DNA from: Clostridia bacterium
Lineage (GTDB): Bacteria > Bacillota > Clostridia > Oscillospirales > Acutalibacteraceae
Assembly: GCA_024404015.1 (NCBI GenBank)
Contig: JAKSQQ010000003.1
Span: 1-42,688, forward strand
Direction: 5' to 3'
DNA length: 42,688 nt
Both the position numbers and the translations under genes were made by a program. Each line of letters opens with the position of its first letter. Positions within the stretch are counted from its first letter, which is position 1. The notes under the pieces are model-generated. The model was not told the DNA's origin, did not search any database, and worked only from the letters and a program-made list of their open reading frames with translations. Below, piece after piece: positions 1 to 42,688 of the stretch.

Positions 1-345
1 GGCGTTGATTTTATCGGTTTTTTCGGTAAGAAGAACTGCGTCTCCCGTACCGATAACACTTTCATAAACCGCGGTTATGTCACCGTTATCACGTTTTTCA
101 ACCTTACAAAACAAATCCGCCTCTATGCATACACGGGAATCCCTGTTGAGAATATCCCACTTTCTGCCATCTGCCGCCGAGTGAATGTAAATAACAATTT
201 TATCATCTGTCTTTTCACATCCGAAGGTCATGGGAATAATGTAGGGATACCCGTCACCGTTCATACCTACTCTTATTGTATCGCAGCGGGATAAAATACC
301 GTATATCTCATCAATATCGGTTACTGCTCTGTCGTCTCTTCTCAA
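1..345 (-). CDS. NimA-like pyridoxamine 5'-phosphate oxidase-family flavoprotein (3' end outside window)
   Basis: Read directly from the minus strand, this frame stays open from a TTG codon at 343-345 to the window edge (115 codons). The start is set by the Shine-Dalgarno AAGGAGTG a few bases upstream, inside the end of the preceding gene. The N-terminus (MRRDDRAVTDIDEIYGILSR) and a GDGYPYIIPMTFG segment are the pattern of split-barrel flavin-binding proteins related to NimA nitroimidazole reductase and pyridoxamine-phosphate oxidase. Such proteins usually bind FMN and reduce small molecules; the substrate here cannot be told. It starts 5 bp after the stop of the flavin reductase-rubredoxin gene, so it should be co-transcribed with it. 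The C-terminus is missing, so length and cofactor residues cannot be checked. Confidence 0.8.
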   Translation of the reverse strand, partial: MRRDDRAVTDIDEIYGILSRCDTIRVGMNGDGYPYIIPMTFGCEKTDDKIVIYIHSAADGRKWDILNRDSRVCIEADLFCKVEKRDNGDITAVYESVIGTGDAVLLTEKTDKINA

Positions 346-350
346 TCGTA

Positions 351-968
351 TCACTCCTTGTAAATCGGTTCAAAATCCGAGGCATCGTGTCCGCATAAGG
401 GACAGATAAAATCTTTGGGTAAATCCTTGCCGTCATAGACATATCCGCAGATTTTGCATCTCCAGCCGATAATTTTCTTTTCGGGAGCTTTAGCGGGCTT
501 CGGCTTAAGCTTTGTCTGATAGTCGGAATAGGTCAGAGGAGAGTTATCATTCAGACAGATTCCGTCGTCAATTTCAGCAATAAACATGGTATGACTGCCT
601 AAATCCTTTTTGTCAACTACGCGACAGGAAATAACGGCGCAGGTCTGCCACGAAAGATAGGGAATACCGTTAATATCAAGGGGCAATTCAATATCAGCAA
701 ACTTGTCAACTGCCTTGCCCGATTGCAAGCCGAAATGCTTTATGGTTTCAAAAGTACAGGTATTGTCAAGAATACTCAAAGAAAAGACTCCGCTTTCTTT
801 AAGCATTTCGCAGGTAAGATTGCCGTTAATGCAGGAGATCGCTATTCTTGTAGGATTTGAAGCCACCTGCATGCAGGTGTTGGTAATACATCCGTTTACC
901 TTATCACCCACCTTTGTTGCCAGCATAAATACACCATAGGAAATTCCGTACATTGCTCTTATATCCAT
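351..968 (-). CDS. hrb: Flavin reductase-rubredoxin fusion (high-molecular-weight rubredoxin, Hrb type)
   Basis: A 205-residue two-domain protein. Residues 1-155 resemble the FMN-binding flavin reductase domain; residues 167-205 form a short rubredoxin domain with iron ligands Cys171, Cys174, Cys189 and Cys192. The knuckle spacing is shorter than in free rubredoxin, as in rubrerythrin-type domains. In acetogens such as Moorella, Hrb passes electrons from NAD(P)H to flavodiiron proteins that reduce oxygen or nitric oxide. The site GAGGT lies just before the ATG. The gene immediately upstream is a degraded flavodiiron protein, its expected partner, so this protein now lacks a local acceptor. 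The domain assignment is strong; the electron partner is inferred from the family. Confidence 0.88.
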   Translation of the reverse strand: MDIRAMYGISYGVFMLATKVGDKVNGCITNTCMQVASNPTRIAISCINGNLTCEMLKESGVFSLSILDNTCTFETIKHFGLQSGKAVDKFADIELPLDINGIPYLSWQTCAVISCRVVDKKDLGSHTMFIAEIDDGICLNDNSPLTYSDYQTKLKPKPAKAPEKKIIGWRCKICGYVYDGKDLPKDFICPLCGHDASDFEPIYKE

Positions 969-982
969 ATCAGTACCTCACT

Positions 983-1401
983 TTATTTAAGTAATTTATC
1001 TGCCAGAGCATCAAGCTGTGCAACCGTTTCACCTTTTACACCTGATAATATCCTGACAGTATTCTCGGTAAATGTAATATTTTTACTGCCTTCAAACATC
1101 TTTTTCATAACAGACGCGGCAACGGGATAAGCATTCATAAAGGCGGTTATATTAGCGGAACGGTCGGGCTCCATGTGCTGAATAACAAGGTAATCGGGCC
1201 TCTTTTCTCCGAGAACCGCAAAAATATTGGCAAGCTACTCGTCACAGAAAGAAGCGTCAACCGTATCCATTACCGCTGTTTTTCGTCAAGGATTACGTAT
1301 GAATTATATGCCATACCGAGAGGAACCTCAAAATGTCCCTCAAACAAATCAATTTTGTGGTCATTAACACCTACATATTTGACAGTGTCAGAAACAAACA
1401 T
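983..1401 (-). pseudogene. Decayed flavodiiron protein (FprA-type) with frameshift, stop, ligand loss and internal deletion
   Basis: The minus strand from ATG 1399-1401 begins like an FprA flavodiiron protein (MFVSDTVKYVGVND..., then YNSYVILDEK). An A-run at 1279-1283 is one base short and shifts the frame. Past it the next frame restores MDTVDASFCDE, then hits TAG at 1235-1237 where the family has Trp. The diiron motif reads HMEPDR instead of HMEPDH, a CAT-to-CGT type change at 1160-1162. Near 1118-1126 the text jumps from the early beta-lactamase domain (FMNAYP) to the last helix of the C-terminal flavodoxin domain (VMKKMFEG...). About 260 of roughly 395 residues are therefore missing. Four independent lesions mean it is not functional. 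The promoter and downstream hrb remain intact. Confidence 0.9.
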
Positions 1402-1427
1402 AACTTCGCCTTCGAAATGTTTTCTAT

Positions 1428-1456
1428 ATTATAAACGATAATTTCGTATTTTACAA
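1428..1456 (-). promoter_or_regulatory. Sigma-A promoter of the flavodiiron remnant-hrb operon
   Basis: On the minus strand, -35 TTGTAA (1451-1456) and -10 TATAAT (1428-1433) are separated by exactly 17 bp, about 27 bp upstream of the pseudogene ATG. It probably still drives hrb and the NimA-like gene. Confidence 0.65.
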
Positions 1457-1540
1457 TATTATCACAGTATTATATCTCTGTTTCTGTAAAAAAGTTTTTC
1501 AATCCGGCAGGCACTTGCAACGGCAGCGATGCCTGTTGTA

Positions 1541-1569
1541 TTGAAATTTTTAATATAAGGTGATATATT
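1541..1569 (+). promoter_or_regulatory. Sigma-A promoter of the sugar epimerase gene
   Basis: -35 TTGAAA (1541-1546) and -10 TATATT (1564-1569) with a 17-bp spacer, about 40 bp before the ATG at 1612. An imperfect inverted repeat (CAGGCA...TGCCTG, 1508-1535) lies just upstream of the -35 box. Confidence 0.6.
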
Positions 1570-1611
1570 AAAATCAACAGTATCAAATCCACGCTATTCG
1601 GAGGTATCGTA

Positions 1612-2538
1612 ATGAAAATTGCAACAACAACATCCGATTTCAGAGGTTATGTGCAGACAGATGCAGAAGCGGTCCGTGCCTTTGAGGGAACCGGCTTTAA
1701 GCACCTTGATTACAGCTTTTACAAATCAAATTATGACGGTTCGGAATTCATGAGCAATGATTGGGTCAAGGGTGTATCAGCCGCCGCAAAGGAAGCTGAA
1801 AGACTGGGCTTTGATTTTGTTCAGGCCCATTCACCGGGAAACGACTATTTCAGATGTGACAAAGAAACAGTCATTAAGGGAAATATCCGTTCTATAGAGG
1901 CCTGCGGATATCTCGGCATTAAAAAACTTGTTGTTCATTCGGGCAGATGCAATGATTATCACGGCGAAGCTGATTGGAAAACATACATAAATGAGGTGAA
2001 GAATTTTTACGAGAAGCTTTACCCGGCAATGGAAAACTATAACGTTTATGTATGCGCCGAAAACTATATACCCTCCGGAAGTGATATATGCTCATTTTAC
2101 AGCGGAGAAAGTCTTATGGAGCTGATGGAAATATGTGACCACCCACTTATGGGTGTATGCTGGGATATAGGTCACGCAAATCTGACAGGTCCCGATCAGT
2201 ACAAGGATATCATCCGTCTTGGTGACAAATTGCAGGCGGTACACATTCAGGATAACTACGGTCTGAACGACGACCATATCTGTCCTCTTTTCGGCACTGT
2301 TGACATTGACTCGGTAATGAGAGGGCTTATTGATAACGGATTCACAGACAAAGGCGGTGTATTCACCTTTGAAGCCGAAAATATTGTAACAAGGTTAAAA
2401 TCATGGCCTAATCCGAGAAATGAATTCGGTGAATCACTTGCAAATATCCCCACCCTTGAAGCAAAGATAAAAGCCGAAATATTGATATACGAAATCGGCA
2501 AATCCATACTGACAAAATACAATCTTTACGAGGATTGA
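1612..2538 (+). CDS. Sugar phosphate isomerase/epimerase-family TIM-barrel protein
   Basis: A 308-residue protein of the xylose-isomerase-like TIM-barrel (AP endonuclease 2) superfamily. Metal-site segments appear in the expected order: HSGR near residue 110, CAEN near 147, WDIGHAN near 183, VHIQDN near 209 and FEAEN near 252. Together these supply the Glu/Asp/His ligands for a divalent metal. Family members isomerise or epimerise sugars, inositols or keto-sugars in the cytosol; the substrate cannot be read from sequence. There is no signal peptide. The start is supported by GGAGG seven bases upstream. It lies 42 bp from the tyrosine phosphatase and probably shares its transcript. The fold is secure and the reaction open. 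Confidence 0.82.
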   Translation: MKIATTTSDFRGYVQTDAEAVRAFEGTGFKHLDYSFYKSNYDGSEFMSNDWVKGVSAAAKEAERLGFDFVQAHSPGNDYFRCDKETVIKGNIRSIEACGYLGIKKLVVHSGRCNDYHGEADWKTYINEVKNFYEKLYPAMENYNVYVCAENYIPSGSDICSFYSGESLMELMEICDHPLMGVCWDIGHANLTGPDQYKDIIRLGDKLQAVHIQDNYGLNDDHICPLFGTVDIDSVMRGLIDNGFTDKGGVFTFEAENIVTRLKSWPNPRNEFGESLANIPTLEAKIKAEILIYEIGKSILTKYNLYED

Positions 2539-2580
2539 GATACAAATACGCATAATAAAACCGCAAAGGAGCGGATTAAA

Positions 2581-3060
2581 ATGATAAGAATTCTTTTTAT
2601 CTGTCTGGGCAATATCTGCCGCAGTCCTATGGCGGAAATCATATTCAGAGATATGGTGGAGAAAAACGGGCTGAGTGATGAGTTTATAATAGCATCAAGC
2701 GCCACCAGCAGCGAAAATGTATGGAACGGAATCGGAGCAGAGGTTTATCCTCCCGCCAAAAGAATACTTGCACGGCACGGTCTTTCCGCCGAGGGAAAAA
2801 GGGCTGTTCAGATAAAAAAGAGTGATTACGAAAAATACGATTTATTCGTATGCATGGATAAAAGCAATGTGAGAAATACTCAAAGGATTTTTCATGGAGA
2901 TAATGAGGATAAAATCCGTATGCTGATGGATTATACCGACAGACCCGCTGATGTTTCCGATCCCTGGTACACGGGCGATTTTGATAAGGCATACAGAGAT
3001 ATTTATGACGGTTGTGAAGGATTGCTGAAAGCAATATTAAAACAAGAAAATCAAGCTTAA
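2581..3060 (+). CDS. Low-molecular-weight protein-tyrosine phosphatase
   Basis: A 159-residue cytosolic protein of normal family length. The P-loop CX5RS is at residues 8-15 (CLGNICRS), giving nucleophile Cys8 and phosphate-binding Arg14. The general-acid loop DVSDPWY is near residue 120. Such enzymes dephosphorylate protein tyrosines, often on polysaccharide-export kinases, and some act on phosphoarginine. No tyrosine kinase gene is nearby, so the target is unknown. AAAGGAG precedes the ATG with good spacing. It is the last gene of a two-gene unit that ends at the hairpin at 3073-3106. Confidence 0.92.
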   Translation: MIRILFICLGNICRSPMAEIIFRDMVEKNGLSDEFIIASSATSSENVWNGIGAEVYPPAKRILARHGLSAEGKRAVQIKKSDYEKYDLFVCMDKSNVRNTQRIFHGDNEDKIRMLMDYTDRPADVSDPWYTGDFDKAYRDIYDGCEGLLKAILKQENQA

Positions 3061-3072
3061 CAGGTTATACGG

Positions 3073-3106
3073 AAAACCGCCCGCATCGGATGTGCAGGCG
3101 GTTTTT
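3073..3106. terminator. Bidirectional intrinsic terminator
   Basis: AAAACCGCC (3073-3081) pairs with GGCGGTTTT (3097-3105), with a further GCA/TGC pairing inside. T-rich sequence follows on the plus strand and TTTT on the minus. It separates the convergent phosphatase and pnuC genes. Confidence 0.8.
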
Positions 3107-3122
3107 GCTTGATTTTACAGAC

Positions 3123-3827
3123 TTATTCAGCGCTGCTTTCGGGCAGACTGTTCTGATTCCTATATATTTTGACTATACGGATAAACGCCTGAACCACACA
3201 GAAAAGGGAATATATCTGATAGGCAAGGTACGTATACTGTAAGGGATCGGTGCGTGCCATATCGGCAAACATAATAAGACCGATAAATACACTAAGGCAT
3301 TGCAGAGGCGAATATTCAACATAGGGAACGGTACAGAGCACCGTAACGAGTATTCCCAACAGCATACTCCAACAATCGTAAAATCCCCAGTCACTGTCGA
3401 AATATCTGAGTATCAGATAAAAAGCCGCATATAAAACGGCAAATCCGATTGCAATTAAAATCCTTTGAAAACCGCTGAGCTTTTTGAAAACAGTCTTGCC
3501 GTTTGTATCCTTATTTTTCCATCTGAAAAATGTCCAGAGCTGAAACGGAAACGAAAACAAAGCTGCATAAACTGCCGTCAGATAAAGCCCGTCATAAATA
3601 TAGACTGCCGCATAAAACAGAGAATTGATTGCTCCCAGCAGAAAAGCCCATCTGTTGACACCCGACTGCAGAAACAAAATCAGTATTGAAATGTAAAGAG
3701 GAATTACTATTATCGTTTCCGTACCGCCGCCGTATTTAATGGTAAAAAAAGTAATTGCAACAGCCGTAATCACAGCCGCAATTACGGTTATAACACGTAC
3801 CTTATCCTTGGTTTGAAACAGTTTCAT
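3123..3827 (-). CDS. pnuC: PnuC-family nicotinamide riboside transporter
   Basis: A hydrophobic protein of about 234 residues with roughly seven membrane segments. It carries the PnuC pattern of an N-R/F-W-A-F-L-L-G-x-I-N-S stretch followed by a Y-x-x-Y-D-G-L-Y turn and an aromatic segment ending in FFRWK near mid-protein. PnuC transporters take up nicotinamide riboside for NAD synthesis by facilitated diffusion coupled to phosphorylation inside the cell. The frame could open four codons earlier at a GTG (3839); the ATG at 3825-3827 is preferred because GGTGG lies six bases upstream. It is a single gene, convergent with the phosphatase. No NAD riboswitch was seen upstream. The vitamin specificity is inferred from the family. 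Confidence 0.85.
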   Translation of the reverse strand: MKLFQTKDKVRVITVIAAVITAVAITFFTIKYGGGTETIIVIPLYISILILFLQSGVNRWAFLLGAINSLFYAAVYIYDGLYLTAVYAALFSFPFQLWTFFRWKNKDTNGKTVFKKLSGFQRILIAIGFAVLYAAFYLILRYFDSDWGFYDCWSMLLGILVTVLCTVPYVEYSPLQCLSVFIGLIMFADMARTDPLQYTYLAYQIYSLFCVVQAFIRIVKIYRNQNSLPESSAE

Positions 3828-3942
3828 TCTATCCACCACAAATAATTTTTGAATATTCTATCACATTATCCCACAACATAAAACGTATAAATAACCGAAA
3901 AACAGAGTAAATTTTCAGCCGTCTATGTAAAATATATTTATC

Positions 3943-3971
3943 TTGATAATAAAACTGTAATATGATAAAAT
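3943..3971 (+). promoter_or_regulatory. Sigma-A promoter of the uvrB operon
   Basis: -35 TTGATA (3943-3948) and -10 TAAAAT (3966-3971), 17-bp spacer, 35 bp before the uvrB ATG. No Gram-positive LexA-type box (GAAC-N4-GTTC) was seen in the 178 bp between pnuC and uvrB. Confidence 0.68.
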
Positions 3972-4005
3972 ATAACGAGAATTTTTATTATGGGGCAAAA
4001 GGCGT

Positions 4006-5961
4006 ATGGACAGATTTGAACTGCATTCTCCCTATTCACCCATGGGTGATCAACCGGAGGCAATCAAGGACCTGGTTGAGGGATTGAAAAAGGGATATAA
4101 AGAGCAGACTCTGCTGGGTGTTACCGGCTCGGGCAAGACTTTCACAATGGCAAACGTGATTGCTCAGGTCAACCGACCCACGCTTGTTCTCGCCCACAAT
4201 AAGACGTTGGCGGCACAGCTTTGCAGCGAATTCAGAGAATTCTTTCCCAATAATGCAGTTGAATACTTTGTTTCCTACTATGACTATTATCAGCCCGAAG
4301 CATACATAGCCACTACCGATACCTACATTGAAAAGGATTCCGCCATCAACGACGAGATTGAAAGATTACGCCATTCCGCAACCTCGGCACTTTCAGAAAG
4401 AAGAGACGTAATAATCGTCGCCTCCGTTTCCTGCATATACACCCTGGGAGACCCCATTGATTACAGAAGTCAGGTTGTATCGCTGAGAACGGGAAACGAA
4501 ATCGACAGAGATGAGCTGATTGCAAAGCTTATTTCAATACAGTATGAAAGAAACGATATAGAATTCAGCCGAAATAAATTCAGAGTACGGGGAGATGTTA
4601 TTGAAATCTATCCCGTATATTCAAACGAAAACGCATACAGAATTGAATTTTTCGGTGATGAGATAGAGCGAATCAGCGAGATAAACGCTCTGACAGGTCA
4701 GGTAAAATGCGTAATATCCCACGTTGCGATTTACCCTGCATCCCACTATGTAACCGCACCCGAAAAATTGGAAAAATCTCTGACTGAAATAGCTGACGAA
4801 ATGGAGAAAAGAGTTGCGGAATTTGAAAAACAGAATAAGCTCCTCGAAGCACAAAGAATAAGACAGAGAACGGAATATGACATTGAGATGCTTCGTGAAA
4901 CCGGCTTCTGCAAAGGAATTGAAAATTATTCACGGGTAATGTCCGGCAGACCTGCGGGCTCGTGTCCCTTTACATTGCTTGACTATTTCCCCGAGGATTT
5001 TGTGCTTTTTGTTGACGAATCCCACGTTACTCTGCCTCAGGTCAGAGCAATGCACGGAGGAGACAGAGCGAGAAAGGAAAGTCTGGTTGAATACGGCTTC
5101 CGTCTGCCATCGGCATTTGATAACAGGCCCCTTACATTTGATGAATTTTACCAAAAAACGGGGCAGAAAATATTTGTCAGCGCCACCCCCGGTGATTTTG
5201 AAAGAGAAAGAAGCGCTCTCATTACGGAGCAGGTTATAAGACCTACGGGTCTGCTTGACCCCGAAATATCCGTAAGACCGGTTGAAGGTCAGATTGATGA
5301 CCTTGTTTCGGAAATCAATACAAGAGTTGAAAAGAAGCAACGAGTCCTGGTCACCACACTTACCAAGAGAATGGCTGAGGATTTAACGGAATACCTTGAA
5401 AATCTCGATATAAAAGTCAGATATATGCACCACGATATTGATACCATAGAAAGAATGGAAATCATACGCGGTCTGCGTCTGGGTGATTTTGACGTTCTGG
5501 TGGGAATAAACCTGCTTCGCGAAGGACTTGATATCCCCGAGGTATCCCTTGTTGCCATACTTGATGCAGATAAGGAGGGCTTCCTCAGAAGCGAGCCCTC
5601 ACTTATTCAGACCATCGGAAGAGCCGCAAGAAACTCCGAAGGCATGTACGCAGATTCGGTTACACTCTCAATGGAAAAGGCAATTACCGAAACGGTCAGA
5701 CGACGTGAGAAGCAGATGAAATATAACGAGGAAAACGGTATTGTACCGAAGACTATCGTTAAAGATATTCACGAAATAATTGAAATTTCCGCTGCGGTAA
5801 CCGATGACGAAAAGCAATATGCAAAGATGAGCGCAAAGGACAAGCAGGCACTTATTGCCAAGCTCACCGCAGAAATGAAAGCGGCGGCAAAGATACTTGA
5901 ATTTGAACACGCCGCTTATCTGAGAGACAAAATAGAAAAAATCAAAAATTCCAAGAGGTAA
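4006..5961 (+). CDS. uvrB: UvrABC excision nuclease subunit B
   Basis: A 651-residue helicase-like subunit of nucleotide excision repair, which verifies damage handed over by UvrA and recruits UvrC. Visible marks are Walker A GVTGSGKT at residues 38-45, the beta-hairpin [10 protein letters not shown] near 95, the DESH Walker B box near 340, and the late helicase motif with [10 protein letters not shown] and QTIGRAARN near 500-550. A C-terminal UVR helix pair, the UvrC contact, ends the protein. Length is normal. It is the first gene of a long same-strand run and lies two bases from uvrA, so the two are co-transcribed. AAAAGGCG precedes the ATG. Confidence 0.98.
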
Positions 5962-5963
5962 TC

Positions 5964-8792
5964 ATGGCATCAGAATTTATAACGGTAAAAGGTGCAAAAG
6001 AGCATAACCTTAAAAACGTTGACGTCAGCGTTCCCCATAACAAGCTCGTTGTTTTTACCGGGCTTTCGGGTTCGGGAAAATCCTCTCTTGCATTTGATAC
6101 GATTTACGCAGAGGGACAAAGGCGTTACGTGGAATCCCTTTCATCATACGCAAGAATGTTCCTCGGTCAGATGGAGAAGCCCAACGTAGAAAGTATTGAC
6201 GGACTCTCTCCGGCAATATCTATTGACCAGAAATCCACTTCAAAAAATCCCCGTTCAACGGTGGGAACCGTTACGGAAATATATGACTATCTTCGTCTGC
6301 TATATGCAAGAATAGGTATTCCCCACTGTCCCGTATGCGGCAGAGAAATACTCAGGCAGACCGTAGATGACATAACCGACAAGGTACTCGAGCTTGATGA
6401 AGGCACAAAAATTCAGATTCTCTCCCCCATTGCAAGAGGTAAAAAGGGAAGATTTGAAAAAGAAATCGAGCAGGTACGCAAAAGCGGATATGCAAGAGTA
6501 CGCATTGACGGCAGTATTTACGACTTAAGTGAAGAAATCAAGCTTGATAAAAATCTCAAGCACAACATAGAAGCGGTGGTCGACCGCCTTGTAATCAAGG
6601 ACGGAATCCGCTCAAGACTTGCCGATTCGGTTGAAACAGCCACCGGGCTTTCCGACGGTCTGGTAATAGTAGACGTAATCGGCAAAGAGGAAATGATGTT
6701 TTCTCTCAATTACGCCTGCCCCGAGCACGGCGTAAACGTGGAGGAGCTTGAGCCCCGTTCATTTTCATTCAATAATCCCTTCGGTGCCTGCCCCGAATGC
6801 TCGGGATTGGGTGAACTGAAAAAAATCAATCCGGATTTAATTGTTCCCGACAGTTCGCTTTCAATAAACGAGGGAGCAATCTGTGCAAGCGGCTGGAGTA
6901 TCAGCGACAGTTCAATTTCAAAGATGTACTTTGACGGTCTTGCGGAAGCTTACGGATTTTCACTTGATACACCCTTCCGTGAATTAAGCGAAGAAGCAAA
7001 AAAGGTACTGTTTTACGGTACAAACGGCAAAAAAATCAAATTCGTACGTGGCGGTATTTACGGCGGCGGCACTTACATGGCTGACTTCGAGGGAATAATA
7101 ACAAACCTTGAAAGACGTTACGTGGATACCTCAAGCGAATATATGAGGGCGGAGCTTGAACAGTATATGTCCGCCGAACGCTGTCCGGAATGCGGTGGAG
7201 CAAGACTGAAAAAAGAATTTCTATGCGTTACCGTAGGCGGAATAAACATAGATGAATTCACTCATAAATCAATCACCAAAGAGCTTGAATTCATAAATTC
7301 TCTTGAACTGACACCAAAAGAGCAATCCATAGGAAATCAGATTATAAAAGAAATCCGTTCCCGTCTGCAATTTCTTTCAAGCGTAGGTCTTGAATATCTT
7401 CAGCTTGCAAGAAACGCCGCTACCCTTTCCGGCGGCGAAGCACAGAGAATACGGCTTGCGACTCAGATCGGTTCATCCCTTATGGGTGTGCTTTACGTCC
7501 TTGACGAGCCCAGCATAGGTCTGCATCAAAGAGACAATATGAAGCTTCTCGGGACATTGAAGGAGCTTCGTGACATAGGAAACACGCTCATTGTTGTTGA
7601 ACACGATGAAGAAACAATGCTCAATGCGGACTATATCGTTGACGTTGGTCCCGGTGCGGGTATTCACGGCGGAGAAATCGTCTGCTGCGGTACTCCCGAA
7701 GAGATAATGAACTGCGATAATTCAATTACAGGTCAGTATCTCAGCGGTAAAAAGAAAATCGAGGTACCGAAAAAAAGAAGAAAAGGCAACGGCAAAAAGC
7801 TGGTTATCAAAGGTGCCTGCGAAAACAATCTTAAAAACATAGACGTTGAAATTCCCCTTGGCAAATTCGTTGCGGTCACGGGCGTGTCGGGCAGCGGTAA
7901 AAGCTCTCTCGTAAACGAGATACTTGCAAAGCATCTTGCGGTTGAGCTTAACAGAGCAAAGAAAACCCGGGGCAATTTCAATGAAATAACGGGAATTGAA
8001 AATCTCGACAAAGTAATCGTCATAGACCAGTCCCCCATCGGCAGATCACCAAGATCCAACCCTGCAACCTATACGGGAGTATTCACGGATATACGGGAGC
8101 TTTTTGCTCAAACCGTTGACGCAAAGAAAAGGGGCTACAAAGCCAACCGTTTCTCCTTTAATGTCAAGGGAGGCAGATGCGAGGCGTGTCAGGGAGACGG
8201 CATAGTCAAAATAGAGATGCAGTTCCTTGCCGACATATACGTACCGTGTGAAACCTGCGGTGGCGAAAGATACAGCAAGGAAACCCTTGAAGTAAAATAC
8301 AAGGGCAAAAACATATATGAAGTGCTTGAAATGACTGTGGATGAAGCGATGAATTTCTTTGATTCCATTCCTAAAATCAGGCATAAAATAGAAACTCTTT
8401 ATGACGTAGGTCTCGGTTACGTCAAATTAGGTCAACCCGCCACCACCCTTTCCGGCGGCGAAGCCCAAAGAGTCAAGCTGGCAACAGAGCTTGCAAAACG
8501 TTCAACGGGCAAGACCATATACATTCTTGACGAGCCCACCACGGGACTGCATACCGCAGACGTACACAGACTTATTGACGTATTGGGAAAATTTGTTGAC
8601 AGCGGAAACACCGTACTTGTAATAGAACATAATCTTGACGTCATAAAAACGGCAGACCACATTATTGATTTAGGTCCCGAGGGCGGAGATGCGGGAGGCA
8701 GAATCGTTGCCGAAGGTACTCCGGAACAGGTTGTCAAGGTTAAAGAAAGCTATACGGGGCAGTATCTCAAGCCGCTTCTTGAAAGGAAATAA
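5964..8792 (+). CDS. uvrA: UvrABC excision nuclease subunit A
   Basis: A 942-residue damage-recognition ATPase that acts as a dimer in nucleotide excision repair. It has the two ABC ATPase modules typical of UvrA: first Walker A GLSGSGKS at residues 33-40, second GVSGSGKS near 640, and two LSGGEAQR signatures. Zinc-binding CxxC pairs are present (CPVC, CPEC, CEAC, CETC). Length is that of ordinary bacterial UvrA. The gene begins two bases after uvrB with AAGAGGT as ribosome site. It is followed two bases later by the sugar kinase nahK, and no terminator is visible between them. Confidence 0.98.
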
Positions 8793-8794
8793 TT

Positions 8795-9922
8795 ATGATT
8801 GAAAACATCAACACCGTTAATGAATTGCTGGACGCCTTCACCTTTGAGGGCGAAATGCAAAATATCAGAAGAATTGACGACGGTCACATAAACAACACCT
8901 TTGTTTTTGAATTCAACGATAACGGTAAAATCAACAGATATCTTGTTCAGGAGCTGAACACCTCCGTTTTCACAAAACCCGTTGAACTCATGGACAACAT
9001 TGTGGGAGTAACCCACTATCTGCGTGAAAAAGTAATCAAAACCGGAGGAGACCCGGACAGAGAGTGTCTCTTTGCTTATAAGGCAAAAGACGGAAAAACT
9101 TTTTACATTGACAGCGAAAACAGATTCTGGCGCTGCTTCAACTATATCTACGGGGCTCATTCCATACAGTTTGCCGACACACCCGAAACCTTCGGAAAAG
9201 CCGCAAAGGCATTCGGAAATTTTCAATGTCTTCTTGCCGATTATCCCGGTGAGACACTTGTTGAGACAATCCCGAATTTCCATAACACAAAATCAAGATT
9301 CGCCGATTTCAAAAAGGCAGTTGAAGATAATCTCTCCGGCAGAGCCGAAAGCTGCAAGAAGGAAACGGAGAAATTCCTTGCCCGTGAAAAATACTACGGT
9401 GTACTGGTTGATATGATTGACAAGGGCGAGCTTCCTGTAAGAGTGACTCACAACGACACAAAGCTCAACAATGTAATGTTTGACGACGAAACGGACGAGG
9501 GTATATGTGTAGTTGACCTTGATACGGTAATGCCCGGACTTTCCCTTTACGATTTCGGTGACAGTATACGTTTCGGTGCAAGCACTGCCTCCGAGGATGA
9601 AAAGGATTTGGATAAGGTTCATTTCAGCCTTGAATACTTCAGAGCTTATGCAGACGGATATCTTTCAACCGCAGGCAAAGCCCTTACAAAGAACGAAATT
9701 GCATATCTTCCCTTCTCATCAATGCTCATGACACTTGAATGCGGCATGAGATTTCTGGGCGATTACATAAACGGTGATATATATTTCAAGACGGAATATC
9801 CCGAGCATAATCTCGTAAGAGCCCGTACTCAAATTAAGCTTGCGGAAGAAATGGCAGAAAAAATGCCCGAAATGAAAGCAATCATTTCGGAAATCTGCAA
9901 AAAATACGGTATATCGGAATGA
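8795..9922 (+). CDS. nahK: N-acetylhexosamine 1-kinase (NahK/LnpB-type aminoglycoside phosphotransferase fold)
   Basis: A 375-residue kinase that closely matches, from memory, the bifidobacterial NahK pattern throughout: DGHINNTF near 29, the QELNTSVF segment near 52, THNDTKLNN near 218 with catalytic Asp221, the metal-binding DLDTVMPG near 241, YDFGDSIRFGASTA near 252 and a YPEHNLVRARTQIKL end. NahK phosphorylates the anomeric hydroxyl of GlcNAc or GalNAc in the lacto-N-biose/galacto-N-biose pathway, feeding UDP-HexNAc and amino-sugar metabolism. No lacto-N-biose phosphorylase lies in the window, so the HexNAc may come from the neighbouring glycosidases. The gene starts two bases after uvrA with GAAAGGAAA inside the uvrA end. 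The next gene overlaps its stop by four bases. Confidence 0.9.
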   Translation: MIENINTVNELLDAFTFEGEMQNIRRIDDGHINNTFVFEFNDNGKINRYLVQELNTSVFTKPVELMDNIVGVTHYLREKVIKTGGDPDRECLFAYKAKDGKTFYIDSENRFWRCFNYIYGAHSIQFADTPETFGKAAKAFGNFQCLLADYPGETLVETIPNFHNTKSRFADFKKAVEDNLSGRAESCKKETEKFLAREKYYGVLVDMIDKGELPVRVTHNDTKLNNVMFDDETDEGICVVDLDTVMPGLSLYDFGDSIRFGASTASEDEKDLDKVHFSLEYFRAYADGYLSTAGKALTKNEIAYLPFSSMLMTLECGMRFLGDYINGDIYFKTEYPEHNLVRARTQIKLAEEMAEKMPEMKAIISEICKKYGISE

Positions 9923-10254
9923 TTACCGAGGTAATAAGTGAAGATGAACTGCGAAGAATAATGGCCTTGTGGTTTCTTGAGCATGACAAGGGCGCGTGCA
10001 TTCCTCCCGGACACACGAAGGAGGAATATATCGAGGATTTCCGTATTCCCGACGTTCCCTTAACACACACTCAGTCAATGCCCGACCTTGACGGAAACAT
10101 AAGCACTCTGCTGAAAGGCGAAATACGGCTGAGTGACTGGGAAACAAAGCAGGGTAAAAAAGAGGAAAGATTTATCTTTTATAAAGTGCTTACCACCTTG
10201 ACGGAAAATCCCGACCTTGAGCCGATTCTTAAAGGATACATCGCAGTTACATAA
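9919..10254 (+). CDS. Uncharacterised 111-residue protein coupled to nahK
   Basis: Not recognised. The ATG overlaps the nahK stop as ATGA, a classic sign of translational coupling, and the fucosidase starts nine bases after its stop, so it is clearly a working member of the operon. The protein is soluble and mixed charge, with no signal peptide or membrane segment. The N-terminal third carries an HDKGACIPPGHTKEEY stretch with Cys and two His; the middle has HTQSMPDLDGN; the C-terminus is helical. No catalytic motif could be assigned. It may be a small regulatory or accessory subunit for hexosamine or fucose metabolism, but that rests on position only. Confidence 0.75.
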   Translation: MITEVISEDELRRIMALWFLEHDKGACIPPGHTKEEYIEDFRIPDVPLTHTQSMPDLDGNISTLLKGEIRLSDWETKQGKKEERFIFYKVLTTLTENPDLEPILKGYIAVT

Positions 10255-10263
10255 GGAGAAAAC

Positions 10264-11583
10264 ATGAAATACGAAAACAACTGGGACTCACTTATGCAGA
10301 GAAAGGTTCCCGAATGGTTTGAGGATGCGAAATTCGGCATTTTCATTCATTGGGGGCTTTACTCCGTACCCGCCTACGCGCCGAAGGGTCAGTATGCAGA
10401 ATGGTACTGGAATGCAATCAAAACGGAAAATCCCAACGAAAACCAGCAGGCGTTTATAGATTTTCACAAAAAGACCTACGGCGAAAACTTTGAGTACGCC
10501 GACTTTGTAAAGGATTTCAAGGCAGAATGCTTTGATGCGGATGAATGGGCATCAATCTTTCAGCGTGCAGGTGCAAAATACATAAATCTCGTTTCCAAGC
10601 ACCATGACGGATTTACCCTTTACAAGAGCGATTACACCCCCGGATGGAACTCCGTGGATGTGGGTCCCCACATAGATTTCTGCCGTGAATTAAAAGATGC
10701 TCTTGATAAAACAGACGTAAAATTCGGAGTGTATCATTCTGTTTACGAATGGTATCATCCCCTGTATCTCAAGGACCCCGAAGAATACGCCCTGAAGCAT
10801 CTGATTCCCATGCTCAAGGAGCTTATGGAAAAATACCAACCCGCCACATTATTTACAGACGGTGAATGGGAGCAGACAGATGAAGTCTGGCATTCCACGG
10901 AATTCCTGCAGTGGCTTTATAACGAGTCAAGCGTTAAGGATTTCATAGTACCCAATGACCGCTGGGGCAAGGGTACAAGAGGAAAGCTCGGAGGCAATTT
11001 TACATCGGAATACGGTTACATTGACGGCGGTTCATCCCCGGGAATAATGAACGTAATCGATACTTACACAAGGCCCAACGAGGAATGCAGAGGAATCGGC
11101 GGCTCATTCGGATTCAACAGAATAGAAAATCCCGACGATTATCTTTCCTCAAAAGAGCTTGTTCACATGCTGATTGATTTAGTCAGCAGAGGCAGTAACT
11201 TCCTCCTTAACGTAGGTCCCACCGCAGACGGAAGAATACCCGTAATCATGCAGCAAAAGCTTTTTGATATGGGTAACTGGCTGAAGGTCAACGGAGAAGG
11301 CATCTACGCCACGAGAAGGTACGGCTTCAGTAAAGACAAGGACATAAGATATACAAGAAGTAAGGACGGCAGCACGATTTACGCATTTCTGCTGAAATTC
11401 CCCTTTGGAGAAGTATATCTTGATGAAGTGGAATACTCGGAAAGTCTCAAATGCTCACTTCTCGGCAGCAGCGAAAATATTGAAGTCTGCGAGAAAAACG
11501 GCAAAGCATTACTGAAATTCAATCCCCTGAATCCCGATGAGCTGGAATCAGAGTATGCATACTGTTTCAAAATTGAAAAGTAA
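10264..11583 (+). CDS. Alpha-L-fucosidase, GH29 family (intracellular)
   Basis: A 439-residue retaining alpha-fucosidase. The catalytic TIM barrel opens with WFEDAKFGIFIHWGLYS (residues 18-34), continues with SKHHDGFTLY (111-120) and FTDGEW (197-202), where Asp199 is the expected nucleophile, and closes with LLNVGPTADG near 320. A small beta domain follows. There is no signal peptide, so it should act on fucosylated oligosaccharides after import. AAGGAG stands before the ATG. It sits between the NahK pair and an anchored metallophosphatase, fitting salvage of mucin- or milk-type glycans. The acid/base Glu of GH29 is poorly conserved and was not assigned. Confidence 0.95.
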   Translation: MKYENNWDSLMQRKVPEWFEDAKFGIFIHWGLYSVPAYAPKGQYAEWYWNAIKTENPNENQQAFIDFHKKTYGENFEYADFVKDFKAECFDADEWASIFQRAGAKYINLVSKHHDGFTLYKSDYTPGWNSVDVGPHIDFCRELKDALDKTDVKFGVYHSVYEWYHPLYLKDPEEYALKHLIPMLKELMEKYQPATLFTDGEWEQTDEVWHSTEFLQWLYNESSVKDFIVPNDRWGKGTRGKLGGNFTSEYGYIDGGSSPGIMNVIDTYTRPNEECRGIGGSFGFNRIENPDDYLSSKELVHMLIDLVSRGSNFLLNVGPTADGRIPVIMQQKLFDMGNWLKVNGEGIYATRRYGFSKDKDIRYTRSKDGSTIYAFLLKFPFGEVYLDEVEYSESLKCSLLGSSENIEVCEKNGKALLKFNPLNPDELESEYAYCFKIEK

Positions 11584-11595
11584 GGAGAGAATACA

Positions 11596-12918
11596 ATGAA
11601 AGAAAAAGTTAATGAAGAAGTATTGAACGAAAAACAGCAGCTTAAGCTTGAGAAGAAAAAGAAGAGAAGAAAAATCGGCCGCAGAATACTGCTGGGAATA
11701 ATTGCCGTCATCGCACTTTTCATAGCAATTATATCCCTTATAACAGCTCTCGGAAACAAGAGCAATCTCAAGAAAATTGCCACAATCGAAAAAGTAAAAT
11801 ATGAAAATCAGCTCGTTCCCGAAAAGGACGAAAAAGGCAACTGGACTTTTACCTCTGACGAAGACCTTAAAGTAATTCAGCTTACAGATATTCATATCGG
11901 TGCCGGTTGGCTTTCCCTCAAAAAAGACCTTATGGCAATCAACGCAGTTGCCACTATGCTTACGGCAGAAAAGCCCGACCTGGTAATCGTTACCGGTGAC
12001 ATTGCTTATCCTGTTCCCTTCCAGGCAGGTACAATGAACAACAAATCGGCGGCAAAAATATTTGCCGACCTGATGGAACAGCTTGGCGTTTACTGGACAC
12101 TGGGTTACGGTAACCACGATACCGAAGCATACAGCAGATATACAAGAGAAGAAATTTCCGATTTCTACGGCAGCGGTGCATACAAATATTGTCTCTTCCG
12201 GAAGGGACCCGATGACGTTGACGGCTACGGAAACCAGGTAATAAACATTAAAAAGACAAACAATATCATTACGCAGTCCCTCTATATCCTTGACAGCCAT
12301 TCATACACCGGCGGTGATATTTTCGGTATTTTCTGGAAATACGACAACATTCATCAGAATCAGGTCAACTGGTACATCAAGAACGTAAAGGCATATAATG
12401 AAATCAATAAGAAGACGGCCGAAGAGCTTGGGCTTATTGACTTTGACCCCGCAATCAGATCCTCCATGTTCTTCCACATTCCCCTTGTTGAAATGAAGGA
12501 TGCAATAACCGAATACGCAAACAACGATTTTAAGGATACGGATAACGTTGAATTCATTTACGGTGCCGCAGGTGAAAGCGGAAAGGTAGTTTTCTGCGGA
12601 ATCGGTGAAGACACAATGTTTGAAACCATCAGAGAGCTTGGCTCAACAAAGGCAATCTTCAACGGTCACGATCATCTTAACACTCTTTCACTTAAATATA
12701 AGGGAATTCAGCTCACCTACGGTATGAGCATTGATTACCTTGCATATATCGGCATTTCCGAAAAAGGATTCCAGCGCGGATGTACTGTAATCACCTATAA
12801 GCCCGACGGAAGCTATGAAATCACTCCCGAAAACTACTATCAGGATAAATACGTTCCCATTTTTGAAAGAGAAAAAGTAACCATGGATAAACCCACAATG
12901 GTTGTTCCCGAGCAGTAA
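11596..12918 (+). CDS. Membrane-anchored calcineurin-like metallophosphatase
   Basis: A 440-residue protein with a lysine-rich cytosolic tail (to about residue 30), one membrane helix (31-53) and an extracytoplasmic phosphoesterase domain. Metal-site motifs appear in order: TDIHIG with Asp98 and His100, VTGDI, GNHDTEAY, the FFHIP histidine and FNGHDHLN. All ligands of the two-metal centre are therefore present. The layout resembles the Dcr2/PAP16-like branch of the superfamily. The charge pattern predicts an outward-facing catalytic domain. It lies 12 bp after the fucosidase and 21 bp before GH30, so it may remove phosphate from glycans or other ligands outside the cell. That role is inferred from position only. 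Confidence 0.85.
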   Translation: MKEKVNEEVLNEKQQLKLEKKKKRRKIGRRILLGIIAVIALFIAIISLITALGNKSNLKKIATIEKVKYENQLVPEKDEKGNWTFTSDEDLKVIQLTDIHIGAGWLSLKKDLMAINAVATMLTAEKPDLVIVTGDIAYPVPFQAGTMNNKSAAKIFADLMEQLGVYWTLGYGNHDTEAYSRYTREEISDFYGSGAYKYCLFRKGPDDVDGYGNQVINIKKTNNIITQSLYILDSHSYTGGDIFGIFWKYDNIHQNQVNWYIKNVKAYNEINKKTAEELGLIDFDPAIRSSMFFHIPLVEMKDAITEYANNDFKDTDNVEFIYGAAGESGKVVFCGIGEDTMFETIRELGSTKAIFNGHDHLNTLSLKYKGIQLTYGMSIDYLAYIGISEKGFQRGCTVITYKPDGSYEITPENYYQDKYVPIFEREKVTMDKPTMVVPEQ

Positions 12919-12939
12919 AAACATCAGGAAGGTGTAATT

Positions 12940-14304
12940 ATGAGTAATCTTGTAATTAATCCTCAGAACAGACATCAGACCTTTGATAAATTCGGCGCAA
13001 GCGGTGCCTGGTGGGCACAGGTTGTAGGCGGATGGGACGAAATTGACGAGAAATCCGGAATGCCGAAAAACGAAAGAATTGCCCAGCTCCTATTTGACAA
13101 GGACGAGGGCTTAGGCATCCGCATTTACAGATACAATTTAGGCGGCGGCTCCGCCCACAGCGGCAAAGGCGACATTCCGATGCAATGCAGAAGAACGGAA
13201 AGCTATGACGTAAGCAACATCGACTACGACTGGTCAAGGGATAAAAATGCCGTCAACATGATGAAGCTTGCCTGCAAATACGGTGCCGACGAGGTTATAT
13301 TCTTTGTAAATTCCCCCATTGAACGCCTTACAAAAAACGGAAAGACGCATCAGGACAGGGCGTTTCAATGCAATCTTTCACCCGATAATTACGAAAGATT
13401 CGCAAGATACTGCCTTGACTGTGTTGAGCATTTTCTGGGCGAAGGTATTCCCATTAAGTATCTGTCCCCCGTTAATGAGCCGGTATGGAAATGGACCGGA
13501 GGTCAGGAGGGCTGTCATTACAGACCCACTCAGGTCTGGAATCTTTTCAGAGTATTCTGCGATGAGATGGACAAGAGACCCATGCTGAAGGATTTAATGC
13601 TCTCGGGCGCGGAGAACGGTGATATCAGATATTTTAACAAGACATATTGCCGTTTACTGCTTGATGACGTTAAAATCCGCAGAAGAATGGATTCAGTTGA
13701 TACACATTCATATTTTCTCACTCCGGACTATGCAATTCTGAAATCAACCATCGGTGACAGAATCGCATTTATGAAGAGATACAAGCAGTTTATGGATAAG
13801 CACTATCCCGACATTTCCCTTAAAACAAGTGAATGGTGTCACATGAAAGGCGGCAGGGATTTCGGCATGAAATCAGCACTTGAACAGACGAAGGTAATGA
13901 TGGAGGATATGAAATATCTTGACGTGACCTCCTGGCAATTATGGATCGCTCTTTCAAACGTGGATTACTGTGACGGTCTGATTTACGAATTTGACGAGCC
14001 GAGAGCATTCCGCATGACAAAAAGATACTATGCTTTCGGTAATTTCTCAAAATTCATAGAACCGGGCATGGTAAGAATTGATTCCGATGCAGGCGAGGAG
14101 CTGGACTCCGTCTGCTTTGAGAATGATGAAAAGACCGTAGTTGTGGTTTCCAACAGATTCAAGGAAGTCAAAAAACTTGATATTCCCTTTGAAGATGCGG
14201 AAATATATCTCACCTCGGAGAAATTCGACCTTGAAAAGCAAACCTATACAAAGGAACTGTTTATGCCCGCAAGAAGCGTTGCAACAATAGTCGTAAAGAA
14301 ATAA
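12940..14304 (+). CDS. GH30-family glycoside hydrolase (no signal peptide)
   Basis: A 454-residue GH30-type enzyme. The start QTFDKFGASGAWW (residues 13-25) is the family opening, SPVNEPVWKW holds the expected acid/base Glu180, and KTSEWCHM holds the nucleophile Glu298. A C-terminal beta domain (about 370-454) matches the side domain of GH30. Members cleave beta-1,6-galactan, beta-1,6-glucan, xylan or glucosylceramide. The FGASGAWW opening is most reminiscent of the endo-beta-1,6-galactanase branch, but the subfamily cannot be fixed by eye. With no signal peptide it acts on imported oligosaccharides. It is the last gene of the uvrB run, followed by a strong hairpin. AGGAAGGTG precedes the ATG. 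Confidence 0.85.
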   Translation: MSNLVINPQNRHQTFDKFGASGAWWAQVVGGWDEIDEKSGMPKNERIAQLLFDKDEGLGIRIYRYNLGGGSAHSGKGDIPMQCRRTESYDVSNIDYDWSRDKNAVNMMKLACKYGADEVIFFVNSPIERLTKNGKTHQDRAFQCNLSPDNYERFARYCLDCVEHFLGEGIPIKYLSPVNEPVWKWTGGQEGCHYRPTQVWNLFRVFCDEMDKRPMLKDLMLSGAENGDIRYFNKTYCRLLLDDVKIRRRMDSVDTHSYFLTPDYAILKSTIGDRIAFMKRYKQFMDKHYPDISLKTSEWCHMKGGRDFGMKSALEQTKVMMEDMKYLDVTSWQLWIALSNVDYCDGLIYEFDEPRAFRMTKRYYAFGNFSKFIEPGMVRIDSDAGEELDSVCFENDEKTVVVVSNRFKEVKKLDIPFEDAEIYLTSEKFDLEKQTYTKELFMPARSVATIVVKK

Positions 14305-14314
14305 AAAAACAAGG

Positions 14315-14345
14315 CCCGCTGATTTGAACAAAGCAAATCAGCGGG
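14315..14345. terminator. Bidirectional intrinsic terminator, 12-bp perfect stem
   Basis: CCCGCTGATTTG (14315-14326) pairs exactly with CAAATCAGCGGG (14334-14345). On the minus strand a run of T follows a few bases later; on the plus strand a weaker T-rich stretch follows. It separates GH30 from the convergent LCAT-like hydrolase gene. Confidence 0.88.
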
Positions 14346-14361
14346 TATTATTATGCCAAAA

Positions 14362-15885
14362 TTATTTGAATCTGAAAAAACCGGGAATCGTAACGGTGAA
14401 AAATTCAATTATCATCTTTACGAAGTTGAGAAGTGAGGGTGCTTCCTTAAAGCGTTCAGCCATTGTCTGAATACCCTTTACGGGTGTCAGAGTTTCGGCG
14501 TGGTCATCGTTTTTGAGGAACTGAGGATATTTTTCATTTGAAAATACGGTTAACTGTTCATCACTCTGAAGAAGCGTATTATAAAATTCATCAATGGCTT
14601 TCTGTCCGTTGCAATGAAGCCAGCCCTTATTGAACCAGGTGCAGTCGGGAAGAGCGCAGGTTGACGCATCAATGCACTTATCGGGAGACACGTATTTTTT
14701 ATCTTCAAGAGATGAAATATATTCATCTTCAAGAACGCTTCCGTCGTCGGCGCAGGTAGCACCCAGGGAGGCGTATTTTGTATCTACGGTACCGTCTGAC
14801 GTATTGTGCCATGCGGTAACAAGAGGAGTTCTCTGAACGTCATATCCGCAGAATATGTATACTCTTACGCCGTCAGCCATTGCCTTTTGAAGATTATCCG
14901 CAACATTTGACTGGGCAGTTCTGTAACGGGCAATCTGTTCATAAAGACCGCTTGATTTATCAATTTTCATGAAGGAAAGAGCGCCTTCATAATATTCGGC
15001 GGGAACGAAAGCCCAGATGCCGGGCATTGAGCCGAAAATCGGGATAAGACATTCGTCAAATACTCTGTCTCCCAAATTTTCAACAAGCTTATTACCGAGA
15101 TTTATGATTCCGTCCCACACACCCGTAACACGGAACGCTTCTGTAAGGGAATAGAGAAGCGCCTGAAGGAAGTCGCCGCCGTCAAGATAGGGAAGCGCAT
15201 CCTGAGCATACTGTCGGAGTGAGTCTGCATTAAGCTCAACAAGTCCGTTGAAAAGCTCACCTGCAACGGCAGTACCCCAAAGGGGACAGCACTGACAAAT
15301 TATTTTTTCAACATCGGACCGGCCGTATTCTTCAAGATATGCGGCAAGAACTACACCGCCCATTGAGGATGCTTTCAGCTGAACCTTACTGTGTTTTGTA
15401 AGGCACTTTACCTGCTGAATCACCTCATTGAGGCGTTCCGCATGAATATAAGGATCAAGACGGAAATCATAATTGAAATAAAACGAATGATTTATTCCGT
15501 GATTGCCGTCTGAGGGAACGTTAAGACCCTCAACGGTTACATTACTCTTTGAATTGCCGTCGTTATCAAGAGCAAGGTCTCCGAAGCTGTCATTGACGAA
15601 TTTAATGAGAGCATCACCGAATTCATCGGGATTATTCAACAGGGCACCTTTGACAAGTCCGCCCAGCTCATTTTTCGCATTTGAAAGAAAAAAGCCCGTA
15701 TCGGTTTTCCAGAGTTTCTGTTCATTTTCGGTACCTGCATCTCTGACAATATCCGCACAGCCGAGAGGTCCTACGTAAATGAGGGGAGAAAAACCGCAGC
15801 TGCATTCCTCTTCAGCAGCAAGGGCGGGAAGTACAATCATGGAAACAAGCACCAATGAAAGTAATAAGGAAATAACCTTTTTCAT
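14362..15885 (-). CDS. Secreted LCAT-like alpha/beta hydrolase, paralogue 1 (Ser nucleophile)
   Basis: A 507-residue exported protein. The N-terminus is a standard signal peptide with cleavage expected after PALA (about residue 23). The mature part has the pattern of lecithin:cholesterol acyltransferase-like alpha/beta hydrolases: PLIYVGPLGC near residue 35, a FNYDFRLDP strand, and a nucleophile elbow KASSMGG with Ser174 in a loosened GxSxG box. A late segment KYVSPDKCIDAST...TWFNKGWLHC probably supplies the catalytic His. The C-terminus is hydrophobic and aromatic and may hold it at the membrane. Two diverged relatives lie at 20495 and 32802. Substrate unknown; lipids or acylated glycans are possible. 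It has its own promoter downstream of the sialate O-acetylesterase. Confidence 0.78.
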   Translation of the reverse strand: MKKVISLLLSLVLVSMIVLPALAAEEECSCGFSPLIYVGPLGCADIVRDAGTENEQKLWKTDTGFFLSNAKNELGGLVKGALLNNPDEFGDALIKFVNDSFGDLALDNDGNSKSNVTVEGLNVPSDGNHGINHSFYFNYDFRLDPYIHAERLNEVIQQVKCLTKHSKVQLKASSMGGVVLAAYLEEYGRSDVEKIICQCCPLWGTAVAGELFNGLVELNADSLRQYAQDALPYLDGGDFLQALLYSLTEAFRVTGVWDGIINLGNKLVENLGDRVFDECLIPIFGSMPGIWAFVPAEYYEGALSFMKIDKSSGLYEQIARYRTAQSNVADNLQKAMADGVRVYIFCGYDVQRTPLVTAWHNTSDGTVDTKYASLGATCADDGSVLEDEYISSLEDKKYVSPDKCIDASTCALPDCTWFNKGWLHCNGQKAIDEFYNTLLQSDEQLTVFSNEKYPQFLKNDDHAETLTPVKGIQTMAERFKEAPSLLNFVKMIIEFFTVTIPGFFRFK

Positions 15886-15911
15886 TTTATCATCTCCGTT
15901 TCGTTTTCATA

Positions 15912-15940
15912 ATAATATCATACACGGTGCAGATTATCAA
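15912..15940 (-). promoter_or_regulatory. Sigma-A promoter of LCAT-like paralogue 1
   Basis: Minus strand -35 TTGATA (15935-15940) and -10 TATTAT (15912-15917) with a 17-bp spacer, 26 bp before the ATG. No terminator was seen between it and the upstream esterase gene, so read-through is also possible. Confidence 0.62.
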
Positions 15941-15959
15941 CACACGTTTTGCCTGTCTT

Positions 15960-17282
15960 TTATTTGATTTCAAGCATATAGCAAGAAGTGACGGGCATAC
16001 CGTAAATATCACGCACCGTAAATTCGCTTCCTTCCTTTTTCCAGTAAGCGTGAAAATATGCTTTGCCGGATATTTCACGTTCGGCAAGGACTTCAAGTCC
16101 TCCGTCACGGGCAGATACGCTGATACATTCCATCATACCCTTTTCGTCTTCAATATTAAGACCGCAGGGATTGTCATCCATGGTTTTAAGCACCTGACAA
16201 CCGGTAACGGCGACAAAGATTTTATTACCGTCAAGCTTTTCAGCGGAAGTAATTACGGGTGCGGAATAGCCCGGAAGCTTGTAATACATCTTAAGCAGAG
16301 CGCTTGCCATTCTTTCGCCGATGATTACAGACGCACCGCTCGTATTATGTATTCCGTCGCAGACGGGAAGGTCATTTGTGGTAACGATACAGACATCCTT
16401 CAAAGTAAGTGCCGCTCTGCGCTGGGCATCCCTTACGGCACCCCAGCATTTGCCGTTATCATTCTCACGGTATGCATGACGGTTAAGCTGACAGGTTACT
16501 ATCGGGAAATCACCGAATCTGTTTCGCCAGAGCCGCACCGCTTCGCAGAATTTATCGTAATAGGTAAAGCATTCCTCTTCATTTGTTTCATTGCATCCCT
16601 GGTACCATATCATACCCGAAAATCCGCCGACCTCTGCGGCTTTATCAACCATTGAATTATAGAGGAAGGGTTCTTTTTCCGCAGGATTCCAGCTTTCAAG
16701 AGACGAGCCGCCGAGGCAGGCGGAAACAAGTCCGACGGGGACACCGAGCGCCTTTTTCATGGCTTTGGCAAAGGAAAGACCGGGTGAAGTGCCCGAAGCA
16801 CCGTCATTATTGGGATATATGGGATTTATTGAAGTACAAAGCGGATGTGCCGCAATCCCCCATTTACCGCTGTTGTCAAAAAGATGAACACCCATTTCGG
16901 GAGGGTCATAGGCAGGGTCTCTGCCGTAGCCGGACATATTGCTCTGACCTGCCATGACAAAAATCTCACCTACGCCCACATGATGAACGCAGCCAACATA
17001 AGGTGCCCAATCGTAATTATTATTTACGGGATTAAATTCACCGTTTGTCTGACGGGCTTCCAAACGGTAAAGTCCACCTGCGGGAATGTAAAGCTCCACG
17101 GAAAAGATACCGTCCTCTGCCTTACATTCAGTCCAGGGAATAACCATAACGTTATTATCCTCATGCACTACTCTCGCTATAACAAGATTGCCGTTTGACG
17201 GATTTATTTTACCCGTGAATACGCATTTACCGAAGCCGTCGGAATTACGCCGTATTATCATATAATCGCAAACCGTTCTCAT
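15960..17282 (-). CDS. Sialate O-acetylesterase-family SGNH hydrolase (cytosolic)
   Basis: A 440-residue SASA-family esterase. The block I serine is in MAGQSNMSG (Ser114), the oxyanion and Asn blocks appear as SACLGGSSLESW and WYQGCNETNEE, and the DGIHNTSG block holds the catalytic Asp-x-x-His. An N-terminal beta domain (about 1-100) precedes the catalytic part, as in family members that act on O-acetylated sialic acids or acetylated xylo-oligosaccharides. There is no signal peptide. The ATG at 17280 has no nearby Shine-Dalgarno site; see the leader feature. An alternative start is Met8. It is divergent from the two sugar symporters, which may import its substrate. Sialic acid specificity is not proven by sequence. 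Confidence 0.85.
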   Translation of the reverse strand: MRTVCDYMIIRRNSDGFGKCVFTGKINPSNGNLVIARVVHEDNNVMVIPWTECKAEDGIFSVELYIPAGGLYRLEARQTNGEFNPVNNNYDWAPYVGCVHHVGVGEIFVMAGQSNMSGYGRDPAYDPPEMGVHLFDNSGKWGIAAHPLCTSINPIYPNNDGASGTSPGLSFAKAMKKALGVPVGLVSACLGGSSLESWNPAEKEPFLYNSMVDKAAEVGGFSGMIWYQGCNETNEEECFTYYDKFCEAVRLWRNRFGDFPIVTCQLNRHAYRENDNGKCWGAVRDAQRRAALTLKDVCIVTTNDLPVCDGIHNTSGASVIIGERMASALLKMYYKLPGYSAPVITSAEKLDGNKIFVAVTGCQVLKTMDDNPCGLNIEDEKGMMECISVSARDGGLEVLAEREISGKAYFHAYWKKEGSEFTVRDIYGMPVTSCYMLEIK

Positions 17283-17345
17283 AACACACGTATAATTAAA
17301 ACCATCTTGAAAGGGGTGGTTTTAATTATTTCTCCTTTCTGAAAA
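17283..17345 (-). promoter_or_regulatory. Leader of the esterase gene: hairpin between a strong Shine-Dalgarno site and the ATG
   Basis: On the minus strand a near-ideal ribosome site AGAAAGGAG (17332-17340) lies about 50 bases before the esterase ATG. Between them an 11-bp perfect inverted repeat, AATTAAAACCA with TGGTTTTAATT (17294-17304 and 17317-17327), leaves a 12-base loop. If the hairpin forms, the Shine-Dalgarno site comes within roughly 15 bases of the ATG. The same repeat could instead be an operator for a sugar-responsive repressor. Confidence 0.5.
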
Positions 17346-17402
17346 ATTATTAAAACCTCTTGACTTTTTATAGTCAGTGACCTCCGCATATTATCCTAAT
17401 CA

Positions 17403-17431
17403 ATTATAGCAACCCCCGTGAAGTAATTCAA
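17403..17431 (-). promoter_or_regulatory. Sigma-A promoter of the sialate O-acetylesterase gene
   Basis: Minus strand -35 TTGAAT (17426-17431) and -10 TATAAT (17403-17408), 17-bp spacer. It implies a leader of roughly 115 nt containing the inverted repeat at 17294-17327. Confidence 0.6.
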
Positions 17432-17466
17432 TCACTTTATTCGGGTATAAATTCTGATTTGTATGA

Positions 17467-17495
17467 TTGAAATATCTTCGGCTATATGTTATATT
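17467..17495 (+). promoter_or_regulatory. Sigma-A promoter of the sugar symporter operon
   Basis: -35 TTGAAA (17467-17472) and -10 TATATT (17490-17495), 17-bp spacer, followed by the ribosome site AAGGAG before the ATG at 17518. It stands back to back with the esterase promoter, so one regulator could control both. Confidence 0.62.
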
Positions 17496-17517
17496 AAATA
17501 TAATAAGGAGTGATTAA

Positions 17518-18993
17518 ATGGCTAAAGAATCCGTAAACAGAGAATTAACCGCAGATCCTCATCCCAACAAAATAGGAATAAAAGAAGGCATGGGATATAT
17601 GCTCGGCGACGCAGGTAACCTTTTCGTGCTTACCTACGTTTCATCCTTCCTTAAAATCTTTTATACCGACGTACTGAAAATCGCAACGGACAGAGTTGCC
17701 AACCTTTTCCTTTTCACAAGATTATGGGATGCAATCAACGACCCTATGTGGGGCGCAATAGTTGCAAAGAAAAAGCCATCCAAAGACGGTAAATTCAGAC
17801 CATATCTCAAATGGGTGTCAATTCCGCTTGCCGTTTCACAGCTTCTGTGCTTTGTTGATATAAGTAAAATCACACAGAACGATATTATCATACTGATATT
17901 CGCATATATTACATATATTGCATTCGGTATGCTTTACACGGGAATGAACGTGCCTTTCGGCTCACTTGCTTCCGTTATTACCGACGATCCTGCGGGAAGA
18001 ACTCTCCTTTCTACCTTCAGGACAATCGGCGGCGGCATCGGCGGTGCGGCTCCCCTGCTGATAGCACCCATGCTTATCTATGTAAAAACCGGTCAGCTTG
18101 ACGAACTGGGCAAGGATATCAAGGTTGCTTCCTCAGGTAAAATGTGTGCATTCGCCCTTGTAATGGCCGTACTTGCAATAGTATTCTATCTTGCCTGCTA
18201 CAAGACAACGAGAGAACGCGTTGCATCAGACGAAGAGCCCAACGTTGATATGAAGAAAACCTACCTTGGAATGTTCAAGAGCAAGCCCTTTGTAATTCTT
18301 GCTCTGACAGGTATCCTCATCAGCGGTCAGCTCCAGTTTGCTTCACTTAACCAGTATCTCTATAAAAACTACTTCACAAATACAAGTCTTTCCATATTCG
18401 GCACGATAGCACAGTATCTGCCTATGGCAATCATGATTCCCTTCGTACCCAAGCTTTCCGCAAAATACGGCAAGAAGGAAATCAGTATGGTCGGTGCATT
18501 TATCGCCGCCATAGCCGCCGTTGCAACATTCATTCTCAAGCCCGGTCCCGACCAGCCCTGGCTTTACATTGCACTTCTCTTCGGTATCGGCTTCGGTTAT
18601 TCAACGGTATCAATCACAAACTGGGCGGTTGTTTCGGACGTTATCGACTTCCAGTTCTTCAAGACGGGTATAAGAAGTGAAAGTGCAATCTATGCGGTTT
18701 ATACCTTCTCAAGAAAGCTCGGTCAGACTGCCGCAGATTACGGCGGACTGAAGCTCCTCGGCAACTATGCCGGCTATGACAAATCAATGGCAAATCTCGG
18801 ATTTGTAAAGGGTGTCAGCGAAAAAATCCTTACAATATGCACAGTCATTCCCGCCATCACCTATTCACTTATATTTATTCTTTACCTTATATTCCCCCTT
18901 ACAAAGAAAAACCTTGAGCCCGTTTACGAATACACCCGCAAGGCAAATTCTCAGGCAACAGAACGTAAGGCAAAGGAGTTGAACAGTATCTGA
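17518..18993 (+). CDS. GPH-family (MFS) sugar:cation symporter 1
   Basis: A 491-residue membrane protein with about 12 hydrophobic segments. The glycoside-pentoside-hexuronide (MelB-like) signature RLWDAINDPMWG is near residue 70, and FRPYLKW near 100 matches the cytosolic loop of the family. Members import di- and oligosaccharides with Na+ or H+. It is 5' to a second symporter whose ATG overlaps its last base. The neighbouring fucosidase, GH30 and esterase lack signal peptides, so imported oligosaccharides are the likely substrate, but the actual sugar is unknown. The TAAGGAG ribosome site fits the chosen ATG. Confidence 0.92.
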   Translation: MAKESVNRELTADPHPNKIGIKEGMGYMLGDAGNLFVLTYVSSFLKIFYTDVLKIATDRVANLFLFTRLWDAINDPMWGAIVAKKKPSKDGKFRPYLKWVSIPLAVSQLLCFVDISKITQNDIIILIFAYITYIAFGMLYTGMNVPFGSLASVITDDPAGRTLLSTFRTIGGGIGGAAPLLIAPMLIYVKTGQLDELGKDIKVASSGKMCAFALVMAVLAIVFYLACYKTTRERVASDEEPNVDMKKTYLGMFKSKPFVILALTGILISGQLQFASLNQYLYKNYFTNTSLSIFGTIAQYLPMAIMIPFVPKLSAKYGKKEISMVGAFIAAIAAVATFILKPGPDQPWLYIALLFGIGFGYSTVSITNWAVVSDVIDFQFFKTGIRSESAIYAVYTFSRKLGQTAADYGGLKLLGNYAGYDKSMANLGFVKGVSEKILTICTVIPAITYSLIFILYLIFPLTKKNLEPVYEYTRKANSQATERKAKELNSI

Positions 18994-20435
18994 TGTCAGC
19001 AGAAAACACCGAAGAGGTAAAAAACAGAGAGATTGACAGAGTATCAAACGGCAAGCTGCTGGCATACTCAATAGGTCTTGCAGGTCAGAATATGACCTAC
19101 AACTATATTTCAAACTGGCTGTTTTATTATCTTGAAAACATAAGACACATTGACGCCAGAGTATCGGGACTTATTACCGGCATTTCAAGAGTATGGGACT
19201 CAATAAACGACCCCATAGTCGGCGCAATGGTGGATAAACACAAGTTCAAAAACGGCGAAAAGCTCAGACCTATATTACTGTACACACCTCCGATTATCGG
19301 CATACTGTCTGCCTTGATGTTTATGCCCTACAAGGTGGGAAAACTGCCCCTGGTGGGAATTGTATGTGCGTGCTACCTGTTATGGGACTTCTTCTATTCA
19401 TTCCAGGATGTTGGTCTGTGGGGAATGATTGCAGTTTCTTCACCTAATTCTCAGGAAAGAAGCCGTGTGGCGCAATGGGTATCAATCGGCGCAGGTGCCG
19501 GCAGTACCATAGGAGGCTTCTTCCAGACCTTCAGAGGCATGGTCAACGGAATGGGTGTAAGCGACCCTATGACCTTTGCTCTTTTCGGTATTATTCTCGG
19601 TCTCGGCGGCGAACTGATTTCCATGTCCGCTCACAAGATGGAGGAAAAAATCGAAACTCCGAAAAGCGAAGAAAGTCTGATAGAGGCAATACTTATACTG
19701 AAGGAAAACAAAAAATTATTCCTTATTTCCGCCGCAAGATATTTCAAGGATATAGCAAATACGATCCTTCCCTGGGTTTATTTCTTTGAGAGCAGAGAAT
19801 TCTTTGATTTGGGCTTTGTTAAATTCAGCGGAGGCAATATGCAGGTAATCTATTCCATGCTTACGGGTGTAATAGGTGCCGTTGCAATGCTTTTTGCCAC
19901 CAAGATAGCCGGTAAGTTAGGCGGAATGAAAAAGCTCCTTATTTTGGCACAGGTAAGCAATATAATATGCAGGATCATTTCCTACTTTATCGGATTCACC
20001 TCCCCCGCAAAAATCATTTCGGTAATGGCACTTATTTCCATAGCACAGATACCCATAAACTCAATGGATATTGCTCACCGTTCACTTACTGCCGACTCCA
20101 TTGACTACGTTGAATACAAAACCGGCAGACGTACCGAAGGAATTTCTTTCTCAATTCAGAATTTCATTTCCAAGCTTTCCTCAGCAACGGTACAGATAAT
20201 TAACGGCTTTGTTCTTTCCGCTCTCGGGCATGACAGCAAAGTCCCCAATCATAAACAGAACGCAACATATATGAAATGGCAATGGCCCATATTCATGCTG
20301 GGACCCGTAATCGGCGCAGTATTATATTCAATCATCATTTCCTTCGTTGACGACGATAAAGAAGAAAATGCAAGGATTGAAGCGGAGCTTCTTGAAAGAC
20401 ACCGTCTTCAGGAAGAAAAGGCCGCAGAAATGTAA
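18993..20435 (+). CDS. GPH-family (MFS) sugar:cation symporter 2
   Basis: A 480-residue 12-segment membrane protein. It has the same family signature, RVWDSINDPIVGAMVDK near residue 70, and a KLRPILLY loop. It differs strongly from symporter 1, so this is an old duplication rather than a recent copy. The ATG at 18993 uses the last A of the preceding TGA, which implies translational coupling and fixed co-expression. The C-terminal tail is charged and cytosolic (EEENARIEAELLERHRLQEE-like). The pair may handle two related sugars; a heteromeric transporter would be unusual for MFS and is only a suggestion. A terminator follows. Confidence 0.92.
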   Translation: MSAENTEEVKNREIDRVSNGKLLAYSIGLAGQNMTYNYISNWLFYYLENIRHIDARVSGLITGISRVWDSINDPIVGAMVDKHKFKNGEKLRPILLYTPPIIGILSALMFMPYKVGKLPLVGIVCACYLLWDFFYSFQDVGLWGMIAVSSPNSQERSRVAQWVSIGAGAGSTIGGFFQTFRGMVNGMGVSDPMTFALFGIILGLGGELISMSAHKMEEKIETPKSEESLIEAILILKENKKLFLISAARYFKDIANTILPWVYFFESREFFDLGFVKFSGGNMQVIYSMLTGVIGAVAMLFATKIAGKLGGMKKLLILAQVSNIICRIISYFIGFTSPAKIISVMALISIAQIPINSMDIAHRSLTADSIDYVEYKTGRRTEGISFSIQNFISKLSSATVQIINGFVLSALGHDSKVPNHKQNATYMKWQWPIFMLGPVIGAVLYSIIISFVDDDKEENARIEAELLERHRLQEEKAAEM

Positions 20436-20448
20436 AAGCTCAAATGAA

Positions 20449-20475
20449 AACTCCCCACCGTAATGATGGGGAGTT
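20449..20475. terminator. Bidirectional intrinsic terminator
   Basis: AACTCCCCA (20449-20457) pairs with TGGGGAGTT (20467-20475). It sits between the convergent symporter 2 and LCAT-like paralogue 2 genes, with a short T run on the minus-strand side. Confidence 0.82.
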
Positions 20476-20494
20476 AAATTTATATATCCGATTA

Positions 20495-22375
20495 TTACCA
20501 ATAAGTGGGATTCAGAATATCTCTGAAGCCCTTTGCGCCGAATACTTTATAAACGGCATCGTCTGCTTTCTTAAGGAAACCGCCGTCACTTTCCCCGGAA
20601 GGAGTTTTTGCTTCTTTCTTGCCGAGTTCTACAAGTACATTATAAAGAGCATCAAAGACTTTGTTATCTTCTTCCCAGTTGGCTGTACCGCTGTCTCTTA
20701 CGGCAATTGCATCGTCATACGCCTTTTGCTGATCTGCGGTAAGTGTGCCGCCCTTGGCAATATAATCATCAATTTCCTTCAGATCGTTCTTTGCACTTCT
20801 GAAATATCTCTGATCATTAAACTTGGCATAAGCCGTATCGCTATTATCCGAAACAACGCCGCAGGCAAGGTCAAGAGCAAGACGAAGGGCAATATTATTA
20901 TGCTGAAGCTCGTGTCTCTGATTCTTGAAAAGCCATACGTGAGTGGGGAAATAGCAGGTTGAAATATCTACGCTTCCGTCGGGTGTAAGAACGGCATTGG
21001 CACCGGGCTGGCTTACCTGAGTACCGAGAGCACTCTTAACTATTGTAGCACCGGTTGCGGTTGAAGAAATCTGGATGATTTCATCGGAGTTTGTAGTAGT
21101 CGTAGTACCCATAAATTTGAAAAATTCATAGTCGCTGTCTTCGGAGCCGCCGAATTCAAGACCGTAACCGGCAATATAGTAGAATTCAACACCGTACTCG
21201 CTGTTAAGCATTTTCAGACGCTCTTCAAGTCCGGTCTGACACTCATAGTATTTGTCAGTCATATCCATGATGTACTTAAGGTCTTCATTGGGAGCAAGAT
21301 ACTTTTCTCTGATTGCCTGATATCTTTCTGCGGGAATAAGGGCAAGGAGAGAGGGAGTCTTGAGAACGAGCTCGTCAACAAGTCCGTCAACGATTTCATC
21401 AATAATGCTTCTGAGTGTCTTCTTGGGGAAGAGTCTGAGAACGAAGTTTACAATATAACCCCAGGGCTCGCCGATAAGACCTGAAACAAGTCCGTGATAA
21501 AGCTTGTCAGGAGCATCTGCGGCAAAGTTGTGCTCAATAAGGTCGGCAAATACGTCACTGCCGTTCCATGCACCTACAATGCTGACAACCTTTGCTACCT
21601 GTGCCTTTGTGCCGTAATCCTGAAGATATGCGGAAACAACGGAAGCACCCATGCTCATGGGAACAAGAACGACCTTGTCTTTGCCGGTCTGTTTAAGAAC
21701 AACGTCATTGATGAAGGTGTCAAGGTCTTTGGCGTTATTATACGTAAATGAGAATGCGGAATAGTTGAAGCAGTAAATCATATCTTCGCCTACACCGGAA
21801 ATAACATCCTCGCAGGGAATTGAACGGTAGAAATTCTCTCTCTGCTCTTCAGTCATTCCGGCAACGGAGCAATCTGCTCTGGGGGTGATGACGTTTTCGG
21901 GAAGATTACCCTCTTTATCAATTATATTGTATCTGAAAAGAGTTTTAACTACGTAATTTACTGCGCTTCTCGGAATAAGATTAATACCTATCATAGAAGC
22001 AAGAAGGCCGACTGCCACACGGATAATCGCAAAAATAGTGGCGGGCTCTTTGAATGCGAAGCTGAAATTATTGCAGAAAAGGTTCCATCTTGCAGTAGCA
22101 TTGTCAGTTTCTCTGACGTTACTGCCGTCGGCGTTTTTACCTGCGGTACCGTTCTTTACCTTTTCAAGGGTTTCGTAATAACCGGCAACATCGTCTTTAT
22201 TCTCATAAAAATAACTGTAAGACTGACCGATGCCCGTTACGAAAACTATGGGATATTCTGCATCACTTTTGCCTGACGCAGGAGTCTGTTCCTCTGCAAA
22301 TGCTGCAACTGTAAAAACGGAAAGCAGCATGGAGAGAACAAGAATAACGGATATAACTCTCTTGAAATTTTTCAT
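20495..22375 (-). CDS. Secreted LCAT-like alpha/beta hydrolase, paralogue 2 (Ser nucleophile)
   Basis: A 626-residue exported protein when started at ATG 22373-22375, which has GGAAGGAG at good distance and opens straight into a signal peptide (MKNFKRVISVILVLSMLLSV, cleavage after AFA). The frame extends 16 codons upstream without support. The mature part has PIVFVTGIGQS, a CFNYSAFSFTY strand, and a nucleophile elbow VPMSMGAS with Ser241, where the first Gly of GxSxG is replaced by Pro-Met. A segment VLTPDGSVDISTCYFP...KNQRHE matches the catalytic-His region of the other two paralogues. Insertions make it about 110 residues longer than them. It is predicted to be extracellular or wall-associated; the substrate is unknown. 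It is monocistronic between two terminators. Confidence 0.75.
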   Translation of the reverse strand: MKNFKRVISVILVLSMLLSVFTVAAFAEEQTPASGKSDAEYPIVFVTGIGQSYSYFYENKDDVAGYYETLEKVKNGTAGKNADGSNVRETDNATARWNLFCNNFSFAFKEPATIFAIIRVAVGLLASMIGINLIPRSAVNYVVKTLFRYNIIDKEGNLPENVITPRADCSVAGMTEEQRENFYRSIPCEDVISGVGEDMIYCFNYSAFSFTYNNAKDLDTFINDVVLKQTGKDKVVLVPMSMGASVVSAYLQDYGTKAQVAKVVSIVGAWNGSDVFADLIEHNFAADAPDKLYHGLVSGLIGEPWGYIVNFVLRLFPKKTLRSIIDEIVDGLVDELVLKTPSLLALIPAERYQAIREKYLAPNEDLKYIMDMTDKYYECQTGLEERLKMLNSEYGVEFYYIAGYGLEFGGSEDSDYEFFKFMGTTTTTNSDEIIQISSTATGATIVKSALGTQVSQPGANAVLTPDGSVDISTCYFPTHVWLFKNQRHELQHNNIALRLALDLACGVVSDNSDTAYAKFNDQRYFRSAKNDLKEIDDYIAKGGTLTADQQKAYDDAIAVRDSGTANWEEDNKVFDALYNVLVELGKKEAKTPSGESDGGFLKKADDAVYKVFGAKGFRDILNPTYW

Positions 22376-22405
22376 ATTTAATCTCCTTCCGAAAATTATG
22401 CTTTT

Positions 22406-22434
22406 ATTATAAAGCAAAAACAAACAATTATCAA
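22406..22434 (-). promoter_or_regulatory. Sigma-A promoter of LCAT-like paralogue 2
   Basis: Minus strand -35 TTGATA (22429-22434) and -10 TATAAT (22406-22411), 17-bp spacer, about 30 bp before the ATG at 22375. Its position also favours that start over one at 22423, which would lie inside the promoter. Confidence 0.7.
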
Positions 22435-22458
22435 TATATTATTTTACATAAAAAAATA

Positions 22459-22480
22459 CGGCGTTGGAAATCCAACGCCG
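22459..22480 (-). terminator. Intrinsic terminator after the IreB-linked small gene
   Basis: CGGCGTTGGA (22459-22468) and TCCAACGCCG (22471-22480) form a 10-bp stem with a two-base gap (a few outer loop pairs will open). On the minus strand it is followed by a run of seven T. Confidence 0.85.
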
Positions 22481-22486
22481 AAATTT

Positions 22487-22780
22487 TTATGATTTGGCGG
22501 CTTTGAGCTCTCTCTCAAGCCAAATACTGCCGATATCAAGGGCACTGTAAAGCCCTATGCGCTCAGCACTCTTTACAATCTTATCCTTTAATCTTGTGAT
22601 TGTAGGATCGGTCTTGTAAAGCTGAACCATAACCTTGTCTGCAACCTGCTCGCCCTGAAGCTCGCGGTAGCTTTTAATCTGCATAATAGCAACGTAGGGC
22701 TGGTCCATATAGCCGTAATAAATTGTATTACCGTTTCTTACAAGCGGCTTACCCTTATACATTAAGATATTATCTGACAT
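22487..22780 (-). CDS. Conserved small protein of unknown function, in operon with ireB
   Basis: A 97-residue cytosolic protein with no signal peptide or membrane helix; no family name could be assigned. It opens with a beta-rich part (MYKGKPLVRNGNTIYYGYMD, residues 7-26), continues with an IMQIKSYRE strand and VMVQLYKTDP, and ends in a charged amphipathic helix. GGAGGAG is well placed before the ATG. It follows ireB by 18 bp and shares its promoter and terminator, so it is probably co-expressed with this target of Ser/Thr kinase signalling. A functional link to IreB is only positional. Confidence 0.72.
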   Translation of the reverse strand: MSDNILMYKGKPLVRNGNTIYYGYMDQPYVAIMQIKSYRELQGEQVADKVMVQLYKTDPTITRLKDKIVKSAERIGLYSALDIGSIWLERELKAAKS

Positions 22781-22798
22781 ATTTTACTCCTCCGGCAA

Positions 22799-23047
22799 TT
22801 ATTTAATGCCCAAATAGGTCTTTACCATCGCCTGAAGCAACTCATCTCTGTCAAGCTTTCTGACAAGACTGCGTGCATTATTGTGGGTTGTGATATAGGT
22901 AGGATCCTCTGAAAGAATGTAGCCGACTATCTGACTGATTGAATTGTAACCCTTCTCATTTAATGCCTCATACACCGTCTGAAGAGTTCTTTTCATTTCG
23001 TTTTCATTTTCATCTTTGATTGAAAATTTAATTGTCTTATCTGTCAA
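22799..23047 (-). CDS. ireB: IreB-family regulatory phosphoprotein (UPF0297/YrzL)
   Basis: An 82-residue protein when started at TTG 23045-23047, which has GGAGG eight bases upstream and gives the usual N-terminus MTDKTIKF. An upstream TTG (23068) would lie before the ribosome site. The core [19 protein letters not shown] and the [16 protein letters not shown] segment are diagnostic of the family. In Enterococcus, IreB is phosphorylated on N-terminal Thr residues by the PASTA kinase IreK and opposes cephalosporin resistance. Thr2 and Thr5 here are candidate sites. No kinase or phosphatase gene lies in the window. In many Firmicutes ireB sits by ruvX; here it sits by an unknown small gene. Confidence 0.9.
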
Positions 23048-23081
23048 TTCAGTCGCCTCCGTTATCAATCATTACCCGATA

Positions 23082-23110
23082 ATTATAACCCAGATTGCCG
23101 AATAATACAA
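23082..23110 (-). promoter_or_regulatory. Sigma-A promoter of ireB
   Basis: Minus strand -35 TTGTAT (23105-23110) and -10 TATAAT (23082-23087) with a 17-bp spacer, in the 78-bp gap after pheT. No pheT terminator hairpin is visible in this gap, so some read-through from pheST is likely. Confidence 0.65.
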
Positions 23111-23125
23111 TACTTTTTTAGAAAT

Positions 23126-25489
23126 TTATGCTCTGAGAGCCACGCCTATTACGGAAAGATTGGCAAGGATTGCATCAATATTCTTCTGAACCTCTTCCAT
23201 TTCAAGAGTTCTGTCCATGGCAACGAAATTGAAGCGGATGGTAATACTTCTGATACCGAGACGCTCAAAGGTATCAATTACCTTTACGCTCTCAAGCTCG
23301 GCGATATTTTCCTTTTTCCAGCAATTTTCAAGCTCTTCAAATCTGACGTCGTTACCGAGAACGAGGGAAAGATCATAATAAATTGACTGCATTTCGCTGG
23401 CTTCCTTGAAAGCGATGGATCTTGCACCAACGGTATTGAAGCTGTCCATATCAAATTCAACGGCTACCACAGCACCGGTCTTATCAAATTTAGTCCTGTT
23501 AGAGGGATGAAGAGTGCAGATTTTACCGAATTCAATGCCGTCAACGGAAATGATTGAGGTGTTTTTGGGATGCTGCCACGCTTTGACCTCAGCTGCCTTC
23601 TTATAGACGGGATTAACCTGCTTGATTTCGTTTACTATGCAGTTGATGATTTCAAGTGCCTTGAAATAAAGCTTCCTTTCGTCGCCGTTCTTATTGAAAA
23701 GAACGAAGCCGAGATGCTTCCTCTCATTTGCGTATCCGTTTTCTTTTGTGCCTTCAACTACTCTGCCGATTTCAAACAGACCATAGCTGTCGCTGAAGTC
23801 CTTATTCTCACTTGCCATTACAAGGAGAGTGGGAATCATTGAATTACGAAGAACACCGTTTTCGGAATTTTCAATATTAAGTACCTTGACATTATCCTCA
23901 ACATCGATACCCAGCTTCTTATATTTTCTGCCGTCACACCAGATATAGGAATTGACCTCGTGAAGAGCGTATTTCTTAACAAGGATATCCTTTACTTCTT
24001 CGTCCTCAAGACGGCTGTAATCGTTGGGAACGGGCTTAAGGGGCATCTTGGTTGTGGTAATCATAAAGTTATCATAACCGTAAATTCTTGTGATTTCTTC
24101 AATAATATCGGCTTTAATCGTAACGTCCTTTGTCGCTCTCCATGAGGGAACGTCAACCACAAATTCGCCGTTATTATAGTTCACACCGAAGCCGAGAGAT
24201 GAAAGAGTCTTGATTATTCTTTCATCGCTGATGTCAATACCCGTGTATCTGTCAACATACTGCTTGTTGAAGGAAAGCTGAATGTGGGGATACTTCTTTG
24301 TATAGCAATCATTGAGCTTTGAAGCTACCTTTGCACCGGGGTCAACAGATTTAACTATTTCAACAAATCTGCCCACTGCATCCATTGTAAGCTCAGGGTC
24401 AAGCATCTTTTCGTATCTTGCGGATGCATCGGTTCTGTGACCGAGTCTTGATGAAGATTTACGTACGCTTACACCGTCAAAGCAGGCACTTTCAAGAACC
24501 ACAGCGCCGGTATCCTCAACGATTTCGCTGTCAAGTCCGCCCATGATGCCTGCAATGGCAACGGGAGTATCGCCGTTACAAATCATAAGGGTGTCTTCAT
24601 CTATATCTCTCTCCACACCGTCAAGGGTAGTGAATTTCATCTTTTCCTTCGGAGTGGTAACAACGATATTATCAATTGAATTTGCATTAAATGCGTGAGT
24701 GGGCTGACCAATCTCAAGCATAATATAATTTGTTACGTCTGCAAGAAGATTGATACCTCTCATACCGCAGTAGAAAAGTCTTATCTGCATTTCAAGGGGA
24801 CTTTCATTAACGGTAATGTTATCCATCTTAAGAGCGGAATATCTGTAAACAAGGTCCTCTCTGCCTACGGTTACGGGGACCTGATAGTCGCCGTCATAGG
24901 AAATATCACCCAGCTTAAGGGGTTTCAATTCTCTGCCTGTAAGTGCAGCGAACTCTCTGGCTATACCGTAATGACCCCAAAGGTCGGGACGGTTGGTGAG
25001 GGATTTATTATCAACCTCAAAAATAATATCGTCAATGGGATAAACATCCTTGATATTTGTGCCGTTAGCGGCATCTGTTTTAAGGTCTATGATACCGCTG
25101 TGATCGTCGCTGATACCCAGTTCCTTTGCGGAACAGCACATGCCCTCCGAATCATAGCCGGCAATTTTGGTAATTCCGATTTCGCCTGCAGGTACTCTTG
25201 CGGGAGCTACTGCAACAGCGGTCTTCATACCGAGTCTTACATTAGGTGCGCCGCAGACAATATTAACCTGCTTTGAACCGATATCAACCTTCAGAAGATG
25301 AAGCTTCTTTGAATCGGGATGATTTTCAATTGAAACGATTTCACCTACAAAAACGTTCTGAACATCTTCGCCCTTTACATAGATATCCTCAACCTCAGCG
25401 GTTGCAAGGGTAAACTGATTGATGAGCTTCTTGACGTCAAGGCCTTCAAGGTCAACATAATCTTTAATCCAGTTAATTGATACAAACAT
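23126..25489 (-). CDS. pheT: Phenylalanine-tRNA ligase beta subunit
   Basis: A 787-residue beta subunit of the (alpha-beta)2 PheRS, which attaches phenylalanine to tRNA and edits misacylated Tyr. Domains in order: tRNA-binding EMAP-like domain (about 40-150), B3/B4 editing domain (about 200-400), B5 domain (about 405-475), a catalytic-like core, and the FDX-ACB anticodon-binding domain at about 695-787. Length is normal. It starts five bases after pheS stops, the standard pheST arrangement, and is under the upstream T-box. Confidence 0.98.
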   Translation of the reverse strand: MFVSINWIKDYVDLEGLDVKKLINQFTLATAEVEDIYVKGEDVQNVFVGEIVSIENHPDSKKLHLLKVDIGSKQVNIVCGAPNVRLGMKTAVAVAPARVPAGEIGITKIAGYDSEGMCCSAKELGISDDHSGIIDLKTDAANGTNIKDVYPIDDIIFEVDNKSLTNRPDLWGHYGIAREFAALTGRELKPLKLGDISYDGDYQVPVTVGREDLVYRYSALKMDNITVNESPLEMQIRLFYCGMRGINLLADVTNYIMLEIGQPTHAFNANSIDNIVVTTPKEKMKFTTLDGVERDIDEDTLMICNGDTPVAIAGIMGGLDSEIVEDTGAVVLESACFDGVSVRKSSSRLGHRTDASARYEKMLDPELTMDAVGRFVEIVKSVDPGAKVASKLNDCYTKKYPHIQLSFNKQYVDRYTGIDISDERIIKTLSSLGFGVNYNNGEFVVDVPSWRATKDVTIKADIIEEITRIYGYDNFMITTTKMPLKPVPNDYSRLEDEEVKDILVKKYALHEVNSYIWCDGRKYKKLGIDVEDNVKVLNIENSENGVLRNSMIPTLLVMASENKDFSDSYGLFEIGRVVEGTKENGYANERKHLGFVLFNKNGDERKLYFKALEIINCIVNEIKQVNPVYKKAAEVKAWQHPKNTSIISVDGIEFGKICTLHPSNRTKFDKTGAVVAVEFDMDSFNTVGARSIAFKEASEMQSIYYDLSLVLGNDVRFEELENCWKKENIAELESVKVIDTFERLGIRSITIRFNFVAMDRTLEMEEVQKNIDAILANLSVIGVALRA

Positions 25490-25494
25490 TCTGA

Positions 25495-26577
25495 TTACGC
25501 CTCCTTGCTCTCATTTGAGGGGTTTGTAAATGATTTTTCGGTAAACTGAGAAAGTGATTTAAGATTTCCGCTGTTGAATACACGGATATCCTTTACACCG
25601 TATCTCATCATCGCAAGTCTTGTCATACCGAGACCGAATGCAAAGCCGGTGTATTTTTCAGGGTCAATGCCGGCAGCAGTAAGTACATTGGGATGAATCA
25701 TGCCGCAGGGGCAAAGTTCAAGCCAACCGCTGTCCTTACATGAGGGACAACCGTCACCGCCGCAGATAAGGCACTGAATATCAAGCTCAAAACCGGGTTC
25801 AACAAAGGGGAAGAAACCGGGACGAAGTCTTACGGTAATATCCTTCTGGAAAACCTCGGAAAGCATGGTTTTCATAAAGTAAATAAGGTTTGAAATGGAA
25901 ATATTTTCATCTACCATAATTCCTTCCATCTGGAAGAAAGTATTCTCGTGGCAGGCATCGATTTTTTCATTTCTGAAGCATCTGCCGGGGAAAATGGCAC
26001 GGATGGGATTGCCGTTTTCAAGATTGGATTTATACTTTCTGAGAATGGTGTTCTGCGCTGCTGAAGTATGTGTCTTGAGAAGCTGATTTGATGAAAGATA
26101 ATAGGTATCCTGCATATCTCTTGCGGGATGATGCTTGGGAATATTCAACGCCTCAAAGCAGTTATAATCATCGGTAATTTCCGAGTAATCTTCAACGGAA
26201 AAACCCATTGAAAGGAAAATCTGCTCAACCTCACGGCGTACAAGAGTAATGGGATGATATGAACCGTAGTCAACGGAAACGGGCATGGACTCATCGTAGC
26301 TTTCGGTAGCTTCAATAAGCTTCTGCTCCTCAAACTTTTTCAGCTCTGCAATCTTTTCGGTGATTGCGTTTTCAATATACTGCTTTGCTTCGTTAATCTT
26401 CTGTCCTGCTTCTTTTTTGCCCTCGTTGGGTACATTTCTCAGTTCCTGCATAAGTGCCTGAACGGAGCCCTTTTTGCCGAGGAACTCAATTCTGAGCTGT
26501 TCAATATCTGATGTTGCGGTTGCCTTGGCAACTTTTTCCGTAAACAACTTTTTCAGTGCTTCGGTTTTTTCAAACAT
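25495..26577 (-). CDS. pheS: Phenylalanine-tRNA ligase alpha subunit
   Basis: A 360-residue catalytic class II synthetase subunit. It has the N-terminal coiled coil (to about residue 85), motif 2 around FPGRCFRNEKIDACHE, and motif 3 with GFAFGLGMTRLAMMRYG near the end. A Cys-rich CLICGGDGCPSC stretch just before GWLELCPCGM is typical of clostridial PheS. The start is ATG 26575-26577, which gives the family N-terminus MFEKTEAL and has GAAAGGA upstream; a TTG six codons earlier is less likely because it would consume that ribosome site. Expression is controlled by the T-box leader. Confidence 0.98.
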   Translation of the reverse strand: MFEKTEALKKLFTEKVAKATATSDIEQLRIEFLGKKGSVQALMQELRNVPNEGKKEAGQKINEAKQYIENAITEKIAELKKFEEQKLIEATESYDESMPVSVDYGSYHPITLVRREVEQIFLSMGFSVEDYSEITDDYNCFEALNIPKHHPARDMQDTYYLSSNQLLKTHTSAAQNTILRKYKSNLENGNPIRAIFPGRCFRNEKIDACHENTFFQMEGIMVDENISISNLIYFMKTMLSEVFQKDITVRLRPGFFPFVEPGFELDIQCLICGGDGCPSCKDSGWLELCPCGMIHPNVLTAAGIDPEKYTGFAFGLGMTRLAMMRYGVKDIRVFNSGNLKSLSQFTEKSFTNPSNESKEA

Positions 26578-26599
26578 AGTTATCAATCCTTTCAAAAAA

Positions 26600-26823
26600 A
26601 TAATCCCTCACTGTCAAAGACAATGAGGGACGAATAATATCCGCGGTACCACCCTGCGTTCCCGTAAAACGGGCTCTCTCGGTTATAACGTGACCGACGT
26701 CAGCGACTAAACTATTCACCGCTGCTGCTCACGGGCGAACATTCAATTAAACGCATACAGCCCTTTCACAGCATCGGGGCCTCTCTGGAGTATGCCGGAT
26801 AACCTACTTTCCCGGTCTTAGCA
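26600..26823 (-). promoter_or_regulatory. T-box riboswitch (tRNA-Phe) upstream of pheST
   Basis: Read on the minus strand, this leader contains the T-box core GGTGGTACCGCGGA (around 26640-26655) and then a terminator hairpin TCCCTCATTGTC/GACAGTGAGGGA (about 26612-26638) with a T run just before pheS. Uncharged tRNA binding to the T-box bulge would form the antiterminator and switch on pheST. A Stem I with an AG-rich bulge region lies at 26740-26820. The candidate specifier codon is UUC at 26737-26739, matching phenylalanine. A weak -10 (TACAAT) lies just upstream. Confidence 0.93.
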
Positions 26824-26833
26824 TTGTAAAGAT

Positions 26834-26856
26834 AAAAAGGCAGGGTACGCCCTGCC
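26834..26856 (-). terminator. Intrinsic terminator after rpmF
   Basis: GGCAGGG/CCCTGCC stem (26839-26845 and 26850-26856) with a four-base loop, followed on the minus strand by five T. It ends the yceD-rpmF unit directly before the T-box leader starts. Confidence 0.88.
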
Positions 26857-26860
26857 TGTT

Positions 26861-27046
26861 TTATTCTGCTTCCTTAACTACTACCTGTTTGCCGTTATAA
26901 TAACCACATTCAGGGCAGAGTCTGTGAGCTCTCTTGTACTCACCGCAGTTTGCGCACTTCTCAAGCTGGGGAGCTGTCATCTTCCATACATTTGAGCGTC
27001 TCTTATCTCTTCTTGCCTTGGAAACTCTTCTTGCAGGTACTGCCAT
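26861..27046 (-). CDS. rpmF: 50S ribosomal protein L32
   Basis: A 61-residue zinc-ribbon ribosomal protein. The basic N-terminus MAVPARRVSKARRDKRRSN is diagnostic, and two CxxC pairs (CANC and CPEC) form the zinc site, so this is the zinc-binding (C+) paralogue. The frame opens four codons earlier, but the ATG at 27044-27046 has GGAGGTG upstream and gives the standard N-terminus. It follows yceD by 39 bp, the common bacterial yceD-rpmF pairing. Confidence 0.97.
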   Translation of the reverse strand: MAVPARRVSKARRDKRRSNVWKMTAPQLEKCANCGEYKRAHRLCPECGYYNGKQVVVKEAE

Positions 27047-27085
27047 ACTAAAAAGCACCTCCTTATTCGGGCTTAAAAATACTAA

Positions 27086-27580
27086 TCAATCCTCAAGTAA
27101 CTGTGCAAGGGCCGCCAGACGGGGGTCAATATCCTTCTTACAGTCACAAGGGCCGTCGTTAAGATTCTTTCCGCACTTCTGACAAAGTCCTTTACAATCA
27201 TCATCACAGAGAAAACGTGACGGAAAATCAAGGAATATGTCATCAGTAACAAGCTCATCAAGATTGAAGCGAAGCTCATTGACCAGCAGAAGCTCGTCAT
27301 TGTCTTCGTCATTCAGACTTGTAACCAGAGTATGGTTTATATCAATTTCAACGGGATAATCAAGGGGCTCGGCGCATCTGTCACAACAAACGTCAAGCAC
27401 GAAGGATGCAACCGCATCAAGCTCAACTATGCCCGCCTTGTTACCGACCTTACCCTTTACCCTAACGGGAGTTGTAAACGGCTTTGTGCCGCTGACGACT
27501 TCCTCGGATAAATCAATCTCATAGTCAAATTCACTTGTCAGACCTTCAATATTGAAAATCGGCTCTAACTCAAGAATCAT
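27086..27580 (-). CDS. yceD: YceD/DUF177 family protein
   Basis: A 164-residue protein of the DUF177 family, linked in E. coli to 23S rRNA accumulation and almost always found 5' of rpmF, as here. Marks are the CCDRC pair near residue 89 and a C-terminal Cys cluster (LCDDDCKGLCQKCGKNL) near 123-145, probably a metal site, then the acidic PRLAALAQLLED end. The N-terminal half is beta-rich. It should work in ribosome assembly or rRNA stability; the biochemical role is not settled for the family. It has its own consensus promoter. Confidence 0.92.
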   Translation of the reverse strand: MILELEPIFNIEGLTSEFDYEIDLSEEVVSGTKPFTTPVRVKGKVGNKAGIVELDAVASFVLDVCCDRCAEPLDYPVEIDINHTLVTSLNDEDNDELLLVNELRFNLDELVTDDIFLDFPSRFLCDDDCKGLCQKCGKNLNDGPCDCKKDIDPRLAALAQLLED

Positions 27581-27608
27581 AACAATTACCTAAAATCATG
27601 CAGAGAGT

Positions 27609-27637
27609 ATTATATATTCTGATGATTATTTTGTCAA
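27609..27637 (-). promoter_or_regulatory. Consensus sigma-A promoter of yceD-rpmF
   Basis: Minus strand TTGACA (27632-27637), 17-bp spacer, TATAAT (27609-27614): a full match to consensus, as expected for a ribosomal operon. Confidence 0.8.
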
Positions 27638-27655
27638 TAATTATTTAAAAATATT

Positions 27656-28072
27656 TCAGATTTTTTCGCAATAATTGAAGATTTCAGCAGGTAATTCTGC
27701 TTCATCAGCGGAAATCGTAAATACAAAATCCTTTTCAATAAGTCTGCTGAGTGCTGCCACTCTCTTGATGAAAGCGGTAAGCTCATCAAAATCCTTGCCG
27801 CCGATTTTAAGAGTTGCATCAACAAGCACGTCGGTAATATCGTGGTCACCTGCTACAATACCGCTGAGGAAACCGTAGAATGCGTCATAACCGACAACAC
27901 CGTAATGGTCAGTCTCAACAAGTCTTGCATGATAATCAATATCATAGGTAAGAAGGCGTTCCTTCTCAACGCAGACAACATTGCCCTTTGAATTTGCAAC
28001 AGCTTCGTTTACAAGAGTAATGAGTCTCTTGGTCTTGCCTGAACCTTTGTTGCCGATAATAATTTTAACCAT
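27656..28072 (-). CDS. Small P-loop NTP-binding protein, function unknown
   Basis: A 138-residue protein with a Walker A motif GNKGSGKTK near the N-terminus (residues 7-15) and a possible Walker B strand VLVDATLK near 85. The ATG at 28070-28072 has GGAGG eight bases upstream; a TTG five codons earlier would overlap that site. A full P-loop ATPase core is normally longer, so it may be a reduced fold or may bind nucleotide as part of a complex. No family name could be assigned with confidence. It follows pgi by 27 bp and probably shares its transcript, but no metabolic link is evident. Confidence 0.78.
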   Translation of the reverse strand: MVKIIIGNKGSGKTKRLITLVNEAVANSKGNVVCVEKERLLTYDIDYHARLVETDHYGVVGYDAFYGFLSGIVAGDHDITDVLVDATLKIGGKDFDELTAFIKRVAALSRLIEKDFVFTISADEAELPAEIFNYCEKI

Positions 28073-28099
28073 AGAAAATTCCTCCAACTGTATTACAGG

Positions 28100-29437
28100 T
28101 TATTTAAGTCTTGCTTCAAGCTCATCCTTGGCATCCTCATAGCCGGGCTTGCCGAGAAGAGCAAACATATTCTTCTTATAGCTTTCAACACCGGGCTGGT
28201 CAAAGGGATTGATACCCAGAGTATAGCCGCTGATACCGCAGGCAAGCTCAAAGAAGTAAATCATTTCGCCCAGATTGTATTCATCCATCTTGTCAATTTC
28301 AACGAGAATATTGGGAACACTTCCGTCTGTATGAGCAAGGATAGTACCCTGGAGAGCTCTGTTATTAACATAGTGCATGGTCTTTCCCGCAAGGAAATTA
28401 AGACCGTCACCGTTTGCGTCGTCATAACCGACTGTAACGTCTTCCGTGGGATTCTTTACCCAGAGAACGGTTTCAAACATACACCTGACACCCTGCTGGA
28501 TATACTGACCCATTGAGTGAAGGTCTGTTGAGAAAACAACGGATGAAGGATAAAGTCCCTTACCGTCCTTGCCTTCGCTTTCACCGAAGAGCTGCTTGAA
28601 CCACTCATTCCACATAGTCATTGAGGGCTCGTAGGAAACCATAAGTTCAATCTGCTTTCCGCCTCTGTAAAGAAGGTTACGCAGAGCGGCATACTTATAA
28701 CAGTCGTTATTGAGAACGTCGCCGGATGCGTACTTGATTCTTGCATCTGCGGCACCCTTCATGAGGGCATCTATATCAATGCCTGCAACTGCGATGGGAA
28801 GAAGACCGACTGCGGTAAGAACGGAATATCTGCCGCCTACGTCATCGGGAACAACAAAGGTTTCGTATCCTTCTGCATCGGCAAGAGCTTTGAGTGCGCC
28901 TCTCTTTTTATCGGTAGTAACGTAAATTCTCTTTGCGGCTTCTTCCTTGCCGTATTTCTTTTCAATAATATCCTTGAAAATACGGAAAGCAACCGCTGTC
29001 TCGGTAGTGGTACCGGACTTGGAAATAACGTTGATTGAGAAATCCTTGCCTTCAACCAGCTTAATCAGCTCGGAAAGAGCGGATGAGCTGAGAGTATTGC
29101 CGCCGAAATAGATATCGGGGGTATCCTTGCTGACAAGGTTATAGTTATTTGATTTACAGAATTCAATAGCGGCTCTGGCACCGAGATATGAGCCTCCGAT
29201 ACCCAGTACGACAAGGACTTCGGAATCCTTCTTTATCTTTTCCGCACTGAGTTTGATTCTTGCAAATTCTTCTTTGTCATAGTTTACGGGCAAATCAAGC
29301 CAGCCGAGATAATCGCTGCCTGCACCTGTACCCTCTCTGAGTTTTTTGCACGCCTCGGTGATTTCGGGCTGCATTGCCGCAAGCTTACTCTCCTGAGCAA
29401 ATTCGCCTGCATAATTGAAATTAACATTAATGGGCAT
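28100..29437 (-). CDS. pgi: Glucose-6-phosphate isomerase
   Basis: A 445-residue cytosolic enzyme interconverting glucose 6-phosphate and fructose 6-phosphate, of the shorter Firmicutes type. The sugar-phosphate SIS domains show [12 protein letters not shown] near residue 80 and [14 protein letters not shown] near 140. The family signature [19 protein letters not shown] is near 202, and the catalytic Glu region with [11 protein letters not shown] is near 285. Its own promoter lies at 29471-29499. It would take amino-sugar carbon into glycolysis but is a core gene anyway. Confidence 0.97.
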
Positions 29438-29470
29438 AATATACCATCTCCGGTAAATATAATCTAATTC

Positions 29471-29499
29471 ATTTTACATTATAATAGTGATTTATGCAA
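29471..29499 (-). promoter_or_regulatory. Sigma-A promoter of pgi
   Basis: Minus strand -35 TTGCAT (29494-29499) and -10 TAAAAT (29471-29476), 17-bp spacer. The 80-bp gap also has an A6/T8 tract at 29500-29518, which may weakly terminate the upstream phosphoesterase gene. Confidence 0.55.
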
Positions 29500-29517
29500 G
29501 AAAAAAAAGGGATTTTT

Positions 29518-30729
29518 TCAGATAATCACCGGATTACTTTTGAGAGGGACCTCACTGCGTGTATCCCAGAAGGAAATCGCATAAATTTCCGCGATATATT
29601 CCCCTGATTCAAGCTCATCAAAATCAACGCTGAGATATTCGGGCATATCGTAAAAATAATAGTCGCTCCACATATTCTTATTTCTGACAACGTGTCCATT
29701 CATATCCTTTACGTATACATTGTATCCGCATACGTATTCATCACCCACGGGAATTGCCTGAGGGAATCTGACCGTAAAGCCGTCTGATTTTTTGTCAAGG
29801 ATTTCGGCAACAGCGCCATCGGCAAAATAAGGCGCATCGGTGGTTTTGAATCTTGCATCTGTATAGATAAAGGAGTCAACGTCCCAGGGTCTGTCAATCT
29901 TCCACGTATAGGGGAAGAAATTATCCGTAATCAAATCGTAGGGATAAACACGGACTCTGTTATCCTTATCAGCTTCAACAATAAGCATCTGAGAAGCAAT
30001 TTCCTTATGAGGAGGAAATGTACTGTAATACTTATCAAAATCGTCAAGCTCAAAGTAGCTGAGCGTTCCCGTTCCCAGGCAGGTGAAGTGACGCTGATGA
30101 ATTGACCTGGGGTCATTGACAGGAGCGTGAGAATGACCGGAAAAATCTATTATCTGGGGGAAGTTGCAAAGAATGGGAGTGAGTTCATCTTCACCCCAGG
30201 CGATACTGCCGTAAACGGTATCCTGAATATGGGGATGCTGAAAGAAAAAGATGGGCTTTTCGGGAGAATCGGCAGCCGCCTCCTTAAGAGCATTCCATGC
30301 AAATGCCCTTTCATCATCTCCGAAGCGGCATCTTTCGGTACAGCCGACGGAAATAAAATGAAAACCGTTGATTACTCTGTGGGTATTACAATCCTGACCG
30401 AAAATTTCTGAAAGGCGCTGCTTTGCACCCTCGGGACCGTCAGACATAAATTCGTGAGAAGCAAGGGAAACGTTCCATACGGTTTCTTCTCTGAGATTTG
30501 CGTCAAGGATATCCTTGACTGCCTTCATCTGAGTATGGGTGCCTCTGTCGGCAAAATCACCTACGATATAGCAGGCATCCAGTTTATTGTAAGAACTTTC
30601 CTCAGACAGACGGTAAGCGGTTTTAATCGCCTGCACCATACGGTCTCTTTCTATGGTATGCTCATCCTTTACATGAACATCACTGATAACCATAAATCGA
30701 AGTACGGGACTGAATTCTTTATCAAACAT
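29518..30729 (-). CDS. Calcineurin-like metallophosphoesterase with altered third metal motif
   Basis: A 403-residue protein with no signal peptide. Residues 1-250 carry the phosphoesterase core: SDVHV (Asp17, His19), GDFADRG (Asp58), FFFQHPH and FSGHSHAP. The third motif, normally GNHE/D, reads ASHEF, so the metal-bridging Asn is replaced by Ser91 (codon 30457-30459). A C-terminal beta domain (about 260-403), rich in Tyr and Trp, may be an immunoglobulin-like fold that binds ligand or partner. The gene lies between pgi and the PPC-repeat gene and has the site GAGGT before its ATG. Substrate unknown. The changed ligand could alter metal preference or activity rather than abolish it. Confidence 0.82.
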   Translation of the reverse strand: MFDKEFSPVLRFMVISDVHVKDEHTIERDRMVQAIKTAYRLSEESSYNKLDACYIVGDFADRGTHTQMKAVKDILDANLREETVWNVSLASHEFMSDGPEGAKQRLSEIFGQDCNTHRVINGFHFISVGCTERCRFGDDERAFAWNALKEAAADSPEKPIFFFQHPHIQDTVYGSIAWGEDELTPILCNFPQIIDFSGHSHAPVNDPRSIHQRHFTCLGTGTLSYFELDDFDKYYSTFPPHKEIASQMLIVEADKDNRVRVYPYDLITDNFFPYTWKIDRPWDVDSFIYTDARFKTTDAPYFADGAVAEILDKKSDGFTVRFPQAIPVGDEYVCGYNVYVKDMNGHVVRNKNMWSDYYFYDMPEYLSVDFDELESGEYIAEIYAISFWDTRSEVPLKSNPVII

Positions 30730-30740
30730 ATCGTTACCTC

Positions 30741-30782
30741 AAAAAATAACCGTTTCACCAACGGTCTGTCGGCGAAACGGTT
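30741..30782 (-). terminator. Intrinsic terminator after the PPC-repeat gene
   Basis: AACCGTTTC (30748-30756) pairs with GAAACGGTT (30774-30782), with additional CC/GG pairing inside. On the minus strand it is followed by ATTTTTT. It stands just upstream of the metallophosphoesterase ATG. Confidence 0.85.
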
Positions 30783-30794
30783 GGAAATTATAAC

Positions 30795-32138
30795 TTAACC
30801 AAATGCCTTGATGATTGAACCGATTGAAAGCTTGATAAGACTTACGATAGTGCTAAGGAAGTCAATGTTAGCCATAAGGGGCTTAAAATTGTCAACCCAG
30901 AAGGATTTCCAGTCAAGTGACTTAATCTTATCCCACCAGCTCATCTTGGGCTGGGGCTTTTCAACCTGCTGTGACTTGATATTATAAGCGCCTTCGGAAT
31001 AGTTTGTACCTGCTTTAACGACGATGATATACGTACCTGCCTCTCTGGCGCTGAGGTCAAACTCTGCATTCTGTGCCTTTGAGCAGATTGTGGTCTGATA
31101 GGATGCGGTCATATCAGCATTGTAAAGAGTAACTTCCCAAGTAACACTGCTGTCATTTCTTGTGTCGTTTGCACAGGAAATGATAATCTTCTGATCCTGA
31201 TCGGATGTTACCTTGAAAACGTCAATGTCTTCGGGTGAAGAAAGAGCGGCATATTTTTCGGTACCGATTGTAATAACGTTTGCCTTTGCAAGAACATCGT
31301 TATATTCGGACTCTCTCTGAAGGTCAAGCTTTGAACGAAGCTTGAACATATAAGCGCCTGCTCCGCCGTCTACACCTTCAACCTTGAGATAATAGTCGCC
31401 TGAGGGGATACCCATATCTGCGCTGGTCTTGTCAGCAACATCAGACGTAACCTTGAATGAGCCGATAACCTTATCGGTTGCCTTCTGAATAACGGATACT
31501 TTGAAGTCGGATTTAGCGCTGTTGTAGAACTTAACCTGAAGATAACCTTCAGGAACAACAACGCTGAAAGCGAAGAAATCAACGTCGCCGGCAGCGATTG
31601 TACCGCCGATTTCAAGTGAATCCTTTATTGTATCCTTGATAGCTTCTGCCTTAACCCTGGTAGCGGTAGCAGCAGTATCGTTGGGCTCGATTTCATAGTT
31701 TTCCTTTGTGATTATATCAAAGAAAACCATGTAAGTTTCGGCAACGTATTCCTGAGCTGCATTAACAGCGGAAACCTTGATGTAGTATGAGCCGACTGCG
31801 GTGCTGAATTCTTCGGAGGAAACTTCGCCTGCCTTGTTTACATTGAAAGAGGCAACAAGCTTGGATTCGTCCTTATCGTTACCGATAACGTCAACCTTGT
31901 ACTCTGTGGTTGCGCTTGTGGAAACAAGTCTTACCTTGGCTTTACCTGCATTGGCAACGGTTGTCTTGAAATAGTCAACATCCGAAGCGGTTGCAAGACT
32001 GCCCTGTGCGCTTGTGGTGAATGCAAGAGCGGTATCGATAGTGTCGTAATCTTCACCATCTGCAAATGCAACACACATTGTGCCCATAACGAGCATGGAA
32101 ATAAGAAGTACGGAAATAATGGCTTTAAATTTTTTCAT
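30795..32138 (-). CDS. Secreted protein with three PPC-type beta repeats and an amphipathic tail
   Basis: A 447-residue exported protein with a signal peptide cleaved near residue 26 (CVAFA). Three repeats of the bacterial pre-peptidase C-terminal kind follow, about 30-140, 150-270 and 275-390. Each has an acidic opening (EPNDTAATA, ESEYND), a DVDYF/DVDFF/DIDVF strand and a GxYYxKV-like end. No enzyme domain is attached, although PPC domains usually hang on peptidases. The last 50 residues (MSWWDKIKSLDWKSFW...) are aromatic and amphipathic, then hydrophobic, and may bind membrane. It is a candidate surface-binding or scaffold protein. It has a near-consensus promoter and terminator of its own. 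Confidence 0.82.
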   Translation of the reverse strand: MKKFKAIISVLLISMLVMGTMCVAFADGEDYDTIDTALAFTTSAQGSLATASDVDYFKTTVANAGKAKVRLVSTSATTEYKVDVIGNDKDESKLVASFNVNKAGEVSSEEFSTAVGSYYIKVSAVNAAQEYVAETYMVFFDIITKENYEIEPNDTAATATRVKAEAIKDTIKDSLEIGGTIAAGDVDFFAFSVVVPEGYLQVKFYNSAKSDFKVSVIQKATDKVIGSFKVTSDVADKTSADMGIPSGDYYLKVEGVDGGAGAYMFKLRSKLDLQRESEYNDVLAKANVITIGTEKYAALSSPEDIDVFKVTSDQDQKIIISCANDTRNDSSVTWEVTLYNADMTASYQTTICSKAQNAEFDLSAREAGTYIIVVKAGTNYSEGAYNIKSQQVEKPQPKMSWWDKIKSLDWKSFWVDNFKPLMANIDFLSTIVSLIKLSIGSIIKAFG

Positions 32139-32174
32139 TATGTTTCCTCCCTTATACTTTAATGGTTGACAAAA

Positions 32175-32203
32175 ATTTTATCATATAACAAAATAATTGT
32201 CAA
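32175..32203 (-). promoter_or_regulatory. Strong sigma-A promoter of the PPC-repeat gene
   Basis: Minus strand TTGACA (32198-32203), 17-bp spacer, TAAAAT (32175-32180); then AGGGAGG before the ATG. The combination predicts strong expression. Confidence 0.78.
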
Positions 32204-32231
32204 ATATAAAAAATGTATTGTTTATTAACAT

Positions 32232-32786
32232 TTAATGAACTGAGGCGGAATAAATCTGCCAGTCAAAGCAATCTGAATTGAGAATCCTGCCGCAGTATTC
32301 GCATTTCGCGATTCTGTTGATATCCGAGGGTGCTCCGCAATAGGGACAGTTACGGGAACTCATTTTTTGCGGTTTTTCGCTCTGAAGACCCGATTCTCTG
32401 CAGAATACGACCTGATTATCAATAAACTGCTCGGATTTGTTTCCTCTGATATACGCCTTTGTGTCGGGATTGATGATATATCGGACTTCACGGGTACGTA
32501 GAGTGGCATAAACATAGTCAAAGCCGTCACGCTGCTCATATCCCGAAACGGAAGCATCGAGCACGGTAATCCTTTCCGTATAAAGGAAAGCACCCTTATC
32601 AAGGGAAGTTCTCATCTCATCAACAAGACCGTTATACAAATCAGGAAATACGTATGCTTCTATTTCCTCCGGCTTTCTGTCGCTGAAGCAAACTCTGAAG
32701 CGATAAAAGATATTCGTAATTTTCTGAAGGAAGAAGCTTTCGCTGAAGCCCTTATCAATATTTTTATATTCTGCGATGGGATTCAA
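32232..32786 (-). CDS. TIM44-like domain protein with C-terminal zinc ribbon
   Basis: A 184-residue cytosolic protein when started at TTG 32784-32786, which has AAGAGGTG six bases upstream; a GTG at 32795 would sit inside that ribosome site. Residues 20-130 look like a TIM44-like/NTF2-type domain (an FFLQKITNIFYRF helix, then PDLYNGL and ITVLDASVSGY strands). Residues 145-170 form a zinc ribbon with Cys147, Cys150, Cys162 and Cys165. The Tim44-like fold often binds lipids or partner proteins. The gene starts 15 bp after LCAT-like paralogue 3 stops, in the GH3 operon, so it may be an accessory factor for that pair. The TIM44 assignment is moderate; the zinc ribbon is clear. Confidence 0.7.
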   Translation of the reverse strand: MNPIAEYKNIDKGFSESFFLQKITNIFYRFRVCFSDRKPEEIEAYVFPDLYNGLVDEMRTSLDKGAFLYTERITVLDASVSGYEQRDGFDYVYATLRTREVRYIINPDTKAYIRGNKSEQFIDNQVVFCRESGLQSEKPQKMSSRNCPYCGAPSDINRIAKCEYCGRILNSDCFDWQIYSASVH

Positions 32787-32801
32787 GGATATCACCTCTT
32801 A

Positions 32802-34397
32802 TCAGTTATATCTGGTGAAGGTAAATATACGCACGAAGAAGCAGAAAACATCGTAAAAGATTTTGAAGAAAGGTTTCAGCTTATACCAGAACGAATTTGT
32901 TGTTTCATACCATGCGTCTATGGCTGTTGAATGCTCCGCTTTTTCGGGAACAATAGAATGTGTTTCCTCATCATAGAAAAGATACTGAGGATAATCGGGA
33001 TCGGAAAAAACCGTAAAGTTTTCCTCATATACAATCTTTTCAATCAAGGCATTAACACAGGTATCAAAATTTGCGTGCTCAAGGTTATTGATATACCACG
33101 TTGTATCCGGCATAAGTCCGGTTGATGCATCTATTCGCTTATCGGGAGAAACATATTTATCCTTTCCCTCTGCGGCAAGAGCCGAGATATAGGAATCATC
33201 AAGAACGGTTTTATAACCCGATGTGGTGGCACCGAAGGATGAATCGCTGACAAAGCATACTTTGTCGGAAAGCTCGTTTGAACGGGGTGAAACGGGAGTG
33301 CACTGATTACCGTACTTGACTATGTCAAATACCTGACCGCCGTTTTTTATAAATTCGTCAATTATTTTTTTCTGGCGAAGATAGATATTATTGTGATAGT
33401 TATCTATCTTTTCAATCATGCCCGCATATTCGTCTTCCATACCGCCGAAAACAACTTTTTTGGCTTCGTCAAAATATCTGTCATCGACCATACTCCAGTA
33501 GCCCGGGAACGAGCCGAGAGTTTTTCTCATAGTGCGTGGAATGATATCCATATAAATCTGACTGTAAACGTTATTGACTGCCCAGCAGGCGAAATCAAGA
33601 CCGTAAACATCGCTGAGGGTTACAAGTATTTCACGGAGACTTTCTTCCGTAAGAGTCAGTTCATCGGTAATGGGAATTTCAATATCCATGTCAAGACAAT
33701 ACATGAATCTTGCCACCGCATCCGGGTCAACGACAAGATTACCGCTGAACGCCTCGCCTACAGGGCTTGCACCGTAATTTGCACCCGCATAGAAAACAAC
33801 TTTCTTGAGATGAGGGTCCTTGTAAACATCCATGTAGGTAAGGGCAAGATTACAGCCCATACATCTGGATACTATGGCATAGTCTTCGCTGCCGGTAACC
33901 TGTTGAACATTCTCAACGTAAGAGCGAAGCTTCGCCATATTGTCATAGGGGTCAAGGCGCCAGTCATAATGGAATTCAAACTGTGAAACGCCTCTGAAAT
34001 TACGGTAAAAATAGTTTACGGTACCTATATCATCGTTAAATTCCGCATACGAGCCATCGGAAACATTGCCGTTATTATCAAGCATAAGGGGCTCGTACAT
34101 AGAGGTGAATATTTCGTATATTTTATCGTCAAATTCGCTCCAATCCTGAGTAAGGATTGCGTTTATGATTATTTCTTTATTCTCTGTCAGATAGCCGAGA
34201 ATAGTATCGGTGCTTGTATCAACGGGATAGAGAACGGTCTTAGAGCCGTCTTCATTCGGTCTGGATATGGGGCAACCGTAACCCCCAACATAGATTATGG
34301 GAAGGTTATCCGCAGAAGCAATCACCGATGCAGCGTTCACAGCTATCACTCCGGAGAGAATAGCGATACACAATAAAACGGATATTACTTTTTTCAT
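32802..34397 (-). CDS. Secreted LCAT-like alpha/beta hydrolase, paralogue 3, with Cys in the nucleophile position
   Basis: A 531-residue exported protein with a signal peptide (MKKVISVLLCIAILSGVIAV, cleaved near 29). The family pattern is clear: LPIIYVGGYGCP near 33, FHYDWRLDPYDN near 143, and KYVSPDKRIDAST...TWYINNLEHAN late in the protein for the catalytic His. The nucleophile elbow reads VSRCMGCN instead of GxSxG, so Cys179 (codon TGT, 33861-33863) stands where paralogues 1 and 2 have Ser. Cys nucleophiles are known in the alpha/beta fold, for example in PHA synthases. It follows the GH3-type enzyme by nine bases and precedes the TIM44-like gene. Substrate unknown; acyl transfer is as possible as hydrolysis. 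Confidence 0.76.
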   Translation of the reverse strand: MKKVISVLLCIAILSGVIAVNAASVIASADNLPIIYVGGYGCPISRPNEDGSKTVLYPVDTSTDTILGYLTENKEIIINAILTQDWSEFDDKIYEIFTSMYEPLMLDNNGNVSDGSYAEFNDDIGTVNYFYRNFRGVSQFEFHYDWRLDPYDNMAKLRSYVENVQQVTGSEDYAIVSRCMGCNLALTYMDVYKDPHLKKVVFYAGANYGASPVGEAFSGNLVVDPDAVARFMYCLDMDIEIPITDELTLTEESLREILVTLSDVYGLDFACWAVNNVYSQIYMDIIPRTMRKTLGSFPGYWSMVDDRYFDEAKKVVFGGMEDEYAGMIEKIDNYHNNIYLRQKKIIDEFIKNGGQVFDIVKYGNQCTPVSPRSNELSDKVCFVSDSSFGATTSGYKTVLDDSYISALAAEGKDKYVSPDKRIDASTGLMPDTTWYINNLEHANFDTCVNALIEKIVYEENFTVFSDPDYPQYLFYDEETHSIVPEKAEHSTAIDAWYETTNSFWYKLKPFFKIFYDVFCFFVRIFTFTRYN

Positions 34398-34406
34398 GAT
34401 AACTCC

Positions 34407-36134
34407 TTATTTGCCGAGAACGTAATCCACAACCTCCGATTTGGTATCAACCTGGGAGAAGAAGAATTTTTCTCTCTCGGCATTGTTTATAACGGTTACG
34501 GGCTTGATCTGATTGAGAACTACGCCCTTTCCCGCAAGGTATTTATTGAAATTAACATAAGCGTTTTCTTTCAAGAAAAGCACTTCGGGTTTATTGAGCA
34601 TACCCCAGCGTCTGTACTTATAGTACTTTTCATTGATATCATCCATTGCACCGTCAAGAGCGGTGATGAGCTTCTGTCTTGTTTCCTCATCGGGAACGCC
34701 GCCTCTGATTTCACAGAGCATGGTATATCTGGGGGGCTTAGTGGTAAAATCGGGATAGAAGCTGAAGCCCTGATATTCAACGCCCACTTCATTCGCAATG
34801 CGCTCGGCGGCGGCATCAATCATATCGGTAGTCGTTTTTTCATTGGCAACGTTCATTGACAGATTCTGTCTGAACATCAGCTGAACTTCCGGTGTATTAT
34901 TATACATCCTGGTTACCTTTATGACATCCTCCATTTTGTATCTGTAAAGACCGGAGAAATTGGAAACGATAACCTCGTAATATTTGCCTACCTCAAGCTG
35001 ATTGATAAGCAGGGGCTTAACGCTGTCGTCTGCCTTTTCCTCATCCTCAGAAAGAGGAAGAAACTCAAAGAAGACGGTGTAAGGGGTAAGAACATAGTCA
35101 TCCGCATCAAGCTCCGTGGGTGTGGCAAAGAAGCCCTCGGCGGCGGCGTAACCCATATTGTGAATGGGAACGTTCGGTCCGATGTTCTTGCGAAGCTTAT
35201 CAACGTAAACGGAAAGATTTGAGCCCATCATGCCGTATGCCCACTGAAGATTGGGCCAGATACGGGGAGCAATGGGGTCTTCAAAGCCCTTTTCAAATTC
35301 CTTTCTGAGCTCTGCGGCTCTTTCGGGATTGGGCTTGAATTTCTTTTCGTATTTCTTTCTGAATTCATCGGTACAATCAATATTCGGATTGATTATACCC
35401 TTTTCAATATCGTCGCAGAGCATTTCCCAGTTCTCTTCAAGGTAGTCAAACATCTGGGTAAGAAGGGTAACTACGATTGAACCGAGATAGCTTACCTTCT
35501 TATTTTCAAGGCAAAAACGCAGATGAAGATAAGAGGTATCATATTTATCGTTAAGGTCGGGGAAAAGGAGAGGAAGAGGTGAAGTGCAGAAGAAGGGAAG
35601 AATGGGCTTGAGCATTCTCAGAGGTATCTGAGCGGCGCCGTTACTCATCTTACCGTCGGGAGTCTTGTGACCGGAAAGATTAAGGGCAAGAGGACCAACC
35701 TGATTGCACATTCTGATGCCTTTCTTTTTCATATGATGAAAGGCCGTGGCAACGGCAACAGAAAAGCCGATGCACTGCATCTTCCACAGGTCATTCGCGC
35801 CCTTGGGAAGCATTTTGGGCTTACCTACGGAGCCGGATGAGGAAGCATAGCGGAAATTGATTCCGTTGAACATAAGACGCTTTTCACCGTTATTCATCAT
35901 TCTGTCAACGTACGGCTCGTAATCGGCATAGGTTGACAGAGGAACAATCTTCTGATAGTCCTCAATGGAGTGAACATCCTTGAGATTAAGCTTCTTTCCG
36001 AGTTCACAGGATTTATTTCTTCTGATTATTTTTTTAAGAACACTCTTCTGTGCTTTAAGAGGATCTTTTGTAGTATGATTTATCTGGGCTCTGGATACAT
36101 CACCGAGAAAAACTCCGAAATCTGAAAAAGCCAT
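34407..36134 (-). CDS. GH3 auxin-responsive-type acyl-adenylating enzyme
   Basis: A 575-residue protein when started at ATG 36132-36134, which has GGAGGT six bases upstream; the frame extends ten codons further without a ribosome site. It matches the GH3 branch of the adenylate-forming superfamily: phosphate loop YASSSGSVGKPK near 98, the adenine-binding GYAAAEGFF motif near 335, the SGLYRYKMEDVIKV motif near 410, and a C-terminal swivel domain ending with NFNKYLAGKG. Plant GH3 enzymes adenylate auxin or jasmonate and join it to amino acids. Bacterial members presumably form acyl-amide bonds, with unknown substrates. No signal peptide: cytosolic. It heads a three-gene operon with a secreted hydrolase and a TIM44-like protein. 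Confidence 0.88.
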   Translation of the reverse strand: MAFSDFGVFLGDVSRAQINHTTKDPLKAQKSVLKKIIRRNKSCELGKKLNLKDVHSIEDYQKIVPLSTYADYEPYVDRMMNNGEKRLMFNGINFRYASSSGSVGKPKMLPKGANDLWKMQCIGFSVAVATAFHHMKKKGIRMCNQVGPLALNLSGHKTPDGKMSNGAAQIPLRMLKPILPFFCTSPLPLLFPDLNDKYDTSYLHLRFCLENKKVSYLGSIVVTLLTQMFDYLEENWEMLCDDIEKGIINPNIDCTDEFRKKYEKKFKPNPERAAELRKEFEKGFEDPIAPRIWPNLQWAYGMMGSNLSVYVDKLRKNIGPNVPIHNMGYAAAEGFFATPTELDADDYVLTPYTVFFEFLPLSEDEEKADDSVKPLLINQLEVGKYYEVIVSNFSGLYRYKMEDVIKVTRMYNNTPEVQLMFRQNLSMNVANEKTTTDMIDAAAERIANEVGVEYQGFSFYPDFTTKPPRYTMLCEIRGGVPDEETRQKLITALDGAMDDINEKYYKYRRWGMLNKPEVLFLKENAYVNFNKYLAGKGVVLNQIKPVTVINNAEREKFFFSQVDTKSEVVDYVLGK

Positions 36135-36166
36135 AGATATACCTCCGATAATAATTTTGTACAATT

Positions 36167-36195
36167 ATTATATTATAATATAGGCATATTGTCAA
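36167..36195 (-). promoter_or_regulatory. Consensus sigma-A promoter of the GH3-LCAT-TIM44-like operon
   Basis: Minus strand TTGACA (36190-36195), 17-bp spacer, TATAAT (36167-36172): a perfect consensus, about 33 bp before the GH3 ATG. No operator-like repeat was seen, so the operon is probably well expressed in ordinary growth. Confidence 0.82.
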
Positions 36196-36264
36196 TTATG
36201 CAGATTTTCAGATTTGACCGAAAGTCACGTAAAATATTTTTTGCATTTTAACAATACTGGGCGT

Positions 36265-36304
36265 ACAAAAAAATAAAAAGTGCCTCCTCTGTTGAGGAAG
36301 CACT
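36265..36304 (-). terminator. Intrinsic terminator after rpmA
   Basis: AGTGC plus TCCTC (36279-36289) pair with GAGGA plus GCACT (36294-36304), one mismatch between the two blocks. On the minus strand a T-rich run follows. Confidence 0.88.
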
Positions 36305-36318
36305 CTGAAAATACAATT

Positions 36319-36603
36319 TTACTGTTCTACTGCGTAAACGCTGACCTTTTTGCGGTCCTTGCCCATACGCTCAAACTTAACTGTACCGTCGATAAGAGCA
36401 AAAAGAGTATCATCCGAACCGATACCTACATTGTTACCGGGATGAATCTTTGTGCCTCTCTGCTTTACAAGTATATTACCTGCAAGTACAAACTGACCGT
36501 CTGCTCTCTTGGCGCCGAGTCTCTTGGATTCGGAATCACGGCCGTTACGGGTTGAACCCATACCTTTTTTATGAGCGAAAAGCTGAAGATTAATCTTAAG
36601 CAT
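36319..36603 (-). CDS. rpmA: 50S ribosomal protein L27 with cleavable N-terminal leader
   Basis: A 94-residue L27. The ATG at 36601-36603 has CGGAGGTG upstream; the longer open frame above it is prp read in another frame. The protein begins [14 protein letters not shown]: the nine-residue leader ending in LQLF is the Firmicutes form that the Prp protease removes to expose the Ala-His-Lys end needed at the peptidyl-transferase centre. The rest ([22 protein letters not shown]...) is ordinary L27. It overlaps the end of prp by eight bases. Confidence 0.98.
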
Positions 36604-36919
36604 TTTTTGCACCTCCGTAAATAATTCTGATATTCTGTGGATATTGCTTTGAAATTTCGACAAGATGAAGTTTAAGACCTTCAAGTACCTGATAAGCGGA
36701 TTCGGATGCATCGGATAAAGTAAAACGGAGAAATCCTTCGTCAACTTTAATATCTGCCTTCTCCCCCATTACATCCGTAACGGTATTCACCGCCATTTCG
36801 GCTGCTGAGGAAATCGCAGCGCATACGATATCACTGCCCTCTTCGGAATATCCCGAATGACCTTTTATTTCAAAGCCGTTAAGCCGGTTGTCACCGATAA
36901 AGAACTTAACACTTGTCAT
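36596..36919 (-). CDS. prp: Ribosomal-processing cysteine protease Prp
   Basis: A 107-residue cysteine protease (YsxB family) that cuts the L27 leader. The catalytic pair is His21 in [11 protein letters not shown] and Cys33 in IVCAAISSA, the standard arrangement. It lies between rplU and rpmA, the conserved place for this gene in Firmicutes, and its substrate site LQLF/AHKKG is present in the adjacent rpmA. Its stop overlaps the rpmA start by eight bases, which couples enzyme and substrate synthesis. Length is typical. Confidence 0.97.
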
Positions 36920-36928
36920 AAGAAAAAC

Positions 36929-37240
36929 TTATGCGTTGACAGCTGTAATCTCTACCTTTGTATAGGGCTGTCTGTGACCCATTTTGCGCTTTTCATTCTT
37001 TTTGGGCTTGTAAGTCATAACAGTAACCTTCTTGCCTTTGCCGTTCTTGAGAATTTTGGCTGCTACTGTTGCTCCTGCAACATAGGGAGCACCTACATTG
37101 ATACCGTCATCGGTTCCAACAGCGATAACCTTGTCGAAGGTGTATTCGCTTTCTTCTTCGACAGCAAGCTTTTCAACGAATACTACGTCGCCGGCCTCAA
37201 CCTTATACTGCTTACCGCCTGTTTCAATAATTGCGTACAT
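36929..37240 (-). CDS. rplU: 50S ribosomal protein L21
   Basis: A 103-residue ribosomal protein. The ATG at 37238-37240 gives the usual N-terminus [14 protein letters not shown] and normal length; an ATG four codons earlier touches the ribosome site AAAAAGGA directly. The C-terminal [19 protein letters not shown] block is diagnostic. It is the first gene of rplU-prp-rpmA and follows a structured leader. Confidence 0.98.
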
Positions 37241-37328
37241 GTGGATAACCATTCCTTTTTCAGACTCGCTATCTTGGGCTCACAAAGTGATTATAGGGCA
37301 TAATTCGCCCTGCCCCTGATATGCGGCA
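37241..37328 (-). ncRNA. Probable L21 leader (autoregulatory 5' UTR of rplU)
   Basis: The 88 nt between the predicted start site and rplU contain GC-rich pairing segments (GGGCAGGGCG... with TGCCCT around 37290-37320, and GGCTCACAAAGTGA around 37275-37292). A structured leader in this place is the known Firmicutes L21 leader family. The match is by position and folding only, not by covariance search. Confidence 0.55.
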
Positions 37329-37334
37329 TAAGGG

Positions 37335-37363
37335 ATTATATCACCAAAGACAAGCTTTGTCAA
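37335..37363 (-). promoter_or_regulatory. Consensus sigma-A promoter of rplU-prp-rpmA
   Basis: Minus strand TTGACA (37358-37363), 17-bp spacer, TATAAT (37335-37340): a perfect consensus match starting only 12 bp beyond the folD stop codon. No folD terminator is visible, so read-through from lgt-folD is possible. Confidence 0.85.
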
Positions 37364-37374
37364 ACAATTTTTTG

Positions 37375-38232
37375 TTATTTTTCAATATTATTCTGTTCTT
37401 TTGCCGCGGCAATGGTATTTCTCATAAGCATTGTGATGGTCATGGGACCTACACCGCCGGGTACGGGAGTGATATAAGACGCCTTCGGCTCTACATCCCC
37501 ATAGTCTACATCGCCGCAAAGCTTGCCGTTTTCGTCTCTGTCCATACCTACGTCTATGACTACGGCACCGTCACCTACCATGTCGGCGGTAACGAATTTG
37601 GGCTTACCTACCGCCGCAATAAGGATATCCGCCTGTTTTGTAATTGCGGCAAGATCCTTCGTTTTTGAGTGACATACGGTAACCGTGGCATTGGCGGCAA
37701 GCATAAGCATGGCCATGGGCTTGCCCACGATATTGCTTCTGCCGATAATAACGCAATGCTTGCCTGCGACATCAACACCTTCATATTCAAGCATTTTCAT
37801 TATACCCATAGGTGTGCAGGGCATAAATACACCGCTTCCGATGGAAAGCTTGCCTACATTTACGGGGTGGAAACAGTCAACATCCTTTTCGGGAAGAATA
37901 CTGTCAAGAACAAGCTGTGAATCAATCTGCTTGGGAACGGGCATCTGACAGAGAATACCGTTGACCGAGGAATCTGCATTGAGTTGAGAAATAAGTTCAA
38001 GCAGCTGCCCGGTTGTGGTCTCGGCGGGAAGGGCATATTCTCTGGATATAATGCCTATTTTTTCACAAGCGGCTTTCTTATTATTGACATAAACTCTTGA
38101 AGCGGGATCATCGCCTACAATGATAACCGCAAGGCAGGTGTCAACTCCCTTTTCTTTGAGAGCCGACACCTCGTTTTTCATAATTTCAAGATTATAATCT
38201 CTGATTTTTTTGCCGTCAATTATCTTTGCCAT
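37375..38232 (-). CDS. folD: Bifunctional methylenetetrahydrofolate dehydrogenase/methenyl-THF cyclohydrolase
   Basis: A 285-residue cytosolic enzyme of one-carbon metabolism, NADP-dependent in most bacteria. Marks are the YVNNKKAACEKIGI segment with the catalytic Lys near 52, GILCQMPVPKQID near 93, the nucleotide-binding VIIGRSNIVGKPMAMLML near 160, and PVPGGVGPMTITMLMRNT near 257. Length is normal. The ATG shares a base with the stop of lgt (38232), so the two are translationally coupled. Confidence 0.97.
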   Translation of the reverse strand: MAKIIDGKKIRDYNLEIMKNEVSALKEKGVDTCLAVIIVGDDPASRVYVNNKKAACEKIGIISREYALPAETTTGQLLELISQLNADSSVNGILCQMPVPKQIDSQLVLDSILPEKDVDCFHPVNVGKLSIGSGVFMPCTPMGIMKMLEYEGVDVAGKHCVIIGRSNIVGKPMAMLMLAANATVTVCHSKTKDLAAITKQADILIAAVGKPKFVTADMVGDGAVVIDVGMDRDENGKLCGDVDYGDVEPKASYITPVPGGVGPMTITMLMRNTIAAAKEQNNIEK

Positions 38233-39200
38233 TACTTTTTCTCCCCCGCCTTCCTGCTTTCAGCGGTTTTGCCTTTCTTAATTTCCGATAAGGGTCTGTC
38301 CGAAAAGAAATCAATGCCGTCAATGGGTTTTGGATTGTTTTTGTACTTTACGGTAAAATACAAAAGCAAGGCAAAGCAAACCACGGCAAGAATTGCGGAA
38401 AGAAGCTGTGAAATTCTGATAGTGGTATCCGCAATATATAAGCTGTCTGTTCTGAGTCCTTCAACAACGGCTCTTTCAATTCCGTACCATACACCGTACG
38501 CAAGAATCATCTGCCCACTGAAAAGACGGAATTTACGGCAGAGCAGATAAAGCACCAGCACGCCCAGCAGACACCAAAGGGATTCATAGAGAAAAGTCGG
38601 ATGTACGGGCTCATAGGCGTTGATGCTTATGCCTTTTGCTGTGATTCGGTCATAATTTGCAAGAATATAGCTGACGGTCTTTTCGCTCTTCATTCCCCAG
38701 GGAAGAGTAGTATTCGTGCCGAAGGCCTCCTGGTTGGCAAAGTTGCCCCATCTGCCTATTCCCTGACCTACGAGAAGGGAAATGCCGACACAATCAAGGA
38801 GGTTGAGGAAATTCAGTTTTTCAACCTTACAGACGATAAATCCGGCAATTATTCCGCCGATAATACCGCCGTAGATTGCAAGACCGCCCTCCCAGATTTT
38901 GAATATTTCTCCGGGATGTGCGGAATAATAATCCCATGTGGAGAACACGTAATAAAGTCTCGCGCCCAATACACCTGCAAGGGTGCCGTAAATAAGCACG
39001 TCAATCATTTTGTCAAGACTCATTTTCCAGGTGTAGGCAATCCTTCCGCCGAGAAGGGCGGCAAGAGTAAATCCGAAAGCAATTATCACGCCGTACCATT
39101 TGATTGAAACCGGTCTGCCGAAAAGCTCAAATTCAGCAAAAACGGATGATACCTCGAAGCCCTTGTCAAGGGCGGTAAAAAATACAGTAGTAGTATTCAT
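38232..39200 (-). CDS. lgt: Prolipoprotein diacylglyceryl transferase
   Basis: A 322-residue membrane enzyme with about seven segments that adds diacylglycerol to the lipobox Cys of prolipoproteins. The Lgt signature GRWGNFANQEAFG is near residue 155, with essential Arg and Asn; HPTFLYESLW is near 206; ERAVVEGLRTDSLY near 247 holds the second essential Arg. The usual HGG is YGG here, as in many Firmicutes. A charged cytosolic tail of about 35 residues ends the protein. AAGGAAG precedes the ATG. It overlaps folD by one base and lies 12 bp after yfmH. Confidence 0.96.
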   Translation of the reverse strand: MNTTTVFFTALDKGFEVSSVFAEFELFGRPVSIKWYGVIIAFGFTLAALLGGRIAYTWKMSLDKMIDVLIYGTLAGVLGARLYYVFSTWDYYSAHPGEIFKIWEGGLAIYGGIIGGIIAGFIVCKVEKLNFLNLLDCVGISLLVGQGIGRWGNFANQEAFGTNTTLPWGMKSEKTVSYILANYDRITAKGISINAYEPVHPTFLYESLWCLLGVLVLYLLCRKFRLFSGQMILAYGVWYGIERAVVEGLRTDSLYIADTTIRISQLLSAILAVVCFALLLYFTVKYKNNPKPIDGIDFFSDRPLSEIKKGKTAESRKAGEKK

Positions 39201-39212
39201 AGAAGCACTTCC

Positions 39213-40481
39213 TTAAAGCGGTGAAACTACGGAAAGAGCACTGCCCTCTTCCGTTAATTTTTCAAGCCGTTGTGTCACAAGTTCCTTAGTAACGTTTCTG
39301 ATTGCGGAAAGCTCCTCAAAGGGCTCATATCCGGCAAAATACATATTCATAAGACAGTTACTGACACTGCCGATATCATTGTAATCCATAATGAATCTGC
39401 CGTAAATCTTGCGTCTTGCTCTCTCAATATCCACTTCGGGTATGCCTTCCCTCTTAAGACGGGCAATTTCCTCCTTGACAAGCTGTGCAACCCTTTCGGG
39501 GTTGTCGGAGGTACCGCAGGCAATAAAAGAACTGAATCCGAAGCCGTTAAAGGGCATACCGAAGAAGTCCATTTCAATAAGACCTTCATCTAAAAGACGC
39601 TTGAAGAAATGACCGGATTTACCCATAAGCACCTCGGAAAGGATTTCGGATGCGATTTCCTCCTCAAGTGTAAGCTGTGGTTTGGTCATATATTCCTTGA
39701 AGCCGAGATAAAACTGTTTTTTACCTACGGGAAGCTTCTTTTCAATATATTTCTGATACGCTTCGGGAACTTCGGGGTCAAACTTTCTCTGAGGAACGTT
39801 TTTCTTTTCTCTTTTGATTGATTTTTCAACCTGAGCGAAGATTTCGTCGGGGTTTGCCTTACCTGTTATGCAAAGCACCATATTTGAGGGATTGTAATAG
39901 GTATCGTAAAGCTTATAGAGAAGCTTGTCGTCAATATGGGAAATGGATTCCTGAGTGCCTGCGATATCAACCCTTACGGGATTCTTTTCATAAAGGCACT
40001 TCAAAAGATTGAGCATAACCACCCAACCCGGGTCATCCTGATACATACGGATTTCCTGACCGATTATGCCCTGCTCCTTTTGTACCGTTTCGGCGGTAAA
40101 ATAGGGGCTTTGAACAAAATCAAGAAGATACTCAAGAGACTTGTCTATATTGGTTGAGCCCTTGAAAAGATAAGCAGTCTGCTCAAAGCTTGTATAAGCA
40201 TTGGAGTATGCTCCCGTCCTTGCGAAGAGTTCAAATGCATCAAGCTCTTCACTTTCAAAAAGCTTATGCTCAAGGAAATGAGCAGTACCCTCGGGAATGG
40301 GGGTATAAGTACCGTCTTCATTACCGATAAAAGTATCTATTGAGCCGTACTTGACGGCAAAAAGCGCATAAGCGGAATCGTAGCCCTCCTTGGGCATTAC
40401 AAGGATACGGAGTCCGGAGGGATGATCTGCGCAGAATACGCTTTCACCGAGTAATTCGTTTTTGTACTCTTTAATCTTCAT
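39213..40481 (-). CDS. yfmH: M16 peptidase-like protein YfmH (active-site subunit)
   Basis: A 422-residue pitrilysin-family protein. The inverted zinc motif HxxEH is present as His68-Phe-Leu-Glu-His72, with the downstream Glu in EQGIIGQEIRMYQDDP, so this is the catalytic member of the pair. In Bacillus the ymfF/ymfH pair is linked to 5-aminopentanol modification of EF-P; the pathway is only partly understood. The start is ATG 40479-40481, where AGGAGG is six bases upstream; an ATG at 40487 abuts that site, and the much longer open frame is shadow from yfmF. It overlaps the yfmF end by 11 bases. Confidence 0.9.
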   Translation of the reverse strand: MKIKEYKNELLGESVFCADHPSGLRILVMPKEGYDSAYALFAVKYGSIDTFIGNEDGTYTPIPEGTAHFLEHKLFESEELDAFELFARTGAYSNAYTSFEQTAYLFKGSTNIDKSLEYLLDFVQSPYFTAETVQKEQGIIGQEIRMYQDDPGWVVMLNLLKCLYEKNPVRVDIAGTQESISHIDDKLLYKLYDTYYNPSNMVLCITGKANPDEIFAQVEKSIKREKKNVPQRKFDPEVPEAYQKYIEKKLPVGKKQFYLGFKEYMTKPQLTLEEEIASEILSEVLMGKSGHFFKRLLDEGLIEMDFFGMPFNGFGFSSFIACGTSDNPERVAQLVKEEIARLKREGIPEVDIERARRKIYGRFIMDYNDIGSVSNCLMNMYFAGYEPFEELSAIRNVTKELVTQRLEKLTEEGSALSVVSPL

Positions 40482-41748
40482 TTTCATCCTCCTGCGTTCC
40501 GTCGGATGCAAGCATAAAGATTGTATCCTTTGTGACATTACGGGCTGCCTCGCATACCTGTTCCTTCGTAACGGCAAGTATGCCTGACTTATCGTCCTCG
40601 GGGGTGACGATTTTTTCAGAGAGTATCTGTCTTGAATACCAGTTTGAGATTACATTGGGGCTGTTGAAGGTAAGTGCCTCGACGAGAGAACGCTTTGATG
40701 ATTCAAGAATTTCATCGTCAAAGTTACCGTTTCTCACATCGTTGAGCTGATTTTCAATCTCTGCGGTAACGGTTTCTTCTTTATCGGTATCAATACCGCT
40801 CTGTACCATGATTACGCCCTTGGAATTATTGAATCTTGCGGAGCAATAATAGGCAAGACTCATCTTTTCACGAACGTTTGCGAAAAGCTTTGAATAAGTA
40901 CCGCCGCCGAAAATATCGGTCATTACGCGGATTGCATAATAATTGTCATCTTCATACTCGGTACCTGCACGGTAGCCGATAACAAGCTTACCCTGATTGA
41001 CGGGCTGAAGCTCGCTGTATCTTCTGACCTCTGTGCATTCCTTAATGAAAAGGGTGGAAATATTGCGGGGCTGTCTTTTAACTCTGCCGAATCTTTCGGC
41101 AAAAAGGTCCACAATCTTATTTACATCGTTTCCGCTTACAACGGTTATCTGGAAAACTGCGGTGGAAAGAATACGCTTCCAGGCGGCATAAATATCCTGC
41201 ATAGTAACGTTTTCAACTTCCTCTGCCGTTCCTCTTACGGATCTGCCGAAGGGCTCATCCTTACACATATACGAGGTACACTGCTTCAAAGCGTAACTGC
41301 GTTTATCATCAAGCTCCTCAAGTATTTCGCTAATAAGAAGACGCTTTTCAAGATTAAGCTTATCCTCTCCGAAATCTCCGTTTGTTTCGTTGGGGTTGAA
41401 AATCAAATCCGCAAGAAGTTCTGCGCAGGAATACGCAATACTCTCGTTATCAAGAGCAAATCTGTCGTCAAGACAGCAGATTGAAAGAGTAAGAATCTGC
41501 GCGTCTCCGTCCTTGGAAACAGAGGCACCGAGATATGCGCCGTAAAGCTCATCCAGTTTTCTGTTAAGAAGAGTAAAATCGGCATACTGCTTTGACGAGC
41601 GTTTCATCAATCTGATAAGCAAGGTATTCGCCGCCGCATTTTCATCAAGGGGAACTGCCATTGACACATCAATGACATTGGTTTTATATTCATTGGTTTC
41701 AACGCTGACAACTCTCACGCCGGGAGCCGCAGTCCTGAGTTTATACAT
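40471..41748 (-). CDS. yfmF: M16 peptidase-like protein YfmF (non-catalytic subunit)
   Basis: A 425-residue M16-fold protein without the HxxEH motif: the matching region reads NTLLIRLMKRSSKQY, so no zinc site is left. It keeps the family's C-terminal FGGGTYSKLFANVREKMSLAYY stretch near 280-300, used for substrate clamping in M16 heterodimers. With yfmH it should form an active/inactive pair like mitochondrial processing peptidase or PqqG/F-type complexes. ATG 41746-41748 is chosen over the TTG one codon earlier. The 11-bp overlap with yfmH implies fixed stoichiometry. Confidence 0.9.
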   Translation of the reverse strand: MYKLRTAAPGVRVVSVETNEYKTNVIDVSMAVPLDENAAANTLLIRLMKRSSKQYADFTLLNRKLDELYGAYLGASVSKDGDAQILTLSICCLDDRFALDNESIAYSCAELLADLIFNPNETNGDFGEDKLNLEKRLLISEILEELDDKRSYALKQCTSYMCKDEPFGRSVRGTAEEVENVTMQDIYAAWKRILSTAVFQITVVSGNDVNKIVDLFAERFGRVKRQPRNISTLFIKECTEVRRYSELQPVNQGKLVIGYRAGTEYEDDNYYAIRVMTDIFGGGTYSKLFANVREKMSLAYYCSARFNNSKGVIMVQSGIDTDKEETVTAEIENQLNDVRNGNFDDEILESSKRSLVEALTFNSPNVISNWYSRQILSEKIVTPEDDKSGILAVTKEQVCEAARNVTKDTIFMLASDGTQEDENED

Positions 41749-41779
41749 CAAATATCATCTCCGGGAAATAATTTACGGA

Positions 41780-42688
41780 TTAAACGTCGCATGAGCAAAT
41801 CTGCTCATAGGTTTCTCTCTTAACAACCTCTCTTGCCTGACCGTTCTTAACAAAAACAACGGGAAGTCTGGGAATACGGTTATAATTGGAAGCCATTGAA
41901 TAGTTGTACGCACCTGTTGAAAGAACGGCAAGGATATCACCGGGAACAACGGGCTGAAGTCTTGTCCACTCCTGAATAAGGTCACCGCTTTCGCAGCATT
42001 TACCGGCAACGGTAACGGTCCAGTCTCTCTTTTCAGATGCCTTATTTGCGCATACGACCTCATAGGTTGACTGATAAAGAGCGTATCTGGGGTTATCACC
42101 CATACCGCCGTCTACGGAAACGTAAGTACGTACGTCGGGAATATCCTTTACGCAACCAACCGTGTAAAGCGTAATACCTGCGGCACCGACGATTGCTCTG
42201 CCGGGCTCGATAAGGATAAAGGGAGTCTTGAGTCCCAGATCGGAGGCGTATGAATTGACCGCTGCGGAAACCTTACGCATATAGTCGCTGTAAGCTCTGG
42301 GTCTGTCGCTCTTGAGATATTTGATACCGAAGCCGCCGCCGAGATTGAGTTCTTCAAGCTCAACGCCCGTTTCATCCTTGACCTGCTTGAAGAGGTCAAG
42401 CATTACGGTTGCGGCAAGTTCAAAGGGGTCAAGGTCAAAAATCTGTGAGCCGATATGGCAATGAAGACCTCTGAGCTTGATATTTTCCATATTGAGCGCT
42501 TCCTTGATCCCGTCAAGTGCTTCGCCCGTTTCAAGTGAGAATCCGAACTTGGAGTCTATCTGACCGGTCTTGATGAAAGAATGTGTATGTGCATCAATGC
42601 CGGGCTTGATACGGAGCATAACGCCGATTTTTCTGCCCTTTTCCATGGCAATCTTATCAAGAGTTTCAAGCTCAACAAGGTTATCAAC
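41780..42688 (-). CDS. lysA: Diaminopimelate decarboxylase (5' end outside window)
   Basis: The minus frame is open from the window edge (42688) to the stop at 41780-41782: 302 codons of the C-terminal part. It converts meso-diaminopimelate to lysine with PLP. Seen here are the TIM-barrel LRGLHCHIGSQIFD segment, GGGFGIKY (phosphate of PLP), EPGRAIVG, the CESGD active-site Cys motif, and the C-terminal beta domain with GAYNYSMASNYNRIPR. The PLP-binding Lys lies in the missing N-terminal part. An internal ATG at 42644 is not the start because the family sequence continues upstream to the edge. It lies 31 bp before yfmF. Confidence 0.95.
   Translation of the reverse strand, partial: VDNLVELETLDKIAMEKGRKIGVMLRIKPGIDAHTHSFIKTGQIDSKFGFSLETGEALDGIKEALNMENIKLRGLHCHIGSQIFDLDPFELAATVMLDLFKQVKDETGVELEELNLGGGFGIKYLKSDRPRAYSDYMRKVSAAVNSYASDLGLKTPFILIEPGRAIVGAAGITLYTVGCVKDIPDVRTYVSVDGGMGDNPRYALYQSTYEVVCANKASEKRDWTVTVAGKCCESGDLIQEWTRLQPVVPGDILAVLSTGAYNYSMASNYNRIPRLPVVFVKNGQAREVVKRETYEQICSCDV

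What the first reader, a model, noticed from the sequence alone, without database searches (positions are those of the whole stretch)
32232..36195. Candidate new pathway: GH3-type adenylating enzyme, Cys-type secreted hydrolase and TIM44-like zinc-ribbon protein in one operon
A perfect consensus promoter leads three closely spaced genes. GH3 enzymes activate carboxylic acids for amide formation; the next product is exported and may transfer or cleave acyl groups; the third has a fold often tied to lipid binding. Together they could make, export and remodel an acyl-amino acid or lipoamide. No described system with this composition came to mind.
Basis: inference. Interest (0 to 1): 0.72.

Follow-up and report, generated by a model that had tools for sequence, protein, structure and literature searches.

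The report
Paired GH3 and cysteine-LCAT lipid genes
In a family of uncultured gut and rumen Clostridia, a gene related to plant hormone-conjugating (GH3) enzymes and a gene for a predicted secreted, LCAT-shaped enzyme with a cysteine in place of the usual serine occur together in most genomes that have either, often side by side; together they likely make an amino-acid lipid and would then attach a second fatty chain to it outside the cell.

Summary
In detail: a 12-of-12 promoter leads three minus-strand genes 9 and 6 nt apart: GH3, a secreted-type alpha/beta hydrolase with Cys at the nucleophile position, and a Tim44-like zinc-ribbon protein. The conserved unit is the first two. A Cys-type LCAT-like gene directly follows GH3 (57% identity or more) in 16 of 27 genus copies and 32 of 60 named copies (overlapping sets); the order is reversed in three other genomes. 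Among 37 genus genomes, 24 have both, 3 GH3 only, 1 Cys type only, 9 neither; in the rest of the family sample 14 of 14 GH3 genomes have a Cys type, and none was found in 222 others (10 with weak hits unread). Seven independent tree contrasts: 6-7 agree, none oppose. Cys is invariant in the 120 nearest relatives; others, two in this window, have Ser. The model matches lysosomal phospholipase A2 and LCAT, which transfer acyl chains from phospholipids. The short Tim44 gene follows in 6 of 37 genomes only. Closest precedent: planctomycete OlsH/OlsI (ornithine lipid, 2025); this GH3 scores 64 bits against OlsH's cut-off of 620. Likely product: an N-acyl amino acid or amine lipid, O-acylated outside. 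Substrates are untested.

The parts
36167..36195 (-). sigma-70 type promoter, TTGACA-17-TATAAT
   Evidence: 12 of 12; 3 perfect in window against 0.033 expected; 12/12 site also in orthologues L041, L045, L046, L047 (4 of 25)
34407..36134 (-). GH3-type acyl-acid amido synthetase, 575 aa
   Evidence: PF03321 245 bits, PF23571 87, PF23572 64; JAR1 5ech E 8.4e-52. In 121 aligned rows S98-G104, P106, K107, A331-G334, G395-Y399, D403 and K544 are invariant, K105 and A330 120 of 121, E402 112 of 121
32802..34397 (-). predicted secreted, C-terminally anchored LCAT-fold enzyme with Cys nucleophile (triad C179-D423-H441 by conservation), likely acyltransferase
33861..33863 (-). codon of Cys179 (nucleophile position)
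   Evidence: read; alignments
32232..32786 (-). Tim44-like domain plus C-terminal zinc ribbon (listed from GTG 32795; TTG 32786 likelier); same operon here, but not a conserved member of the pair
   Evidence: PF04280 E 1e-10; distribution; alignment A2

Best explanation
The core of the operon is a conserved two-gene module, a GH3-type enzyme and a predicted secreted LCAT-fold enzyme with Cys in place of the nucleophilic Ser, which likely makes an N-acyl amino acid or N-acyl amine lipid in the cytoplasm and would then O-acylate it on the outer face of the membrane. Step 1 (inferred from GH3 chemistry and intact motifs): GH3 activates a free fatty acid with ATP and joins it to an amino group. 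Step 2 (inferred; no transporter is in the operon): the product reaches the outer leaflet. Step 3 (inferred from fold, conserved Cys-Asp-His triad, signal and tail): the exported enzyme, held by its hydrophobic C-terminal helix, takes an acyl chain from a phospholipid onto Cys179 as a thioester and passes it to a hydroxyl of the GH3 product, as LPLA2 does with N-acetyl-sphingosine. Acyl-CoA and acyl-ACP are not expected outside the cell, so phospholipid is the likely donor. Shown here: adjacency, co-occurrence, invariance of Cys in the nearest relatives, predicted fold. Not shown: any substrate or product.
For: Adjacency: 15 of 26 fetched genus GH3 copies at 57% identity or more (16 of 27 with the window) and 32 of 60 named copies have a Cys-type frame directly downstream on the same strand; order LCAT-LCAT-GH3 in G621 and G443, LCAT-GH3 in G618, GH3-LCAT-GH3 in G504; 0 of 26 copies under 57% in those two sets have one. 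Several different surroundings. Co-occurrence: genus 24/3/1/9, Fisher p 1.6e-5; rest of the family sample 14 of 14 against none found in 222; on a pheT tree 7 independent GH3 contrasts, 6-7 in the same direction, 0 opposed, p 0.016-0.031; taken from the Cys side 8 contrasts, 6 same, 0 opposed, 2 without difference, p 0.031. Nucleophile: 120 of 120 Cys; 2 changes on a tree of 126 family members. Fold: LPLA2/LCAT stand above other lipases. Precedent: OlsH plus alpha/beta-hydrolase OlsI make ornithine lipid (PMC12493201). LPLA2 transacylates N-acetyl-sphingosine (PMC6027918); PHA synthases carry GxCxG and a Cys-Asp-His triad (PMC3227634).
Against: No substrate is known. Some genomes, most of them labelled rumen, hold 20-31 A1 matches, more than a single second step needs. 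Five family members there have Ser (GRSIG). GH3 genomes in which no Cys type was found among the hits read: G005, G012, G018, G640 (best hit read of 13) and G654 (best hit read of 21, a GRS Ser). Cys type without GH3: G008. The identity cut was set after seeing the data and is fuzzy: G616 (GH3 47%) has Ser as best hit, whereas G649-G651 (46-47%) have Cys. 9 of 18 GH3-bearing genomes of the family sample do not keep the genes adjacent. Some Cys alpha/beta hydrolases hydrolyse (dienelactone hydrolase, recalled); the nearest NCBIfam match, weak, is a depolymerase (PhaZ7, 16.7 of 450 bits). I know of no hydroxylated N-acyl lipid from these bacteria.
Confidence: 0.42

Rival explanations
1. The LCAT-like enzyme is a secreted lipase that frees fatty acids from plant or host lipids, and GH3 conjugates incoming long-chain fatty acids to amino acids or amines to detoxify or store them. 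The order of steps is the reverse of the best explanation.
For: OlsH uses free fatty acids, not acyl-CoA or ACP (PMC12493201). Expansion to 20-31 A1 matches per genome in several, mostly rumen-labelled, genomes looks like a digestive repertoire. Many record titles name rumen, omasum, caecum, colon, rectum or faeces.
Against: The Ser-type paralogues would do for lipolysis, yet it is the Cys type that tracks GH3. Cys in GxCxG is the mark of an acyltransferase, PHA synthase, and the fold neighbours LPLA2 and LCAT transacylate.
Confidence: 0.25
2. The pair is a clostridial version of OlsH/OlsI proper: GH3 makes lyso-ornithine lipid and the hydrolase-fold partner makes ornithine lipid.
For: Same two enzyme superfamilies in one operon; the precedent is biochemical.
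Against: GH3 scores 64.1 bits against the OlsH equivalog cut-off of 620; no methyltransferase among the three genes; the OlsH paper itself expects other amino acids for homologues outside planctomycetes.
Confidence: 0.12
3. GH3 makes a released signal (N-acyl amine or amino acid) and the LCAT-like enzyme processes or degrades it outside the cell.
For: A GH3 clade of the same genus (about 43% identical) is followed by a DUF819 protein and a PLP decarboxylase in 5 of 5 loci L089-L093, as an acyl-amine pathway would be; gut Clostridia make fatty acid amides (PMC13142362 abstract).
Against: That clade has no Cys-LCAT beside it, so its context does not carry over; the fold is that of ester transacylases, not amidases.
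Confidence: 0.11
4. The neighbourhood is positional: the genes share a site and a promoter but no pathway.
For: In the rpmA-PGI sublineage the order is inherited as a block with the Tim44-like gene and a secreted 447-aa protein.
Against: The pair recurs in other surroundings and in reversed order and co-occurs when unlinked.
Confidence: 0.05

Closest known systems
OlsH/OlsI ornithine-lipid pathway of Singulisphaera acidiphila (PMC12493201, J Biol Chem 2025)
   Same: GH3-type enzyme plus alpha/beta-hydrolase-superfamily protein in one operon; GH3 forms an amide, the partner O-acylates.
   Different: This GH3 is far below the OlsH model's cut-off; the partner here is of predicted secreted, LCAT-fold, Cys type; no OlsG methyltransferase gene; Clostridia, not planctomycetes. 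OlsI's own sequence was not at hand to compare.
Lysosomal phospholipase A2 (PLA2G15) and LCAT
   Same: Best fold matches by Foldseek and VIA-align; 7 of 56 relatives match Pfam LCAT; extracytoplasmic.
   Different: Cys instead of Ser nucleophile; 10-12% identity over the aligned part; the window protein itself has no Pfam LCAT match.
PHA synthase (PhaC)
   Same: Cys in the lipase box and a Cys-Asp-His triad (passage in PMC3227634).
   Different: No Pfam or NCBIfam PhaC match for the window protein; secreted-type, LCAT-like fold; no PHA gene among the three.
Plant GH3 amido synthetases (JAR1, GH3.12, GH3.15)
   Same: Near full-length homology, E 8.4e-52 to JAR1, motifs aligned.
   Different: Bacterial, linked to a lipid-type enzyme; acyl substrate likely a fatty acid (inferred).
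OaaC fatty-acid-amide pathway of Coprococcus eutactus (PMC13142362, abstract seen)
   Same: Gut Clostridia making fatty acid amides.
   Different: Uses a condensation domain and an acyl carrier protein; neither is among the three genes here.

Membership tests
GH3 acyl-acid amido synthetase | N-terminal, central and C-terminal GH3 domains over Pfam cut-offs | tested here: met
GH3 acyl-acid amido synthetase | ATP-binding motifs and C-terminal Lys intact | tested here: met
   alignment to JAR1; core residues invariant or nearly so in 121 rows (which residues make up the motifs is partly recalled)
GH3 acyl-acid amido synthetase | ATP-dependent amide formation | not testable with these tools
   needs an enzyme assay
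OlsH (NF052613) | score over the equivalog cut-off of 620 bits | tested here: not met
   64.1 bits
OlsH/OlsI operon | alpha/beta-hydrolase gene in the same operon | tested here: met
OlsH/OlsI operon | partner is an OlsI orthologue | not tested
LCAT / LPLA2 | LCAT/LPLA2 fold | tested here: met
LCAT / LPLA2 | Pfam PF02450 match of the window protein | tested here: not met
   no family at E 0.01 or better for the window protein; 7 of 56 relatives match
LCAT / LPLA2 | serine nucleophile | tested here: not met
   Cys179
LCAT / LPLA2 | acyl transfer from phospholipid | not testable with these tools
   needs an enzyme assay
PHA synthase | Cys in the lipase box | tested here: met
   commonest family motif GRCxG; S-R-C-M-G in the window
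PHA synthase | PhaC family match by sequence | tested here: not met
Tim44-like | PF04280 over cut-off | tested here: met
   42.3 bits, cut-off 29.6

The most novel reading that the evidence does not exclude
Gut and rumen Clostridia carry an undescribed two-step membrane-lipid pathway: a GH3 enzyme builds an N-acyl amino-acid or amine lipid without CoA or carrier protein, and a new family of exported Cys-nucleophile LCAT-fold transacylases esterifies it on the outer leaflet with phospholipid as donor; in some, mostly rumen, lineages this transacylase family has radiated to dozens of copies per genome.
Probability: 0.33. Interest if true: 0.78.

Novelty: new variant of a known kind. Interest (0 to 1): 0.6.

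Why it matters
It turns a vague neighbourhood into a testable two-gene pathway in uncultured gut and rumen bacteria. If the Cys-type enzymes are transacylases, they would be a Cys-nucleophile branch of the LCAT/LPLA2 fold, working outside the cell without activated donors. It would extend the one GH3 lipid pathway that I found described (planctomycetes) to Clostridia, and the natural Ser/Cys split between paralogues in one genome gives a direct test of what the Cys is for.

Tried and rejected
Tim44-like protein as a module member: not supported outside one sublineage. A short form follows GH3-LCAT in G000, G019, G027 and G029, follows GH3 directly in G003 and (contig end) G012, and lies nearby in G021. 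Most other matches are in longer open frames elsewhere in the genome, but in G009 and G027 a distant paralogue (23-24%) lies just upstream of GH3.

OlsH identity: rejected on score. Greedy longest-ORF gene calls hid some LCAT genes under antisense ORFs; adjacency was recounted from stop-to-stop frames and an HMM, so distances are frame distances. A score threshold as proxy for Cys was dropped after one search showed Ser members (GRSIG) at 458-493 bits; residues were read instead. In the tree I labelled L232 (GH3-LCAT-GH3) as unlinked by mistake; the change counts for linkage are therefore approximate. An empty-site test between sister species G011 (both genes) and G002 (neither) failed: the flank was not found in G002, 80% complete. 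Structure searches that list no PhaC are not evidence that the fold differs.

Papers: searches gave search listings (87: none). Of PMC12493201 I read the outline and abstract, part 1 of 3 of Results, the section on distribution, part 1 of 2 of the Discussion and passages; of PMC3227634 and PMC6027918 passages; of PMC13142362 the abstract. A clostridial GH3-LCAT system was not found in searches, which cover open-licence PMC papers only.

Full report
Observation. The three genes, their order and the promoter are as described, on the minus strand. Two starts need correcting: GH3 begins at ATG 36134 and the Tim44-like gene more likely at TTG 32786. Gaps are 9 and 6 nt. The promoter is more than chance: 3 perfect sites in the window against a mean of 0.033 in 300 first-order Markov sequences; 4 of 25 genus orthologues with a full 5' end have a 12/12 site upstream of GH3, 6 an 11/12 site, 15 only 9-10/12. 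The scan shows no terminator-like site between the Tim44-like gene and the next gene, which has a promoter-like site of its own at 32203..32175.

GH3. All three GH3 Pfam domains score over cut-off, and residues 17-544 align with JAR1 (E 8.4e-52). Core motif residues and Lys544 are invariant or nearly so in the window protein and the 120 relatives listed. It is not an OlsH equivalog (64 of 620 bits). The genus holds three kinds of GH3: this one (63% identity or more among genus matches), one at 42-44% and one at 28-32%.

Cys against Ser. Cys is present in 120 of the 120 relatives listed (the search found 711). The window's two other LCAT-like proteins, at 14362-15885 and 20495-22423, have Ser. 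Among the hits read, all at 349 bits or more to A1 have Cys, and below that all have Ser but one (Cys 344, highest Ser 347). In one search five members have Ser in a GRSIG motif at 458-493 bits. A tree of 126 members needs 2 changes of the nucleophile: the main Ser group stands apart from the Cys group, and the five GRSIG rows sit inside the latter. GH3-linked members cluster (8 changes of the label, shuffled mean 31; one linked row, L232, was mislabelled).

Adjacency, from stop-to-stop frames. Of 26 fetched genus loci with GH3 at 57% or more, 15 have a Cys-type frame directly downstream on the same strand (16 of 27 with the window); 3 of the 11 misses end within 400 nt. In named GTDB contigs it is 32 of 60 copies, 5 misses at contig ends. 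The two sets share many assemblies and are not independent. Of copies under 57% in these sets, 0 of 26 have one. In the family sample, by coordinates, 9 of 18 genomes with GH3 at 49% or more have the genes together: downstream in G000, G022, G417, G578, G623 and G504 (GH3-LCAT-GH3), upstream in G621, G443 and, 524 nt away, G618. Neighbours outside the pair differ.

Co-occurrence. Genus, 37 genomes: GH3 and Cys type 24; GH3 only 3 (G005, G012, G018; 2 of 6, 2 of 10 and 4 of 12 LCAT hits read, all Ser); Cys only 1 (G008); neither 9 (best hit read, except G036, whose weak hit was not read and is counted as none). Fisher p 1.6e-5. Family sample, the 236 genomes not in the genus set: 14 of 14 with GH3 at 49% or more have a Cys type; of the 222 others 36 had any A1 match, of which I read the best hit in 26, all Ser, and did not read 10; Fisher p 7.8e-23, inflated by relatedness. 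The cut of 49% was set after seeing the data; at 46%, G616 (47%, best hit Ser) joins and the count is 14 of 15. Order sample, 394 genomes: the 3 with GH3 at 61% or more are the 3 with an A1 hit over 450 bits (three candidates scored per genome). Named genomes: 25 of the 68 loci, mostly those without an adjacent LCAT gene or with GH3 under 50%, lie in 23 genomes; of 21 with GH3 at 46% or more, 19 show a Cys type among the hits read (G635 in a partial frame); G640 and G654 show Ser in the one hit read; the 2 with only a 42-43% GH3 show Ser. At least four of these genomes have the coordinates of members of the family sample (G638/G245, G639/G482, G648/G586, G652/G520).

To allow for relatedness I built a pheT tree from 60 chosen genomes (the 37 of the genus, 14 family positives and 9 family negatives picked because they had LCAT hits); 10 dropped out for lack of a usable pheT, leaving 50. 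Seven independent GH3 contrasts on supported branches: 6-7 in the same direction, 0 opposed, p 0.016-0.031; from the Cys side 8 contrasts: 6 same, 0 opposed, 2 without difference. pheT has two very different types and some long branches, so this is not a clean species tree.

Mechanism. The published analogue is OlsH/OlsI: GH3 joins ornithine to a free fatty acid with ATP, and an alpha/beta-hydrolase protein adds the second chain (PMC12493201). [quoted passage not shown] PHA synthases are a known case of Cys in this box in an acyltransferase (PMC3227634). Together these give the model in Best explanation. Adjacency, co-occurrence, invariance and predicted fold are shown; substrates, donor, flipping and the direction of the pathway are inferred.

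The Tim44-like gene is in the operon here, but its short form follows GH3 directly or through LCAT in only 6 of 37 genus genomes; in G003 it follows GH3 with no LCAT between. A distant paralogue just upstream of GH3 in G009 and G027 keeps a weak link open. Tim44-like domains bind membranes elsewhere (recalled).

Verdict. A real, co-occurring module, a new variant of the GH3 plus alpha/beta-hydrolase kind, with a Cys-type LCAT-fold partner that I did not find described in searches.

Noticed in passing
L089, L090, L091, L092, L093: A second GH3 clade (about 43% identical) is followed by a DUF819 membrane protein and a PLP-dependent decarboxylase in 5 of 5 loci (Pfam run on L089 only): a candidate acyl-amine (fatty amide) pathway that uses GH3 instead of a condensation domain.
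   Followed up: partly
L094, L095: GH3 of about 43% identity lies with condensation-domain or PapA-like proteins and a Lip_C lipase (L094 scanned; L095 judged by gene sizes).
   Followed up: no
L097, L098, L100: A third GH3 clade (about 30%), one copy in the window's own genome (G000:C41), is followed by a protein with a signal-like N-terminus; the L098 one matches GDSL lipase/acylhydrolase, so GH3 again sits beside a lipid-type hydrolase fold.
   Followed up: partly
G632-G637, G641-G643, G645, G646: Genomes with GH3 at 65-67%, mostly rumen-labelled, hold 20-31 A1 matches each, some in tandem; one branch of the family there has Ser in a GRSIG motif.
   Followed up: partly
window 14362-15885 and 20495-22423: Two more predicted secreted LCAT-like proteins with Ser nucleophiles; natural controls for the Cys type.
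   Followed up: partly
L009/L016 region: G009:C299 and G027:C6:30403-30945: A distant Tim44-like paralogue (23-24% identity, longer frame) lies just upstream of GH3 in G009 and G027 (L016, L043).
   Followed up: no
window 23126-25489: pheT comes in two very different types within the family (about 53-85% against 30-38% identity to the window's), which suggests transfer or replacement.
   Followed up: no
window 26623-26828: T-box leader, 111 bits, upstream of the pheS-pheT genes (gene names recalled from sequence).
   Followed up: no
window 30795-32138: Predicted secreted 447-aa protein with a hydrophobic C-terminal tail and a strong terminator-like site behind it; relatives follow the Tim44-like gene in G019, G027 and G003.
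   Followed up: no
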